This document shows positions 1-64,000 of a stretch of DNA of 64,000 nucleotides, one piece after another; the first letter of the stretch is position 1; each line of letters begins with the position of its first letter. Below the pieces are notes generated by a model. It did no database searches. It was given only the letters and a program-made list of their open reading frames with translations, and had not been told where the DNA came from. The DNA is taken from NCBI GenBank assembly GCA_029204225.1, contig CM055112.1:26394795-26458794 (forward strand). The letters run 5' to 3'. This DNA comes from Diphasiastrum complanatum (Eukaryota; Streptophyta; Lycopodiopsida; Lycopodiales; Lycopodiaceae). Made by a program: the position numbers and the translations under genes.

Positions 1-225
1 CATGATTATGTACTCAGAATCAAGTCTCTAAATAGAGAGTTGGCTTCCATTGGAGAGAAGATTCATGATGGAGAGCTTGTACAAATTGTCCTTAATGGTC
101 TAGGAGATGACTTTGCAAATTTGGTCCAAAATTTTGCCATACAAGACAATTGCCAACTATAGAAAGACTTCATAGTGTATTAGTGGCTGAAGAGTGTAGG
201 ATGCTCCATGCAAAATCTAGGATGA
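1..225 (+). pseudogene. Copia gag fragment
   Basis: In frame 1 the translation reads as the middle of a plant Copia Gag (UBN2 / Retrotran_gag_2 type). It contains the pattern LNRELASIGEKIHDGELVQ followed by a leucine-rich NGLGDDFANLVQ stretch. The same block occurs in the gags at 2723, 13278 and 17050 (minus). It starts at the window edge and breaks into stop codons after about 165. It is a decayed fragment with no start, zinc knuckle or downstream protease. Confidence 0.75.
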
Positions 226-535
226 TGCTAGTATGATCTTTATGGTGTTATTGTGCTTAGGAGATAAAAAAATACATGTGTAGGGCATCCCACACGTTTG
301 AATTCAGCACCTATTTATAAAACTGTGAGGATACCGCAATCTAGTACCACAACCCTTCGTAATGACTGACATTGGTCGGTTCAGCTTCGCATAGAGACCG
401 CATGGAAACCACAATTGACGACCTTGCGGTCACTTATGAATTGTTCGACTTCCTCCCGAATATGACTAAACATCACTAACCTAACAACTTTAACTTCGTA
501 ACATCGATTACTCTAAGATGACTTCTCCCGATTCA
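226..535. other. Non-coding gap, unrecognised
   Basis: No reading frame or familiar repeat is visible. It contains a weak CACACG motif near 290 like the one seen in several LTRs of this window, so it may be decayed LTR sequence. That assignment is a guess. Confidence 0.4.
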
Positions 536-2722
536 CCAGAATTACGTTCATAAAGAACAAGTCTAAAGCATTCAATTGCTTCAAAGAGTTCAAACAATCT
601 GCTGAGAACCAAACTAATCAAAGAATCAAGACCTTGTTGTCTGATTAAGGGGGGAGTACTTATCTAATAAAATGGTGGACTACCTATCATCGTATGGCGT
701 GCACCATTAGTTCACAACCAGCTACACTTCGCAGTCTCTACTGCTTGTTATCTACAAAACTATTTAAACACCAAGGCAGTCGACTCCTAAACACCATTTG
801 AAACCTACTATGGCTACAAACCAAGCCTGAAATATCTACGAGTGTTTGGATGTGTCTGTTATGCACAAACTCCATCTAATCTAAGAAAGAAGTTATACCC
901 AGTAAGATATAAATATATCTTTATCGGCTATTCAACATCGTATAAGGCATATCGCATTTATGATGTTGAAATTAGTTAGATCTCAGTTAGTTGCGACATT
1001 GTCTTCCCTCGAAGACAAGTTCTACGATTTCAAGCAGAAACATGAAATGCAGGAGTTTGTGCCAACAACTCTATTTACCACGATAGGCCCAGACCTACGA
1101 TTGGTCAACCACAAGCTGAAGCTATCCCAGTCATTCACCCCAGGAGAAGCATCTACTCAAGCACTATAGTTTGATGATCTATACGACAACGACAAGAACC
1201 TAATCATTTTGTCCCTCATGCATTCGTCAGCCATGATGAACCTGCCACTATTGCAGAAGCACTGTCAATGTCAGATGCAGACAAATGGAAGTCTGCTATG
1301 GATGCTAAGTACGATTCTTTACTAAAGAACAAGACTTGGAGTCTTGTTAATCCTCCTATAGGTATAAAACCTATGGACTCTAAGTGGCTCTTCAGGCTAA
1401 AGCTTAAGCCAGATGGATCAATATCGAAATGGAAAGCTTGGTTGTTGGTTAAAGGATTTGAGCAAGTCTATGGAATAGATTACACTGACACCTTCGGTCT
1501 AGTGGTAAAGCATCAATCTACTCACACCTTGCTAGCTATAGCTAATATAGAAGACCTAGACATTCACCAGATGGACGTCCAGACAACATTCCTTCATGGA
1601 TATCTACGTATTCATTTATCAACCAAAGGATTACCTCCTTCAAAACCAAGAGCATTTGGTATATAAATTGCATAAGGCCTTAACCAAGCTCCTAGGGCCT
1701 GGTTGTAGCACAATTTCACTTCTTGCTTTGCTGACTCAAATGTATATCTCAGATGCAAAGGGTCAAGCTATGTTATAATAGCATTATATGTTGATGATTC
1801 TTTAATTATTAGCAAATCAAATCAGTTATTGCATGAAGCCAAAAAAAAAATTCATCAGAATTCGAGATGACGGAGTTCATTAACTACTCGGTATGGAAAT
1901 CAACAAAGATCACATGAGCAGAAGGATTATCATAAGCCAAAAACCCTATCTAACCATTGTACTTCACAAATATGGCATGGAGGACTACAAACTGATAGAC
2001 ACACCCATGTATCCAGGATCCAAGCTGTCTAAAGACATGTGCCCCAGAACTCAAGCGGATCAGCAAGAAATGTGTAGATATGTTTATCAATCTGTCATAG
2101 GATCTATAATGTATTCTATGATCTGTACACGACCTGATCTAGCATATGCGGTAAGCAAAGTCTCAATACATGTCCAATTCGGACCTACATCATTGGAAGG
2201 GTCTGCAAAGAGTATTGAAATACATTCAAGCTACGAAGCACTATGCTTTGAGCTATAACGGTAATATAGAAGCTGCACTTTCACTAATCAGTTATTTAGA
2301 TTCAGATTGGGCAGGAGACATGGACACCAGAAAATCCACATCAGGTTACATTTTTTTTCTTGCAAGAGGACCCACTTCATGGAACAATAGAAAGCAGAAA
2401 TGCATTTCATTGTCCTCTACAGAATCTGAATACATTGCAGCTACATCAACAATGAAGGATATAATTTGGCCCAAAAGGTTGCTACAGGATCTGCTCTTTC
2501 AACAGATCGGTTCAACAATACTCCAGTGTGACAATCAAAGTGCATAGCTCTATCTCTGAACTCATGAACTCATAATAGAACTAAATATATAGAAGTTCAA
2601 TTCCATTTTCTTAGAGAGAAAGTTCAGAATAAAGATGTTGTACTAAGTTACTGTCATATCAACAATATGTTGGCTGATATTTTGACAAAGCCATTGTCAA
2701 GGGATAAACATTCTACTAATCT
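536..2722 (+). pseudogene. Copia integrase C-terminus, RT and RNase H, decayed
   Basis: Successive frames give, in order: an integrase fragment (FIKNKSKAFNCFKEFK and onward, 536-960), the integrase-RT linker, the RT N-terminus (1268-1666, with the KARLVVKGFEQ-like and FLHGYL blocks), the RT active-site region with LYVDDSLII near 1785, and RNase H (2170-2547, DSDWAGDMDTRKSTSGY). The C-terminal tail, with an MLADILTKPLS block, ends near 2722. At least four frameshifts and several stops break the frame, so no product is expected. Domain order is that of Ty1/Copia (integrase before RT). The next block at 2723 is the gag of a different copy, so the 3' LTR of this one has been lost or replaced. Confidence 0.85.
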
Positions 2723-3443
2723 TTGAAGAAGATTTATGAGTCCAAGTCCACATCTAGGGTCCTAACCCTAAGGAGGCAAAATTTTCAAAATCTTCAAAAG
2801 AAGGATGAAGGTGCTCATGCTTGTGTTTTGAGAGTTAAAGGTTTGAGTGATGAACTAGCATGCATCAGTGAAAGCATTAAGGATGTGGAGCTTGTTCAAG
2901 TTGTTTTTAATGGCTTGTTGGATGATCATGCTAATTTGGTGCAAAGTTTTGCAATTTAAAAGACATTGCCAAGTATGGAGGATTTGCAATAAATCTTGGT
3001 GAATGAGGAGTTTAGGCTTTTATCAAGAGGAGGATCTACTCTACATCTCAAATTGGAGAGGAGGAGGAAACTATGTTCTCAAAAGGCAAGTTCAAGGGCA
3101 AAGGCAAAAGCAAGTGGTCAAAGGGTCAAGATCAAGGGCTTTCTACTTTTGTTGGCAAGAAGAAAGATAGATCCAAGTTAAAATGCTTTTATTGTGGAGT
3201 CAAAGGGCATTTTGCAAGTGATTGCTTCAAGAAGAAGAGAGATCAACCAATCTAACTCTTGATGAAGATGGCGTTGATGAACAAAATTCAAATGATGCTT
3301 TTGTTATGTCATCTTGCTTGTCGGTTAATCATGGAGATATTGATCCTTCGTGGATTGATAGTGGATCTACATCACATGTGACATTTCATGAGGAGTATTA
3401 TTCATCATTGATGGCATTTGAAGGTGACAAGAAGGTGATGTGA
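2706..3443 (+). pseudogene. Copia gag and protease fragment
   Basis: The order is the C-terminal half of gag (2723-2959), a basic linker, a CCHC zinc knuckle (CFYCGVKGHFASDC, 3181-3240), then the protease start with the catalytic triplet DSGSTSH (near 3355). Frame changes occur at about 2960, 3070 and 3230. The protein is close to the gags at 12965-13733 and 15441-17534 (minus), so it belongs to the same Copia clade. The reading frame stops at 3443, where Gypsy integrase sequence begins. Confidence 0.85.
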
Positions 3444-3673
3444 CACGACCGGTTAGATTATCCAGAATAAAAAAATAAAATGATGCAATTTGGGTAGCGG
3501 TCAACCATCTTACCAAATTGGTGTTTATTTCGATAAAAACTACTATTATGGCTCAAATTTTTGTAGAGCATTTATGAAGGCTATTTGGATTGTCGAGTGA
3601 CATTGTGAGTGATCGTGGTTTGAAATTCAGTGTATTTACTAAATTAGAGATGACTTTTTTAAGGGGAGAAAAG
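3444..3673 (+). pseudogene. Gypsy integrase tail with polypurine tract
   Basis: A degraded frame reads DAIWVAVNHLTKLVFI and later LSSDIVSDRGLKF, the core motifs of Ty3/Gypsy integrase. Most of the domain between them is missing. A polypurine tract (AAGGGGAGAAAAG, 3661-3673) sits directly before a TGTCATGCC LTR start, as expected at the 3' end of a Gypsy element on the plus strand. Confidence 0.75.
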
Positions 3674-4400
3674 TGTCATGCCCACGAAGCTCTAACCTTG
3701 GATTTATATTCCGTAAGGGGATTAGAGGGCCTATATGGACTCATAAACTAGTTTTGATTATGAGGGGTTGGGGCCCTTTGGCATGTATTCATATTTGTTT
3801 TTTTTGTTTCTCTTGTATCATCATCCAAGGCCTTAATTCTTGAAATCACCCTTGTTGGATTTTGTCGTACGCATTTAGGTTTTGCACATTTATATAGTCA
3901 ATCAAAGATTCAACCCCAAACAAAATGCGCCACACGTGACTAGTATCCAGGTGGTTTAAGGGATTTGGCATGAAGGATGTCATACCCCTTAGGAAGGCAT
4001 GGGTAAAACAACTATCAACTAAAGAGAGATAGAATCATATCTTAAGGTGTCATTCAAGTTAAAGCCCTTCACAGCTTGGTTTCTTCCATGGACATTTAAG
4101 ATTTTGCTTCGTTTTCATGGTCAACCATTGAAGATAGTCAAGTGGTGAATTATGCCAGGTTAGAGAAATCAAATATGAAAGTTAAAATAAAATATAAAGA
4201 TCAAATGAAAGCCATATTAAAAAATCGATTTTCTATTTGGAAGGTAAATTGTAAGACTAAAATGTTGTACTTTTTTAAAATTTAAAATTTAATTATTAAG
4301 AATACATAGGATTTTATTTGGAAATAGATGATCTTATTTCCAATTTTAGATTTTGAAAGGTAGCCTTTGGGTATATATTTAGCAGGGAAAGATAATTTAT
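3674..4400 (+). repeat. Gypsy LTR, start defined, end uncertain
   Basis: It begins TGTCATGCCC immediately after the polypurine tract. I found no second copy in the window, so the 3' boundary is open. The interval has no coding sequence and fades into the tandem repeat that starts near 4410. Confidence 0.5.
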
Positions 4401-4409
4401 AAAAGCCTT

Positions 4410-4790
4410 TTAACCTAAAAGTTGGAAGATGGCCCCATAGGGAGGCTCAACATGAAAGTTCAAAGTAACATAGAAAAGCCTTTCAACATGAAAGGTGAAA
4501 GTTAAAGTAGCATATAAAAGCCTTTCAACATGAAAGGTGAAAGTTAAAGTAACATGCAAAAGCCTTTCAACATGGAAGGTGGGCATGCAAGTCAAATTCC
4601 TAGACGGAGGTTCCCTATGTAGGTTCCGAAGGGGGAGCAAACCAAACATGCAAGTTTTTATATGGAATAGACCTTCAACCTGAAGGGTGGCATGCAATTT
4701 AAATTCAAACATGAAAGTTTTGATTATAAAAGCCCTTCAACCTGAAAGGTGGGCATGCAATTGAAATTCCAAGCCTGCCCCCATAGCTAG
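4410..4790. repeat. Tandem repeat with palindromic core
   Basis: Six or more diverged units of roughly 55-65 bp share the core CCTTTCAACATGAAAGG, a 7-bp inverted repeat around ACA, followed by a GTGAAAGTTAAAGTAACAT-like spacer. The best-conserved units lie at 4475-4585. The minus-strand open frame here (4410-4712) is a by-product of the repeat. Confidence 0.75.
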
Positions 4791-4865
4791 GCGATGGCCA
4801 TGTCAGAAAGAGCCGAACCTAAAATGGCCCGGTACAATTTAAGGGTATCTACCGTTGGATTTCGA

Positions 4866-5062
4866 CACCGACGATCAGATTGTGCCACGTCAACACACTT
4901 GCCATGTGGCAAAATCTGAGCGGTTTACCGATGGCACGCGAAGAGTGAAAGGCCTCCAGCGGTGGATTCTCTCGTAGACGTTCAGATCTTGCCACGTTCA
5001 TACGATCCATCAGTGAAAATAGTGCAATTCTCAGGGTCTGACACGTGGCAGAAATCCAAGCG
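4866..5062 (+). promoter_or_regulatory. Putative URGT promoter: G-box/ABRE-like cluster
   Basis: Four related motifs lie in about 160 bp upstream of the transporter gene: GTGCCACGTC near 4890, TTGCCATGTGGCA near 4908, TTGCCACGTT near 4992 and ACACGTGGCA near 5040. Each is accompanied by a CAGATC/AAATC-type half-site, and the units alternate in strand. CACGTG and CCACGT cores are known binding sites for plant bZIP and bHLH factors. Assigning them to this gene is inference from position. Confidence 0.45.
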
Positions 5063-5135
5063 TTTGCGCGTAATTTAGGTCAGGCGTGCCGTTGGGCCTA
5101 TTCCCGGAAGCATATCAATGGAGGAGAAAGCAAAA

Positions 5136-5140
<5 letters not shown>

Positions 5141-5173
<33 letters not shown>
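5141..5173 (+). repeat. (GA)n microsatellite in URGT leader region
   Basis: A run of about 16 GA units followed by CGCGCGAGCG. GA/CT tracts are common in plant core promoters and 5' leaders. Here it lies about 850 bp before the start codon. Confidence 0.8.
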
Positions 5174-5177
<4 letters not shown>

Positions 5178-6016
5178 CGAGCGATCGAAGAAAAAGCTAT
5201 GAAAAAACAGAGAGAGAGTGAGAAAATGGACTATTTCTTGATCCATTTGGCTTTTTCTTGATCCTACAACCTGCTATGGAATCCTTATACCTGGTGCTGT
5301 TCTTGATCTACTGTCTGTTGAGCAAGGCTTGAAGAAAAACAGAAACGTTTTGGTGTTTGTTTTAGTGTTTGAATGTGCTGATCCGCAAGAGTTTTGTCGC
5401 TCATTTTAGCAGTCCTTGCCCAATTCGTGTCCCCATTCTTGACCCTTTCTGGGCTCCAAAGCTTGTGCGTGCTTCGATCTGGGTGCAGAAATTCATGGTG
5501 GATCCTGTTAATTGCGCCTCAGTTTCCCTCAATCCTTTGTATTTTATATTCATTCTATCGGTGGTTAGTAGATGGAGCTTTTAAGCACGCCGCTGGTTTG
5601 GGGATTTTCATCATTATGCCGTTTCACTCAATCTTTGATTGTTACGGAACATGGGTTTTTATGCGTTTCTCATTATGTGCTGTGAATTCGCTTTGTAAGA
5701 CTGAGTTAGTTCTTGAAAGTGTGTTTGTGTTAAGAGTTCTAACCGAATTCCGTACACGTTTTCTTTATTAATGGCCATCTTCACTTCCGTTTAGGTTCCG
5801 TGCCTGGATTCCAGTGATTGTGTAAAATCTTCTCATATTTATTCATCTGCTTAGAATAGCCAGCTATTTGGTCGTTGAGGAATCCGTTGTCGAAGTATTG
5901 AACCTTGGATAGCTGCGTTAGGTTTGGATCGTCAATGTGTTTCTGATCTACTTCTCTGTTTATAACAATCTCAAGCATCCCCCTCCCTCACTCCTTTCCG
6001 GTTGCTTGGAGTTGCC
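5174..6016 (+). other. URGT 5' leader, possibly with an intron
   Basis: No conserved protein is encoded here. Short upstream ATG frames (for example 5369-5584 and 5394-5771) have no recognisable content. A cytosine-rich stretch near 5975-6000 precedes the start codon. A leader intron is possible but I cannot place its ends, and the transcription start is not determined. Confidence 0.4.
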
Positions 6017-8114
6017 ATGGCGTCTGAAAAGAAGAATGCTGTGTCGGATGTTGGAGCTTGGGCGATGAATGTGATCAGCTCTGTGGGGATCATTATGGCT
6101 AACAAACAAGTTATGTCCGACCAAGGATACGACTTTCGCTTTGGTAAGACTTAGAATTTATCTTAGGAGCTGTCGACCTGGAATTCAGCCCATCTTAGGA
6201 GTTGCTTCGTGTTGTTCATACCAAAACTTTTAGCACTGTTTTCTATTCTTTCTGCTTTACGGCGTTTAGGCTGCAATTGTTAGGCAATTCGTGTTCAATT
6301 TGTTTTCGTAATTAGGAAAGCTTGTCACAAAGAAAATTTCTATAACATATAAAAACTCAATGTTTTTAAGTCAAAACCAGATTTGCCTTGTGGATTTTTC
6401 ATCCAACAGAAATTCTAGACTTATCGTGTGTAGAAATTTCTTCCCATTCTGAGCTTTAGACATGTCGCTATCATGTTAATTCTCACCAACTTGATTTGAT
6501 TGTTTCAGCGACTACATTGACGGCCCTCCACTTCACACTTACAGCCTTGGTTGGGTTTGTATCGGCAGCCGCTGGTTACATTCCTTCCAAGCATGTCCCT
6601 TTTCAGGATCTCTTTTGGTTCTCTCTTATTGCGAACACCTCTATTGTGGGAATGAATCTTAGCCTCATGCTCAACTCTGTCGGTTTCTATCAGGTCTTCT
6701 TCTATGATCTATGAAGCCTCTTGTTCTGATGTATTTTTTTTTGAAGAATATCAAAATGCGCATCACTAAACTTGCATTTTGAGCTGCTGCAATCCAGGAC
6801 ACCACCCTGAACGTTGTTAGTATTACCGAGTCAAGAAAGATATTCTGTTTCAGTGCGGAAAAACAGAGACCGTAAAAACAGTCTTCGGTCTTTTCATTTC
6901 TGGATTCTGAATCATGTGGATTGCTGGTTTGTTTTGCAGATAGCCAAATTAAGTATGATACCTGTCGTCTGCGTCCTAGAGTGGATCCTCCACAGTAAGA
7001 CCTACACCAGAGAGGTCAAAACGGCAGTGGTTGTAGTTGTGTTGGGAGTTGGAATTTGCACAGTCACGGATGTGTCAGTAAACTGGAAGGGATCCTTGGC
7101 AGCTTTAGTTGCTGTTATCTCAACTTCTTTGCAACAAATAGTAAGTTGCTTACTTATGCTTGAACTCCATGGGCTTCTGGGTCACTTCTAAGAAGCTCAG
7201 GAAACTGAATGAGTCATTAAAAGAGAGCTTGTCTTTTGTGACAATCGTTTGTTTGTCATTTGCGCAAAGTTGAAACCTGAAATTGAGGATGTTCTTTATG
7301 TTCCAGCTTTCTAATCTTTCCTTTGCATGTAGTTCATAGGTTCTCTACAGAAGAAACACAATATAGGCTCTTTTGACTTGCTCAGCAAGACCGCACCCAT
7401 TCAAGCAGCATCATTGTTGCTACTTGGTCCCTTTGTGGACTACGTTCTTAACGGCCGCAACCTTTTGGAGTATAATCTGACGGCAGGGAGCATTGTAAGT
7501 GTTCTGTCTGTAGGATTTTTTTAGCTGAATCAGTAATACTTTCGGCCTTGAATGGCGTCACATTCTTTCTTAGATTATAATCATAGTAGTAGAAATTGAT
7601 TGAGGCAACCAATTATTTTCTGGGAATTTGGCTTAATCACTCTTCATTGTAGAATGAGCCTATATCTTTAGTACAATGTCATTGTTGGAAATGCATTATG
7701 ATCTTTTCCTGACACTAGTGCTGCTTTCATGTTATTCAGTTCTTCATTGGCCTTTCATGCTTCTTGGCGGTGTTTTGCAACATAAGCCAATATCTATGCA
7801 TTGGTCGATTCTCAGCAGTGTCATTTCAGGTGCTGGGCCACATGAAGACGGTCTGTGTTTTAATCTTAGGCTGGGTCTTATTTGATTCAAGATTGACTGT
7901 CCGTAACATGCTTGGAATGGTCATGGCTGTGGTTGGTATGATTATTTATAGCTGGGCAATTGAAGTGGCAAAAGCTTCTACAAGAGCATCACCCCCAATT
8001 CCGGCTCTGAAGGAAGATAGCTTTGATAATGAGGATGTTTCTTTGCTAAAGAACGATCTTGATTCACAAAACAAAGCAAGAGACATAGAACTTGGAAGGG
8101 AGGTGACAAAATAA
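6017..8114 (+). CDS. URGT: UDP-rhamnose/UDP-galactose transporter (URGT type), five exons
   Basis: A Golgi nucleotide-sugar antiporter of the NST-KT family in the drug/metabolite transporter superfamily. Plant relatives exchange lumenal UMP for UDP-rhamnose or UDP-galactose used in cell-wall polysaccharide synthesis. Coding exons are 6017-6143, 6509-6693, 6940-7140, 7333-7494 and 7740-8114. All introns are GT-AG; only the first splits a codon (Ala43). The product is 349 residues, close to the usual length of about 345. The start lies in GCCATGGCG and opens with [16 protein letters not shown], the N-terminus typical of this clade. Further marks are the [10 protein letters not shown] helix, [31 protein letters not shown] and [14 protein letters not shown], which carries the Lys-Thr pair naming the KT group. 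About ten hydrophobic segments and an acidic cytosolic tail are visible. No disabling mutation is seen. Rhamnose versus galactose preference cannot be read from sequence. Confidence 0.93.
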
Positions 8115-8743
8115 ATGTTTTACACATTTGGCTGCTTAAATATGGACATGAGGCAGCGGTTTTCTATCACTTATGCTGTGCTGCATTGAGAACCGCTGTA
8201 TGAGTTTAAGTTGATAATTCAATCTGCTTGTTGCTCTGGGAAACATGCGTATTTTCCTGCAGTTACTGAACAGACTGTTCCCTCCGGTTTTTGAACCTGA
8301 ACAGTGTGCCATCCTGGAATAACCGAATTTAAGTCAAATTGTAGACACAGAATATATATATGTCAGAATTTCAGGATTTTCCTTCGTATGAGAGGGTGAT
8401 CCTGAGAATTCTTCCTGCTAACATATTGAGAGGAAGCAGAAATTGTGAACCGGGTATGCTACATTCAGAACCGTTTTATGAGTGCATTTAATTGGATGAT
8501 TTAACCTGCTTCATGCTGTAGGAAACATGCGTATTCCCTGCAGCTAGTAATTCTGAACAGACTGTCTCTGGTTTTTGAACCTGAACAGTGTGTCATTCTG
8601 GACTAGCTGAATCTAACTCAGACTCCAGATACTTAGAATCTATCTTAAGTTTTCAGACTTCTTTTTGTATGAGATGGTAATTCTGAGAACTTGTCTAGGA
8701 TCCCTGAGCATGGCCTTTTGAAGACATTTTAACTATGTCTCAA
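8115..8743 (+). repeat. URGT 3' UTR/downstream region with tandem duplication
   Basis: Two diverged copies of about 250 bp lie in direct orientation, unit 1 at about 8172-8430 and unit 2 at about 8455-8710, offset near 280 bp. Shared blocks include GGAAACATGCGTATT, CCTGCAG, GAACAGACTGT and GGTTTTTGAACCTGAACAGT. An AATAAA overlaps the stop codon at 8110-8115. The functional poly(A) site is not evident. Confidence 0.7.
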
Positions 8744-8748
8744 ATCAC

Positions 8749-9002
8749 AGTTAAGAAAAAACAGTTCAAACACCCGACCGGATCAATCACCACAGCACAA
8801 CGTCAAGTGCAACAAGACAAGACAACACAATTACTCTCATCCAACTATATATTCAGCCAATATACAAGTACAAAGATAAAGTTACTTAAAAACACTCAAA
8901 GGGCTCGTAAAAGAAAGACGACCCGATAATTCTAGAACTAAGCACACGTGGTGCTATTGAAATAAGAAAGCATTGTATAAGTCGATCATTGCTATTTTAA
9001 CT
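8749..9002 (-). repeat. 254-bp LTR (3') of Copia half-element A
   Basis: It aligns over its full length with 42983-43236 (about 17 differences by eye) and more distantly with 62586-62847. Termini are AGTTAA and TTAACT instead of TG and CA. A purine tract (minus strand, 9003-9015) abuts its inner edge, which makes it the 3' LTR. The outer flank 8744-8748 is ATCAC. Confidence 0.8.
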
Positions 9003-9963
9003 TTCTTCCTCAATGATCAACGTCTCTCTTTATTTTAGAGTTTACTCTATTCATGGAACATACCTCCATCATAGTATTACAAGTAAAGGCTTTTTACATA
9101 ACCAGATCTAAGTCAAGTTTGGCTCTAGAAGTCTCAAACTTTTTTTTACTTAAAGATTTCGTAAATATATCAGCAACTTGTAACAACGTAGAACAATGTA
9201 CAATATTTATATCTTCAGATTGTAGCTTCTCACGCACAAAGTGATATTTTACCTCGATATGTTCTGTCCTTGCGTGAAAGACAGGATTCTTAGCCAATTG
9301 TATTCCACTTTGACTGTCACAGAAAATAACAGTAGGATTTACTTGCTTCATGCCAATCTCACATAACAACTTACGTAGCCAAACAACTTCCTAGGTAGCA
9401 GAACTTAACGCTTTATATTCGGCTTCTGTAGAAGAAAGAGAAATAGTATCTTGCTTCTTGCTAGACCATGAAAAACAACCGTTACCAAAATTGAAGGCAT
9501 AACTTGTTGTTGACTTTCTATCATCTACATTTCCTGCCCAATTAACGTTAACATAACCCTGCAACTTAGGTAAAACACTTTGTCTTTTGTAGATTAGGCC
9601 AAGGTTAGGTGTACCTTTCATGTACCTCAAAATCCTTTTCGCAGCTTTCCAATGGTCCATAGTGGGTGATGACATGAATTGGCTAATCAAACTTACAGCA
9701 TAGCAGATATCGGGACGAGTAGTCGTAAGATATATCAAACTCCCAACTAGCTGACGGAATAGAGTAACGTCAACATGTGCACTATTATCAATATGAGATA
9801 ATTTCTTACCAGCTTCGCAAGGGGTCATGAAAGGTTTACACTCTATCATGTGAAAATTCTCCAATACCCCGCACACATACTTGTTTTGACATAACCAGAT
9901 ATCACTGCCAGTTTGCCATACTTCGACACCCAAGCAGTAGTGCATAAGATCTAGATCTGTCAC
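9003..9963 (-). pseudogene. Copia RT C-terminal part and RNase H, half-element A
   Basis: On the minus strand it begins at TDLDLMHYCLGVEVW (RT after the YVDD site) and runs through the RT thumb, KRILRYMKGTPNLGL, and RNase H (NVNWAGNVDDRKSTTSYAF, LSSTEAEYKAL). It ends in the integral tail ADIFTKSLSKKKFE. A single stop near 9391 splits the frame; otherwise it is long and open. The sequence is a close relative of 61525-62481. It ends abruptly at 9963, where plus-strand Gypsy sequence starts, so the YVDD-bearing half of RT is missing. Confidence 0.9.
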
Positions 9964-11118
9964 CCTGGAAGAAGTTTAGGAATATGAGGACGAAGATTTC
10001 CTCTGTTATGTCGATCCTGATCGTTTTAAAGCCGCACCAAAAATCCAAGGCACTAGATCCACAAGAGCCTCTAGCGAGCATAGATCTAATCCAAACAATA
10101 GAGCCTGACAAGGCAATACTGTCGTAGGCCGGATGGATACAGTGATAGATGGATCCACAACTAGCATTCCTGTCACAAGAATGTATAGATTGGGACCTAG
10201 CTCAAGACGAGGCTCTTTATAATCTAGGAATCTTGTTATGGGACATTAGCATAAAGATGGTAAAAGATCCTACCCCTAATCCACAATCAAGATCACCAAT
10301 GAACGCCAAGGAAAAAGAGCCAATTACCTTGGATTCTCCACTTAGAGAACCTCTGAAGGAAAAAACTCCAATCACCCTCGTAGATCTGGGTATGAAACCG
10401 TCCAAGAGCATCAAAAAGCTTGATCGTGCTATGAGAAGATTGGGTTTCGACACTCAGCCAATCACCAACCCGCTCTATGAATGTAAGCTCCTACATAAGG
10501 CAAAAACCACTGAGTGGAAGACTAAGAGTGATAAAAGAGGAATCAAGTCTAAGTTGCTGACCGACCAAGAATTGAAAGAGAAGATTTGTCAGGACGTCAT
10601 AGAAGAGCCCAAGCCCGCGCATGACGTACCGCAATACTTCAAGGATTACGAAATGGATGAAGTGATAGTGGTTATGCCTAGGGCTAAAACAGAACCCTTA
10701 GAGGAAACCTCTTAAGGAGCCAATGTGTATGAAGGTCTTGCTCGTACGAAAGACATAGATCTGGCTGAGAAGGGAGAAGAAAGTCGTATGGTATCAGTAG
10801 GGGAGGATGTCGAAGAAGAGGAACTCAAGGATCTCAAGGCACTTCTCCACAAATACCGTGATTGTCTTGCTTGGAATTATGCTGAGCTGAAAGGCATCTC
10901 GCCAGATGTAGTCATTCATACCATTTCACTGGTTGGTGGTGCAAAACCCTCAATCAGTAGAACCTATAGGTCCAATCTACAATATGCCCAGTTGATCCAA
11001 GAAGAATTGAAAAAGATTCTAGATGTAGGATTCATCTATGAGATGGAGCACACTGACTGGGTATCGCCAATTGTGTAGTACCTAGGAAAAAAGAAAAATT
11101 TCAAATCTATGTGGACTA
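9964..11118 (+). pseudogene. Gypsy region between protease and RT, and RT N-terminus
   Basis: An open frame at 10149-10715 (188 residues, lysine-rich, MDPQLAFLSQECIDWDLAQ) matches no domain I know and sits where Gypsy polyproteins have the protease-RT linker. The frame at 10725-11078 is the RT N-terminus: LLHKYRDCLAWNYAEL, then PGISPDVVIH-like, then EELKKILDVGFI and WVSPIV. The next block (VPRKKEKFQIYVDY, with a frame change) is cut at 11118 by an LTR element and resumes at 21684 with KKLNAITNKDHFPLPF. Confidence 0.85.
11114..11118 (+). other. Target-site duplication, left (GACTA)
   Basis: GACTA at 11114-11118 pairs with AACTA at 21679-21683, one mismatch apart, on either side of the TG...CA element 11119-21678. 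Removing the element and one copy restores the Gypsy RT reading frame across VDY-KKLNAI. Confidence 0.75.
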
Positions 11119-11693
11119 TGTGAAAGTTTTCAGATCTTTAAGATCCAATTAACTTGAAAGATCTTTGGTTAGAAAGAAAAATACACTACCAATCTCACCA
11201 ATGTAGAAAAATCAACATCTACACACAAAATGAGATGCAAACACTAGGTCACACGTGTGAAACCGAAAATAACAATTATGGATCATTCTACACATAAAAT
11301 TATATGCAATCACCAATATAGTGCACCAATGGATTGTAGAACCCAAGAGAACCATGTATAAGCATGAAATGAGGTAGAGAAGAGAGAAGATCACTCTCTC
11401 CACAAGTTACATCCATTTATAACAGGTCCAAATCCTATTTGGCCACTTGGCTTTCCCTCCAAAATGTAAACCCTACTATTTTTGGGTCTAGATTCAATGT
11501 ACCCAACTATTCAAATTTGAATCTCCTAAAACTCGCCTCCAAACTTTTCCACACTTTCAGAAATTGTTTATTCAAATGAAATTTAGACTAATGAACTTTG
11601 AAAAGTTATTCTCTAAGTCTAAAACAAGTTTTGGCCTCAATATGCCAGATATGAAATATTGACAAAATAATCAAACTAGTTGAATCTTTCACA
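11119..11693 (-). repeat. LTR-X, 3' copy (575 bp)
   Basis: It starts TGTGAAAG and ends CTTTCACA, an 8-bp terminal inverted repeat. It aligns with 21034-21678 but lacks about 70 bp near 11237. It carries the G-box palindrome CACACGTGTG near 11252. The inner edge is followed by CTCCCTCTTCAAC (11694-11706), the complement of a polypurine tract, so on the minus strand this is the 3' LTR. Confidence 0.85.
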
Positions 11694-12627
11694 CTCCCTC
11701 TTCAACTAGTTTAGCATAGACTTTGATATCACTCCAAGTGAAGTCCTATAATTAATGAGCAAGTCCTTTCCCAATGCTTTGGTGAAGATATCAGCTACAC
11801 ATTCTCTTGAAGACACATGTTGAATCTCCATCACTTTTGCAATGACTTGTTCCCTCACAAAATATTGCAATATCATTCCAATGAGACATGAAGAATCAAT
11901 TAGAATGTAAATGAAATAATTCCACCATGCTTCCAACTTTGACCTCTCTGGAAAAATACAGCAAACAAACAATAAATGTGAGTGATCAACTTTTGCTTGC
12001 ATGTCCCCTCCTTTGTCCTTTGTTGCCATGTATCCACCATGATACACCATGAATGAGCCTCCATCTCCATCTTGCCTCAAAATACCATAATACCTTGATG
12101 ACTTGACCATGAATGAGTGATATAATAAACCTCCAATAGCTTCATTTCCATGAACCATCCAAGAATGCTAGTACAAATCAACATCAAAACAATGCTCACC
12201 AATGTAGCTAGTTTTACCATATCTTGACAATTTGCACACATTCACATGAAATTGCTCAAACATGAGATAATACAAGTAAAGTAAACTTGAATAACACTTC
12301 CTTGCTGCTCTTTTGACCTTATTTGAGTCTTCAATAAGCTACAAAAACAAATCCATAACATCTTTGCCAATTACCTCTCTTTTGATGCTCTTGACTAGTT
12401 CCAAATTGCCAGCTTCTCTTTTGACTAGTTGAAGCCCTTTGAGATCAACCTCTTGATCAAAGTCATTGAACAAAATAACATCCATCCATTTGCATAGCAC
12501 CATCTACACAAAAAGATCCTCCAAAAAATGTTTCATTCTCCATAAGAGCTTGATACTCAAGATCCATTGCTTGGATCCACTCCTCTTCTTTCCTTGCTTG
12601 ATCTACACTTGTACGTTCATTCATCCT
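11694..12627 (-). pseudogene. Element X 3' region: RT remnant, unknown module, RNase H tail
   Basis: Read on the minus strand: near 12625-12480 a short RT N-terminal remnant (WIQAMDLEYQALMENET). Then about 700 bp align with the unknown region of the gag-only element (14394-15380). Finally comes an RNase H C-terminal tail (VSSRECVADIFTKALGKDLLINYRTSLGV). An open frame of 150 residues (12158-11706) joins the unknown module (VDHSHLLFVCCIF) to that tail. Most of RT and RNase H has therefore been replaced by a segment shared with a non-autonomous relative. I cannot assign a function to the module. Confidence 0.7.
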
Positions 12628-13733
12628 TAGTGGTGGCTATTAGATTTCATAATCAACATTTCAGCATTTGCATGTAGATCTGGAATGATCAATCTTTTGT
12701 GATTTTGTCAAAACCCTAATTTTGATTGGATCTCTAGATAGTGAGGCTTCTAGACTTCATTTGAGTGTGTTTCAATCTTAGGAAGTGGCAAAAGTCATTA
12801 GATTGAGGATACATCATAGGTTGATTTGCTTGGTATAAGTGCTAGAAGAGACTTTTTGAGATAGTTTCAAATCTTGGTGATTTCTTTTGACAACATTTGT
12901 TGTTGTTCAAAGGAGTGCTTTGTGTATTGAAAAAGGTTGAAAAAGAAGATCAGGTCATTGCTACATGGCAACCTCAATTGGTGTAATGTTGGAAGCCAAT
13001 GATAGGCTTACCTCAAGCAACTATTCATTGTGGAAAGTGAGGATATTGAAGTCACTTCTTGAGATGAATGATGTTTTGGATATAGTTGTAGGTTTGGAGG
13101 AGAGACCAACAACACAACCAGATCAAATGAGGTATGACAAGAGGGCCAAGAAGGCTCTACACATGATAAAGATAAATGTTACCAATGAGCTTCTCAAGGA
13201 AATTGGTAAGTGCACATCATCTTTGAAAGCTTCGAATTCATTGAAGAAGCTTTATAAAGTCCAAGTCTACTTCTAGAGTGTTGACTCTAAGAAGGCAAAT
13301 TTTTTCTTTTTTGCAAAAGAATGAAGAAAGTCCAAGTACTTTTGTTTTGAGAATGAAAGCATTGAATGATGAGTTGGCTTGCATTGATGAAAGCATTAAG
13401 GAAGGAGAGCTTATTCAAGTGATTTTTAATGGCTTGTTGGATGCTCATGCTAACGTTGTTCAAAGTATTGCCATTCAAAAGACTTTTCCAAATTTGATGG
13501 ATCTTCAAGAGATCTTGGTCAATGAGGAATATAGGCTTCAAGCAAGAGGTGGATCTACATCGACACTTCAAGAGGATGCTATGTTCACAAAGGGCAAATT
13601 CAAGGGCAAAACCAAAAGTAAGTGGTCTGAAGGGCAATATCAAGTGGATGCTCCTTCAAATGGCAAAAAGAAGGATAGATCAAAGCTCAAGTGCTTCTAT
13701 TGTGGCATCAAAGGACACTTTGCAAGTGAGTGC
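12628..13733 (+). pseudogene. Copia leader and gag (opposite strand to its LTRs)
   Basis: The stretch 12630-12960 matches, inverted, 58070-58310 and is the element leader. Gag starts at 12965 (MATSIGVMLEANDRLTSSNYSLWKV), shifts frame at about 13270, and reaches the zinc knuckle CFYCGIKGHFASEC at 13690-13733. There it is cut by the element 13734-19288. The orientation is opposite to the flanking X LTRs, which suggests that this part of X has been inverted. Confidence 0.85.
13729..13733 (+). other. Target-site duplication, left (AGTGC)
   Basis: AGTGC at 13729-13733 is repeated exactly at 19289-19293 on the other side of the gag-only element. It lies in the last Cys codon region of the zinc knuckle. 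Joining the flanks restores the knuckle and its lysine-rich continuation. Confidence 0.95.
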
Positions 13734-14380
13734 TGTGAAAAATACAGATCCTAAGTGGATCTAAACTCCAAGATCATTGGCTTGAATGCTTGCACTCCAA
13801 ACTACATAAGCTAGGAATTGGCAACACATTCTATGCTACCTAGAATGCAAAGAACTTGATCAAAAAGCATTTATCACAAATGGAAACTTCCATAAACATC
13901 AAGTGCGGCCCAAAATAGCATTATACAGTCCATAATACATCAGCCTATCACTTTTGGAAAGCACCTAAGATCATACACACAAAGCTTGAACTCAATCACT
14001 ACACAATGCCAACAATGGAAGGAGAACCCAATAGAAAAATCTCTCATTAAGCAAATGAATACAATGGATATGCTCCAACCTGTTTCTCCACGGCCTACCT
14101 GCTATATATAGCTGAGAGAGATGACTCTCTCTCCTCTCTCTAGACCCTCCTTACCTAAAATATGCCCTATATAGGTAAAATTGGCATATATGTCCAAAAT
14201 ACATGAAAATGGACTCATTTCGAAGGTCTTGAAGTTTGACACTTCTTCATACTGAAAAAATACACTTACTAAAAATATCTAGACCTGTTTCACATGTGTG
14301 AAAAGTCAGATCCTAAACTATGTGCCATTTTTAGCAATTTTGGCCTAAAACTAGACAAGGAAATGTTGACAATTTTCACA
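13734..14380 (-). repeat. 3' LTR of the gag-only element (647 bp)
   Basis: TGTGAAAA...TTTTCACA ends. It differs from the 5' copy at about 14069 (A for C), in the CGAAGG/CGAAAG stretch near 14225, and at 14296 (CACATG for CACGTG). A TATATATA box lies near 14103-14110 on the transcribed strand, preceded by pyrimidine-rich sequence. CTCCCTCTTCAAC at 14381-14393 is the complement of the polypurine tract. Confidence 0.93.
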
Positions 14381-14393
14381 CTCCCTCTTCAAC

Positions 14394-15440
14394 TTAACTT
14401 GCTAGTTTTACAACACTACTTTGTTCCAACTTAAGAATGATCTCCATCATCAGAATAGATCTCTTCTCAAGGATCCTAATATGTACAAAATAGGACACAA
14501 CATAATTGATATAGATAATAGTGTCCATATAGGATGCTTCACTATTTCTTACATCAATTTTACATAGAATCATAAAAATGGTACATGTAAAAGAACATAG
14601 AATCTCAATTAATGAATTCCTCCATGTATCCATCTCTGGTTTCTCTGTAAAATAGCAGCAAACAAGTTGTAAATGAAAGTGATCAACAAGTGTTTGCATG
14701 CCTCCTCCACATTTCACTATACATATAGTGAATGCAACATGTATCTCCATGAATGAACTTCCATCACCACCTTGCCTTTGTAGATCTTCAATCCATGAAA
14801 GCCTTTGAGTGAATGAATGCCAAAAAGATGTGTTCCCTACTCCATTTGAATGACCAAAACCTGAACTTGAAATACTTGAAGTACCTCCACAAGATTTGCA
14901 CACAACGCTTGATCCTACAATGTCAACAAGTTGCCAATTTGCCAACACTAGAATACTAGATCTTGAACTTTGTTCAAAAGAAAACATATTGACCACTTCA
15001 ATACCTTTCAAGATCTGAATGAATTCATGTACTTGATCATACAAACCAGCAATGATAACTATTCCATCTCCAAGATCCAAAGGATGCAAAACTATGGAAC
15101 TAGTTTTATTGAAATTTGACAATTTCAACACATTGACATAACAATGTTCATACATGAGATTAGGCAAGTGAGGTAGAGTAAGAAGACACTTCCTTGCAGC
15201 TCCAAAGACCTTACTTGAACCTTCAAGAACCTGTAAAAACAGATCCAAAATGCCTTGACCATTTGTCTCTTCTTTGATGCTTTTCACTAGCTTCGAATTG
15301 CCACTTGTCTCTTGGTGTTGATGAAGCAATCCAAGATCAACCTCTTGATCTTCCAATAAGACATCAAAGATCTTGCATATGTGAACATCTTCAGATCTGA
15401 AACTCTGAAGATACTCCCTCTCAAACACATGATTAAGATC
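14394..15440 (-). CDS. Downstream in-frame part of the gag-only element's long ORF, unknown function
   Basis: 344 open codons from 15428 to 14394, in the same frame as the Gag ORF and separated from it by one TGA (15441-15443) and four sense codons. There is no ATG at its head (the first plausible start codon is GTG), so it is better read as the continuation of the upstream protein, by readthrough or by recent mutation of the stop. The N-terminal half is leucine-rich; the C-terminal part has hydrophobic, possibly membrane-spanning stretches (IEILCSFTCTIFMIL, then INYVVSYFVHIRIL). A segment near 14570-14800 recurs in element X (11880-12060) and at 23440-23660. No known domain is recognised. 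It is not RT, integrase or an envelope protein that I can identify. Confidence 0.6.
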   Translation of the reverse strand, partial: DLNHVFEREYLQSFRSEDVHICKIFDVLLEDQEVDLGLLHQHQETSGNSKLVKSIKEETNGQGILDLFLQVLEGSSKVFGAARKCLLTLPHLPNLMYEHCYVNVLKLSNFNKTSSIVLHPLDLGDGIVIIAGLYDQVHEFIQILKGIEVVNMFSFEQSSRSSILVLANWQLVDIVGSSVVCKSCGGTSSISSSGFGHSNGVGNTSFWHSFTQRLSWIEDLQRQGGDGSSFMEIHVAFTICIVKCGGGMQTLVDHFHLQLVCCYFTEKPEMDTWRNSLIEILCSFTCTIFMILCKIDVRNSEASYMDTIIYINYVVSYFVHIRILEKRSILMMEIILKLEQSSVVKLAS

Positions 15441-17534
15441 TCACAAGATCTCATCAATGCTCAAATTTGACCCTTCACTATAGTTAGTGAAAACAATGCC
15501 ACCATCATAAACCAAAAGATAGATTCCAACATTTCCATTTAACATGAAGTAGAGTAGGTGAAGATGAGTATCAAACCTAATCAAAACAGCCCTCTTGAGT
15601 TCATAACAAACCTCAATAAGCTCACCAATGATATCTCCCTTGCCTTGAAGAAGTTGCCACTTGAGTTGCTCCATGTAGTCTTCTTCAACCAACCTTTTGC
15701 CATCTTGACCATGAATGAACAATCCACCACAATCATAGAATGCTTTGAGTTGATGAAGAGATGTTAGATCCATGCTTTGGATCTTCCCAAGAACCACTCT
15801 TCCATTGCCCTTTCCTTCACAAGACTCCCTCTTAATGCTAGCACCACAAAAGTTAGAAACCTCCCTCTTGATAGTTGCACCATAAGAAGTAGAAGACTCT
15901 TGAATATTAGAATCCAAGAAAAGAATCCTTAGTACCTTCAACATAAGAGTGATTGAAGTACTCTCTCTTTTCAAACATGAACTTCTACTCAATGATTTAG
16001 GTAATGAGTCATATGATAATGATTCTTCCTCACTATCGTTCATAAAAACATCATTCAAAGTACATCCTACTTTGAACACTTCACATACTTCTCTTCCTTT
16101 TGACTTGTGATCTCCCTCACCAAGTCTCATGATAGAAACCTTTGATCTACTCTTTTTATGAAGAAATGTGACACCACTTGTTGCACAAATGACTTTATCA
16201 CAAAAAGATGTAAAAGAACCATTTCCTTCAAGCATGCTCAAAGCACCATCATCTTTTCCCACATGATTACATACATCAATATGAAAAGAATTAGAAGAAC
16301 AACCATCTTCTTGCAAAGAATGACACTTAGCATCTCCATCTTTTTCCATATGAACAAACAAGTCATTAGCAACAATCACTTCCAAAGAAGAATCTTCATC
16401 AACTCCATTGATGAAGTTAGCTCCTTCCTTACCTTTTCCATTTTTGCACTTGCCATCTAGTTCCATTGAAGAGCCACCAAGACTTGAAAATCTATGAGTA
16501 GAAGAGTTCAAACATGATACTAATTTAGCACCACATGACTCCATTTGACTAGTAGGTAGCACTAGTCCATCTTCAAGATCCAATGGATCCAAAAAATTGA
16601 CCATAGATTCACCAAAGCTTGCCAAGTTAGCACAACAATTATCATCTCCAAGAAGTACATTAGATCTCAACCTAGATCTAGCATTTTGTTTCTTATGGCA
16701 TTCATTTGCAAAATGTCCTTTCACTCCACAATAAAAACATTTGAACTTGGACTTATCTTGCTTCCTACTTTGCAAAGAAGAAGAATGCTTTCCATGCTCC
16801 AAACTACCTTGCTTGGACCACTTGCCTTTGAACTTGCCCTTTGTGAAAAGAGCTTCTTCATCTCCACCTTGTGTTGATGCACCACCACCTTTGGCTTGCA
16901 ACCTATGCTCTTCAGCCACCAAGATCTCTTGCAAGTCATTGACACTTGGCAAGGACTTTTGTATAGCAAAGCATTGTACAAGGTTAGAATGTTCATCAAG
17001 CAAACCATTCAACATGACTTGAACTAGTTCCCCATCCTTTATGCTTTCATCTATGCATGCTAGATCATCATTCAAGGATTTAACCTTCAAGACAAATGAA
17101 TGTGCACTCTCTCCCTCTCTTTGACAACTTTGGAAGATTTGCCTTCTTAGGGTGAGAACCCTAGATGTGGATTTGGACTCATAGATCTTCTTCAAAGCAT
17201 TCCATGCTTCACTTGAAGAAGTACATTTACCAACTTCTTTAAGAAGTTCATTGGTAACATTCATCTTTATGATATGTAAGGCTCTTTTAGCCCTTCTATC
17301 AAAATTTAGTTGCTCTTGAAGAATTAGAGGTCTTTCTTCAATTCCCACAACTATATCCATTAGCTCATTCAACTCTAGTAAAGACTCCATCCTCACTTTC
17401 CAAGTTGAATAGTTTGTAGAGTTTAACCTCTCTTTAGCTTCCAACATGATTCCACCATTGGATGTCATGATGCTAATATCTTCTTGTGTCCTTAGGCTCT
17501 GTTCTAATGCACCTAGCACTCTCCTTTCTCTCAA
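15441..17534 (-). CDS. Gag with long unknown C-terminal extension
   Basis: 697 codons; the probable start is the second Met (codon 23, MTSNGGIMLEAKERL), which aligns with the start of neighbouring Gags. Residues 30-215 are the UBN2-type Gag (TNYSTWKVRMESLLEL, LLKEVGKCTSSSEAWNALKKIY, VLTLRRQIFQ). A CCHC knuckle follows at C266, C269, H274, C279, the nucleic-acid-binding motif of Gag. The remaining 415 residues, rich in Ser, Asp, Glu and Gly, match nothing I recognise. Copia Gags normally end soon after the knuckle and run into protease; the DSG protease motif is absent. The frame ends at TGA 15441-15443 and continues open beyond it for 348 codons. Its length in a non-autonomous element makes coding use likely. 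Confidence 0.75.
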   Translation of the reverse strand: MRERRVLGALEQSLRTQEDISIMTSNGGIMLEAKERLNSTNYSTWKVRMESLLELNELMDIVVGIEERPLILQEQLNFDRRAKRALHIIKMNVTNELLKEVGKCTSSSEAWNALKKIYESKSTSRVLTLRRQIFQSCQREGESAHSFVLKVKSLNDDLACIDESIKDGELVQVMLNGLLDEHSNLVQCFAIQKSLPSVNDLQEILVAEEHRLQAKGGGASTQGGDEEALFTKGKFKGKWSKQGSLEHGKHSSSLQSRKQDKSKFKCFYCGVKGHFANECHKKQNARSRLRSNVLLGDDNCCANLASFGESMVNFLDPLDLEDGLVLPTSQMESCGAKLVSCLNSSTHRFSSLGGSSMELDGKCKNGKGKEGANFINGVDEDSSLEVIVANDLFVHMEKDGDAKCHSLQEDGCSSNSFHIDVCNHVGKDDGALSMLEGNGSFTSFCDKVICATSGVTFLHKKSRSKVSIMRLGEGDHKSKGREVCEVFKVGCTLNDVFMNDSEEESLSYDSLPKSLSRSSCLKRESTSITLMLKVLRILFLDSNIQESSTSYGATIKREVSNFCGASIKRESCEGKGNGRVVLGKIQSMDLTSLHQLKAFYDCGGLFIHGQDGKRLVEEDYMEQLKWQLLQGKGDIIGELIEVCYELKRAVLIRFDTHLHLLYFMLNGNVGIYLLVYDGGIVFTNYSEGSNLSIDEIL

Positions 17535-18626
17535 TAAATGAAGAAGGAGAAGATCTTAAAAGATTTAGAACCCTAAATGACCTCTATCTTGAAACTATTT
17601 GGCTTTCAAGCATAGAAAGGAAGATTGAAACACATGCAACACTTTGCACACACTAAGAATGGATTACAAACTCAAACCAACCTGAACACACTCTTGCTTA
17701 AGCTCTCAAACTTTCCAGCAAGTGACCAAATCAAGTTATGGTGTGAAGAGTTACTTGCATTCTTAGAAAATACCCAAAACTAGGATGCCAAAATTACCTA
17801 GTAATGAACAAACTTGATCAACATATGATCACCACACTAAGATATTGATTCAACCTGTAAAACCACATGTAAACCACACTTCTAAAAGTTTATAAACTCC
17901 AGCAAGTGATAAATACAAGATTTAGAGGTGAATGAATGAGCACACTTAGTGAATCACAAGACTAGCTTCACTATCTTGTCAAAATTTGGTGTTTAGATGT
18001 AGATCTAAGATCACTTCACATGAGAATGTTCCTCAACCTGTTAAGAACCTGAAAACACACTTGCATAATGGTTAACACCTTCCAGCAAATGCTCCAATCA
18101 AATTACATAAGGAGAGTTACTTACATGCTCAACAAAGTACACCAAAAATTATGCCAAAATTGATGACAATCTTTACAATATGCTCTTCACAATGGAGCTT
18201 ACAATATGTTCACCCAAAAAAGGGGATCTTTCATCCAAATGGGAGCTTTGCTCAGCCTTTAGGAGAATTACAACTCACTCAAAAGAGCATTTGTCATCCA
18301 CTTAAGGAGAAGTTTCATCCACTTAAGGAGAGTGTTCATCCAAGAATGGAGATTGTCAACAATAGGATTGAAAAGAACATTGTTAGTATTGAATATGCAC
18401 AAGCCTCACAATCACAAATGATTAGGTGTTATGATCTGATCCAAAATAGTTTCTTTTCAGCCTCTGATCTTCAATAGACCTGAAATATGCTTTTGATCCA
18501 CAAGTTCAACTCACAAAACAAAGGTTAGTAAGATTTGATCAACAAAGCAATGCAAAATCATGCTAGAACTTGATCAAACATCCAAATATCACCAAAAATG
18601 GAATACTTACTGTAAATAGAAGCCAA
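17535..18626 (-). other. Untranslated leader of the gag-only element
   Basis: About 1.1 kb between the PBS and gag with no coding frame. Several diverged repeats of CATCCACTTAAGGAGA-like motifs occur at 18290-18345. A leader of this length could hold packaging and dimerisation signals, but that is inference. Confidence 0.6.
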
Positions 18627-18641
18627 CCAGCTCTGATACCA
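18627..18641 (-). other. Primer-binding site, tRNA-iMet type
   Basis: On the minus strand TGGTATCAGAGCTGG starts at the base next to the 5' LTR. TGGTATCAGAGC is the standard plant Copia PBS, complementary to the 3' end of initiator tRNA-Met. Confidence 0.93.
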
Positions 18642-19288
18642 TGTGAAAAATACAGATCCTAAGTGGATCTAAACTCCAAGATCATTGGCTTGAATGCTTG
18701 CACTCCAAACTACATAAGCTAGGAATTGGCAACACATTCTATGCTACCTAGAATGCAAAGAACTTGATCAAAAAGCATTTATCACAAATGGAAACTTCCA
18801 TAAACATCAAGTGCGGCCCAAAATAGCATTATACAGTCCATAATACATCAGCCTATCACTTTTGGAAAGCACCTAAGATCATACACACAAAGCTTGAACT
18901 CAATCACTACACAATGCCAACAATGGAAGGAGAACCCAATAGAAAAATCTCTCATTAAGCAAATGAATACAATGGATCTGCTCCAACCTGTTTCTCCACG
19001 GCCTACCTGCTATATATAGCTGAGAGAGATGACTCTCTCTCCTCTCTCTAGACCCTCCTTACCTAAAATATGCCCTATATAGGTAAAATTGGCATATATG
19101 TCCAAAATACATGAAAATGGACTCATTTCGAAAGTCTTGAAGTTTGACACTTCTTCATACTGAAAAAATACACTTACTAAAAATATCTAGACCTGTTTCA
19201 CACGTGTGAAAAGTCAGATCCTAAACTATGTGCCATTTTTAGCAATTTTGGCCTAAAACTAGACAAGGAAATGTTGACAATTTTCACA
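18642..19288 (-). repeat. 5' LTR of the gag-only element (647 bp)
   Basis: Same length and ends as the 3' copy. It carries the exact 16-bp palindrome TTTCACACGTGTGAAA at 19196-19211, where the 3' LTR has one substitution. Confidence 0.93.
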
Positions 19289-20900
19289 AGTGCTACAAGA
19301 AGAAGAGAGATCAAGAAGACACACAAGGTAATCCTACTCTTGATGAGGATGGTTTGAATGTTCAAGATGTAAATGATGATGCTTTTGTAATGTCTTCATG
19401 TATGCTTGCTAATGATGGAGATAGATCCTTGGTGGATTGATAGTGGAGCAAGTTCACACATGATCTTTCACAAAGAGTACTTCACTTCTTTGTTGGCATA
19501 TGGAGATGACAAGAGGGTGATCTACATGGCCAATGATGGTAAGTGTGCAATCAAAGGGATTGGCACAATTCCTATTTCTCTCTCTACAAATAGGAATGCT
19601 CATTTGGAGGATGTCTTGTTTATTCCATCTATTACCAAGAATTTGCTTAGTGTGAGTCAAATGCCAGGTAAAGGCCTCAAGGTGGAGTTTGATGGAGATG
19701 CTTGTTTGATCAAAAGGAAGGATGTCTTGGTTGGAAAAGGTAAAAGACAAAAGAAGTTGTTCAAACTAGATGTTTGTGTTATTGCTAACCAGGTTGGATG
19801 TGTTGCAAGGGAGCAAATACCTATTCAAGAGGTTTGGCATAAAAGGATGAGACTCCTCAATTTCAAGTCATTGGAGTTAATGGCTAGGAAGAAAATTGTG
19901 ATAGGTCCTCCAAATTTCTTAAGTGGCATCAAACATGTTTGTGAGTCTTGTGCTTTGTCTAAGTCACATAGACTACCTTATACTAGATCTATATCTAGAT
20001 CTACAAAGCATTTTCAACTTGTACATTCGAATATTCATGGATTTACTACAATTAGCAATAGTGGAGCTAAAATGTATGTAACATTCACTGATGATTTTAG
20101 TAGATTTTGTTGGATCTATCTACTAAAGGAAAAGGATAAAGTGTATGATGTCTTTATCAAGTTCAAGAATGCAAGGAAGAACCAATTTTCCACAAAGATC
20201 AAGTGCTTAAGGAGTGACAATGGTGGTGAGTACATATCTACTAAGTTCAAGGCCTTTTGTGATGAGCATGGGATCAAGAGGTGAGTATACACCATCAAGG
20301 ACCCCACAGCAAAATGGAGTGGCTGAAAGGAAGAATAGGACTTTATGTGAAAGTGCTAAAGCTATGAGGTTAAGTGCTAATCTTGACAAACCATTTTGGG
20401 ATCAAGCTTTGTTGTGTGCCAATTTCTTGTGCAATAGGTGGCCGAGTGCTATTTTGGATGGAAGGATACCTTTTGAGATGCTATTCAAGAGGAGGTTGAG
20501 TGTCAACTTCTAAGAACCTTTAAAAGCACATGCTATGTCAACATTACTCTTGATGATAGGACCAAGGAGGATCCATCTTCAAGAAGAGATATCATTTGTT
20601 GGATATATAGTGAGGTGAGTAAAGCCTACAAGGTTTACATTCCTTCTAGTAACAAAGTGATTGTTGGTAGAGATGTCATTTTTTATGAGGGAAACATTCC
20701 AAAAGTATCTTCAAGCATGATTGATGGTAGTGTGGATAGATCTAACATTCTTGATGTTGAGGATCCTACTTTGGAAGGTGATGATGATAGACCTTCATCA
20801 AGTCAAAAGCCAAGGAGACCATCAAGAGAAAGACAAGTACCGTCAAGGCTCACATATGATCAAAAGGATAAGCAAGTAGTTTCTGGAAATTATGTTGCTT
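19289..20900 (+). pseudogene. Copia protease and integrase (continuation of the 12965 gag)
   Basis: It resumes the interrupted zinc-knuckle frame with YKKKRDQEDTQG. Protease: WWIDSGASSHM near 19435. GAG-pre-integrase: VWHKRMRLLNFKSLELM with the CESCALSKSH zinc pair. Integrase core: HSNIHGF, FTDDFSRFCWIYLL and CLRSDNGGEY; NGVAERKNRT follows after a frame change near 20280. The C-terminal part is eroded (VYIPSSNKVIVGRDVIFYEGN). The third knuckle and second Asp motifs are present. In the first motif Asp has become Asn (HSNIHG), a likely inactivating change. It ends near 20900, where minus-strand leader begins. Confidence 0.88.
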
Positions 20901-21033
20901 TCCTATATAGGGTTTTTATCTACAAAAGATCCAATCTACAAAAGCAAAAAACTCGATTTTGGTGTAGAATCCTCTCTAGCATGCCCTAGACTTGATATCT
21001 TCACCAAATCATTAAACACAAGCTCGGATACCA
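20901..21033 (-). other. Element X leader and primer-binding site
   Basis: It matches 58370-58490 and lies beside the X 5' LTR. The PBS is 21020-21033, read on the minus strand as TGGTATCCGAGCTT, one substitution from the standard tRNA-iMet site. This fixes X on the minus strand. Confidence 0.75.
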
Positions 21034-21678
21034 TGTGAAAGTTTTCAGATCCTTAGGATCCAATCAACTTGAAAGATCTTTGGTTAGAAAGAGAAATACA
21101 CTACCAATCTCACCAATGTAAAAAAATCAGCATCTACACACAAAATGAGATGCAAACACTAATAAAACTTGATTAAACTTGAATGAAATGATTATGTATT
21201 GTTACTATCCATACAAAACCAGCAAGTTATTGTCATTCACACGTGTGAAACCGAAAATAACAATTATGGATCATTCTACACATAAAATTGCATGCAATCA
21301 CCAATATAGTGCACCAATGGATAGTAGAACCCAAGAGAACCATGTATAAGCATGAAATGAGGTAGAGAAGAGAGAAGATCACTCTCTCCACGAGTTACAT
21401 CCATTTATAACAGATCCAAATCCTATTTGGTCACTTGGCTTTTCCTCCAAAATGTAAACCCTACTATTTTTGGGTCTAGATTCAATGTACCCAACTATTC
21501 AAATTTGAATCTCCTAAAACCTCCAAACTTTTTCACACTTTCAAAAAGTGTTTATTCAAATGAAATTTAGACTAATGAACTTTGAAAAGTTATTCTCGAA
21601 GTCTAAAACAAGTTTCGGCCTCAATATGCCAAATATGAAAATATTGACAAAATGATCAAACTAGTTGAATCTTTCACA
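21034..21678 (-). repeat. LTR-X, 5' copy (645 bp)
   Basis: TGTGAAAG...CTTTCACA ends, paired with 11119-11693. It contains CACACGTGTG near 21239. It is followed by AACTA (21679-21683), the right target-site duplication, and then the Gypsy RT resumes. Confidence 0.87.
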
Positions 21679-21683
21679 AACTA

Positions 21684-22700
21684 TAAGAAGTTGAATGCCA
21701 TAACCAACAAAGATCATTTTCCTTTACCATTCACGGAAAATGTGTTAGAGAGAATAGCCGGAGTAGAAGCCTATAGCTTTTTAGATGAGTTTAGTGGCTA
21801 TAACCAGATGCAGATAGCCCTAGAGGATCAACACAAAACTGCCTTCTCCATTGAGTGGGGAACGCATGCTTACAAAGTGATGCCATTTGGATTGTGCAAT
21901 GCTCCCAGCACTTTCCAACGAGTGATGAGTTATGCCTTCAAGGACTTTCTTTGGAGGTTTCTTGAAATATTCATGGATGACTTGTGTGTCCAATTTTCCA
22001 GAGCCTAGCATCTAGCTTGCTTAGAGAAAGTGTTCATCCAGCGTCAATTATTCGGCATATCCCTAAACCCGGCCAAATGCCAATTTCTAGTCACGCACGG
22101 CATGGTGCTAGGACATGTTGTTTCAAGACATGGCATTGCCACTGATGTTGACAAGATCCACATAATATTTGCATTTCCTGAACTAGGAACTGTACGTGAA
22201 CCGTACATTTTTACGGGGCATTGCAACTATTATCGGAGGTTTGTCTTGAACTTTGCTAAGTTGGCTCGCTTAATCTATCAGATGACTATCCAACTAGAAT
22301 GGACAGCTAAAGCCACTGAGGCTTTCCACAAACTCAAGAAGGCCTTAGTTACGGGACCAATCCTTTGACCTCCTATCTAGACCATAGAATTTTAGGTCCA
22401 CACAGACGTCTCTAATTATGCAATAGGGAGTCTTCTGACACAACCAGGGGAGTACAAGAAGGATTACCCGATATACTTCGCCAGTAGGCAGTTGATTCCT
22501 ATGGAGATGAACTATACCACTACCAAGTGTGAAGCGCTAGCCATGGTATATAGTGTGAAGAAATTCTGACATTACCTGTTAGCCAACTCCTTTGTCTTCT
22601 TCGTTGATCACCAAGCCCTACTATATTTGGTAAATAGACCTTGCATAACTAGACACATCACCCGCATTTCGCTAACCTGCCAGCTACCTGAGCCCTCGCC
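21684..22700 (+). pseudogene. Gypsy RT and RNase H, continuation
   Basis: Resumes the RT cut at 11118: KLNAITNKDHFPLPF, then FLDEFSGYNQM, KVMPFGLCNAPSTFQRVM and the catalytic FMDD motif (LEIFMDDLCV, near 21970). The thumb and connection follow (CQFLVTHGMVLGHVVSRHGI, NYYRRFVLNFA). RNase H at 22390-22640 reads HTDVSNYAIGSLLTQPG, IYFASRQL, NYTTTKCEALAMVYSVKKF, then FVDHQALLYLVNRP. Stops at 22006 and 22567 and frame changes make it inactive. Confidence 0.9.
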
Positions 22701-23150
22701 AAATATGATATTTCTTCCTTCCTAAATCCAAACCAAGACGCTGTTAAGACCGAAACCAACGACGAATACCTGATCTCACAGCTCAGGAATCCAAACCTCT
22801 GTGACGCGATAGATTTTCTATCCGCCACCATCATTGTCAGCTCCCACCGCCCTTTTCGTGTGTCCAAGCAGGTCATCGTCATGACTACCATGATGGGAGG
22901 ACCAAACATGGTCTATGATTGGGCCTCGTTTCTTGTAAAGGAGTTACAGGATGCTTGCAAGCACAAATCATGGATCACCTATGGTGGTCTTATAACAGTC
23001 AACGCCTACACCCATCTAGAGCATCTAGGTGTGAAAACGTCACCACCCTCCTTGCCATCTGCCAGCCTCTCCTCGGAAGACCCCCTTAAGCAACTGATGG
23101 CCAACCATCTTCTCCTCCTCTACGAGATCCCCTAACCGACTTTGGGGACA
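22701..23150 (+). pseudogene. Gypsy downstream segment, poorly recognised
   Basis: Weakly open plus-strand frames (NDEYLISQLRNPNLCDAIDFL, then 22860-23135) follow RNase H, where the Gypsy linker to integrase belongs. The 91-codon frame (MTTMMGGPNMVYDWASFLVKEL and onward) has no domain I can name. The HHCC integrase zinc finger is not seen. Confidence 0.4.
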
Positions 23151-23254
23151 TGGTGGTTCGGTCAAAATGCCAATCAGAGGTGTTGCTTGAAAGGTCTGTG
23201 GTCTGGCGTGGATTTGGTCTGGTTGAGATGGTGAGGAACCCCTTCTGTCGAGAT

Positions 23255-23398
23255 TGGACACAGAACCTCCGGTCGAGATTTGATCAAAAACCCGTCGGTC
23301 GAGATTTGATCAAAAACCTGTCGGTCGATATTTGATAGAATCTCTTCGGTTGAGATTTGATACAGTCTCTTCGGTTGAGATTTGAACGAGTGCTCCGA
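23255..23398 (+). repeat. Minisatellite, about 29-bp unit
   Basis: Five diverged units of a TCGGTCGAGATTTGATCAAA-like sequence in direct orientation. Non-coding. Confidence 0.8.
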
Positions 23399-23404
23399 CA
23401 TTCA

Positions 23405-23765
23405 TGATTAAGTCATCAAGTGATGATGGCTTCTTGTGGCAAGATGGAGATGGAGGCTCATTCATGGAGTTTCATGGTGGAGACATCAAGAAAGGACAAA
23501 GATGGAGGAAATAAGCAAGCAAATGGTGATCAATCACATTTATTGTTTGGTTGCCATAATTTTCTAGAGAGTTCAAAGTTTGAAACATGGAGGAATCATT
23601 CCATTTACATTCTATTTGGTTTTACATGTTCTATTTACATCTTGATGTGTAAATTGATGTAAGAAATAGTGAAGCATCCAAAGTGGACACTATTCTCTAT
23701 ATCAATTATGAAAGCTCCTTCAAATCATTGGGCAAAGAACTAGAATCAGGTTATTGTGCTAATCA
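23405..23765 (+). pseudogene. Third copy of the unknown module shared with the gag-only element
   Basis: DNA from 23405 to about 23730 matches the minus strand of 14500-14800, including AGAAATAGTGAAGCATCC and TCTATATCAATTATG. The translation GDQSHLLFGCHNFLESSKFETWRN with a following hydrophobic stretch is the counterpart of VDHFHLQLVCCYF in the gag-only element and VDHSHLLFVCCIF in element X. It is on the plus strand and isolated from gag. A frame change lies near 23480. Confidence 0.65.
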
Positions 23766-23769
23766 CAAA

Positions 23770-24246
23770 GCTTAATTAGATCCATCATACTTGTAGAGAT
23801 TCCCCACACGTGTGAATTCTAAAAATTTTGTTCTAGCATAGTTTGGTACCATTCTTTTGAATTCAAAGCATCTTCTACTCTTAAAGATTCATCAAAACTT
23901 GACATAAGAGCAAAAGAAGTGGATGAATAAACCTCGGCTTGCTGCCCCTTGCTTGGATATGTGAGTCTTGTTGGCTCCATCCTTACCCTTGATGATCTTC
24001 TAGGTGTAATAGGTTGAGTTGGCCATCATCAAGCTTGTGCATCTTGTATTCATCAAACATTACATCTGTAGACACCACAAACTTATCCAAGGATGGAAGA
24101 TATATCTTGTATCCCTTGCTTGAGTTGCCATACCCGAGCATGATCCCCTTTTGTTGATGATAGATCCTCCTTCATCCTTGTCTTCAAAGGTTCATGCACA
24201 TAGCAAGTGCATTCAAAGACTTTCAAGTGCTTAAGGTTAGGATTTA
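23770..24246 (-). pseudogene. Copia integrase C-terminal region, split
   Basis: On the minus strand: NLKHLKVFECTCYVHEPLKTRMKEDL, then KGDHARVWQLKQGIQDI and a CVVSTDVMFDE-like block, the conserved tail of Copia integrase. The missing N-terminal side is at 29958-31060. The interval between (24247-29957) is an inserted cluster of LTR elements. Confidence 0.8.
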
Positions 24247-24785
24247 TGTGGAAAGTTTTACACTTGGTGTGTGTGGTCAGGCTAGGGATTGAACCTAGGA
24301 CTCTCCCATTTCCAGTGGGGTGCTCTACACCGAGCTACCCGTCCATTTCTGTTACCAAAGTTTGTGCAAGGGCTATGGCCTTGACACTTTCTAACACTCT
24401 CCCTCAAGGCATAGCCCTTTTTAGCTACCGCTCACCTAGACCACACCCACAACCATGGCTCTAATACCATGTGAAAAGTTTTTACACTTGGTGTGTGTGT
24501 TTGATCCCCCATTCCAGTGGGGTGCTCTACCACTGAGCTACCCATCCATTTGTGTTCCTAGAGTGTTGTGCGCAAGGGCTATAGCCTTGACACTTTCTAA
24601 TACTCCCCCTCAAGGCATAGCTCTTTTTAGCTACTACCCACCTAGACCACACCCTCAACCATGGCTCTGACACCATGTGAAAAGTTTTTACACTTGGTGT
24701 GTGTGTGTGTGGTCGGCGGGCTAGGGATTGAATCTAGGGCTCTCCCATTTTTGGTGGGGTGCTCTACCACTGAGCTGCCTGTCCA
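24247..24785 (-). mobile_element. TRIM element array with tRNA-like LTRs (three LTRs, two 73-bp internal regions)
   Basis: Minus-strand array: LTR 24247-24396 (150 bp), internal 24397-24469, LTR 24470-24602 (133 bp, internal deletion), internal 24603-24675, LTR 24676-24785 (truncated). Each 73-bp internal region carries CTCCCCCTCAAGG-like sequence (complement of a polypurine tract) at one end and ATGGCTCTAATACCA or ATGGCTCTGACACCA at the other, the complement of a tRNA-iMet PBS. Such small LTR plus PBS plus PPT units without genes are terminal-repeat retrotransposons in miniature. A fourth LTR of the family lies at 29804-29957. Tandem LTR arrays can come from recombination between copies. Confidence 0.85.
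24275..24344 (-). other. tRNA-like cloverleaf inside TRIM LTR
   Basis: The 70-nt minus-strand sequence folds by eye as a tRNA: acceptor GGACGGG against CCTGACC (6 of 7 pairs, one a wobble), TA, D stem GCTC/GAGC, anticodon stem CCCCA/TGGGA with loop CTGGAAA, short variable region, T stem CTAGG/CCTAG with loop TTCAATC. The D arm and T arm contain Pol III A-box-like (GTAGCTC...GTAGAGC) and B-box (GGTTCAATCCC, 24285-24295) sequences. The strand is the same as the element's sense strand. Sibling LTRs keep the A-box (24525-24545 region, 24765-24780, 29890-29900). It is repeat-borne and has mismatches, so I do not call a functional tRNA gene. Confidence 0.75.
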
Positions 24786-25186
24786 CTGGCTCTGATACCA
24801 TGTAAATAATGTGGGCCATAGGGCCATGCACACACACATACCCATGCGAGCCGTGTATTGAGATCCCACCCTCAGACGTGTAGCCATCCGCTATCCATCT
24901 AACCCCCAAAAGGACTGGTACCAGGGGATAGAGGATATAGACTCGAAGCCCCAACTTATATATGGCAGAGTTCAAGGCAAGCAATTACTTATGGGAAATT
25001 GAGAATTCTCAAGGCCTTCACTAGGTGCTCAAGCCCACGGCACTTTCCTGAGTGTGGCTTGCAGCCAAACATTTCACAACACCCCCACTCAAGCAAACAT
25101 AGGCAAGGGACCCCCATTGGCTCTGATACCATGTTAAGAATGTGGGCCACAGGTCTACGCACACACAGGTACCCACGCGAGCCGCG

Positions 25187-25191
25187 CATTG
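25187..25191 (+). other. Target-site duplication of element Z (CATTG)
   Basis: CATTG at 25187-25191 and again at 29570-29574. Removing Z and one copy rejoins LTR-Y2 at a point that aligns with ATTGAGATCCC in LTR-Y1. Confidence 0.93.
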
Positions 25192-25224
25192 TGCTGTAAA
25201 GCTATCTTCATAAGCTTTACTTCC

Positions 25225-25345
25225 GGTGCCACTGGCGCCAGCATTGTCCCTGGCGCCAGCAGCGTCCCTGTTGTCCCCGACGCCAGCAACGCCCCTGCTA
25301 CTCCCCGACGCCACTGTGACCAGAATCCAGCCGGCGCCAAGTTCC
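25225..25345 (+). repeat. GC-rich GGCGCC minisatellite in LTR-Z
   Basis: Repeated units around GGCGCCAGCA/GACGCCAGCA with CCCCTGTTG-type spacers. The 5' LTR has more units than the 3' LTR (28385-28470). It stands out from the AT-rich surroundings. Confidence 0.75.
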
Positions 25346-26015
25346 TATGGCTAAAAATCTTTGATCGGTTCTAGCGAAGTCCAGAGAGCTCAGATCGATG
25401 TGCAATCACCTCACACGATCTAGGCATGATTAAAGGAAGCATGGGGATCAATAAAATCTAGAGAGAGAAAATGACTTTCTAGAAAGAGAAAATCCTAGAA
25501 AGAGAAAAACGTGCTTTACCAGCTTGGGTAGAGTGACACTGAGTGTTCATTGCATGAACGTGAATGGGTTAAGCTCTTGGAGAACGGGCTCTAACCTGTC
25601 GGCTGAGTTGGATGGCTTGCTTGGGTGGAAGTTACCTGTTTATGGCTGTCCAGTCTGGCGTGGCGCCAGGTTGGTTTCTAGTGCTCATGACGAAGCTTTC
25701 AGTTGGTTAAGTCTGATGTAAGTCAAACCGCTTGCTTGGAATGGATGTTACTCGTTTTTAACGAAGTTTCGAGTTGGTTAAGTTTGATGTATGTCGGGCG
25801 GCTTGCTTGGAGGGAAGTCACCCACATCGGGATCCCCGATCTGGCATGGCGCCAGGTTGGATCTCAATGTTGGTTTTCGAAAAATTCAAGTTGGTTAAGT
25901 TTGATCGTTGTTGGCGAGTTGGCTGCTTGTATGTCAAGTGGGTTTGGATGGCAAGAGTTGAAGGCTGGAAAGCTAAGTCGCGGTTCCCGGCTCCCTTTGG
26001 GATGCTTGCGCTACA

Positions 26016-28348
26016 TGTGGTATCAGAGCCGACTGGCCTGTCAGCTATGCGGATCTCACGGAAATGGCCACAATTTGGGGTTCATCAAGACAACTGTTGT
26101 GCAAGGTGCTACTCACAGTGTAAGCACGGGTGCATCCATGGTCGGGGTGGTTGGCAGAACGGGGGACTTGATGAGTCAAGGTGCTGCCCTTGAGGTGTAA
26201 GCACGGTCAGTTCTCGCGGTTTGGGACTGGCGTTGTCTGCACGTAGGACAGATGAGGCAGTGTGCTGCCATTAGGTTGGTGTAAGCATGGTCTATGCCTT
26301 GTGGGGTGCGGGACGACATATTCGAACTATACGGGTTAACCATTGATACAGAGATGCTGCTCAAATTCAAGTGTAAAGCACGGGTGGTTAGCTGCCAGTG
26401 CGGGATAGCTGCCGATCATTTAGGTATAAGGGCTATCGACCAAAAAGTGGTGGGGCGTGACTGAGGCAATGTGCTGCTTAATGGTGAAAGCACGGATAGT
26501 TGGAGGGGTGTCCTATGTGGGCTGATTCTGTGATCGATTTGTATGGGCGAGGCCAGGCAAAGGTCCGTTGGCAGGACCATCTCAAAGGGGGACCTTGTCT
26601 TTGTTACTTGTTAGTAAACCTGCCTGAGTGTCTTACTTGTATGTATTCGTGGTGAGTCTTAGTACTCGTGCTTTGTCTGGTTTGCATGATTGCTTGTGAT
26701 ACAAGGAGCTGATGGCTCGAGAAGGAACCTTTCTTTTGAAGGCTGATACCATCAAACAAAGAGGACTATAGAATTTGTGGGATGGATTTGCAGTTCAAGT
26801 ACTCGCACGTGAACGACAACGAAACGACTCAATGTTTGCAAAGGATGGATGGCTAGCCTGTTTCTTGGGTTAGTTTCATTTGCGACAACGCCCACCAGAC
26901 GCAAGCAGAAAGTCAAAAGTTGGAAAGGGCAATTTCAGGGGAGATCTTCTATGGAGCAGTTGGTCTTCATTTTGGGACGGCCACATTCGGAACTGAAACT
27001 CACTGAGCATGGGTGATATTCAGTATCAGTTGGGTTTTTCCTCAAAGGGGAAAGACTAGGGTCCTCATCAAAGATTGGCAACAAGTTGGATCGAGCCATA
27101 ATCCTAGCAGATGGAAAGCAAAGTGTTGGAAAGGCTTTTTGTTTGAAGAACTCTACTCTAAGTCCGATCAGCTGATTTTATAAGTGGAGGGGAACTATCA
27201 CACACACCTCTCTCTTGGAGCAAATTTTGAATGAAAGTTGATCAAAACGGGGGCTAATTCAAGGTGACCTAGCCATACTCACACGAGGAGACTGGCAAAC
27301 TTTGGACCTAATAAGTTGACAAGTTTTTGTTGTGAAAAGGAAAGCTTGGTATAGGCTTTCTCTGGACCAGCAATGATGAGGAAAGATATGAGTACGCTGG
27401 CTTGTGTTACGTGTAAGGCAGCTGATCAATGAAGGAACTGTGAAAGTTGAGTCTTGCATGAAAGACTTGGTATTTCAAACGGACGCTAAGGGACAGTTTG
27501 CGTTGAGATCGGACTAGTGCAAACTCTGGGTGCATGTGTCTGATTCAAAGAGAGCTACTTGAAGCCATGTACACTTCTTGTTTTGACTGTGAGGCAACTG
27601 ACCAGTGATGGAATTGTGAAAGTCAAGTTTTGCGCGACGGACATGGTGCTTCAAACAAACGCTAAGAGATAGTTCAGATGCGGATCAAACTGGTGCGACC
27701 CTTTGGCTTTCGACGAGGTCAATGGTTACATTTGGGCTGATTCAAAGAGCTACTTCAAGCTAAGTGAGAGGTGCATTGCGGAGTACTCAATCTTTGCCTA
27801 CCTTAAAGAGCCAAGATGGAAAAGTATCAAGATCAGGCTGGGACAAGGAGAGAAACCAAGGTGCAGAAGCAACAAGGCACGGAGTGGACCACAAAGTGGG
27901 CAATCAAACGATAAATCCTTTGGCTCAGGGAGCCTTGATACCTGTGTGGAACTGATCAAATCTGGAGCTCAGGGAGCTCAACACAAAGTGCATCAAGGAC
28001 AAATCAAAAGCTCAAAGGAGTTCTAAAAGTCAAAAGTCAAAAGCGACAAGGGCGAACATTTCAAAGAAAGGCCTCTGTCACCAGTTAATAAGGTTCTTGG
28101 GTTTTACGAAAGCGATATCAAATCTACGCTTTTCCCAGACAAAGAGATATTTTCAAGTTATGTAATTTTTCAGTACAAAGAGCTGAGCCTCCGACTTGTG
28201 GTGTGCCAGCTTCAATGTTAATAAAAAGTGGCCAGTAAATTGAGTACTATGCCAAGTAGCTTAAATGTATAGTTATTTTAATTGGGAGACGCCTTTACTC
28301 TAATTTGACATCTGATGAGGACATCGGATTTTATAAAGGTGAGGTGGA
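26016..28348 (+). other. Element Z internal region, non-coding
   Basis: After the PBS there is a series of imperfect repeats with GTGCTGC and TGTAAGCACGG motifs (26100-26500). Later segments contain paired repeats around GACTGTGAGGCAACTGA/GGCAGCTGATCAATGA (27415-27440 and 27590-27620). Open frames are short and unlike any known protein. Confidence 0.6.
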
Positions 28349-29803
28349 TGTTGTAAAGCTATCTTCATAAGCTTTACTTCCGGCACCACTGGCGCCAGCA
28401 TTGTCCCCGGCGCCAGCAGCGCCCCTGTTGCTCCCGGCGCCACTGTGACCAGAATCTAGCCGGCGCCAAGTTCCTATGGCTGAAAATCTTTGATCGGTTC
28501 TAGCGAAGTCCAGAGAGCTCAGATCGATGTGCAATCACCTCACACGATCTAGGCATGATTAAAGGAAGCATGAGGATCAATAAAATCTAGAGAGAGAAAA
28601 TGACTTTCTAGAAAGAGAAAATTATAGAGAGAGAAAAACGTGTTTTACCAGCTTGGGTAGAGTGCTTGGTATGAGGGGGGGTGCCGAATCACACCAATAC
28701 TATAGGGGAGTGCGGGTTGCGACTCAGGGCGAGCTCCAACCAAGTCTCAGCCTCCCTTGCTGGAATGTTGTCATGGCTCTCGCCTTGGCATGCTAGTGCC
28801 TTGGAGACTAGGGTCGGTCACACATCTGAAATGTAACCTTCTCAGATTTATCAATAAAGTGGAATTCTCCTCAAACTGACTCTGATTACCTTCTGGGTTT
28901 CAGTGTTCGGTAAAAGCGCCAGTTGTAAGGCCGCTTTCAAAATTTTTAAGTTGGCACATAGCTGAGGGTCGTATCTCGGGATGCCAACGGTATGCCGTCA
29001 GGACCATTCGGTCCGTGGCGCCAGCGGTATGCTGTCGGGACCATTTGGTCCAGAACTGGTTGTCTTCATATCTGTCGTGGCTTGTGGTTCTAAGTGTTCC
29101 TTGCATGAACGTGAATGGGTTAAGCTCTTGGGGAACAGGCTCTATCTAACCTGTCGGTTGAGTTGGATGGCTTGCTTGGGTGGAAGTTACCTGTTTATGG
29201 CTGTCCAGTCTGGCGTGGTGCCAGGTTGGCTTCCAGCGCTCGTGACGAAGCTTTCAGTTGGTTAAGTCTGATGTAAGTCAGACCGCTTGCTTGGAATGGA
29301 TGTTACTTGTTTGTAATGAAGCTTTGAGTTGATTAAGTTTGATGTATGTCGGGCAGCTTGCTTGGAGGGAAGTCACCCACATCGGGACCCCCGATCTAAC
29401 ATGGCGCCAGGTTGGATCTCAATGTTGGTTTTCGGAAATTCAAGTTGGTTAAGTCTGATCGTTGTTGACAAGTTGGCTGCTTGTATGTCAAGTGGGTTTG
29501 GATGGCAAGAGTTGAAGGCTGGGAAGCTAAGTCGTGGTTCCCAGCTCCCTTTGGAATGCCTGCGCTACACATTGGGATTCCCCCCCAGACGTCTTCCCCA
29601 AAGGGCTGGTACCAGGGGATAGAGGATATAGAGAAGCCCCAACTTATATATGGGAGACAAGCAATTACTTATGGGATATTGAGAATTATCAAGGCCTTCA
29701 CTAGGTGCTCAAGCCCATGGCACTTTCCTGTGCATGGCTTGCAACAAAACATTCGGCAACCCCCATGACATAGACCACACCCACAACCATGGCTATGATA
29801 CCA

Positions 29804-29957
29804 TTTGAAAACTTTTTACACTTGGTGTGTGTGGTTGGTCTAGGAATTTGAGCCTAGGACCTCCCCCATTCTGGTGGGGTGCTCTACCATTGAGCTACCT
29901 ATCCATTTGTATTCCTAGAGTGTTGTGCAAGGGTTGTAGCCTTGAAACTTTCTAACA
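29804..29957 (-). repeat. TRIM LTR with tRNA-like sequence, fourth copy
   Basis: 154 bp, aligned with 24247-24396. On the minus strand it reads GGATAGGTAGCTCAATGG and onward to a T-arm CTAGGCTCAAATTCCTAG. It borders the interrupted Copia integrase at 29958. A 33-bp piece of the TRIM internal region with the PBS complement (29771-29803) lies on its left. Confidence 0.85.
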
Positions 29958-31060
29958 TTTTTTTCCATACAAAACTTCATAAGGAGTTTTACCATCAATA
30001 GATCAACATGAGACTCTATTGATCAAATAGTTGGCACAAGTAAGTGATTCAAAATGACTTTGGCAAGCATGCATCTAATCTCAAGGCTTTAGAACATTCA
30101 CATAATGTTCTATTTCTCCTCTCAACCACCCCATTTTGTTGAGGGGTTTAGGAACAAGATAGCTCCTTCTTGATTCCCTCTTCCTCACAAAAATCTTCAA
30201 ACTTATTGGAGATGTATTCTCCTCCAGTATCACTTATAAAAATCTTTATGCTTTGATTATGATGCTTTTCAACAAAAGTTTTGAACTTGAAAAAGGTTTC
30301 AAATACTTGAGCTTTGGAAGAAAGAAGGAAAACCCAACAATATCTTGAAAATTCATCTATGAAAGTTACAAACATTGAAGCTCCACCATTTGACTTAGTT
30401 CTAGCAAAGTGAACATCTGAATGTATTAACTCAAGAGGATGAGATGTTTTGGAGATAGAACTTGAAAAAGCCTTCTTATGTGCCTTGGATAGTGCACGTG
30501 CTTCACAAACCTTTTCCTCCTTAGCTAAGGACCTTGGAAGTCCTAAGGCAAGATCCTCCTTGCACATAGCCTCCATTGAACTTGGATTGATGTGTCCAAG
30601 CCATTTGTGCCAAAGATCAAAACTTGACAACTTGTCCCCCTCGGCACAACATTGGTGTCCTCAAAAGCATTTAACTTGTAAAGCTTTCCAAGTCTAGTGC
30701 CTTTAGCAAAAAAATTGTCTTTCTTCTTTATGTAACAATCATTTCAAGTGAATTCCACACAAAAGGCATTATCAACCATTTTCCCAACACTAAGTAGATT
30801 CTTAGTGATGCTAGGAATGTACAAAACTCCATCAACATTGACCCTGTCTGAGGATCCTAAGCACAAGGGCATGGAACCATCTCCTTCTATCGTACAAAAA
30901 ATTATCACTTGTTGTAAACATAGACTTGTTAGGCCCTTCATAAGACAAAGAAGTTGAAAAGTAATCCCTCTTGCTTGTCATGTGGGAACTTTCCCCACTA
31001 TCTATCCACCATGGATCTTCCCCCTTGAAACGTGATGAAGAAAAGCTTGACATCGTCAGT
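29958..31060 (-). pseudogene. Copia protease, pre-integrase and integrase core
   Basis: On the minus strand: protease PWWIDSGESSHM near 31035 (the usual Ala of DSGA is Glu), then VLYIPSITKNLLSVGKM (30830). The pre-integrase is LWHKWLGHINPSSMEAM, followed by CEARALSKAHK. The integrase core is LIHSDVHF, FIDEFSRYCWVFLL and IFISDTGGEYISNKFEDFCEE. Several frame changes occur (30640-30744). The frame runs to 29958 and continues, after the inserted cluster, at 24246-23770. Confidence 0.87.
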
Positions 31061-32600
31061 GAGTTCTCTTGTGGACTCTCCTCTTCCTCTTGGCTGATAT
31101 TTGTGTGAAAAATGGAAAAAGATTATCTATGTTAGATATAGGGGTCTTATATTTTCTCATGACAAGCATCTTGGTGTAAGAAGATGATAGAGTCAAATTC
31201 CATAGATGGCAAATTATCCAATTCCAAATGTAATGCCACTATTGAGCCAAAATAGAGTAGGAGATAGAACTCAAACTAAGTGGATAGTAGACAAGTGCAA
31301 TGCTTTGTCTTGATTAAGTTTTTTAGAGGTCCAATAAGATTTAGAAGTGGAACCATTAGTGGTCCAATAGAATTTGAGATATGCTTGATAATGGTCCAAT
31401 AGAATTTAGAGGTGTATGAATCAATGATCCAATAGGATTAAGAGGTGGCAAAAGTGTGGTCCAATCATGTTTGAGCATTGTGTTAGCTACTAGATCTATA
31501 GTCTCATTGTACTACTCACTTTGATCCAATTGATTTTGAGATTGACTGGATTTTGAGTGTAAGTGATTTTCTAGCTTTCTCTCTCTACCCGAGAGCTATT
31601 GATGATGTTATCTCTCTGCCCGTCGAGAGTAGCTTGTTTTTAGTTAGAACAATTTTTTAACACTTCCCACACGTGTGAGTGAGATTTGGAAGTGAGTGAA
31701 TGCATGTAGTAGTGTGTTTTTGCCATAGAATCAAAGATAGATTTTGAATCTCAATCTAGTCTTGATCTTAATGCATCCACACACCTTAGAAGATCACAAG
31801 CACATGTAGTGGACTCCCCACACGTGTGAAATTTACATGGTTTCAAAGCCTACCTAATGTTACCATGCATTTTCATCCATTTAAGTGAAAACTTTTCATC
31901 AATCTTGAGCTAGAAATTGTCAAGATCCATTTTCCTAGCTATCTTGTTCACTTTTGGATCAAACAAGAGCTCTTGAACACAAAAAGTAATCACCCATCAA
32001 AGACAAGCAAGTTTCATGCATATCCACAAAAAACCCAAGTGTTACTCAAGATCTTAGAGTGAGAAAAATATCCTACTCTCGAGTAAAGAGAGAAACGGAA
32101 GGAGCACTGGGGAGATTTTGTCATCAAAACAATACTCTCTCTCAAAAGTGACAAAAGTACAATGAGAGCTCGCATCCAGAAAGTGGTAGCTTGAGTTTTC
32201 ACTCAATAAATCATGTGGTGAAATCTAAATATGATTGGACCTATGATTTGCACCTCATAATTTGATTGGACCTCAAAAGCCAATAGGATGAGAATTTTGG
32301 ATTATGGTGCACCACTTGCAATTTTGCATTTTTATAATCTAGGACATGTGTCAACGCCTCATAGAACTTGAACTGGATGTCTTTTAACCTATGCCTAATC
32401 ATGCATTTGATTTTACTAGTCATGAGAAGATTGAGGTCCATCCTCATGATGACACTTGGAATGCTACTACTAACTAGCTTTGGCCTACTTTCATATTGCT
32501 TTGTAGAACAAGCTAATTTATGATATAAATTATCTAATAGAATTAGTGTTGGAGGGCAAGCTACGCACAAGCCGGCTACATCCGTGGATGCACCAAAAAG
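31061..32600. repeat. Non-coding, LTR-like sequence with CCAAT repeats
   Basis: No coding frame. 31320-31470 holds four or five diverged direct repeats of GGTCCAATAGAATTTGAG type, each with a CCAAT box. CACACGTGTGA G-box palindromes occur near 31668 and 31813. The mix resembles the U3 of an LTR, but I cannot set boundaries. Confidence 0.45.
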
Positions 32601-33061
32601 AGTGCAATCATCATCCCATAAGTAAATGGAGACTAAGACATCACCCAAATATAAGCTGAAAGTAGACATAATACCCTTGTCCCCTGGTACCAGCCCTTTT
32701 GGGGTCAAGAGGGAAAGAGACAGGTGGCTAGGTGGTGGGGATGGGATCCCACACGCGGCCCACAAGAATGCGTATTGCGCGAGAGCATCTACTGGACCGG
32801 AATGTTTCATGGTATCAAAGCCAAGTGAGTGTCCTATACGAGAAAGTGGGGGTGTGCAATCATCATCCTATAAGCAAATGGAGACTAGGACATCACCCAA
32901 ATATAAGCTAAAAGTAGATATAATACCCTTGTCCCCTGGTACCAGCACTTTTGGGGTCAAGAGAAAAAGAGGCATGTGGCTAGGCGGTAGGGATGGGATC
33001 CCACATGCGGCCCGCAGGTATGCGCATTGCACGAGAGCGTCTACTGGACCGGAATGTTTCT
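32601..33061 (+). mobile_element. TRIM family W (sense-strand relative of Y)
   Basis: Two direct LTRs of about 209 bp (32601-32809 and 32853-33061), starting TGCAATCATCATCC and ending GGAATGTTTC(A), flank an internal region of only 43 bp. The PBS TGGTATCAAAGCC directly follows the first LTR at 32810, and the purine tract GAGAAAGTGGGGG precedes the second. In inverted orientation the LTR shares GGGCTGGTACCAGGGG and the GATGGGATCCCA neighbourhood with LTR-Y, so the families are related. No clear target-site duplication is seen. Confidence 0.8.
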
Positions 33062-33137
33062 GCTGCCGACAAACTCTGACAATTAGGCTTACTAGTACAA
33101 TGTTTGGATGAATCTATTTTTACATTCTACAATGTTT

Positions 33138-33142
33138 AGAAA
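33138..33142 (+). other. Target-site duplication of element K (AGAAA)
   Basis: AGAAA at 33138-33142 and at 40665-40669, exactly flanking the TG...CA element. Confidence 0.92.
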
Positions 33143-34221
33143 TGTTGGGAAAACGGTGAAAGAGTGTGTGTGAGTGTGAGTGTGAGGAAGATAACTCGAA
33201 AAGAAACGAACACAAAAAGAAGGTGTTCGTGTGCAGCAGAATGAGCTATCTTACTCTTTCCCTAAGCATGACTATGCCTATCAGACATGAAGAGAATGTT
33301 AGTGATTGAAATCACATTCGATCTGATTACGTAGCCAAACATTAAGCAACAAAAACATCAGAAAGATAATATGTCGTGAACAGCTAGACAAATAATTAGT
33401 TGCGAACAGTTAGACTAATAATAATTCGCTAAGAATAGATTACCAAATTGAGCAATAAGAGAGAGTCAAACAGAATGTAAAAAAGCATAGCAATATTGAC
33501 ACAAATCTGAATGCAGAACAAGATAGAGCTATTATCAGATTGAGTATAGCAAAATATACATGTCAATAATGTTGTTGAGCAAAACACAATAGCGGATGAA
33601 ACCACGTGCTCTACAAAGCTAATCCAATCTGTAAGAAGGAATAAACCTATATTTGACAATACAAAAGAATCAATGCACAATGCATTTACTTCGTCTATCT
33701 CTGATAAGCTCCTGATGCTATTATTTTCACACATGCACTTCGCTTCACTATGCTATTCTGTGGAACACGCAAATGGTATTCAATATATACATATTTTACA
33801 AGCGTGCAGATGAAGAAAGTACAAAGTGGATGTGTTGTCTGTAGGAGATTGTGGGTGGCTACTGTCGTTGTCAAATCTGATTGCACAGTTGCATGGAATG
33901 AGCGTGAGAAGGGCACGACATCAACCTTTGCTGAAAATGAATGTTGGTGAAAAAATGCAACACTCTGACAAATGTCTTAGGATTTGATTTATAAGGTGCC
34001 TCTGCTTTTTTAGGGACACCTTCGGCATTTTGTAAGGTAGTGTCGTCTTTTTCTCCTATCACAAATCACGTGTAAAAACACAATGTTGCATTTGTCACCT
34101 TTTTCGCTTGTCTTATTTTACATGTAAATATGCAGACTGTGTGACAACATGAGTAAAAATGCAGCAAGAATGGAAACAGATTAAAATAGGATTTAGGAGA
34201 GTAAAGGAGATAAATCTAACA
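33143..34221 (-). repeat. 3' LTR of element K
   Basis: 1,079 bp. Its inner edge is next to ACCCCCCTTA, the complement of the polypurine tract. Confidence 0.88.
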
Positions 34222-34228
34222 ACCCCCC

Positions 34229-35830
34229 TTAATTTGGACCCGTGAATGCCTTGATCTTCAGACTAAGCAATGCACAAAACTTGTTGTGTGCATTAACACT
34301 TAATGCTTTCGTGAATATATCTGCAACCATGTACTGCGTTCTATAGTACGTTAAGCTCATCTCCTTGTTGAGAACCTTTGCCCCTGATGTAATGATATCT
34401 GATTTCAATGTGCTTACTCGTAGACTGAAATTCAGGGTTGGCCAATAAGGCAATAGCACTCTAATTATCACAAAATAAAATTGTGGGGTGGTATTGATAC
34501 AAATTAATGTCTGACAGTAAATGTCTCAACCAAAACACTTTCTTGATAGATTGAGAAGCAACAATGTATTTCGCTTCTGTAGAAGAAAGTGCGATAGAGG
34601 TTTGCTTACAGCTATTCCATGAGATAGGACCATCATTGAAGAAGAATGTAGATCCAGATGTGGACTTACGATTGTCTACATCTCCTCCCCAGCTTGCATC
34701 AGAATATCCACTAAGCTGATGAAGATTGTCGTTGCTGACTTCTCCATAGCAGATGCACTGGCCCATGGTAGCTCGAATATACTTCATGACTCTTATGAGA
34801 GCCTTCCAATGGGTAATGCCAGGATTAGCCATATATTGGTTGAGTAAGCTTACTGCAAAAGAGATATCAGGTCTTGTACAGACCATTGCATACATGAGAG
34901 ATCCAAGTATCGACCAATAAGGATACTCTCTCATCTGCTCCTCTTCCTGCTTGGTCTGGAAACATTGGTCCTTTGACAAATGCAGCTTGGATCCATCAGT
35001 GAGTAAGCTAATTTACAATTTATTAGATTGTATCTATGAAAAATGTTGTGAAGATATCTTTGTTGAGTGATATAAATCAGTCGTCTCTATCTGTCTCTGT
35101 AGATCTGAATGCCCAGACAAAAATGAGCTTCGCCCAGATCAGTCATGTCGAACTTTGAAAACAGCATCTGCTTAGAATCCTTAACCAAATTGGTATTGTG
35201 CTGAAGAGCAATGTATCATCCACATATAAGATGATGATAATGAAGGATTGTTGCACTGACTTGGAATAGATGTTGCAATCAACAGTGCTTGGTTTGAATC
35301 TATGTTCGATGAGGAATGTGTTGATCCTCTGAAACCAAGCTCTGGCAGACTGTTTCAAGCCATAAAATGCTTTGTGGAGTTACAGACATGATTTTTCATA
35401 CCTTTCAAAACGTATCCTTTGGACTGGATCATGTAGATATCTTCTTGTATAACTCCATTCAGATAAGCTATTTGTACATCAAGTTGATGTACTTCAAGAT
35501 CGACAGCTACAACATAAGACAGGAGTGTTCAGATCGATGAATGTTTGACTATTGGACTGAAACTCTCGCTGTAGTTGACGTTGGGGATCTGAGTGAATCC
35601 TTGTGCTACCAGTCTTGCCTTCCTTCAATCAGTTGTTCCATTGGCATTGTATTTGATCTTGAAGATCCAGTTGCAATCAATGATATTGCAGCTAGTAGGA
35701 TCTTCGACTAGTGACCATGTCTGGTTCTTGATCAGAGAGGAATACTCTTTGTCCATAGCTTCTCTCTAGAGATCAGAGTCTGGTTGGCTGAGTGCCTCTT
35801 CGACTATTGTCGGTTCTTGTATCAAGAAAT
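34229..35830 (-). pseudogene. Element K RT and RNase H
   Basis: On the minus strand: RT around MKQSARAWFQRINTFLIEHRF and the catalytic LYVDDTLLF (35190-35230), then the thumb and RNase H (VMKYIRATMGQCICYG, SDASWGGDVDNRKSTSG, ALSSTEAKYIV) and the tail VADIFTKALS (34270-34330). Frame changes occur near 34980, 35140 and 35360. The RT N-terminus, 35380-35820, is eroded. Confidence 0.87.
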
Positions 35831-36475
35831 ATGCAGACTCAAGAGTATACCTTGTGGGCTGTGTGCGCACTCGGCTTGACTTTCTAGGAGAAATTGACTG
35901 ATGAACCACTCCTGGGACTTGCTACTGGTTAGTAGCAACGTCTTTGTCTGATTCGCTGTCAAAAAGTGGGTCGACAATTGACACGTTCGAGCTAGAAGCT
36001 CGGACAGTCGTGTCGATGGCAAGTGATGAAGGTTCTCTTGGAGCAATATCCTTGCCTTTGATGTCGATGAACTGATCCTCTATAAAGATTGTATCTTGAC
36101 TATACAAGATTTGTTGGGTATCAGGATCATACAGCTTGTATGTATTATCAGATGACGTATATCCAATTAGGATGGCCTTGAGACCTTGGAAGTCCAATTT
36201 CTTCCTCGTGTCTTTTGGGAACACATCCAAATACTCTTAGGTTCTTCACAGAAGGCTTAGAGCCTGTCCACACCTCGTGGGGTAACTTGCCTGAGAGGGC
36301 TTTGGTCGAACATCTGTTCTGGATGTAAGCTGCAATGGAGACAGTTTTGGCTCAGAATCTCTTGGCCAGCGATGCAAGCACTAGCATACATTTGGCTGAT
36401 TCAGGGTACGGTTCTTCCTCTCGGCTAAGCCATTAGACTAAGGACTGTAAGGACTGATGAATTTGACAAAATTTC
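35831..36475 (-). pseudogene. Element K integrase C-terminal region
   Basis: MDVFPKDTRKKLDFQGLKAILIGYTSSDNTYKLYDPDTQQILYSQDTIFIEDQF is the conserved Copia integrase tail. Upstream (36240-36470) an NGLAERKNRT-like block marks the end of the catalytic core. The acidic linker to RT follows to about 35831. Confidence 0.85.
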
Positions 36476-37925
36476 CAGATTTCACACGTGTGGGGAATGT
36501 CCACAAGTATGATGGATCCAATTAAGCTTTGTGATTGGCACAGTAACCTGATTCTAGATTGATTAGCAAGATCTAGTTCAAAAGAAATGGCTTAACCACA
36601 ATCTAGCATGCTAAGCAACTGAATATGATAGCAATGAATCAATAATGAGCAAAAGTACAAGATATCAGTGTATAAACATTAGATTCAACACGAGTTAGAG
36701 AGAGATAACAAACAAAATAGTTTAGATCCAAAATGGCATGAGATAGCTACAAAACTTTGGTTCTTCATCATTGATTGTGAGGAGAGCTACACACATTTAT
36801 GGAGTTTGAGGTTGCTCGAGGTAGAACCACATCCATCCATTACAAAATGACATCTAAACTGACATCTAGAGTCTATGTGACATTTTTCACTTGCTGTGCA
36901 TGAAATTTTACCAACTTTCTACAAGTGTACTAGTTCTAACTAACAAAGTACAAATCATCATGCATGTGTCCATTACACTTTGTGCATGCCTTGCATGTCA
37001 CTATGGATCAATTACAATTAATGCATGTGAATTGGAATTGTTGTGGATTTCATAGGTGGAAAATAGATTCTTGATGAACAAACAAGATAACAACTTTGTC
37101 ACTCTTGATTCGGATGTTTCTACTAAGGGACACTGATTTTGGCAAAGCACATTCAAAACCAATCTTGTGCACTAGCCTATTTCCATATTCTCTCTTCTCC
37201 TCCTCTATTTTTGCCTCTACTCTTAGGTGCTTAATCTTGTCTCAATTCTTTTTCTTCCTGGTGTGCTACATGCTATGTGGCCTCATGTCTCCTATCTACT
37301 TCATGTGTCTTTTATAGATTTCTCATGCTTTCATTTAGTAGTGTTCCCAACATTACAAGCATTGACTCAAGCAGTACTTAGATAGGTGCTTTTCAGTTCA
37401 ACAATCCAAAAATCATCCTTTATTCCCTACCACTTTGACTAGTTCATAGATTTACTGTTCTTTTGGTTGCAACTATGGTGTGCTTACAATATGATGGTTC
37501 ACAATCCCATTTTCCTAAATAATTGTTCTTTATTGGTGTAAAAAATGACTAGGAATATTGTTTTTTCATTGTTGGCCCAATCAAAATTCAAAAACTTGAG
37601 AGTGTAGGACTTATAACTTCTCTCAAGTTGATGTTGAGGGGAACTCCAAAGTCTAAGAGCTTTTAATTCTTTTAATAGTGCTTTCAAGGGATATTATACT
37701 TTGGTTATTCATCATTTTATGGCCTTAAGAAATTGTCAAACTTTTTATTTTCAATCTCTTTGACTTGCTTTTCAATGCACTGTTGCTTTCACTTAATCCT
37801 TATGTCCACAATCTTTTGATTTTTTCTTTGTCCTTTGCATCTTCTCATTGGGTAGTGAATATAGTACAATGCTTAGATTTGCCAAATGAGTTGATTTTGT
37901 AGCTCTAAGATAGGCTAGAGGATCT
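36476..37925. other. Foreign non-coding insert in element K
   Basis: 36480-36560 matches, inverted, 23740-23815 and includes the TTTCACACGTGTGG G-box palindrome, so it looks like LTR sequence from another Copia family. 36560-37925 has no recognisable content beyond short open frames. Confidence 0.45.
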
Positions 37926-37929
37926 ACGT

Positions 37930-38290
37930 TCAGAGTAGCTTACAATCTTTTGGAATTCTACAATCTAGCCAATCTCTGACTACATATTCTTTGAGCCAAG
38001 AACTTAATTCAGCATGTAATTGGGATCGATCTTGGGCTATTCTAATGCTTTCCTTAGCCACTTGCAATATTTCTTGCATGTCTTGCAAGATATTGATTAC
38101 AACTTGCATTTGAAATCCTGCAATATGGCCAATCTCTGATCTCAAATTCTCTATTAAGCCAAAATTTTGTTTAGGATAGAATTGGGATTGATCTTGGGCT
38201 ATTCTAATTCTTTCCTTAGCCACTTGCAACATTTCTTGCATATCTTGCAAGATATTGATTGCAACTTGCACCTTCAAACCTTTGAATCTG
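37930..38290 (-). pseudogene. Gypsy integrase C-terminal fragment, tandemly duplicated
   Basis: The 115-codon minus-strand frame contains two copies of INILQDMQEMLQVAKERIRIAQD (first near 38270-38200, second near 38100-38030). This helix-rich stretch resembles the segment before the C-terminal domain of Gypsy integrase, where an AQDRQKSYAD-like motif is usual. It occurs once in normal proteins; here about 165 bp has been duplicated. Confidence 0.55.
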
Positions 38291-38465
38291 ATGGATATTG
38301 GTGAATGAGACTAAAAGCCCAACATCAATCTAAATGTACTATTACATTTGAATTTTTTGCATCATTGTACACAAACTCAACCATTGAAAGGTACTCCAAT
38401 ATGATTGTTGTCTAGAAACATAAGGTCACATTATATTTTCCCTAGACTACTAGGTATTTTTCTAG

Positions 38466-38700
38466 GTGATCATTACATGTGAGACTAATAGTTGTTTCCA
38501 GTCTTTTCAAGACCAATTGCTAGAACTTGCCAATGAGCTTGGTGTATTAGATATTGTGCACAACGACATATGTGGACCCATGCAAACTCTTGATAAGGGA
38601 GAAAAATACTTTTTGACCTTCATCGAGGATTATTCGAGGATGACAATAGTTTATTTTTTGAAAAATAAATCAGAAGAGTCTCCGGAATCTAGAAACCAAG
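38466..38700 (+). pseudogene. Copia integrase core snippet, opposite strand
   Basis: LDIVHNDICGPMQTL and FLTFIEDYSRMTIVYFLKN are integrase core motifs, on the plus strand inside minus-strand element K. Closest in the window is 41500-41680. Confidence 0.8.
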
Positions 38701-39446
38701 AACTGTCGCCGGATGCTCCTTGATGGCTGAGCTTCTGTAGCTGCATTTGTCACTTGATTCGACTACCCCTTGCTGTTGTTCTTTGCTTGCAATATCTGGC
38801 AATCTTGAATTTCGTGGTTATTTCGCTTGCAGTAATTGCTTCGGGCCTTTTTTCTTCTTCTGCTTAGTCATGCTCTTGTTGGTGTATAAAGCGTGAGAAT
38901 CAGTTGAGGAACTCGAGGCTTCGTTCCTCCGCGTGTCTTCCTGCAACAACATTGTAATGACTCTCAAAAGAGTCAATTCTGGATGTGTCGTGATGATCAT
39001 CATCCAGCTATCATATGAGCTTGGCAAGCTTGTAAGCAATTGCATCACTACGTCTTGATCGTCTATGACAGATCCGACAGCGGCCATTTGCTTCAGTAGG
39101 TTCTTGAATTGGTTGATGTGATTCTGCAGGGAATCACCATTCACCATCTTGAGGGAGTAAAATTTCTTCTTGAGATGTCCCAAACTTCTTTGGATGTCTA
39201 GGCCTTGGATACATGGCCGATATGGGTATCCAAAATGTTGAGGATTATCAACGTGAAAGCCTTTCCATCCTTCAGCTTCCATCTGGCGATTGCTGTGTCA
39301 TCTGCTTCGGGTTTTCCTTCTGCACCTGTAACAACGTCATACAACTCTTTAGCCATTAGTACAATTTTCATCTTAAATTTCCATAGATAGTAATTTGCTC
39401 CTTCAAGCTTGTCCATGATAGGACTGGCTTTTCCTTGGAAATCCAT
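38701..39446 (-). pseudogene. Element K gag
   Basis: Starts MDFQGKASPIMDKLEGANYYLWKFKMKIVLMAKELYDVV (39446), the N-terminal Gag signature. After a frame break near 39200 it continues SLGHLKKKFYSLKMVNGDSLQNHINQFKNLLKQM and LLTSLPSSYDSWMMII. It ends in a lysine-rich stretch near 38820 without a clear zinc knuckle. Confidence 0.88.
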
Positions 39447-39605
39447 GTGGAAGATTAGTCGAGGTGATAGGAAGAAAAACTATCAGTGACCTAAGTATGA
39501 AAATCTAGTACTGAATTATAGGACAATAAGACAATTACTCTATCGATTGGTAGAGTCTTGTTACTGTGGAAGCTTATCAGGCTACAGAACGTGGCTCTGA
39601 TACCA

Positions 39606-40664
39606 TGTTGGGAAAATGGTGAAAGAGTGTGTGTGAGTGTGAGTGTGAGGAAGATAACTCGAAAAGAAACGAACATGAAAAGAAGGTGTTCGTGCGCAGC
39701 GAAATGAGCTATCTTACTCTTCCCCTAAGCATGACTACGCCTATCAGACACGAAGAGAACGTTAGTGATTGAAATCATGTTTGATCTGATTACGTAGCCA
39801 AACATTAAGCAAAAAAAATATCATAAAGATAATTTGTCGCGAACAGTTAGACTAATAATAATTCGCTAATAATAGATTACCAGATTGAGCAATAAGAGAG
39901 TCAGATAGAATGTAGAAAAGCATAGCAATATTGACACAAATCTGAACGCAGAGCAAGATAGAGCTGTTATCAGATTAAGTATAGCAAAATTTACATGTCA
40001 ATAATGCTGTCGAGCACAACACAATAGCAGACAAAACCACGTGCTCTACAAAGCTAATCCAATCTATAAGAAGTAATAAACCTATATCTGACAATACAAA
40101 AGAATCAATGCGCAATTCATCTACTTCGTCTATCTCTGATAAGCTCCTGATGCTATTATTTTCACACACGCACTTCGCTTCACTATGCTAATCCGTGGAA
40201 CACACAAAATGGTATTCAATAATACATAATTTTACAGGTGTGCAGATGAAAAAAGTACAAAGTGGATGTGATGTCTGTAGGAGATCGTGGGTGGCTGTTG
40301 TCGTTGTCAAATCTAATTGCACAGTTGCATGGAATGAGCGTGAGAAGGGCGCGACGTCAGCCTTCGCTAAAAATGAACATTGGTCAAGATGCAAAAAATG
40401 TGAAACTCTGACAAATGCCTTAGGATTTGATTTATAGGGTGCCTCTGCTTTTCCTGGGACACCTTCTTTATTTTGTAAGGCAATGTCGTCTTTTTCGCCT
40501 ATTACAAATCACGTGTAAAAACAGAGTGTCGCATTTGTCGCCTTTTTCGTCTGTCTTATTTTACATGTAAATATGTAGACTATGCGATAACATGAGTAAA
40601 AATGTAACAAGAATGGAGGCAGATTAAAATAGAATTTAGGAGAGTAAAGGAGATAAATCCAACA
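39606..40664 (-). repeat. 5' LTR of element K with adjacent PBS
   Basis: 1,059 bp. The PBS (minus strand TGGTATCAGAGCCAC, 39591-39605) is immediately adjacent. Confidence 0.9.
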
Positions 40665-40669
40665 AGAAA

Positions 40670-40925
40670 TAAGTTATGCTTGTGTTGACATGATTTTCAT
40701 GCGACCACCTTTGGTATATCTATAAAAAAAACATCAAACAGGTGCATAATCAAACATATAAATGAGTGTTTGTTTCAGCCACTCCATTTGACTGTGGAGA
40801 ATAGCTAGTGGCATATTATCTAAGAATGCCATGAGCTTTGCAGTAGTCTTTGAATTCAGTCGAAATGAATTCACCAGCACCATCAGTCTGAATTGCCTTG
40901 ATTTTCATGGAAGATTCTCAACTTC
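40670..40925 (-). pseudogene. Copia integrase core fragment
   Basis: On the minus strand: IQTDGAGEFISTEFKDYCKAHGI and YSPQSNGVAETNTH, the second catalytic Asp and Glu region. It abuts a plus-strand Copia fragment at 40926. The two overlap in domain content, so they come from different copies. Confidence 0.75.
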
Positions 40926-41815
40926 TTGCTTTTTGCTAAAAATACTTGTATCACTCAGCACATGACCAGTCTCATTGGTTGTTTCGAGCCCTATACACCT
41001 TACATTACCAAGAAATATGCTCACCTTGGCGACAATAGCACACAAGCCATTAAAGGTGAAGGTACTGTAAGATTAAGCTTTGCAAATGATCAGTCTAAGC
41101 TACTTTCTAAAGTCTTGTATGTACCAAATTTATCTACGAATCTACTCTTTGTAAGCAGAATCACAGATCTAGGACATAGAGTAGAATTCGAATGTGATCA
41201 GTGCAAAGTAGTTGATAGAAAAGGCAAGATCCTAGCACTCAAAAAGAGACATGGATACTTGTATAAATTAAGTCATTGCTTTTCTGCCTCTAGTCAGGCA
41301 CTTTGTACTTTTATTCATGCAAATAAAATTACTTTGGCATTATAGACTTGGTCACTTGAATCATGTTGTTGTACAACAAATGTCTAGACAATCTATTGTT
41401 CTTGATCTCGACTATCCTCGTGATAAAGTTGAGTTACCTGTCTGTCAAGACTGTCTAGTTGGTAAACAATCTAGGAAACCATTTAAATCAAGCCATCAGC
41501 ATTTTGCTAGAGGATTGTTAGACATTGTACATTCAGACATTTGTGGCCCGATAAGAATCCTTCGCTGAAGGATTCAAAGTATTTTATAACTTTTATTGAT
41601 GACTTTTCCAGAAGGACTATGGTGTACTTTATAAAGAAGGAATCAAAAGCCTTCGATTGCTTCAGAATCTTCAAGGAGCATGCAGAAAAGGAGACTAAAA
41701 GGACGATCAAGGCCCTAAGGTCAAACAATGATGGAAATTAATATTCTATCGAGTGTAAGGAGTACTGCCAAAGCCAAGGCATCGAACAACAATTCTATTT
41801 AAATTGAAAAACAAT
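40926..41815 (+). pseudogene. Copia protease C-terminus, pre-integrase and integrase start
   Basis: AHLGDNSTQAIKGEGTVRL and VLYVPNLSTNLLFVSRI belong to the protease/pre-integrase junction. HYRLGHLNHVVVQQMS with CQDCLVGKQ is the pre-integrase zinc site. LLDIVHSDICGPI, FITFIDDFSRRTMVYFI and IKALRSNNDG are integrase core. Frame changes at about 41330 and 41565. Confidence 0.85.
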
Positions 41816-41829
41816 CCATATTCATTTCT

Positions 41830-42977
41830 TGGCTTGCTACAAATGTTGTACCATGCAAGTATGTAGCTCATTAATGCAAAATGTCAAGTTTGGCCTACAT
41901 AGAACTCGAGCTACATGGTTATGTAATATCTAAATTGATATATACAAGTTGCATATAGTTTGTAGACATAGAATTAGCAAAGTCATGCTTGTAGAAACTC
42001 GTGAATACTGTAGCCAAGGGATCTTAGAATTGTGTTTGACTTTTCTAATGAATGCAATAGATCAAGCTTTGATGATGTGTGTTCATCCCAAATTTGTTAC
42101 ACTTTACCTTAAAGCTCCATGAGAAGTTAATAGCACATTTGGAGCCAAATGATGTTAAGCTTGAGCACTACCCTCAAGTGTTAGCATTGCAAGTTCATCT
42201 AGAATGTCTTGTCTATCACCTATGAGTTCCATGACAAGTTTAGGACACCTATGAGCATACGATCTAGATCTAGGTGACATTGAATTTGTATGTAATTATT
42301 TGAGGTGAGTCAATCTTGGTAGAGTAAGTATCAATGAGTTTTAAGAATTGAGTGTTGACTCATAAGTCAAGTGTGAGAAGTCCACTCAAGGCTGACGATA
42401 AGTTTATAGATTGGTCATTATGGCTTTGTGAAGCCCAAAAAACTTAAAGTAAGAATTGCTAGGAGACATAAATGCAAAGATTTTTCATACTGTATCAAAT
42501 TTAGGTAAGGCAAATAACACTTTGGTTTTGTCTCAATCTATAGCAATGGCATGCCTCCAAATAACATGGCGAAGCAGTATGATGTCTGTTTGGCACTTAA
42601 TCTGGTTCATGAAAATGGGGTGCAAGGAATGCAAAGTGAATTTGTGATGAGGGTACTTGCATTCATTAAGTTACATAATTTCTTGCAAGTGATTATTTGG
42701 AAGCGGTTTCGTATCCAATATGTTTCAGCTCAACCATTTCTAACATAAGAAATGAAAATTTTCACTGTTATAGTCTATAGAGATAAGCTCACATAAGTGC
42801 AAATAAAGAAAACGACAGTCATATGTTCCGGTGATTTAACACTACCTTGAAAAGTTCAAAGAATTTGACCGTAGATTTACAATAACTTCCAAGTGTCTTA
42901 TTTCAAACTGCAAAAGTAATGAGTCAAAAGGTGACCAGCTTTAACTTGTCAGATAAGGTGTAATAGTTAGCTTTGAA
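41830..42977. other. Non-coding interval, nothing recognised
   Basis: No protein motif or repeat partner was found. Short frames (42456-42748) show no known domain. It ends at the GTGAT that flanks half-element B. Confidence 0.5.
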
Positions 42978-42982
42978 GTGAT

Positions 42983-43236
42983 AGTTAAAATAGCAATGAT
43001 CGACTTATACAGTGCTTTGTTATTTCGACGGCACCACGTGTGCTTAGTTCTAGAATTATCGGGCTGTCTTTCTTTTACGAGCCCTTTGAGTGTTTTTAAG
43101 TAACTTTATCTTTGTACTTGTATATTGGTTGAATATACAGTTGGATGAGAGTAATCTTGTTGTCTTATCTTGTTGCACTTGACGCTGTGCTGTGGTAATT
43201 GATCTGGTTGGGTGTTTGAACTGTTTATTCTTAACT
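42983..43236 (+). repeat. 254-bp LTR (5') of Copia half-element B, with PBS
   Basis: AGTTAA...TTAACT, aligned end to end with the LTR at 8749-9002. The PBS TGGTATCAGAG starts at 43237, directly after the LTR, which proves the boundary. It is flanked on the left by GTGAT (42978-42982). A CACGTG G-box lies near 43036. Confidence 0.87.
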
Positions 43237-43249
43237 TGGTATCAGAGTC

Positions 43250-44511
43250 TCTTGGTGGATATAATCATTGGACAAGAACAGAGAGCTGCAAATTCACGAC
43301 GGTTTGTTGGCTAGGAAGCACAAAACGAGTCTGTGGAGATTCATGGAATAGCTTGAAACTGTAAGAAGATTCAGAGGTAGGAATTGTCGGTTGAATCAGA
43401 GGGCAAGCGAAGATTGAAGCTTAAAATGCTTCTGGTGGGTTGCTTGGCATTTGTGATTGGTTTGAATCCAATCGAACACCATTTGAAGAGCGGTTTGGAG
43501 CAGAAGATTGCTTGTTGTAGGGCGACCTCAGAGGGATAGGTAGCTGCTCAAAGAAATTCTTAAGAAGATTAGATAAAGCCCAGAAATATCTTCTTCTTTG
43601 ACAGCTAGGGTTTCAAGTAGAAAAAAAAACATTTCTCTCTCAATATAAATCCTTTTTTGAAGTTGTAAAGAGCCAGAAGTGAGCACCCTGCTGCTGTTGT
43701 GAATGTGTGGAGAGGCTGTGGGCGGCCGCGGACTGTGAAGAGAGGTAGCGTGGAGTTTGTCAAGTGCCATAACCATAGTTTGTGTAAGGAAGCTTGGAGA
43801 TGGCGTGAGGGAGGTCGCGGGCTGAATGCGCGGTCAATCGCACTAACCCTGTAGTGTGTGGAAGGGAGTAGTGTTCTCAAGAAGAGAACTTGATGTGCCT
43901 GGATGATCATGATCATTGGATCCGGAACTATTGTGATCAATGGTTGAAGTTGACTGGCCAAGAAATGATCTAGGCAGTCAGATCTTAGATAACCATTGGA
44001 TCTATTGGATTTCAGCTTGAATTTCACAAGAAGGGGTCTGAAGTGCAAAGTGCATTGCACCTTCATTAAAATTTTCAAACTGAAATAATTGCTGGGTTCC
44101 AAGTTTTTGAAGGGTGAAGTTTCTTCACACTGAAGAAACAGTTCAAAAACTTAAAGTGTCCTTATTTTCACCTCCTTTAGTCTATTTTGGCCAAACGAAA
44201 GGCTATAGCCTCTAAACGAAGGGCACTTTGACTGTACATGCAAGTACGGTATGCCAAAACAGAGTGATTGTCGAGGAGAAAGAGTTCGGAGCATTCCAGA
44301 AGTGATTTCACCATTCTACTGGGCAAGTAGCTGGGAGTTCGTGACATGAAGCATTTCGAAAAGCCATGCCAGTTTGGCTTTCAATTTGGCGAAAGAGCAG
44401 CGGGTGGCCTGGTAAGCCAAAAATTGCAAGTCATTATTTTTTAATTATGACATTACGGTTGGCTTTGGCATACACTTTATAGCCAACAAGTGGAGTGTCA
44501 AGCAGTTTGAA
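43250..44511 (+). other. Leader of half-element B
   Basis: About 1.26 kb untranslated. 44370-44500 matches, inverted, 60504-60637, the leader of the related copy. No coding motif. Confidence 0.65.
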
Positions 44512-45566
44512 AATGGCAAACATCAATGAGGCAATTTTGGGCGATGCAAGCAAACTTGATGGGGCTTCTAACTACAACATCTGGAAATTCAAAATGAAGA
44601 GCATTTTGATGGAGAAAGAATTATGGGAGATCGTGATAGGTATTGAAGTCCGGCCAAATACCACTCCAGTGACATGAGGGCCTTTGATAAAAAGGCATAG
44701 AGAGCATTGTCCTTGATCAATCTTTCAGTGAAAGACCATGTGATCACTTATATAAGTGATGCCACGACGGCTAGGGGAGCTTGGGAAGCTCTTAGAATGC
44801 AATTTCAAACTTGCAATCCAGCTCAGGCCATGTTCTTGAAGTCAAGATTGAACGCAGTTAGGATGGAAGAAGGTGAATCGGTGGGATCTTTCTTCACCAG
44901 GATAAAGGAGCTGAGAGATCAACTTGTGGCAATTCGAGAACAATCGGGGATGTTGAATTGGTACATACCACTATGAGCAGTGTCTCGGAAGGATTACAGA
45001 TGTTTGTAAGCAGCATTGCTTCAAGGGAGAGATTGCCTACTTTTGAAGACTTCCACGGAATCATGTTGTAGGAAGAGCAGCGCCACGAAGTGATTAAGTC
45101 AAGGCAAAGCCTACAGGGGGATGAAGCCTTGCTTGCTAAAGGCAAGCAGAAAGGATGGAAAAGGATTCCCAAGAAATCCAAGGATGATGATGACGAGGGA
45201 GAATCATCATCAAAGACGAAAAAGAAAAAGAAAGGCAAATGTTACTATTGCCACAAACCGGGTCATTGGGCACGCGAGTGTTACAAGAAGAAAGCGGACA
45301 TAAAGGCGGGAAAAGTGAAACAACAAGGCAACATTGTCGAAGATGATGGAGAAGATGATGAGGCAAGTGTCTTCTCATCGGCATTGGCATCCCAGGTTGA
45401 TGATGGTGCCAGATGGTTCATAGATTCAGGTGCCACAAGGCATATGACCAAGAAACATGATTGGTTTGAGAAATTCTCACCAATCCATGATGGGGATAAG
45501 GTCACTCAAGCCAATGGGAGGGATGCACCTTTGCAGTTTCCTAATGAGACCACTTTAAACATATAA
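44512..45566 (+). pseudogene. Copia gag and protease start, half-element B
   Basis: Gag starts MANINEAILGDASKLDGASNYNIWKFKMKSILMEKELWEIV, breaks near 44677, and continues SLINLSVKDHVITYISDATTARGAWEALRMQF. A lysine-rich linker leads to the knuckle CYYCHKPGHWARECYKKK (45239-45290). The protease site is ARWFIDSGATRHMTKKHDWF (near 45412). After 45540 about 240 bp do not match the related copy at 59260-59500, so the protease centre is replaced. Confidence 0.9.
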
Positions 45567-45804
45567 AGAATAAAGAAGTTGCCAATTAGACATCTTCCAA
45601 CCCTAATTCTAAAAAACCAAAACGCAATACTAAGAATCATCAAGGTGGCAAGAAGGTCCTCAAGAAAGCTTGCAATGAAAAGGTGCATTCTAACTTCTGA
45701 CTACCATGTTGATAATCATGAATAACCTGGTATTTCAAGTTAACTGGTTCTACGATTTTAAGGATTTTGCCACGTGAAAGCTACGTCAATTTGACATAGA
45801 TCTA

Positions 45805-47451
45805 ATGTGCTTTATGTTCTTGGACTCAAAAAAGAGTTTGCTTTATGTTGGAGTAATGGCAAATCAACATCTTAAGGTTGAATTTGTCAAGGATGGATGC
45901 CTAATGAGGGATATGAACCACAACCATAAAGTGGTGGCGAAAGGTTATAGAGATAGTAACTGTGGCCTTTATAAATTGGATGCTACAAAACCAGGAGAAT
46001 ATGGTTTGGCTATCTCAACAGCATCTGAATTTGAGTTGTGGCACAAAAGACTTGGTCACTTGAACTATGGGAGCTTGAGATTGATGGCGAAGTTGAAAAT
46101 GGTAATAGAGTTTCTGGCATTGCAGGATGATCATCACACAATATGTGAAGGATGCGTCATGAGAAAGCATCACAGGGAGACATTCAAGAAAGGTGGAGCT
46201 GCAAGAGCTAAGAAACTGCTGGAACTTATTCACAGCGACTTGTGCGGCCCAATGAAGACCATGTCGTTGGAGAAAGCATATTATTTTATGACTTTCATAG
46301 ATGATTACTCTAGGAAGACATGGATTTATTTCTTGAAGAAGAAATCTGACGCTTTTGCTTGCTTCAAGGAGTTCAAGACTTTAGTAGAGAACCAACTGGA
46401 TGCACACATCAAAGTGCTAAGATCTGATAGAGGGGGAAAATACAAATCTGATGATTTTGAGGACTTTTGCAAAGAACACGGCATCAAAAGACAATTCACA
46501 CAATCACGTACGCCACATGGTAATGGTGTAGCTGAAAGAAAGAACAGGACTATTATGGAGAGTGCACGCTCCATGATGAAGCAAATGGGCTTGACCGATT
46601 CACTTTGGTCGAAAGCATGCAGTGCGGCAACATTCTTGCAAAATAGGAGCCCTACAATTGCGGTTCCAAATGTGACTCCCGAAGAAGCATTTACAGGAAT
46701 AAAGCCAAAAATCGACAAGTTTCGTGTCATTGGATGTAGGGCTTATGTACATGTGCCAAAGGAGGAGCGAAAGAAACTTGATGCAAAAGCAATCAAGTGT
46801 ATCTTCGTCGGTTATGATAAGAGGACGAAGGCGTACAAGTATTTTGATCCTGTAATGAACAAGATTCGCATTAGCAAAGATGTGATCTTTGATGAGACGC
46901 ATAGGTATGAAGATGAAAACCATGCAAGTGGTGGAAGCATCAAAAGACTTCCCACAATTGAAGACGCTCCACAAGATGATGCACGTGAAGATGAAAGTCA
47001 AGAGGGCGAGTACGAGAGGACATCACCTATTCAAGAGCCTAGGGGAAGGTACTTGCCAATAGGAGCAATAAAGGAGAAACCGATTGGAAGTAAGAGACAT
47101 GACTTGGACACTCCTTGGGATACATACTCTCCACATAGTGTATCACCTGAATCTAAGATACCGAAATGGTATGAGAAGATCATGAAGGACGCAAAGCTGA
47201 ATCAACCAGGATCTAGCACACAAGGAGAAGTGAGAAGATCAACGCAGGAAAGGAAGTCTCTCGATCATTATCATGTGAACTATGCCCTAATGAGTGACAT
47301 TTTGAAGTGTCGAGAGCCATCAACCTTTGATGAGACAAAATATCACAAAGAGTGGCAAAAGGCAATGGAGGATGAGATGGAATCCATCCACAGGCATGAT
47401 ACATGGGAGTTGGTTGATCTACCACTTGGAAAGAAACCCATTGACAACTAG
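45805..47451 (+). pseudogene. Copia integrase, half-element B (548-codon open frame)
   Basis: The longest open pol frame in the window. The pre-integrase is ELWHKRLGHLNYGSLRLM with CEGCVMRKHH. The integrase core has D in HSDLCGPMKTM, D in VLRSDRGGKYKS and E in NGVAERKNRT; the catalytic acids are intact. The C-terminal domain is GCRAYVHVPKEERKKLDAKAIKCIFVGYDKRTKAYKYFDP. A linker then leads into the RT start HYHVNYALMSDIL and MEDEMESIHRHDTWELVDLP. It ends in a stop at 47449-47451, where related copies continue. Confidence 0.9.
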
Positions 47452-47660
47452 AACAAAGTTTCATGCGGATGGCATGATAGCAAAGCATAAGTCATGCCTA
47501 GTAGTGAAGGGTTATGAGCAAAGTTAAGGAATTGACTATGAAGAGACATTTGCTCCAGTGGCTAAGTGGATTACACTATGCCTTATCATTGCCCTAGCAT
47601 CTCATTTTTGGTGGAAGATCCATCAAATGGATGTGAAGTCCGCATTTTTGAATGGTAGTT
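47452..47660 (+). pseudogene. Copia RT N-terminal fragment, broken at rearrangement junction
   Basis: Frame-shifted RT with KFHADGMIAKHKSCLVVKGYEQS and, at 47625-47657, HQMDVKSAFLNG. The sequence then changes to minus-strand Gypsy. The next expected RT part (through YVDD) is not here. The later part of a closely related copy is at 9963-9003 on the opposite strand. Confidence 0.85.
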
Positions 47661-47666
47661 TGTGAA

Positions 47667-48440
47667 TCATCATGTATGACGATCCTCCTCCAATGACATC
47701 CATCGTCTGATTCTTTGTCAAAGTGGATGGTAGTAGCAGAGCTTGAAACCATGGCTCGTTGGTTAGTTGGCTTCGTAATCCACTTATCAAAATCGATCTT
47801 AATTACGATTCTGCAGCACGATACGATTTTGTCCCCAGTCGTGAAGAGCCTGTGACGTTTGGAGCCATGGTCTACCTAGTTGGACACTATAGGACTAGGG
47901 AAAATCAGACAAATCAAACATGAAACAAATTTCAGCTACTTTGGTATGCACTTCATTAGCTATGCCCAATGATTTCACACTAGATTGGTCAATTAGTCGA
48001 ATCATAAAAGGAGCGCTCACCATGCGAGTGAGTTTTCATTCATGGTAAAGTTTGGAGGATTTGATGTTCACTCCTGATCCTCCGTCGACTATGGCTAATT
48101 CTTTCAGAAACCCATGATGCGTGATCGGGATGGTCACGTGTTTGGCATCCTTCTCCCAACCTACATCTACTTGGTGGACTGGTTGCAATTTCTCTACTTC
48201 CTCATCTGGCACCAAATTTGTAGGGTGCACTTCTGATTTTTCACTACCTGGTCCATCTATATAAGTTTTCAATCCTTCCCAAAGGGTCGGATGCGTTTTG
48301 AGTAAGGTGTCTAAGGGCATTCTAACATCACTTCTCAACAGATCGACTAGGACAGCGGTGTGGTCTTTTTTCTCTTCCTTGCTATGGAAAGGGACTTCAA
48401 AGCCAGAATGATCATTTGCATTCTGACCGGTTTCATGGAT
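47667..48440 (-). pseudogene. Gypsy gag-protease segment
   Basis: On the minus strand: LLRSDVRMPLDTLLKTHPTLWEGL, then the protease LAIVDGGSGVNI (near 48095), then MVSAPFMIRLIDQS and LGRPWLQTSQALHDWGQN, all typical of plant Gypsy pepsin-like proteases. It stops at about 47667. What should follow in a Gypsy polyprotein (linker and RT) is found at 9964-11118 on the plus strand. Confidence 0.8.
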
Positions 48441-48444
48441 GAAC

Positions 48445-49553
48445 TATAGTAACATCTTTATGGACTCAAGCAAGCACCAAGAGCATGGTACTCTAGGTTG
48501 CATTCCTATCTTATTTCCATTGGATTTGTTGTAAGTTCTTATGAACCATCGTTGTACTACAAATGTAATGATGGAAAGATCATTATCTTAGTTTTATATG
48601 TTGATGACATTATACTCACAAGAAATGATCTAGATGGCATTAAGAATGTAAAAGTTTCCTTGTCTAGTGAATTTAAGATGGTAGATCTAGGACTTTTTAA
48701 AGTTATACTTGGAATAAAAGTCACTAGAAGTAATGATTTTACCTTCATATGTCAATCTAAGTATGCTAGATCAATCTTAGCAAGATTTGGCATGATTGAT
48801 TGTAAAGGAGTTGAAACTCCTATGGAACTAAGGAAAGTGATGAAGCATCCTTTGAGGACATCACTACCTATAGAATGCTTATTGGTTCCTTGATATACTT
48901 AAGTATCACTAGACTAGATCTTAGTTTTTGTGCTGGCAAGTTGAGTCAATATATGCAAAGTCCATTAATATGTCATTGGAAAGGAGCAAAAAGGGTGTTA
49001 AGGTACATCTCGGCTACAAAAGACTTTGTCATAGTTTATGAAAGGACTAATATTTGTTTGAGAGCATATTCGGACTCAAGTTTTGCGGGTGACAAGATGG
49101 ATAGAAGATCCATAAGTGCATTTGCTACATTCTTATGTGGAGGAGTTATATCTTGGCTTTCCAAAAAGCAAGATACCATCTCTCTTTCATCAACAGAATC
49201 TGAATATAAAGCTATGACAACAACAACAAAGGAAATTCTTTGGCTTAAAAGGCTTTTGGAGGAGCTACATGTGATCAAGGATGAAGACATTCCATGCATA
49301 TATTGTAGTAATCAAGTAGCTTAACAACTTGCAAACAATCCAGTCTTCCATGCTCGAACAAAGCACATCGAGATTTCACATCATTTCGTGAGGGAGAAAG
49401 TGCAAGCAAAGGAGATCAAGCTTATTCATGTTTCATCATTAGATTGCATTGTTGATATACTCACCAAGGCATTGCCTAAAGATCCATTTATAAAATTAAG
49501 ATTGGCTCTTGGAGTTATAGATAGATCTATGCTAGATTTACCAAGCTAGATTT
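48445..49553 (+). pseudogene. Copia RT and RNase H
   Basis: KQAPRAW is recognisable at 48470-48485. VLYVDDIILTRNDLDGIKNV is the catalytic motif (48590-48640). LGIKVTRSNDFTFICQSKYARSILARFGM and SLIYLSITRLDLSF are the RT thumb. SDSSFAGDKMDRRSISAFATF and LSSTESEYKAM are RNase H. The tail CIVDILTKALPKDPFIKLRLALGV ends with a stop at 49548. Only two or three frame breaks are present. The missing upstream part would lie under the Gypsy segment at its left. Confidence 0.9.
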
Positions 49554-49561
49554 TTGAGGAG

Positions 49562-50390
49562 TGTGGAAATGCAAAAATAAGCTTGGTAGAGGCCAAAATC
49601 TTGTATATAGGATGATTACATATGTGTGGATCTTGTTTCCACATGTGAAAATAGTGTACTTGTCATGTACCATAATCATATAGGCTGTACATATGATTTA
49701 ATTCAAGTTCTAGTGGCTAAAAAGGCCAAAAACTAGTTTTCTAGACATATGACACATGGCATCAATCTATTGATTGCATGAGCCAAATCCTTTGGTTAGG
49801 TGTCACATCCCATGTGTAGAGGACAGCTCACATGTGTGGAATAAGCTGAAGTAGATGAATTTTGACTTCTAGAAGATTTTCAAGTAGATCTCCATATAGA
49901 AGGAAAATGGACCAAAAGTGCTCAAAATAGAAGGTTTTGTCCAAGTATCAGTTTTGCATGATGAATCATCATATGACAAAGCACCTTCACACATGTGGGA
50001 TCAAAGGAATGATCAGTACCATGAGCTCCCACTTATTGTATATAGATAGAGCCACATTTGGCCATAATCATTGTGAGACACCAATCTTGGTTTTGGAAGC
50101 AATTTTGAGTGATTCTCTCCATTTGTCTACATTTGTTTTGATTGTTTTGAGGTTCTATCAATGTGTACTTGATTTTCAAGTTGGATTCCGTACTCAGACA
50201 GGGTTTCACACGTGGGAAACCAGAAAGTACACCTACCTTCAATTAATGATTGTTCTTGTTAGGATTTTGTGTCTAGAATTGATCTAGATTGATCTTAATC
50301 TCAAGTAGATTGATAGATCAAGTAATCTGACAACCAATCCCTCTTGAGGATCAAATTAGGATCCACTCTTGGTCCTTTTTGTACTTGTTG
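49562..50390 (+). repeat. 3' LTR start of the 48445 Copia element, end uncertain
   Basis: TGTGGAAATGC follows a short purine tract (TTTTTGAGGAG). It contains CACATGTG and TTTCACACGTGGGAAA motifs near 49630-49820 and 50205, as in the other LTR families here. I found no second copy, so the end at about 50390 is approximate. Confidence 0.55.
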
Positions 50391-51179
50391 CACACAAGAT
50401 AATTTGAGGAGAACCCTTCCTTCGAGACAACGTGGGTGTCATTATACGCAGAAAATTTTCACTATTTATGAAGTGATATAGTCGAACTGAGTAGAAACCA
50501 ACTAAATTCTGTATTTAGAATCATTATTAGTCACCTAGAATGGAATATATTTGTAAAGAGACACCTTACCTTTTGAGCATAGGTGATGCTCGCAAAATCT
50601 GAAAACTGTTTGGAAAACTCATACCTGGATGATTGTAGCAGTGGTTTCTTGTGAGGATGCCATGTTGTGCTCTTGCCTTCCTTAGACTTTAACCGTTCAT
50701 AACGTTATTGTCAGTTACTGTGAAAGTGATAGTAAGTACGTTAAGGAGAGCCTACCACTCATTGCTTATACAAGTCTAAAGTGAATGGTTTAATGTGCAT
50801 ACCTGTGCAAACCCTTATAGCTTTATGGTTCGAAACTGAACCTAATCAAAAATGAAGATAATAGTATTATTTGATGCTACAGAGAGGGCAAGTTTTATTT
50901 GTTAGTGCTTAAACATAGTAGTATTCCCTTTGAAATAGCAGTCATTCAAAAGTGTGATAGCAAAATAGGTTACAACATGAGTTGTATCTTTAGTATAATA
51001 GCATTATACTACAATAACTTCGTCTCTGGAGTATGTATGTAACCTTTCATTACTTATGGAACAACCACACGTTCATGCTGTCCTTTGAAGGATAGTAAAG
51101 CATATTGTAAACTATAGCTATCAAACCAAACTATCATCCTTTCATATCTATGATAAGGAGTTTGAATCCACACAACCAT
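50391..51179. other. Non-coding, nothing recognised
   Basis: No frame or repeat partner is evident. Confidence 0.4.
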
Positions 51180-52263
<1,084 letters not shown>

Positions 52264-52267
52264 ATTT

Positions 52268-52285
52268 TGGCGCTGTTGCCGAGGA
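52268..52285 (+). other. PBS-like site, tRNA-Asp type (Athila-like)
   Basis: TGGCGCTGTTGCCGAGGA is two changes from the TGGCGCCGTTGCCGGGGA site that primes Athila-type Gypsy elements. It lies four bases after a CA terminus. Confidence 0.6.
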
Positions 52286-52999
52286 GCTACGCCAATTTTT
52301 CATTTTACAACATGTATTTGATTGATGAATTGATGTTAGCTTGCATTTAGTCATCTTGTTTTGGCAAAATAGAGTTAAAATTGTATTTCAGAGTTAATTT
52401 GGGAGAGATCTTTCCTGATTTGTGTGGATTTTCTTGTTTGAAATCTAATTTGATTGTTGGGCAGGGAAAGCCATACAGATCACCATTCTTAAGATCCATT
52501 TGGATTTGAAAAAATCAGATCAAACAATAAAAATCGTTTATTTCTATCATATTGGTGAAAAAGGAGGCAAAATCGTCATCAGTCTTGATAACTTTGTGTT
52601 CCTTTTGCAACCAACATTTGCCGACTTGTAGATAGTACCACCTTCATACAGAGAATCTTCAGTTTGAAGGGCAAATGTTACATCCCAACCGATTTACAAA
52701 AACCACCAAAAACAATTTTCAAACCCTAAAATACAAAAGTATACAAAAAATCAATTGTCGCATGTTCTACTGTACCTAGATCTAATCCAGATCTATCTAC
52801 TGCCAAATTGGTGAAGGCTAAAACTAAAAATAGAAGGCTAAAGTGACTATTCATCTAGTTGCGAGTAACCTTTTGTAGAAATTTTAACATCTTACTATAA
52901 AAATATCAGTTTTCTAAGAGGAACCTTTGCCTGAGTAGAGTCAGTCCAACATACTGTTTTTGGTAATCAGTAAGTTGGGCTAACCTTAAGTCAAGGTCA

Positions 53000-54618
53000 G
53001 TTGTCATATTGATCTATTTTTGTCAAATAAGTGCTCTTTTTTGCAAAAATAACAGTATCGCTCTTGATCCTTCGCTTGAACTTTCGTCGACTTGTCTGAG
53101 ATTTCTAAATATAGTATTTCATCATTTTTACGTTCAGAGAAGGTTAGATCTATCAAGATCATCCAAAAGGTCGATTTTAGTCCTCGCCAAGCTACAAAAA
53201 CCATTGTTCACCAAAAAAAGGGTGTCTAAAAAGCGATTGAAAGTGCACATCCTTTTGCTTGTGTTCTAAAAATATTTTATCTTGGAGTGTGGAGAAGCTT
53301 GGTCATTTCAAGAGGCGTTCTATCTCATGGATATTTTCAACATCTCCCAAGTGTGCTAAGAGTTTGGCAAAAGAATCCTTGGCAAGCTCAATAGAGGCAT
53401 TGATAATCTATTGTCTGATAAAGAGAAATGTAAGGTGTGCGTTGAACACATCTCTAGCAAGTTTATGTAGCCACATGAAGAAAGCATTCATTTGCTTTTG
53501 GAGGGATGCACCAGGAAAGAACTTGCCTAAGTTGTTCATCATATACGAGATGGTGTGGTCAAACCAAATAATAGACGACTTGTTTTTGCATTTGTCACCA
53601 CATCTACATTTGAAGAAAGGTCATTTTCAAATCCGTATTCTAGCTTGGTGAAGGTTCATTCTATTGAAGTCAGTTTCAAAGCGTCCTCTGATTCTGGCCT
53701 AGGTTTGCTCATAAGGCAACGAGAGGGTTCGAATTTGTTCATGCGAATAATAGTATCAAAGGCTACTAGTGCTTCAAGAGGGGGATTTTTATGTAATGCG
53801 ATAGATTTTCAGACTTCTATTTCTTTTTCAGTAAGATGTGACATCAAGATCCAAAGATCAGTGGGCACAGGAGCAATAAAGTTCATAGTAGGAAGGCTTC
53901 AGAGTTTATAGGCAGTGAGGGCGAATTTGAGTTCAATGATTCTTGTGGGTACAAAGGGGATTTGACAGTTTTTGGATTGACAGAACTCATAGGTAGATTG
54001 GTCACCAATGTCACATATATCTTGTGAAAACAATTCTAGCTAGAAAGTAGTGTCCTCATCAAGGTCATCTAGGAAAACGAAAGGTTGTGGCGATAAGGGA
54101 GCATCAAGGGTGGCAGATTGAGTATCAACAAGAGAATTACCATTTTCTTTCTCTAGACAAGCAAAGACTTTTCTAATATGTAGATTGTAAAACATTTCTT
54201 CTTCCTCAAAACTCTCAACAAAATCATTAAAACTGCCAAAAAGATTCTCTACCAAACTCAAAGTACCCTTCTTTTTAACAAACTCCAGATAGATTTTGAC
54301 CCAGTCCAAAGTCTCCAAGAGATCAGTCTAGCACAAAATCTTATCCTCAAGTCCAGCAGAAGAACAAGTATCCCTATCAATGTCAATGATAAAAGCATGC
54401 ATCAATACGGCCTTTTCCATACAACAAATACGCGTCTATATAAAATGGTTAGGTGGAGGTAGGGGATCCCCATAAGCCAAAGAAGCAGCATCTTGAAATC
54501 TCTTGTGGACTAAAACATGAAAATAGACCTTTGTTAGCTTATGAATCGGAACTATCCCAACCAAGGAATAGTCAGAGTTACACCTCAAGGATGCAGAGAG
54601 AGAGTTACACAGTTTCAC
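53000..54618 (-). pseudogene. Decayed minus-strand reading frame of unknown function
   Basis: Pieces of one protein can be followed over about 540 codons with few stops. It opens MKLCNSLSASLRCNSDYSL (54618), then METLDWVKIYLEFVKKKGTL with an acidic stretch DFVESFEEEEMFY (54318-54040). Further on come NDLSSNVDVVTNAKTSRLLFGL (about 53640) and a C-terminal segment with HTWEMLKISM. I know no family for it. Its place inside a Gypsy-like element, on the opposite strand to the PBS, recalls the antisense ORFs reported in Tat-lineage elements. A decayed host gene is another possibility. Confidence 0.45.
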
Positions 54619-54975
54619 ATAGTTCCTCTTGACAAAGCAAGACTAAACCCTTTGAAGCCTTTATTCATATTCCAACAAGGTAAAGTAAAGCTGAAAAGTA
54701 AAATATAGTACTGAAAAATACCTTAAAGCATAACCACTTTTAAAATGTCCAGCTGATATATGCCACCATCCCACAACACAAAACCACACAAGTTAGTACA
54801 GTGGAGAAGACAGGTGTCATAGCTGAGCGTTAGTTGGTATCCATGTCCAAAAGAAGCTACACCAGTTAACAACATAAATAGCATTTTAAATCATAGTCCA
54901 GTCTTTCCAAATAGCAAAAAAAAGTTTAGCGATAGGCCAAACCCTAACATTACCATATCAGGGCTTGTGCCATGC
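54600..54975 (+). repeat. Dispersed repeat, copy 1
   Basis: Matches 57510-57870 in the same orientation: CCTCTTGACAAAGCAAGAC, CTGCCACCA-like and GACAGGTGTCATAGCTGAGC blocks. Probably LTR sequence of a family not otherwise seen here. Confidence 0.65.
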
Positions 54976-55299
54976 TAATCAGTTTATGGGCATTGGTCCA
55001 TATCAGTTTATATTGTTTTGAGCTAAAGTATAAATAGTTTTTAACCGTATATATTTTAACTAGCTAAAAAATATGGTGTGGACCCGTGTGCTAGTCTTAG
55101 GGCAAATCCATGCCATTCTAACCCATGTGATTGTTGTTTCAAGAATTCACTAATCAATAGACAACCGAAAGGATAGCCTATCCATCTCTGGGACAGTAGA
55201 ACTTACTATGTGTTATCATTAGCAAAACCCATCATTCAAGCATATATATGAAATAGTGAGCTGATCAAAGAAATCAATCATTGCAAAAAAAAAACCTAC

Positions 55300-56255
<956 letters not shown>

Positions 56256-56624
56256 GAGAAATAAAGATTGTAATAAACTTTGTCAATCGATATTATGACT
56301 GAGTACAAGAGTGAGAGACAACAATACATAGCTATGAGTGCAATCTAGAATGGAAACTGGGAGGATCTACTTTGGAAATACTTCTGGAGTTTTTCGAGAG
56401 CTAGAATAGCAAGTTGGAGGTAGAGTTTCCATCAGTAATGGCTTCATTGCTGGTGTGTTTGGGTCCGAGCAAGGGGAGTTTCAAGTTTTTGGAGTATTGG
56501 TACATGAGAATTGCTCAATGGAAGAAATGATTGAGGTGGAACCAATGTTATCTATTGATGGGCAAAAAATGTTTCTTTTAAAAACATTGTCAAATATCTA
56601 TTGTGCCAAGCAGATTAACACAAC
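56256..56624. other. Non-coding interval
   Basis: The 73-codon plus-strand frame at 56455 has no recognisable content. The minus strand may hold eroded Gypsy integrase, but I see no motif. Confidence 0.35.
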
Positions 56625-56930
56625 TTACATTGATCCCATCATACTAGTGGACAACAGTGCAATAGGACCAACATAGTCAAGTTCCCATTTCTCAAACAGT
56701 GCTTGTGATAGAACCGCATGCAAAGGCTCATAATTATGCTTTGTAGGGCGATGTGCTCGTTGACATACATCACATGATTGAATAAATTTTCTGGTATCCT
56801 TATGAAGCGTAAGCCACCAACATCCTGATTGTAAAAGCTTTTGAACAGTGATATCAATTGAAAAATGTCCACCTCCCATCCCATCATGTGAAAACATAAT
56901 TAGATGAAGTACTTCATATGCCAACACATC
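56625..56930 (-). pseudogene. Gypsy integrase zinc finger and core start
   Basis: On the minus strand: HDGMGGGHFSIDITVQKLLQSGCWW, then FIQSCDVCQRAHRP, the HHCC integrase zinc finger of Ty3/Gypsy, followed by WELDYVGPI, the start of the core with the first catalytic Asp. A fragment of about 100 codons. Confidence 0.85.
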
Positions 56931-56967
56931 TTCTTAGAATATCATCCATTCCACGACAATAAAATTT

Positions 56968-57212
56968 TCTAAGTGTTCCTTGCATGAATGTGAATTGGCT
57001 AAGCTCTTGGGGATGGGCTCTCACCTGTTGGCTGAGTTGGATGGCTTGCTTGGATGGAAGTTACTTGTCTTTAGTTGTCCAGTCTGGCATGGCGCCAGGT
57101 TGGCTTCTAGGACTCGTGACGAATCTTTGAGTCAGTTGTCCGATGTAAGTCAGACAACTTGCTTGGAATGGATGTTATTCTTTTGTAACAGCTTTGAGTT
57201 GGTTGAGCTGGT
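56968..57212 (+). repeat. LTR-Z fragment
   Basis: Matches 29090-29340 of the Z 3' LTR, including TTCCTTGCATGAA, GAGTTGGATGGCTTGCTTGG and CATGGCGCCAGGTTGG. Confidence 0.85.
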
Positions 57213-57213
57213 T

Positions 57214-57480
57214 AGAAAACAATCAACTCCATCAATCTTGCCAATGTAGAAAAATCAGCATCTACACATAAAATGAGATGCAAACTCTAATAGAACTTGA
57301 TCAAACATGAATCAAAACATAAAGTACTGTTGTTGTCCGTACATTTACAGCAAGATACTGTATTTCACACTTGTGGATCTATAAATAACAATTATTGATC
57401 ATTCTACACATAGAATTGCAAGATATCACAAGTATAGAGCACCAATGGATTGTAGAACCCAAGAGAACCATGTATATGAG
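57214..57480 (-). repeat. LTR-X fragment, minus strand
   Basis: Matches 21095-21360 (AATCAGCATCTACACA, TGATCATTCTACACAT and AGAACCCAAGAGAACCATGTATA). The G-box is altered to CACACTTGTGG. Confidence 0.8.
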
Positions 57481-57509
57481 AGAGAGAGAGTAACAAGATT
57501 TCACATAGT

Positions 57510-57870
57510 CCCTCTTGACAAGTCAAGACCAAACCTTTTGAACCCTTCAATTTATAGCATAACAGGTAAAAATACAACTGTATAAAGTTTAACAGTATAG
57601 AGTACCATAAAGCGAAGCAAGTTTTAAGACACTCAGCTGTTACCTGCCACCACCCCACACAACAAAACTGCACAAGTTAGTCGCGTGAGGAAGACAGATG
57701 TCATAGCTGAGCATCAGTTGTTATCCATGTTCGAAACAAGATTCACTACTTTATCAACTAAATTGCATTTATAACAAGTAGGTCCAATCTTCTTGATCAT
57801 TTACTTCATTACTAAGCAATACATTCTGCTCTTTAATTAAGTCGTATCAGGGCACAAGCCATGCTGATCA
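57510..57870 (+). repeat. Dispersed repeat, copy 2
   Basis: Same orientation as 54600-54975. It begins inside the LTR-X fragment's end and stops before the X leader. Confidence 0.65.
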
Positions 57871-58039
57871 GTACAAGAGCAAAAGAAATGTATTAGGTTC
57901 ACATCTACATTTTACATGTAAGCAACTATTCTTCACTATACAAATGGACACAGACATGACTATCGCCACAGCACTAGGTACTAGAGCACCTCCATGCTAT
58001 GCTAGCCCCCATGGATATCCCGTAACCGGAATATGAAAC

Positions 58040-58506
58040 TACTCAATTCTCTTCTAGCACTTATACCAAGCAAATCAACACATAGAATCATGAAAATCTT
58101 GATCAACATATGATCTATCCTCAATCCAATGACTCTTGACACTTCCTAAGATTGAAACACACTCAAATGAAGTTCAGTAACCTCACTATTTAGAGATCAT
58201 ATCAAAATTAGGGTTATGACAAAATCACAAAAAATTTAAATATTTCAAAATCTATATGCAAATGTTGAAAACTTGATATGCAATCTATTAGCCACCACTT
58301 AGGCTATTCCAGTGATCCAAAAATTGGCCAAATCTAGCACGTATGGTGTGAAATCAGAACTGATCAAGATTATAACTCTATATAGGAATTTGATCTACAA
58401 AAGGTCCAAACTACAAATGCAAGAAACTCAATTTTGGTGTAGAATCCAATCTAGCATGCCCTAGCATTGATATCTTCTCCAAATCATTAATAAATTGTGA
58501 TTTATG
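58040..58506 (-). other. Element X leader, minus strand
   Basis: 58070-58310 matches, inverted, the leader at 12630-12850. 58370-58490 matches 20905-21019. Here the two leader parts are adjacent and in one orientation, which shows the ancestral order that is broken in element X. Confidence 0.75.
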
Positions 58507-58827
58507 TGAAAGATTTAACTAGTTTGATCATTTTGTCAATATTTTCATATTTGGCATAATGAGGCCAAAACTTGTTTTAGACTTAGAGATTGATTCATTA
58601 GTCTAAATTTCATTTGAATAAACACTTTTTGAAAGTGTGGGAAAGTTTGGAGGCGAGTTTTAGGAGATTCAAATTTGAATAGCTGGGTACATTGAATCTA
58701 GACCCAAAAAAATAGTAGGGTTAGCATTTTGGAGGGAAAGCCAAGTGGCCAAATAGGGTTTGAACCTATTATAAATGGATGTAACTGATGGTGAGAGTGA
58801 TCTTCTCTGTTCTCTATCTCATTTCAA
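58507..58827 (+). repeat. LTR-X fragment, plus strand
   Basis: TGTGAAAGATTTAACTAGTTTGATCATTTTG and onward is the inverted counterpart of the right part of 21034-21678. It is joined at 58828 to the integrase of copy C. Confidence 0.8.
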
Positions 58828-60637
58828 AATAATATGCTTTCCCCAATGACATGGTCTTCATTGGGTCACACAGGTCGCTGTGAATGAGTTCCAGCGGTTT
58901 CTTAGCTCTTGCAGCTCCACCTTTCTTGAATGTCTCCCTATGATGCTTTCCCATGACACATCTATCACATATTGCATGATGATCATCCTGCAATGCCGGT
59001 AACCCTATTACCATCTTTAGCTTCGCCATCAATCTCAAGCTCCCATAGTTCAAATGATCAAGTCTTTTGTGCCACAACTCAGATTGAGATGTTGTTGAGA
59101 TTGCCAAACCATATTCTCCTGGTTTTGCAGCATCCAATTTATAAAGGCCATAGTTACTATCTCTATAACCTTTCGTCACTACTTTATGATTGTGGTTCAT
59201 ATCCCTCATAAGACATCCATCCTTGACATATTCAACCTTAAGATGTTGATTAACCATTACTCCAACAGAAAGCAAACTCTTTTTGAGTTCAAGAACATAA
59301 AGCACATTAGGGATGTTCTTGATTTTACCATTCGGAAACTGCACAAGTACATTTCCCACACCCTGTATTTGGCATTCCTCCCCTTTGGCTTGAGTGACCT
59401 TATCCCCATCATGGATTGGTGATAATTTCTCAAACCAATCACGTTTCTCGGTCATATTCCTTGTGGCACCTGAATCTATGAACCATCTGACACCATCATC
59501 AACCTTGGGATGCCAATGTCGATGAGAAGACACTTGTCGCGTCATCTTCTCCATCATCTTCGGCAATGTTGCTTTGTTGAGTCACTTTTCCCGCCTTTAT
59601 GTCCGCTTTCTTCTTGTAACACTCACGTGCCCAATGACCCGGTTTGTGGCAATAGTAACATTTGCCTTTCTTCTTCTTTTTCTCTTTTGATGACGACTCT
59701 CCCTCGTCATCATCATCCTTGGATTTCTTGGGAATCCTTTTCCATCCTTTATGCTTGCCTTTAGCAAGCAAGGCTTGATCCTCCTATGGGATTTGCCTTG
59801 ACTTCACCACTTCGCGACGCTGCTCTTCCTGCAACAAACTACTAAAACTTGAAGTATGTATCAAACTGTAAAATAAACTAGGCTTACAATATCTAACACT
59901 CTCCCTTGAGCCTAGTTTATTTCATATGCATAGAGATTTTCTCTAAAAAAAACCCAAAATTTCAACACTTAAAGGTTTAGTAAGCATATCAGCTAGCTGG
60001 TAGCAAACAAATTGGTGAAGTTTTTGTTTGAGTTATCACCTATCAAATATGTCTGCACCTAGAGAATGTCAACATCCCTAATTGGTTCTCCAATTGCCAC
60101 AAGTTGATCTCTCAGCTCCTTTATCATGGTGAAGAAAGATCCCACTGATTCACTTCAAGAACATGGCCCGAGCTAGATTGCAAGTTTGAAATTGCATTCT
60201 AAGAGCTTCCCAAGCTCCCCTAGCCATCGTGGCATCACTTATATGTGATCACATGGTCTTTCACTGAAAGATTGATCAAGGACAATGCTCTCTGTGCCTT
60301 TTTATCAAAGGCCCTCATGTCACCTAGAGTGGTATTTGGCTGGACTTCAATACCTGCCACAATCTCCCATAACTCTTTCTCCATCAAAATGCTCTTCATT
60401 TTGAATTTCCAGATGTTATAGTTAGAAGCCCCATCAAGTTTGCTTGCATCGCCCAAAATTGCCTCATTGATGTTTGCCATTTCCAAACTACTTGAAACTC
60501 CACCTGTAGGCTATATAAGTGTATGCCAAAGCCAACCGTGATGTCAAAAATAAAAAATAATGACCTTCAATTTTTGGCTTACCAGGCCACCCGCCACTCT
60601 TTCACCAAATTGAAAGCCAAACTGGCGTCGCTTAATG
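58828..60637 (-). pseudogene. Copia copy C: leader, gag, protease, pre-integrase
   Basis: On the minus strand: leader to 60487; gag MANINEAILGDASKLDG (60480) with a gap near 60050-60240; knuckle CYYCHKPGHWARECYKKK (59670-59620). Then protease VRWFIDSGATRNMTEKRDWF, full through VLYVLELKKSLLSVGVMVNQHLKVEY, and pre-integrase LWHKRLDHLNYGSLRLM with CDRCVMGKHH. The integrase core is cut after MSLGKAYYF at 58828. A close relative of half-element B. The protease here is complete where B's is replaced. Confidence 0.9.
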
Positions 60638-60639
60638 GA

Positions 60640-62585
60640 ACGTCTGTATTGAATCAACCTAATTTTAGTTGGAGTACTAGGATTAAGGAGGGGTTGATTA
60701 AGTTATATGCAACAAAGGAAAAACCTGCTAGAAGTAAGAGATGATTCTTGGACACTCCTTGGGATACATACTCACCAAGAAGTGTATGACCAGACTCTAA
60801 GGTACCCAAATGGTACGAGAAGATAATGAAAGATGCGAAGACGAATCAACTTGGATTTAGTTTGCAGGAAGAAGTGAGAAGATTAATGCGAGAAAGGAAA
60901 GCTCCTGATCATTATCATGTGAACTATGCCCTAATGAGCGACATTTTGGAGTGTCGAGAGCCATCAACTTTTGATGAGTCAAAGGATTTCAAAGAGTGGC
61001 AAAGTGAAATGGAAGAGGAGATGGAATCATGGTACATGGGAGTTGGTTGATATAGCACATGGAAAGAAACCCATTGACAACAAATGGGTATATAAAACAA
61101 AGTTTTATGCGAATGGCACAATCGCAAAGCATAAGGAACACTTAGTGGTGTGAAAGGCTATGAGCAAAGTAAAAGGATTGACTATGAGGAGACATTTGCT
61201 CTAGCGGCTAAGTGGACTACGCTACACCTAATCATTGTCTTAACATCCCATTTTGGGTGGAAGATTCATCAAATGGATGTGAAATCTGCACTTTTAAATG
61301 GTGACTTAGAAGAGGAAGTATACATGCTCCAACCATAAGGCTTTGTTTTGAAGGGACAATAACATAACATATGCAAGCTACACAAAGCACTCTATGGTTT
61401 GAAGCAAGCACCACATGCATGGTATGGACGTATTGATCATTACTTTCTCTCTCACGAGTTTATGAGAAGAAGTTCAGATCCAAATCTTTATCTTCTTATA
61501 AACAATGATAGCATTGCCTAGGTTGTGCTTTATGTTGATGATATAATTATCACAGGCAATGACGAGAATCTCATTCACTCCATCAAAGCCAACTTGTGCA
61601 AGCAATTTGAGATGACATATTTAGATCATGTGCATTATTGCTTGGGGGTTGAAGTATGGCATAATGGCAATGACATCAGGCTATGTCAAAGCAAATATGT
61701 TCGCGATATTATAGAGAGATTCCACATGATAGAGTGCAAACTTTTCATCACTCCATGCAAAGCTAGTAAGAAGTTGTCTTGTATTGATTATAGTGGTCAA
61801 GTTGACGCTACACTATTTCTTCAACTAGTTGGAAGTTTGATTTATCTTACGACTACTCATCTTGATATTTGCTATGTTGTGAGCTTGATTAGTCAATTTA
61901 TGTCATCACCCACTTTGGATCATTGGAAAGCCGTGAAAATGATCTTGAGGTACATGAAGGGCACACCTAACCTTGGCTTGGTTTATAGGAAGCAAAATAC
62001 TTTACCTAGGTTACAAGGTTATGTTGACATTGATTCGGCTGGCAATATAGATGATAGAAAGTCAATTCATGGTTATGCTTTAAACTTTGGAAATGGCTAT
62101 TTTTCATGGCCTAATAAGAAGCATGACACCATTTCTCTGTCATCGACAGAAGCTGAGTATAAAGCGTTAAATTTTGCTACTCAAGAAGCTGCCTGGCTAC
62201 AAAGATTATTGAGTGAGATTCGTATAAAGCAAACACACCCAACTATTATCTTCAGTGATAGCCAAAGCGAGATACAGTTGGCCAAAAATATAATCTTTCA
62301 TGCAAGAACTAAACACATTGAAATAAAATATCATTTTGTGCGTGAAAAGTTACAATCTGAAGATATTAGTGTTACACAATGCTCTACAATGTTGCAACTT
62401 GTTGATATATTCACAAAAGCCTTATGGAAAGACAAGTTTGAGACTTTTAGAACTAAGCTTGGCATAGAAATGGTTATGTAAATTTTTTTTCTTTGTCAAT
62501 ACTAAAGTATAATACTATCATGGAGGTATGTTCCATGAATAGAATAAGTCTTAGATCAAGCGAGACGTTGATTATTGAGGGAGAG
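60640..62585 (+). pseudogene. Copia copy D: RT and RNase H
   Basis: From about 60700 it matches half-element B from 47065. The integrase-RT linker is HYHVNYALMSDILECREPSTF. RT: NKWVYKTKFYANGTIAKH, GYEQSKRIDYEETFA, IHQMDVKSALLNGDLEEEVY, KLHKALYGLKQAP and catalytic VLYVDDIIITGNDENL (61525-61570). Thumb and RNase H follow as one frame of 318 codons (61525-62481) ending VDIFTKALWKDKFETFRTKLG. Stops at about 61336, 61360 and 61520 and two frame changes near 61040 and 61150 disable it. A polypurine GAGGGAGAG lies at 62577-62585. Confidence 0.9.
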
Positions 62586-62847
62586 AGTTAAATTAGCAAT
62601 AATTGACATGTGATTTCTTTATGGCTACTTTCTAAGTTTGACGATGACATATTATACTTAGTGCTAGAATTATCGGGCCAATTCTTTTATGAGCCCATGT
62701 TGAGCACTTAAGTTGCATTTCTTTGTACTTGTGATGATAAAGTGTGTATATACAGTTGTTGGTGAGCAATTCTATTTGTCTAGTCTCGAAGTACTTGATG
62801 CTATACTATGGTGATTGAACCAATTGGTTTGTGTTGTGTTGTCAACT
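62586..62847 (+). repeat. 3' LTR of copy D
   Basis: AGTTAA...GTCAACT, a diverged member of the 254-bp LTR family (8749-9002 and 42983-43236). The shared GTGCTAGAATTATCGGGCC core is near 62660. Confidence 0.82.
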
Positions 62848-63370
62848 ATTTTGAAGAGTGATTAGGTTGGGAGCTTAAAATTTTAGATTTTTTATGTTTC
62901 ATGAAACTAAGATTTTAAAAATCAGTATCTCAATGCTAATTCCTTCCTTTACAAGATCATTATTCCTTATCATTGGAGTTTGCTAAAAAGAGCATCAATT
63001 GCTTGCAAAATAGTTAAATTATTCTATTAGCCCTTTAGTCAAGGAGGTGGACCTTCTCCACCATGAAAACAATTTTCACTTCGTTTTATCACATACTGTT
63101 CTTGTAATTTTTTTACACAAAAAAAAGGTATCTTTCTTTAACATGCACCTTTTGATGCCGGAAGGTGATTTTATATATTAAAAAGAAAAAGATTGATACA
63201 TGGATTTTGTCTTAAGAGGCACCAATATTTTTGTCATAAAACAGTAGAAACTAGTTTGCGAGTTCATTCAATCTCATTTTTTTCCTCACTGTTCAACCTC
63301 TATATTTGCTCAAATGTGTAAAAGAATGGCTGGCCCTATCAACAAAGTTTGAATTAAAGTAGAATCATTG
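62848..63370. other. Non-coding, nothing recognised
   Basis: AT-rich, without coding frame or a repeat partner. Confidence 0.4.
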
Positions 63371-63619
63371 TGTTACTGTACTATGGGTCCTATCAGTGGA
63401 TAAGGATCAGTTGGCCTCGCCACGAGGCAAGTCGACGGGACACACGTCCCGCCAATGGCAACCTGGGTCATGCATGGGTTGCCTGAGTGAACAACTATAT
63501 GTACAGTGTAATTTCATTTTGAGAAATATAGTTGCTATGTGAGCTTGCTATAAAGAGTGTCTTCTGTCTGTGTTACTGTGTAGCATGATCTGTGTTCCTG
63601 TGCAAAGCCAATTCTAAGT
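63371..63619 (+). repeat. Probable 5' LTR end of another Copia-type element
   Basis: Ends just before the PBS at 63620. It contains three adjacent hairpins (63414-63483). The LTR start is not fixed; TGTGTTACTG at about 63369 is a candidate. Confidence 0.55.
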
Positions 63620-63633
63620 TGGTATCAGAGCCG
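63620..63633 (+). other. Primer-binding site, tRNA-iMet type
   Basis: TGGTATCAGAGCCG, the plant Copia PBS, plus strand. The element continues beyond the window. Confidence 0.88.
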
Positions 63634-64000
63634 TACAGGGAGTGTACACAGTACATCATCGTCGTTGAAGAGAGCTTCGGAAAAACTGTCTTCTGAGAGT
63701 TCGAGGTTTACAGCGGGTTGAAGACAGAAAGAGAAGCAATGGTGCACGGTTTCTAGTTTATAAAGGATTGCTAAGCTTAGCAGAGGGATTATTAGCCTGT
63801 GCATAGCATCAGATAGGGAAAAAATTAGTGCAAAATTGATAATTTTGAAGCCAACTGAAAATTGAAACCGGGTTTGGGATTACGATTTTTATACATAACT
63901 GGTGATTTCTTCGCTGTTTGTGCACCGTTTTGGATGCCTTAAGGAAAAGAAGGAAGTTAATCACATTGTCAACCAGCCATGAAGAGATTGTGAGGTTTAT
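63634..64000 (+). other. Leader of the element at the right edge
   Basis: No gag start is seen before the window ends. Confidence 0.5.

Follow-up and report, generated by a model that had tools for sequence, protein, structure and literature searches.

Several groups of small retrotransposons with Pol III promoters have been described, and the closest to the element reported here is Helenus, a group of TRIMs with a tRNA-derived sequence in their LTRs, for which the term TRIMp3 was coined (Kojima 2024, PMC10886601). In the text of that paper the A box of Helenus is given as TRGCY and YGG and the B box as GGTTC, a 5-bp TSD is attributed to the fungal and plant members, and section 4.1 describes their transcription by Pol III as still lacking experimental validation (PMC10886601). 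The only plant Helenus listed there is Helenus-1_SMo, from the lycophyte Selaginella moellendorffii, with an LTR of 120 bp and an internal region of 85 bp (PMC10886601). Kojima's paper is cited in a meeting report of 2026, and a butterfly genome paper also came up for Helenus. Selaginella TRIMs were also reported by Gao 2016, in whose main text the word tRNA does not occur (PMC4717578), and among the matches listed in the literature there was no other tRNA-bearing plant TRIM. Cassandra, in turn, is known to form tandem arrays and to have the PBS TGGTATCAGAGC (PMC7215508).

The locus studied here belongs to chromosome 21 of the clubmoss Diphasiastrum complanatum (Lycopodiopsida, Lycopodiales), within a stretch of 64,000 nucleotides (C21:26394795-26458794) that we call the window and in which the sense strand of the element is the minus strand. 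From 24785 down to 24247 on this strand, degraded TRIMs form a tandem of the type LTR-internal-LTR-internal-LTR. Its features, with those of a related piece some 5 kb away, are as follows.

24247-24396, 150 bp, minus strand: LTR1, the 3' LTR of the tandem, its tRNA-like unit being the best in the window (sequence reading)
24274-24344, minus strand: tRNA-like cloverleaf of LTR1, its anticodon loop reading Ser(GGA), without a long variable arm (ARAGORN; Rfam RF00005, 51.6 bits)
24327-24337, minus strand: A-box-like motif of LTR1, with one D-loop base absent (reading and family alignment)
24285-24295, minus strand: B-box motif of LTR1, GGTTCAATCCC (reading and family alignment)
24397-24469, 73 bp, minus strand: first internal region, with PBS (TGGTATTAGAGCC) and PPT, too small for genes (reading)
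24470-24602, 133 bp, minus strand: LTR2, with the T arm and B box deleted from its tRNA-like unit (reading)
24500-24548, minus strand: remnant 5' part of the LTR2 tRNA-like unit, with the acceptor 5' side, the D arm with A box and the anticodon arm (reading; direct repeats)
24603-24675, 73 bp, minus strand: second internal region (reading)
24676-24785, minus strand: LTR3, its 5' end cut short where it meets a second TRIM family (reading; repeats)
24713-24784, minus strand: tRNA-like unit of LTR3 (Rfam, 31.9 bits)
29766-29803, minus strand: PBS with the first part of an internal region, which meets the second TRIM family at 29765 (reading)
29804-29957, 154 bp, minus strand: LTR4 (reading)
29832-29904, minus strand: tRNA-like unit of LTR4 (Rfam, 35.8 bits)

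The initial annotation, made from the sequence of the window, had recognised short LTRs and 73-bp internal regions holding a PBS and a PPT, and this layout holds for LTR1, LTR2 and LTR4 and for the two complete internal regions, which begin with TGGTATTAGAGCC and TGGTGTCAGAGCC (PBS type TGGTATCAGAGCC) and finish with a purine-rich tract. It had also proposed a tRNA cloverleaf with Pol III boxes on the sense strand of the LTR, recurring in four LTRs and with the B box deleted in one of them, and this is borne out. Matches to Rfam RF00005 were obtained on the minus strand in three of the four LTRs, with an E value of 3.5e-8 in LTR1, and the single tRNA called by ARAGORN in the locus lies at 24273-24344; LTR2 gave no tRNA match with either ARAGORN or Rfam. 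In LTR1 one D-loop base is missing, and neither a TTTT nor, within 10 bases upstream, a CAA is present; given the absence of these two signals this copy is probably dead. The window copy ranks among the worse-preserved members of the family. A duplicate of the locus (L009, C21:26537100-26538900), 98.5% identical over 1801 bp, is found about 118 kb away.

Other elements occur in the same window. The second TRIM family, at 24786-25190 and 29500-29765, has the same PBS as the tRNA-bearing TRIM and a TATATAAG box, and shows no Rfam match at the gathering threshold; it abuts the tRNA-bearing TRIM directly at 24785/24786 and 29765/29766, and these joins suggest that recombination or template switching has produced hybrid elements. 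At 13734-19288, on the minus strand, lies a young insertion, an LTR element of 5.5 kb with 647-bp LTRs that are 99.5% identical and GCACT on both sides. It shares with the tRNA-bearing TRIM only the letters of the LTR ends and the PBS. The stretches 51913-52065 and 56091-56247, identical over about 151-153 bp in several registers, are short-period repeat. The window also contains a sugar-nucleotide transporter gene whose exons, joined by eye, correspond to O6H91_21G041300 (100% identity over 74% of the query), the match with the top E-value being another Diphasiastrum complanatum protein of 87% identity.

The family was followed through the 1.745-Gb assembly, in which 23 contigs measure 42-102 Mb, the next 10.9 Mb, and the others are small. 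A first search gave at least 83 matches, 40 being scored of 565 candidates, and 40 stretches were fetched, of which 39 surround matches and one (L048) is a neighbour that had no prior match. Similarity of flanks sorts the 39 matched stretches into 29 groups, since several loci are duplicates. The tRNA-like unit was found by cmscan in 39 of the 40 stretches, L048 being the sole miss, with 73 tRNA matches of 29.7-57.8 bits, every one in the sense orientation of the LTR. A 35-nt core recurs at 478 genomic places with at most 3 mismatches, duplicates included, as against none for the reversed control; among the first 30 loci with the exact core, several of which are the two LTRs of one element, both LTR edges stand beside the core in 27 and at least one edge in all 30. 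ARAGORN called a tRNA in 39 of 48 distinct full LTRs, always on the sense strand, and was silent on the other nine; it called none in 960 shuffles that preserve dinucleotides. Hence the two outcomes that the initial annotation had named as fatal to its claim, a tRNA score no better than that of shuffled sequence and a tRNA-like part confined to this locus, did not occur. Tandem LTR-internal-LTR arrays are present at the window, L009, L019 and L030/L038. Taken together, the tRNA-bearing TRIM design is real and widespread across the Diphasiastrum complanatum genome.

Loci with shared flanks, some of them on small contigs, are L013/L014/L032/L033, L011/L018, L015/L027, L021/L022, L023/L024, L030/L038 and L045/L046, and they reflect segmental duplication or haplotypes left uncollapsed in the assembly.

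The tRNA-bearing element is a real LTR retrotransposon. In the best-preserved copies, for example L041, an internal region of 73 bp is flanked by LTRs of 153 bp, which gives a total of about 379 bp, and with two LTRs, less than 1000 bp in all and no coding capacity the element is a TRIM. The LTRs, 153 bp long in 39 of the 48 distinct ones, have the ends TGTTAG...TTTTCACA, and a PBS and a PPT are present between them in the window and in the fetched copies, L041 included. From its presumed match to the 3' end of that tRNA, we take the PBS to be of the initiator tRNA-Met type. With duplicates merged, and with the arrays L019 and L047 and the pair L021/L022 (low-complexity CTCTCT flank, one LTR only fitting the pattern) omitted, an identical 5-bp TSD is seen on both sides of 7 of 11 distinct two-LTR sites and is absent at the other 4. 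The LTR pairs differ by a K2P distance of 0.020-0.078 (21 pairs, duplicates included), a spread which indicates insertions of various ages.

The junction of the internal region and the 3' LTR folds into a stable hairpin (24363-24430 in the window, and the equivalent junctions elsewhere), in which the 3' end of the internal region pairs with the beginning of the 3' LTR, and the PPT and the LTR boundary lie in the loop. The commonest junction folds at -26.8 kcal/mol, compared with -15.8 (sd 2.8) for mononucleotide shuffles, and 2 of 24 distinct junctions (L042; L045/L046), judged by eye, fold differently. In part, the hairpin is also due to a palindrome within the LTR itself.

The tRNA-like unit is probably not a working tRNA. 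That the element multiplied a functional tRNA gene might be read from the scores of up to 57.8 bits and from the anticodons assigned in four of the 39 ARAGORN calls, Ser(GGA) in 3 and Phe(GAA) in 1, but the anticodon was unassignable in the other 35, the majority anticodon loop of the aligned units has 6 nt, where a functional tRNA has 7, and the acceptor pair 3:70 does not form in any of the 52 aligned, so that a fully paired acceptor stem is lacking. Moreover, tRNA-Ser has a long variable arm, and the Ser reading comes without one. Nor is there a close host tRNA within the sample examined, which consists of 49 places fetched of 63 scored with the Rfam tRNA family, out of 84,948 candidates, and is biased to high scorers. 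ARAGORN made calls at 47 of these 49 places, amounting to 29 distinct sequences with 13 isotype-anticodon labels, and the other two (L133, L134) proved to be LTRs of the tRNA-bearing family itself. The best match of the 29 distinct sampled tRNAs to the commonest unit was 50 of 66 aligned positions, close to the average of 48.8 identities that these tRNAs share among themselves, and thus no parent stands out. We regard a working tRNA gene as a most improbable explanation.

The unit occupies one fixed place in the LTR, at position 53, 54 or 56 in 39 of 39 ARAGORN calls, and this bears on the idea that a tRNA-derived SINE was simply inserted into, or beside, a single LTR copy, without any link to the family as such. 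SINE heads resemble such tRNA-like units. Insertion of a SINE is the origin proposed for Helenus by Kojima (PMC10886601), but the constant position and the LTR edge kept at 30 of 30 core-selected loci rule it out as a local accident, an event to which we assign almost no weight; as an ancient origin of the unit it is possible. The captured sequence may have been either a tRNA gene or a SINE head, the two sources suggested by the initial annotation.

What the LTR appears to contain is the anatomy of a Pol III gene. The tRNA-like unit covers positions 54-125 of the majority LTR and has 53 bp of LTR ahead of it. A CAA is found at -10..-1 upstream of the unit in 44 of the 48 distinct LTRs, strict A-box and B-box patterns in 39 and 41, respectively, and TTTT in 44, at positions 146-149 in 37 of them; the majority A and B boxes of the 52 aligned units are TAGCTCAGTGG and GGTTCAATCC. 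A plant tRNA gene has its CAA, A box, B box and TTTT in this same order. For comparison, about 36-45% of angiosperm tRNA genes are given a CAA within 10 bases, and about 67-73% a downstream run of at least 4 T (PMC11700998). From this anatomy, transcription of the family LTRs by Pol III is likely.

In the mechanism that we propose, TFIIIC would bind the A and B boxes of the LTR, and Pol III would start near the CAA (LTR positions 49-51) and stop at the TTTT (146-149), so that any LTR could give a predicted RNA of about 100 nt. If the weak 4-T stop of the 5' LTR were read through, a genomic RNA of about 326 nt, extending to the TTTT in the 3' LTR, would be expected (lengths from L041). Both ends of this RNA would share an R region of about 100 nt, with a U5 reduced to CACA and the PBS directly after it. 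Reverse transcription and integration of the RNA would be provided in trans by an autonomous LTR element, probably Copia. The tRNA-like unit would serve as promoter and not as tRNA. Against such a model, the TTTT of the 5' LTR precedes the PBS, and no genomic RNA would be made if termination there were efficient.

The tRNA-like sequence could instead be a fossil passenger, captured once with a SINE or a tRNA gene and spread with the LTR, while transcription of the element relies on Pol II and a different promoter. The initial annotation had suggested looking for compensatory changes in the cloverleaf, and here the outcome was negative: among the 52 aligned units the covariation score was 0.049, compared with 0.050 in shuffles, a level that would be expected of dead copies belonging to a single family and does not support selection on the fold. 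Likewise, the tRNA-like part is not more conserved than its surroundings, its mean divergence being 0.035 compared with 0.022 in the 53 positions before it and 0.021 in the 28 positions that follow; a permutation test for stronger conservation there than elsewhere in the LTR gave p 0.97. A passenger agrees with both results, but against it stand the presence of CAA, A box, B box and TTTT together in the family, a TATA[AT]A pattern in only 2 of 48 distinct LTRs and a unit preceded by only 53 bp of LTR. We hold a passenger to be a minority possibility, perhaps one chance in a handful, and consider it probable that the element is a Helenus-type TRIM in which a degenerate tRNA gene in the LTR acts as a Pol III promoter.

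By its build the family is a new member of Helenus, and so of a known kind, the comparison with Helenus-1_SMo being made by description only. It has the size of a TRIM, a tRNA-like sequence in its LTRs with A and B boxes, a PBS and a PPT, a 5-bp TSD and a tRNA-like part unlikely to function as tRNA, as described for Helenus. It differs from Helenus-1_SMo in its LTR of 153 bp and internal region of 73 bp and in its host, Diphasiastrum (Lycopodiales), which does not appear in Table 1 of PMC10886601. In a term search of that paper's text neither CAA nor hairpin occurred, and the single use of 'terminator' concerns Cassandra. The analogy with Cassandra drawn by the initial annotation is apt, in that both are plant TRIMs with tandem arrays, a comparable PBS and, putatively in the present family, a Pol III promoter inside the LTR (PMC7215508), although the design was already in print as Helenus/TRIMp3 (PMC10886601). 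In Cassandra the LTR unit derives from 5S rRNA, whereas here it is tRNA-like, and no 5S match at the Rfam gathering threshold was found in the window locus or in the 40 fetched stretches, which sets the family apart from Cassandra. Ajax is also a TRIMp3 with a promoter derived from a small RNA, but it is 5S-derived and comes from two nemerteans (PMC10886601). The tRNA-derived SINEs have a similar tRNA-like head with A and B boxes (PMC10886601), but use a tail for the LINE machinery, instead of which the Diphasiastrum family has LTRs, PBS, PPT and 5-bp TSDs.

A wider and rather speculative idea, which we think doubtful, is that Selaginella and Lycopodiaceae share an old lineage of Pol III-driven, tRNA-capturing TRIMs, in which the LTR has all the parts of a Pol III gene (CAA, A, B, T4) and the weak T4 gives both an LTR RNA of about 100 nt and a read-through genome, and terminator strength may set the R region and the rate of transposition. 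With this family, TRIMs of the tRNA-promoter type reach a second order of lycophytes, in hundreds of LTR copies and with clear insertion signatures, and the group is now testable in a plant. A further caution is that some of the tRNAs predicted in clubmoss genomes will be LTR copies, as were 2 of the 49 tRNA places fetched here.
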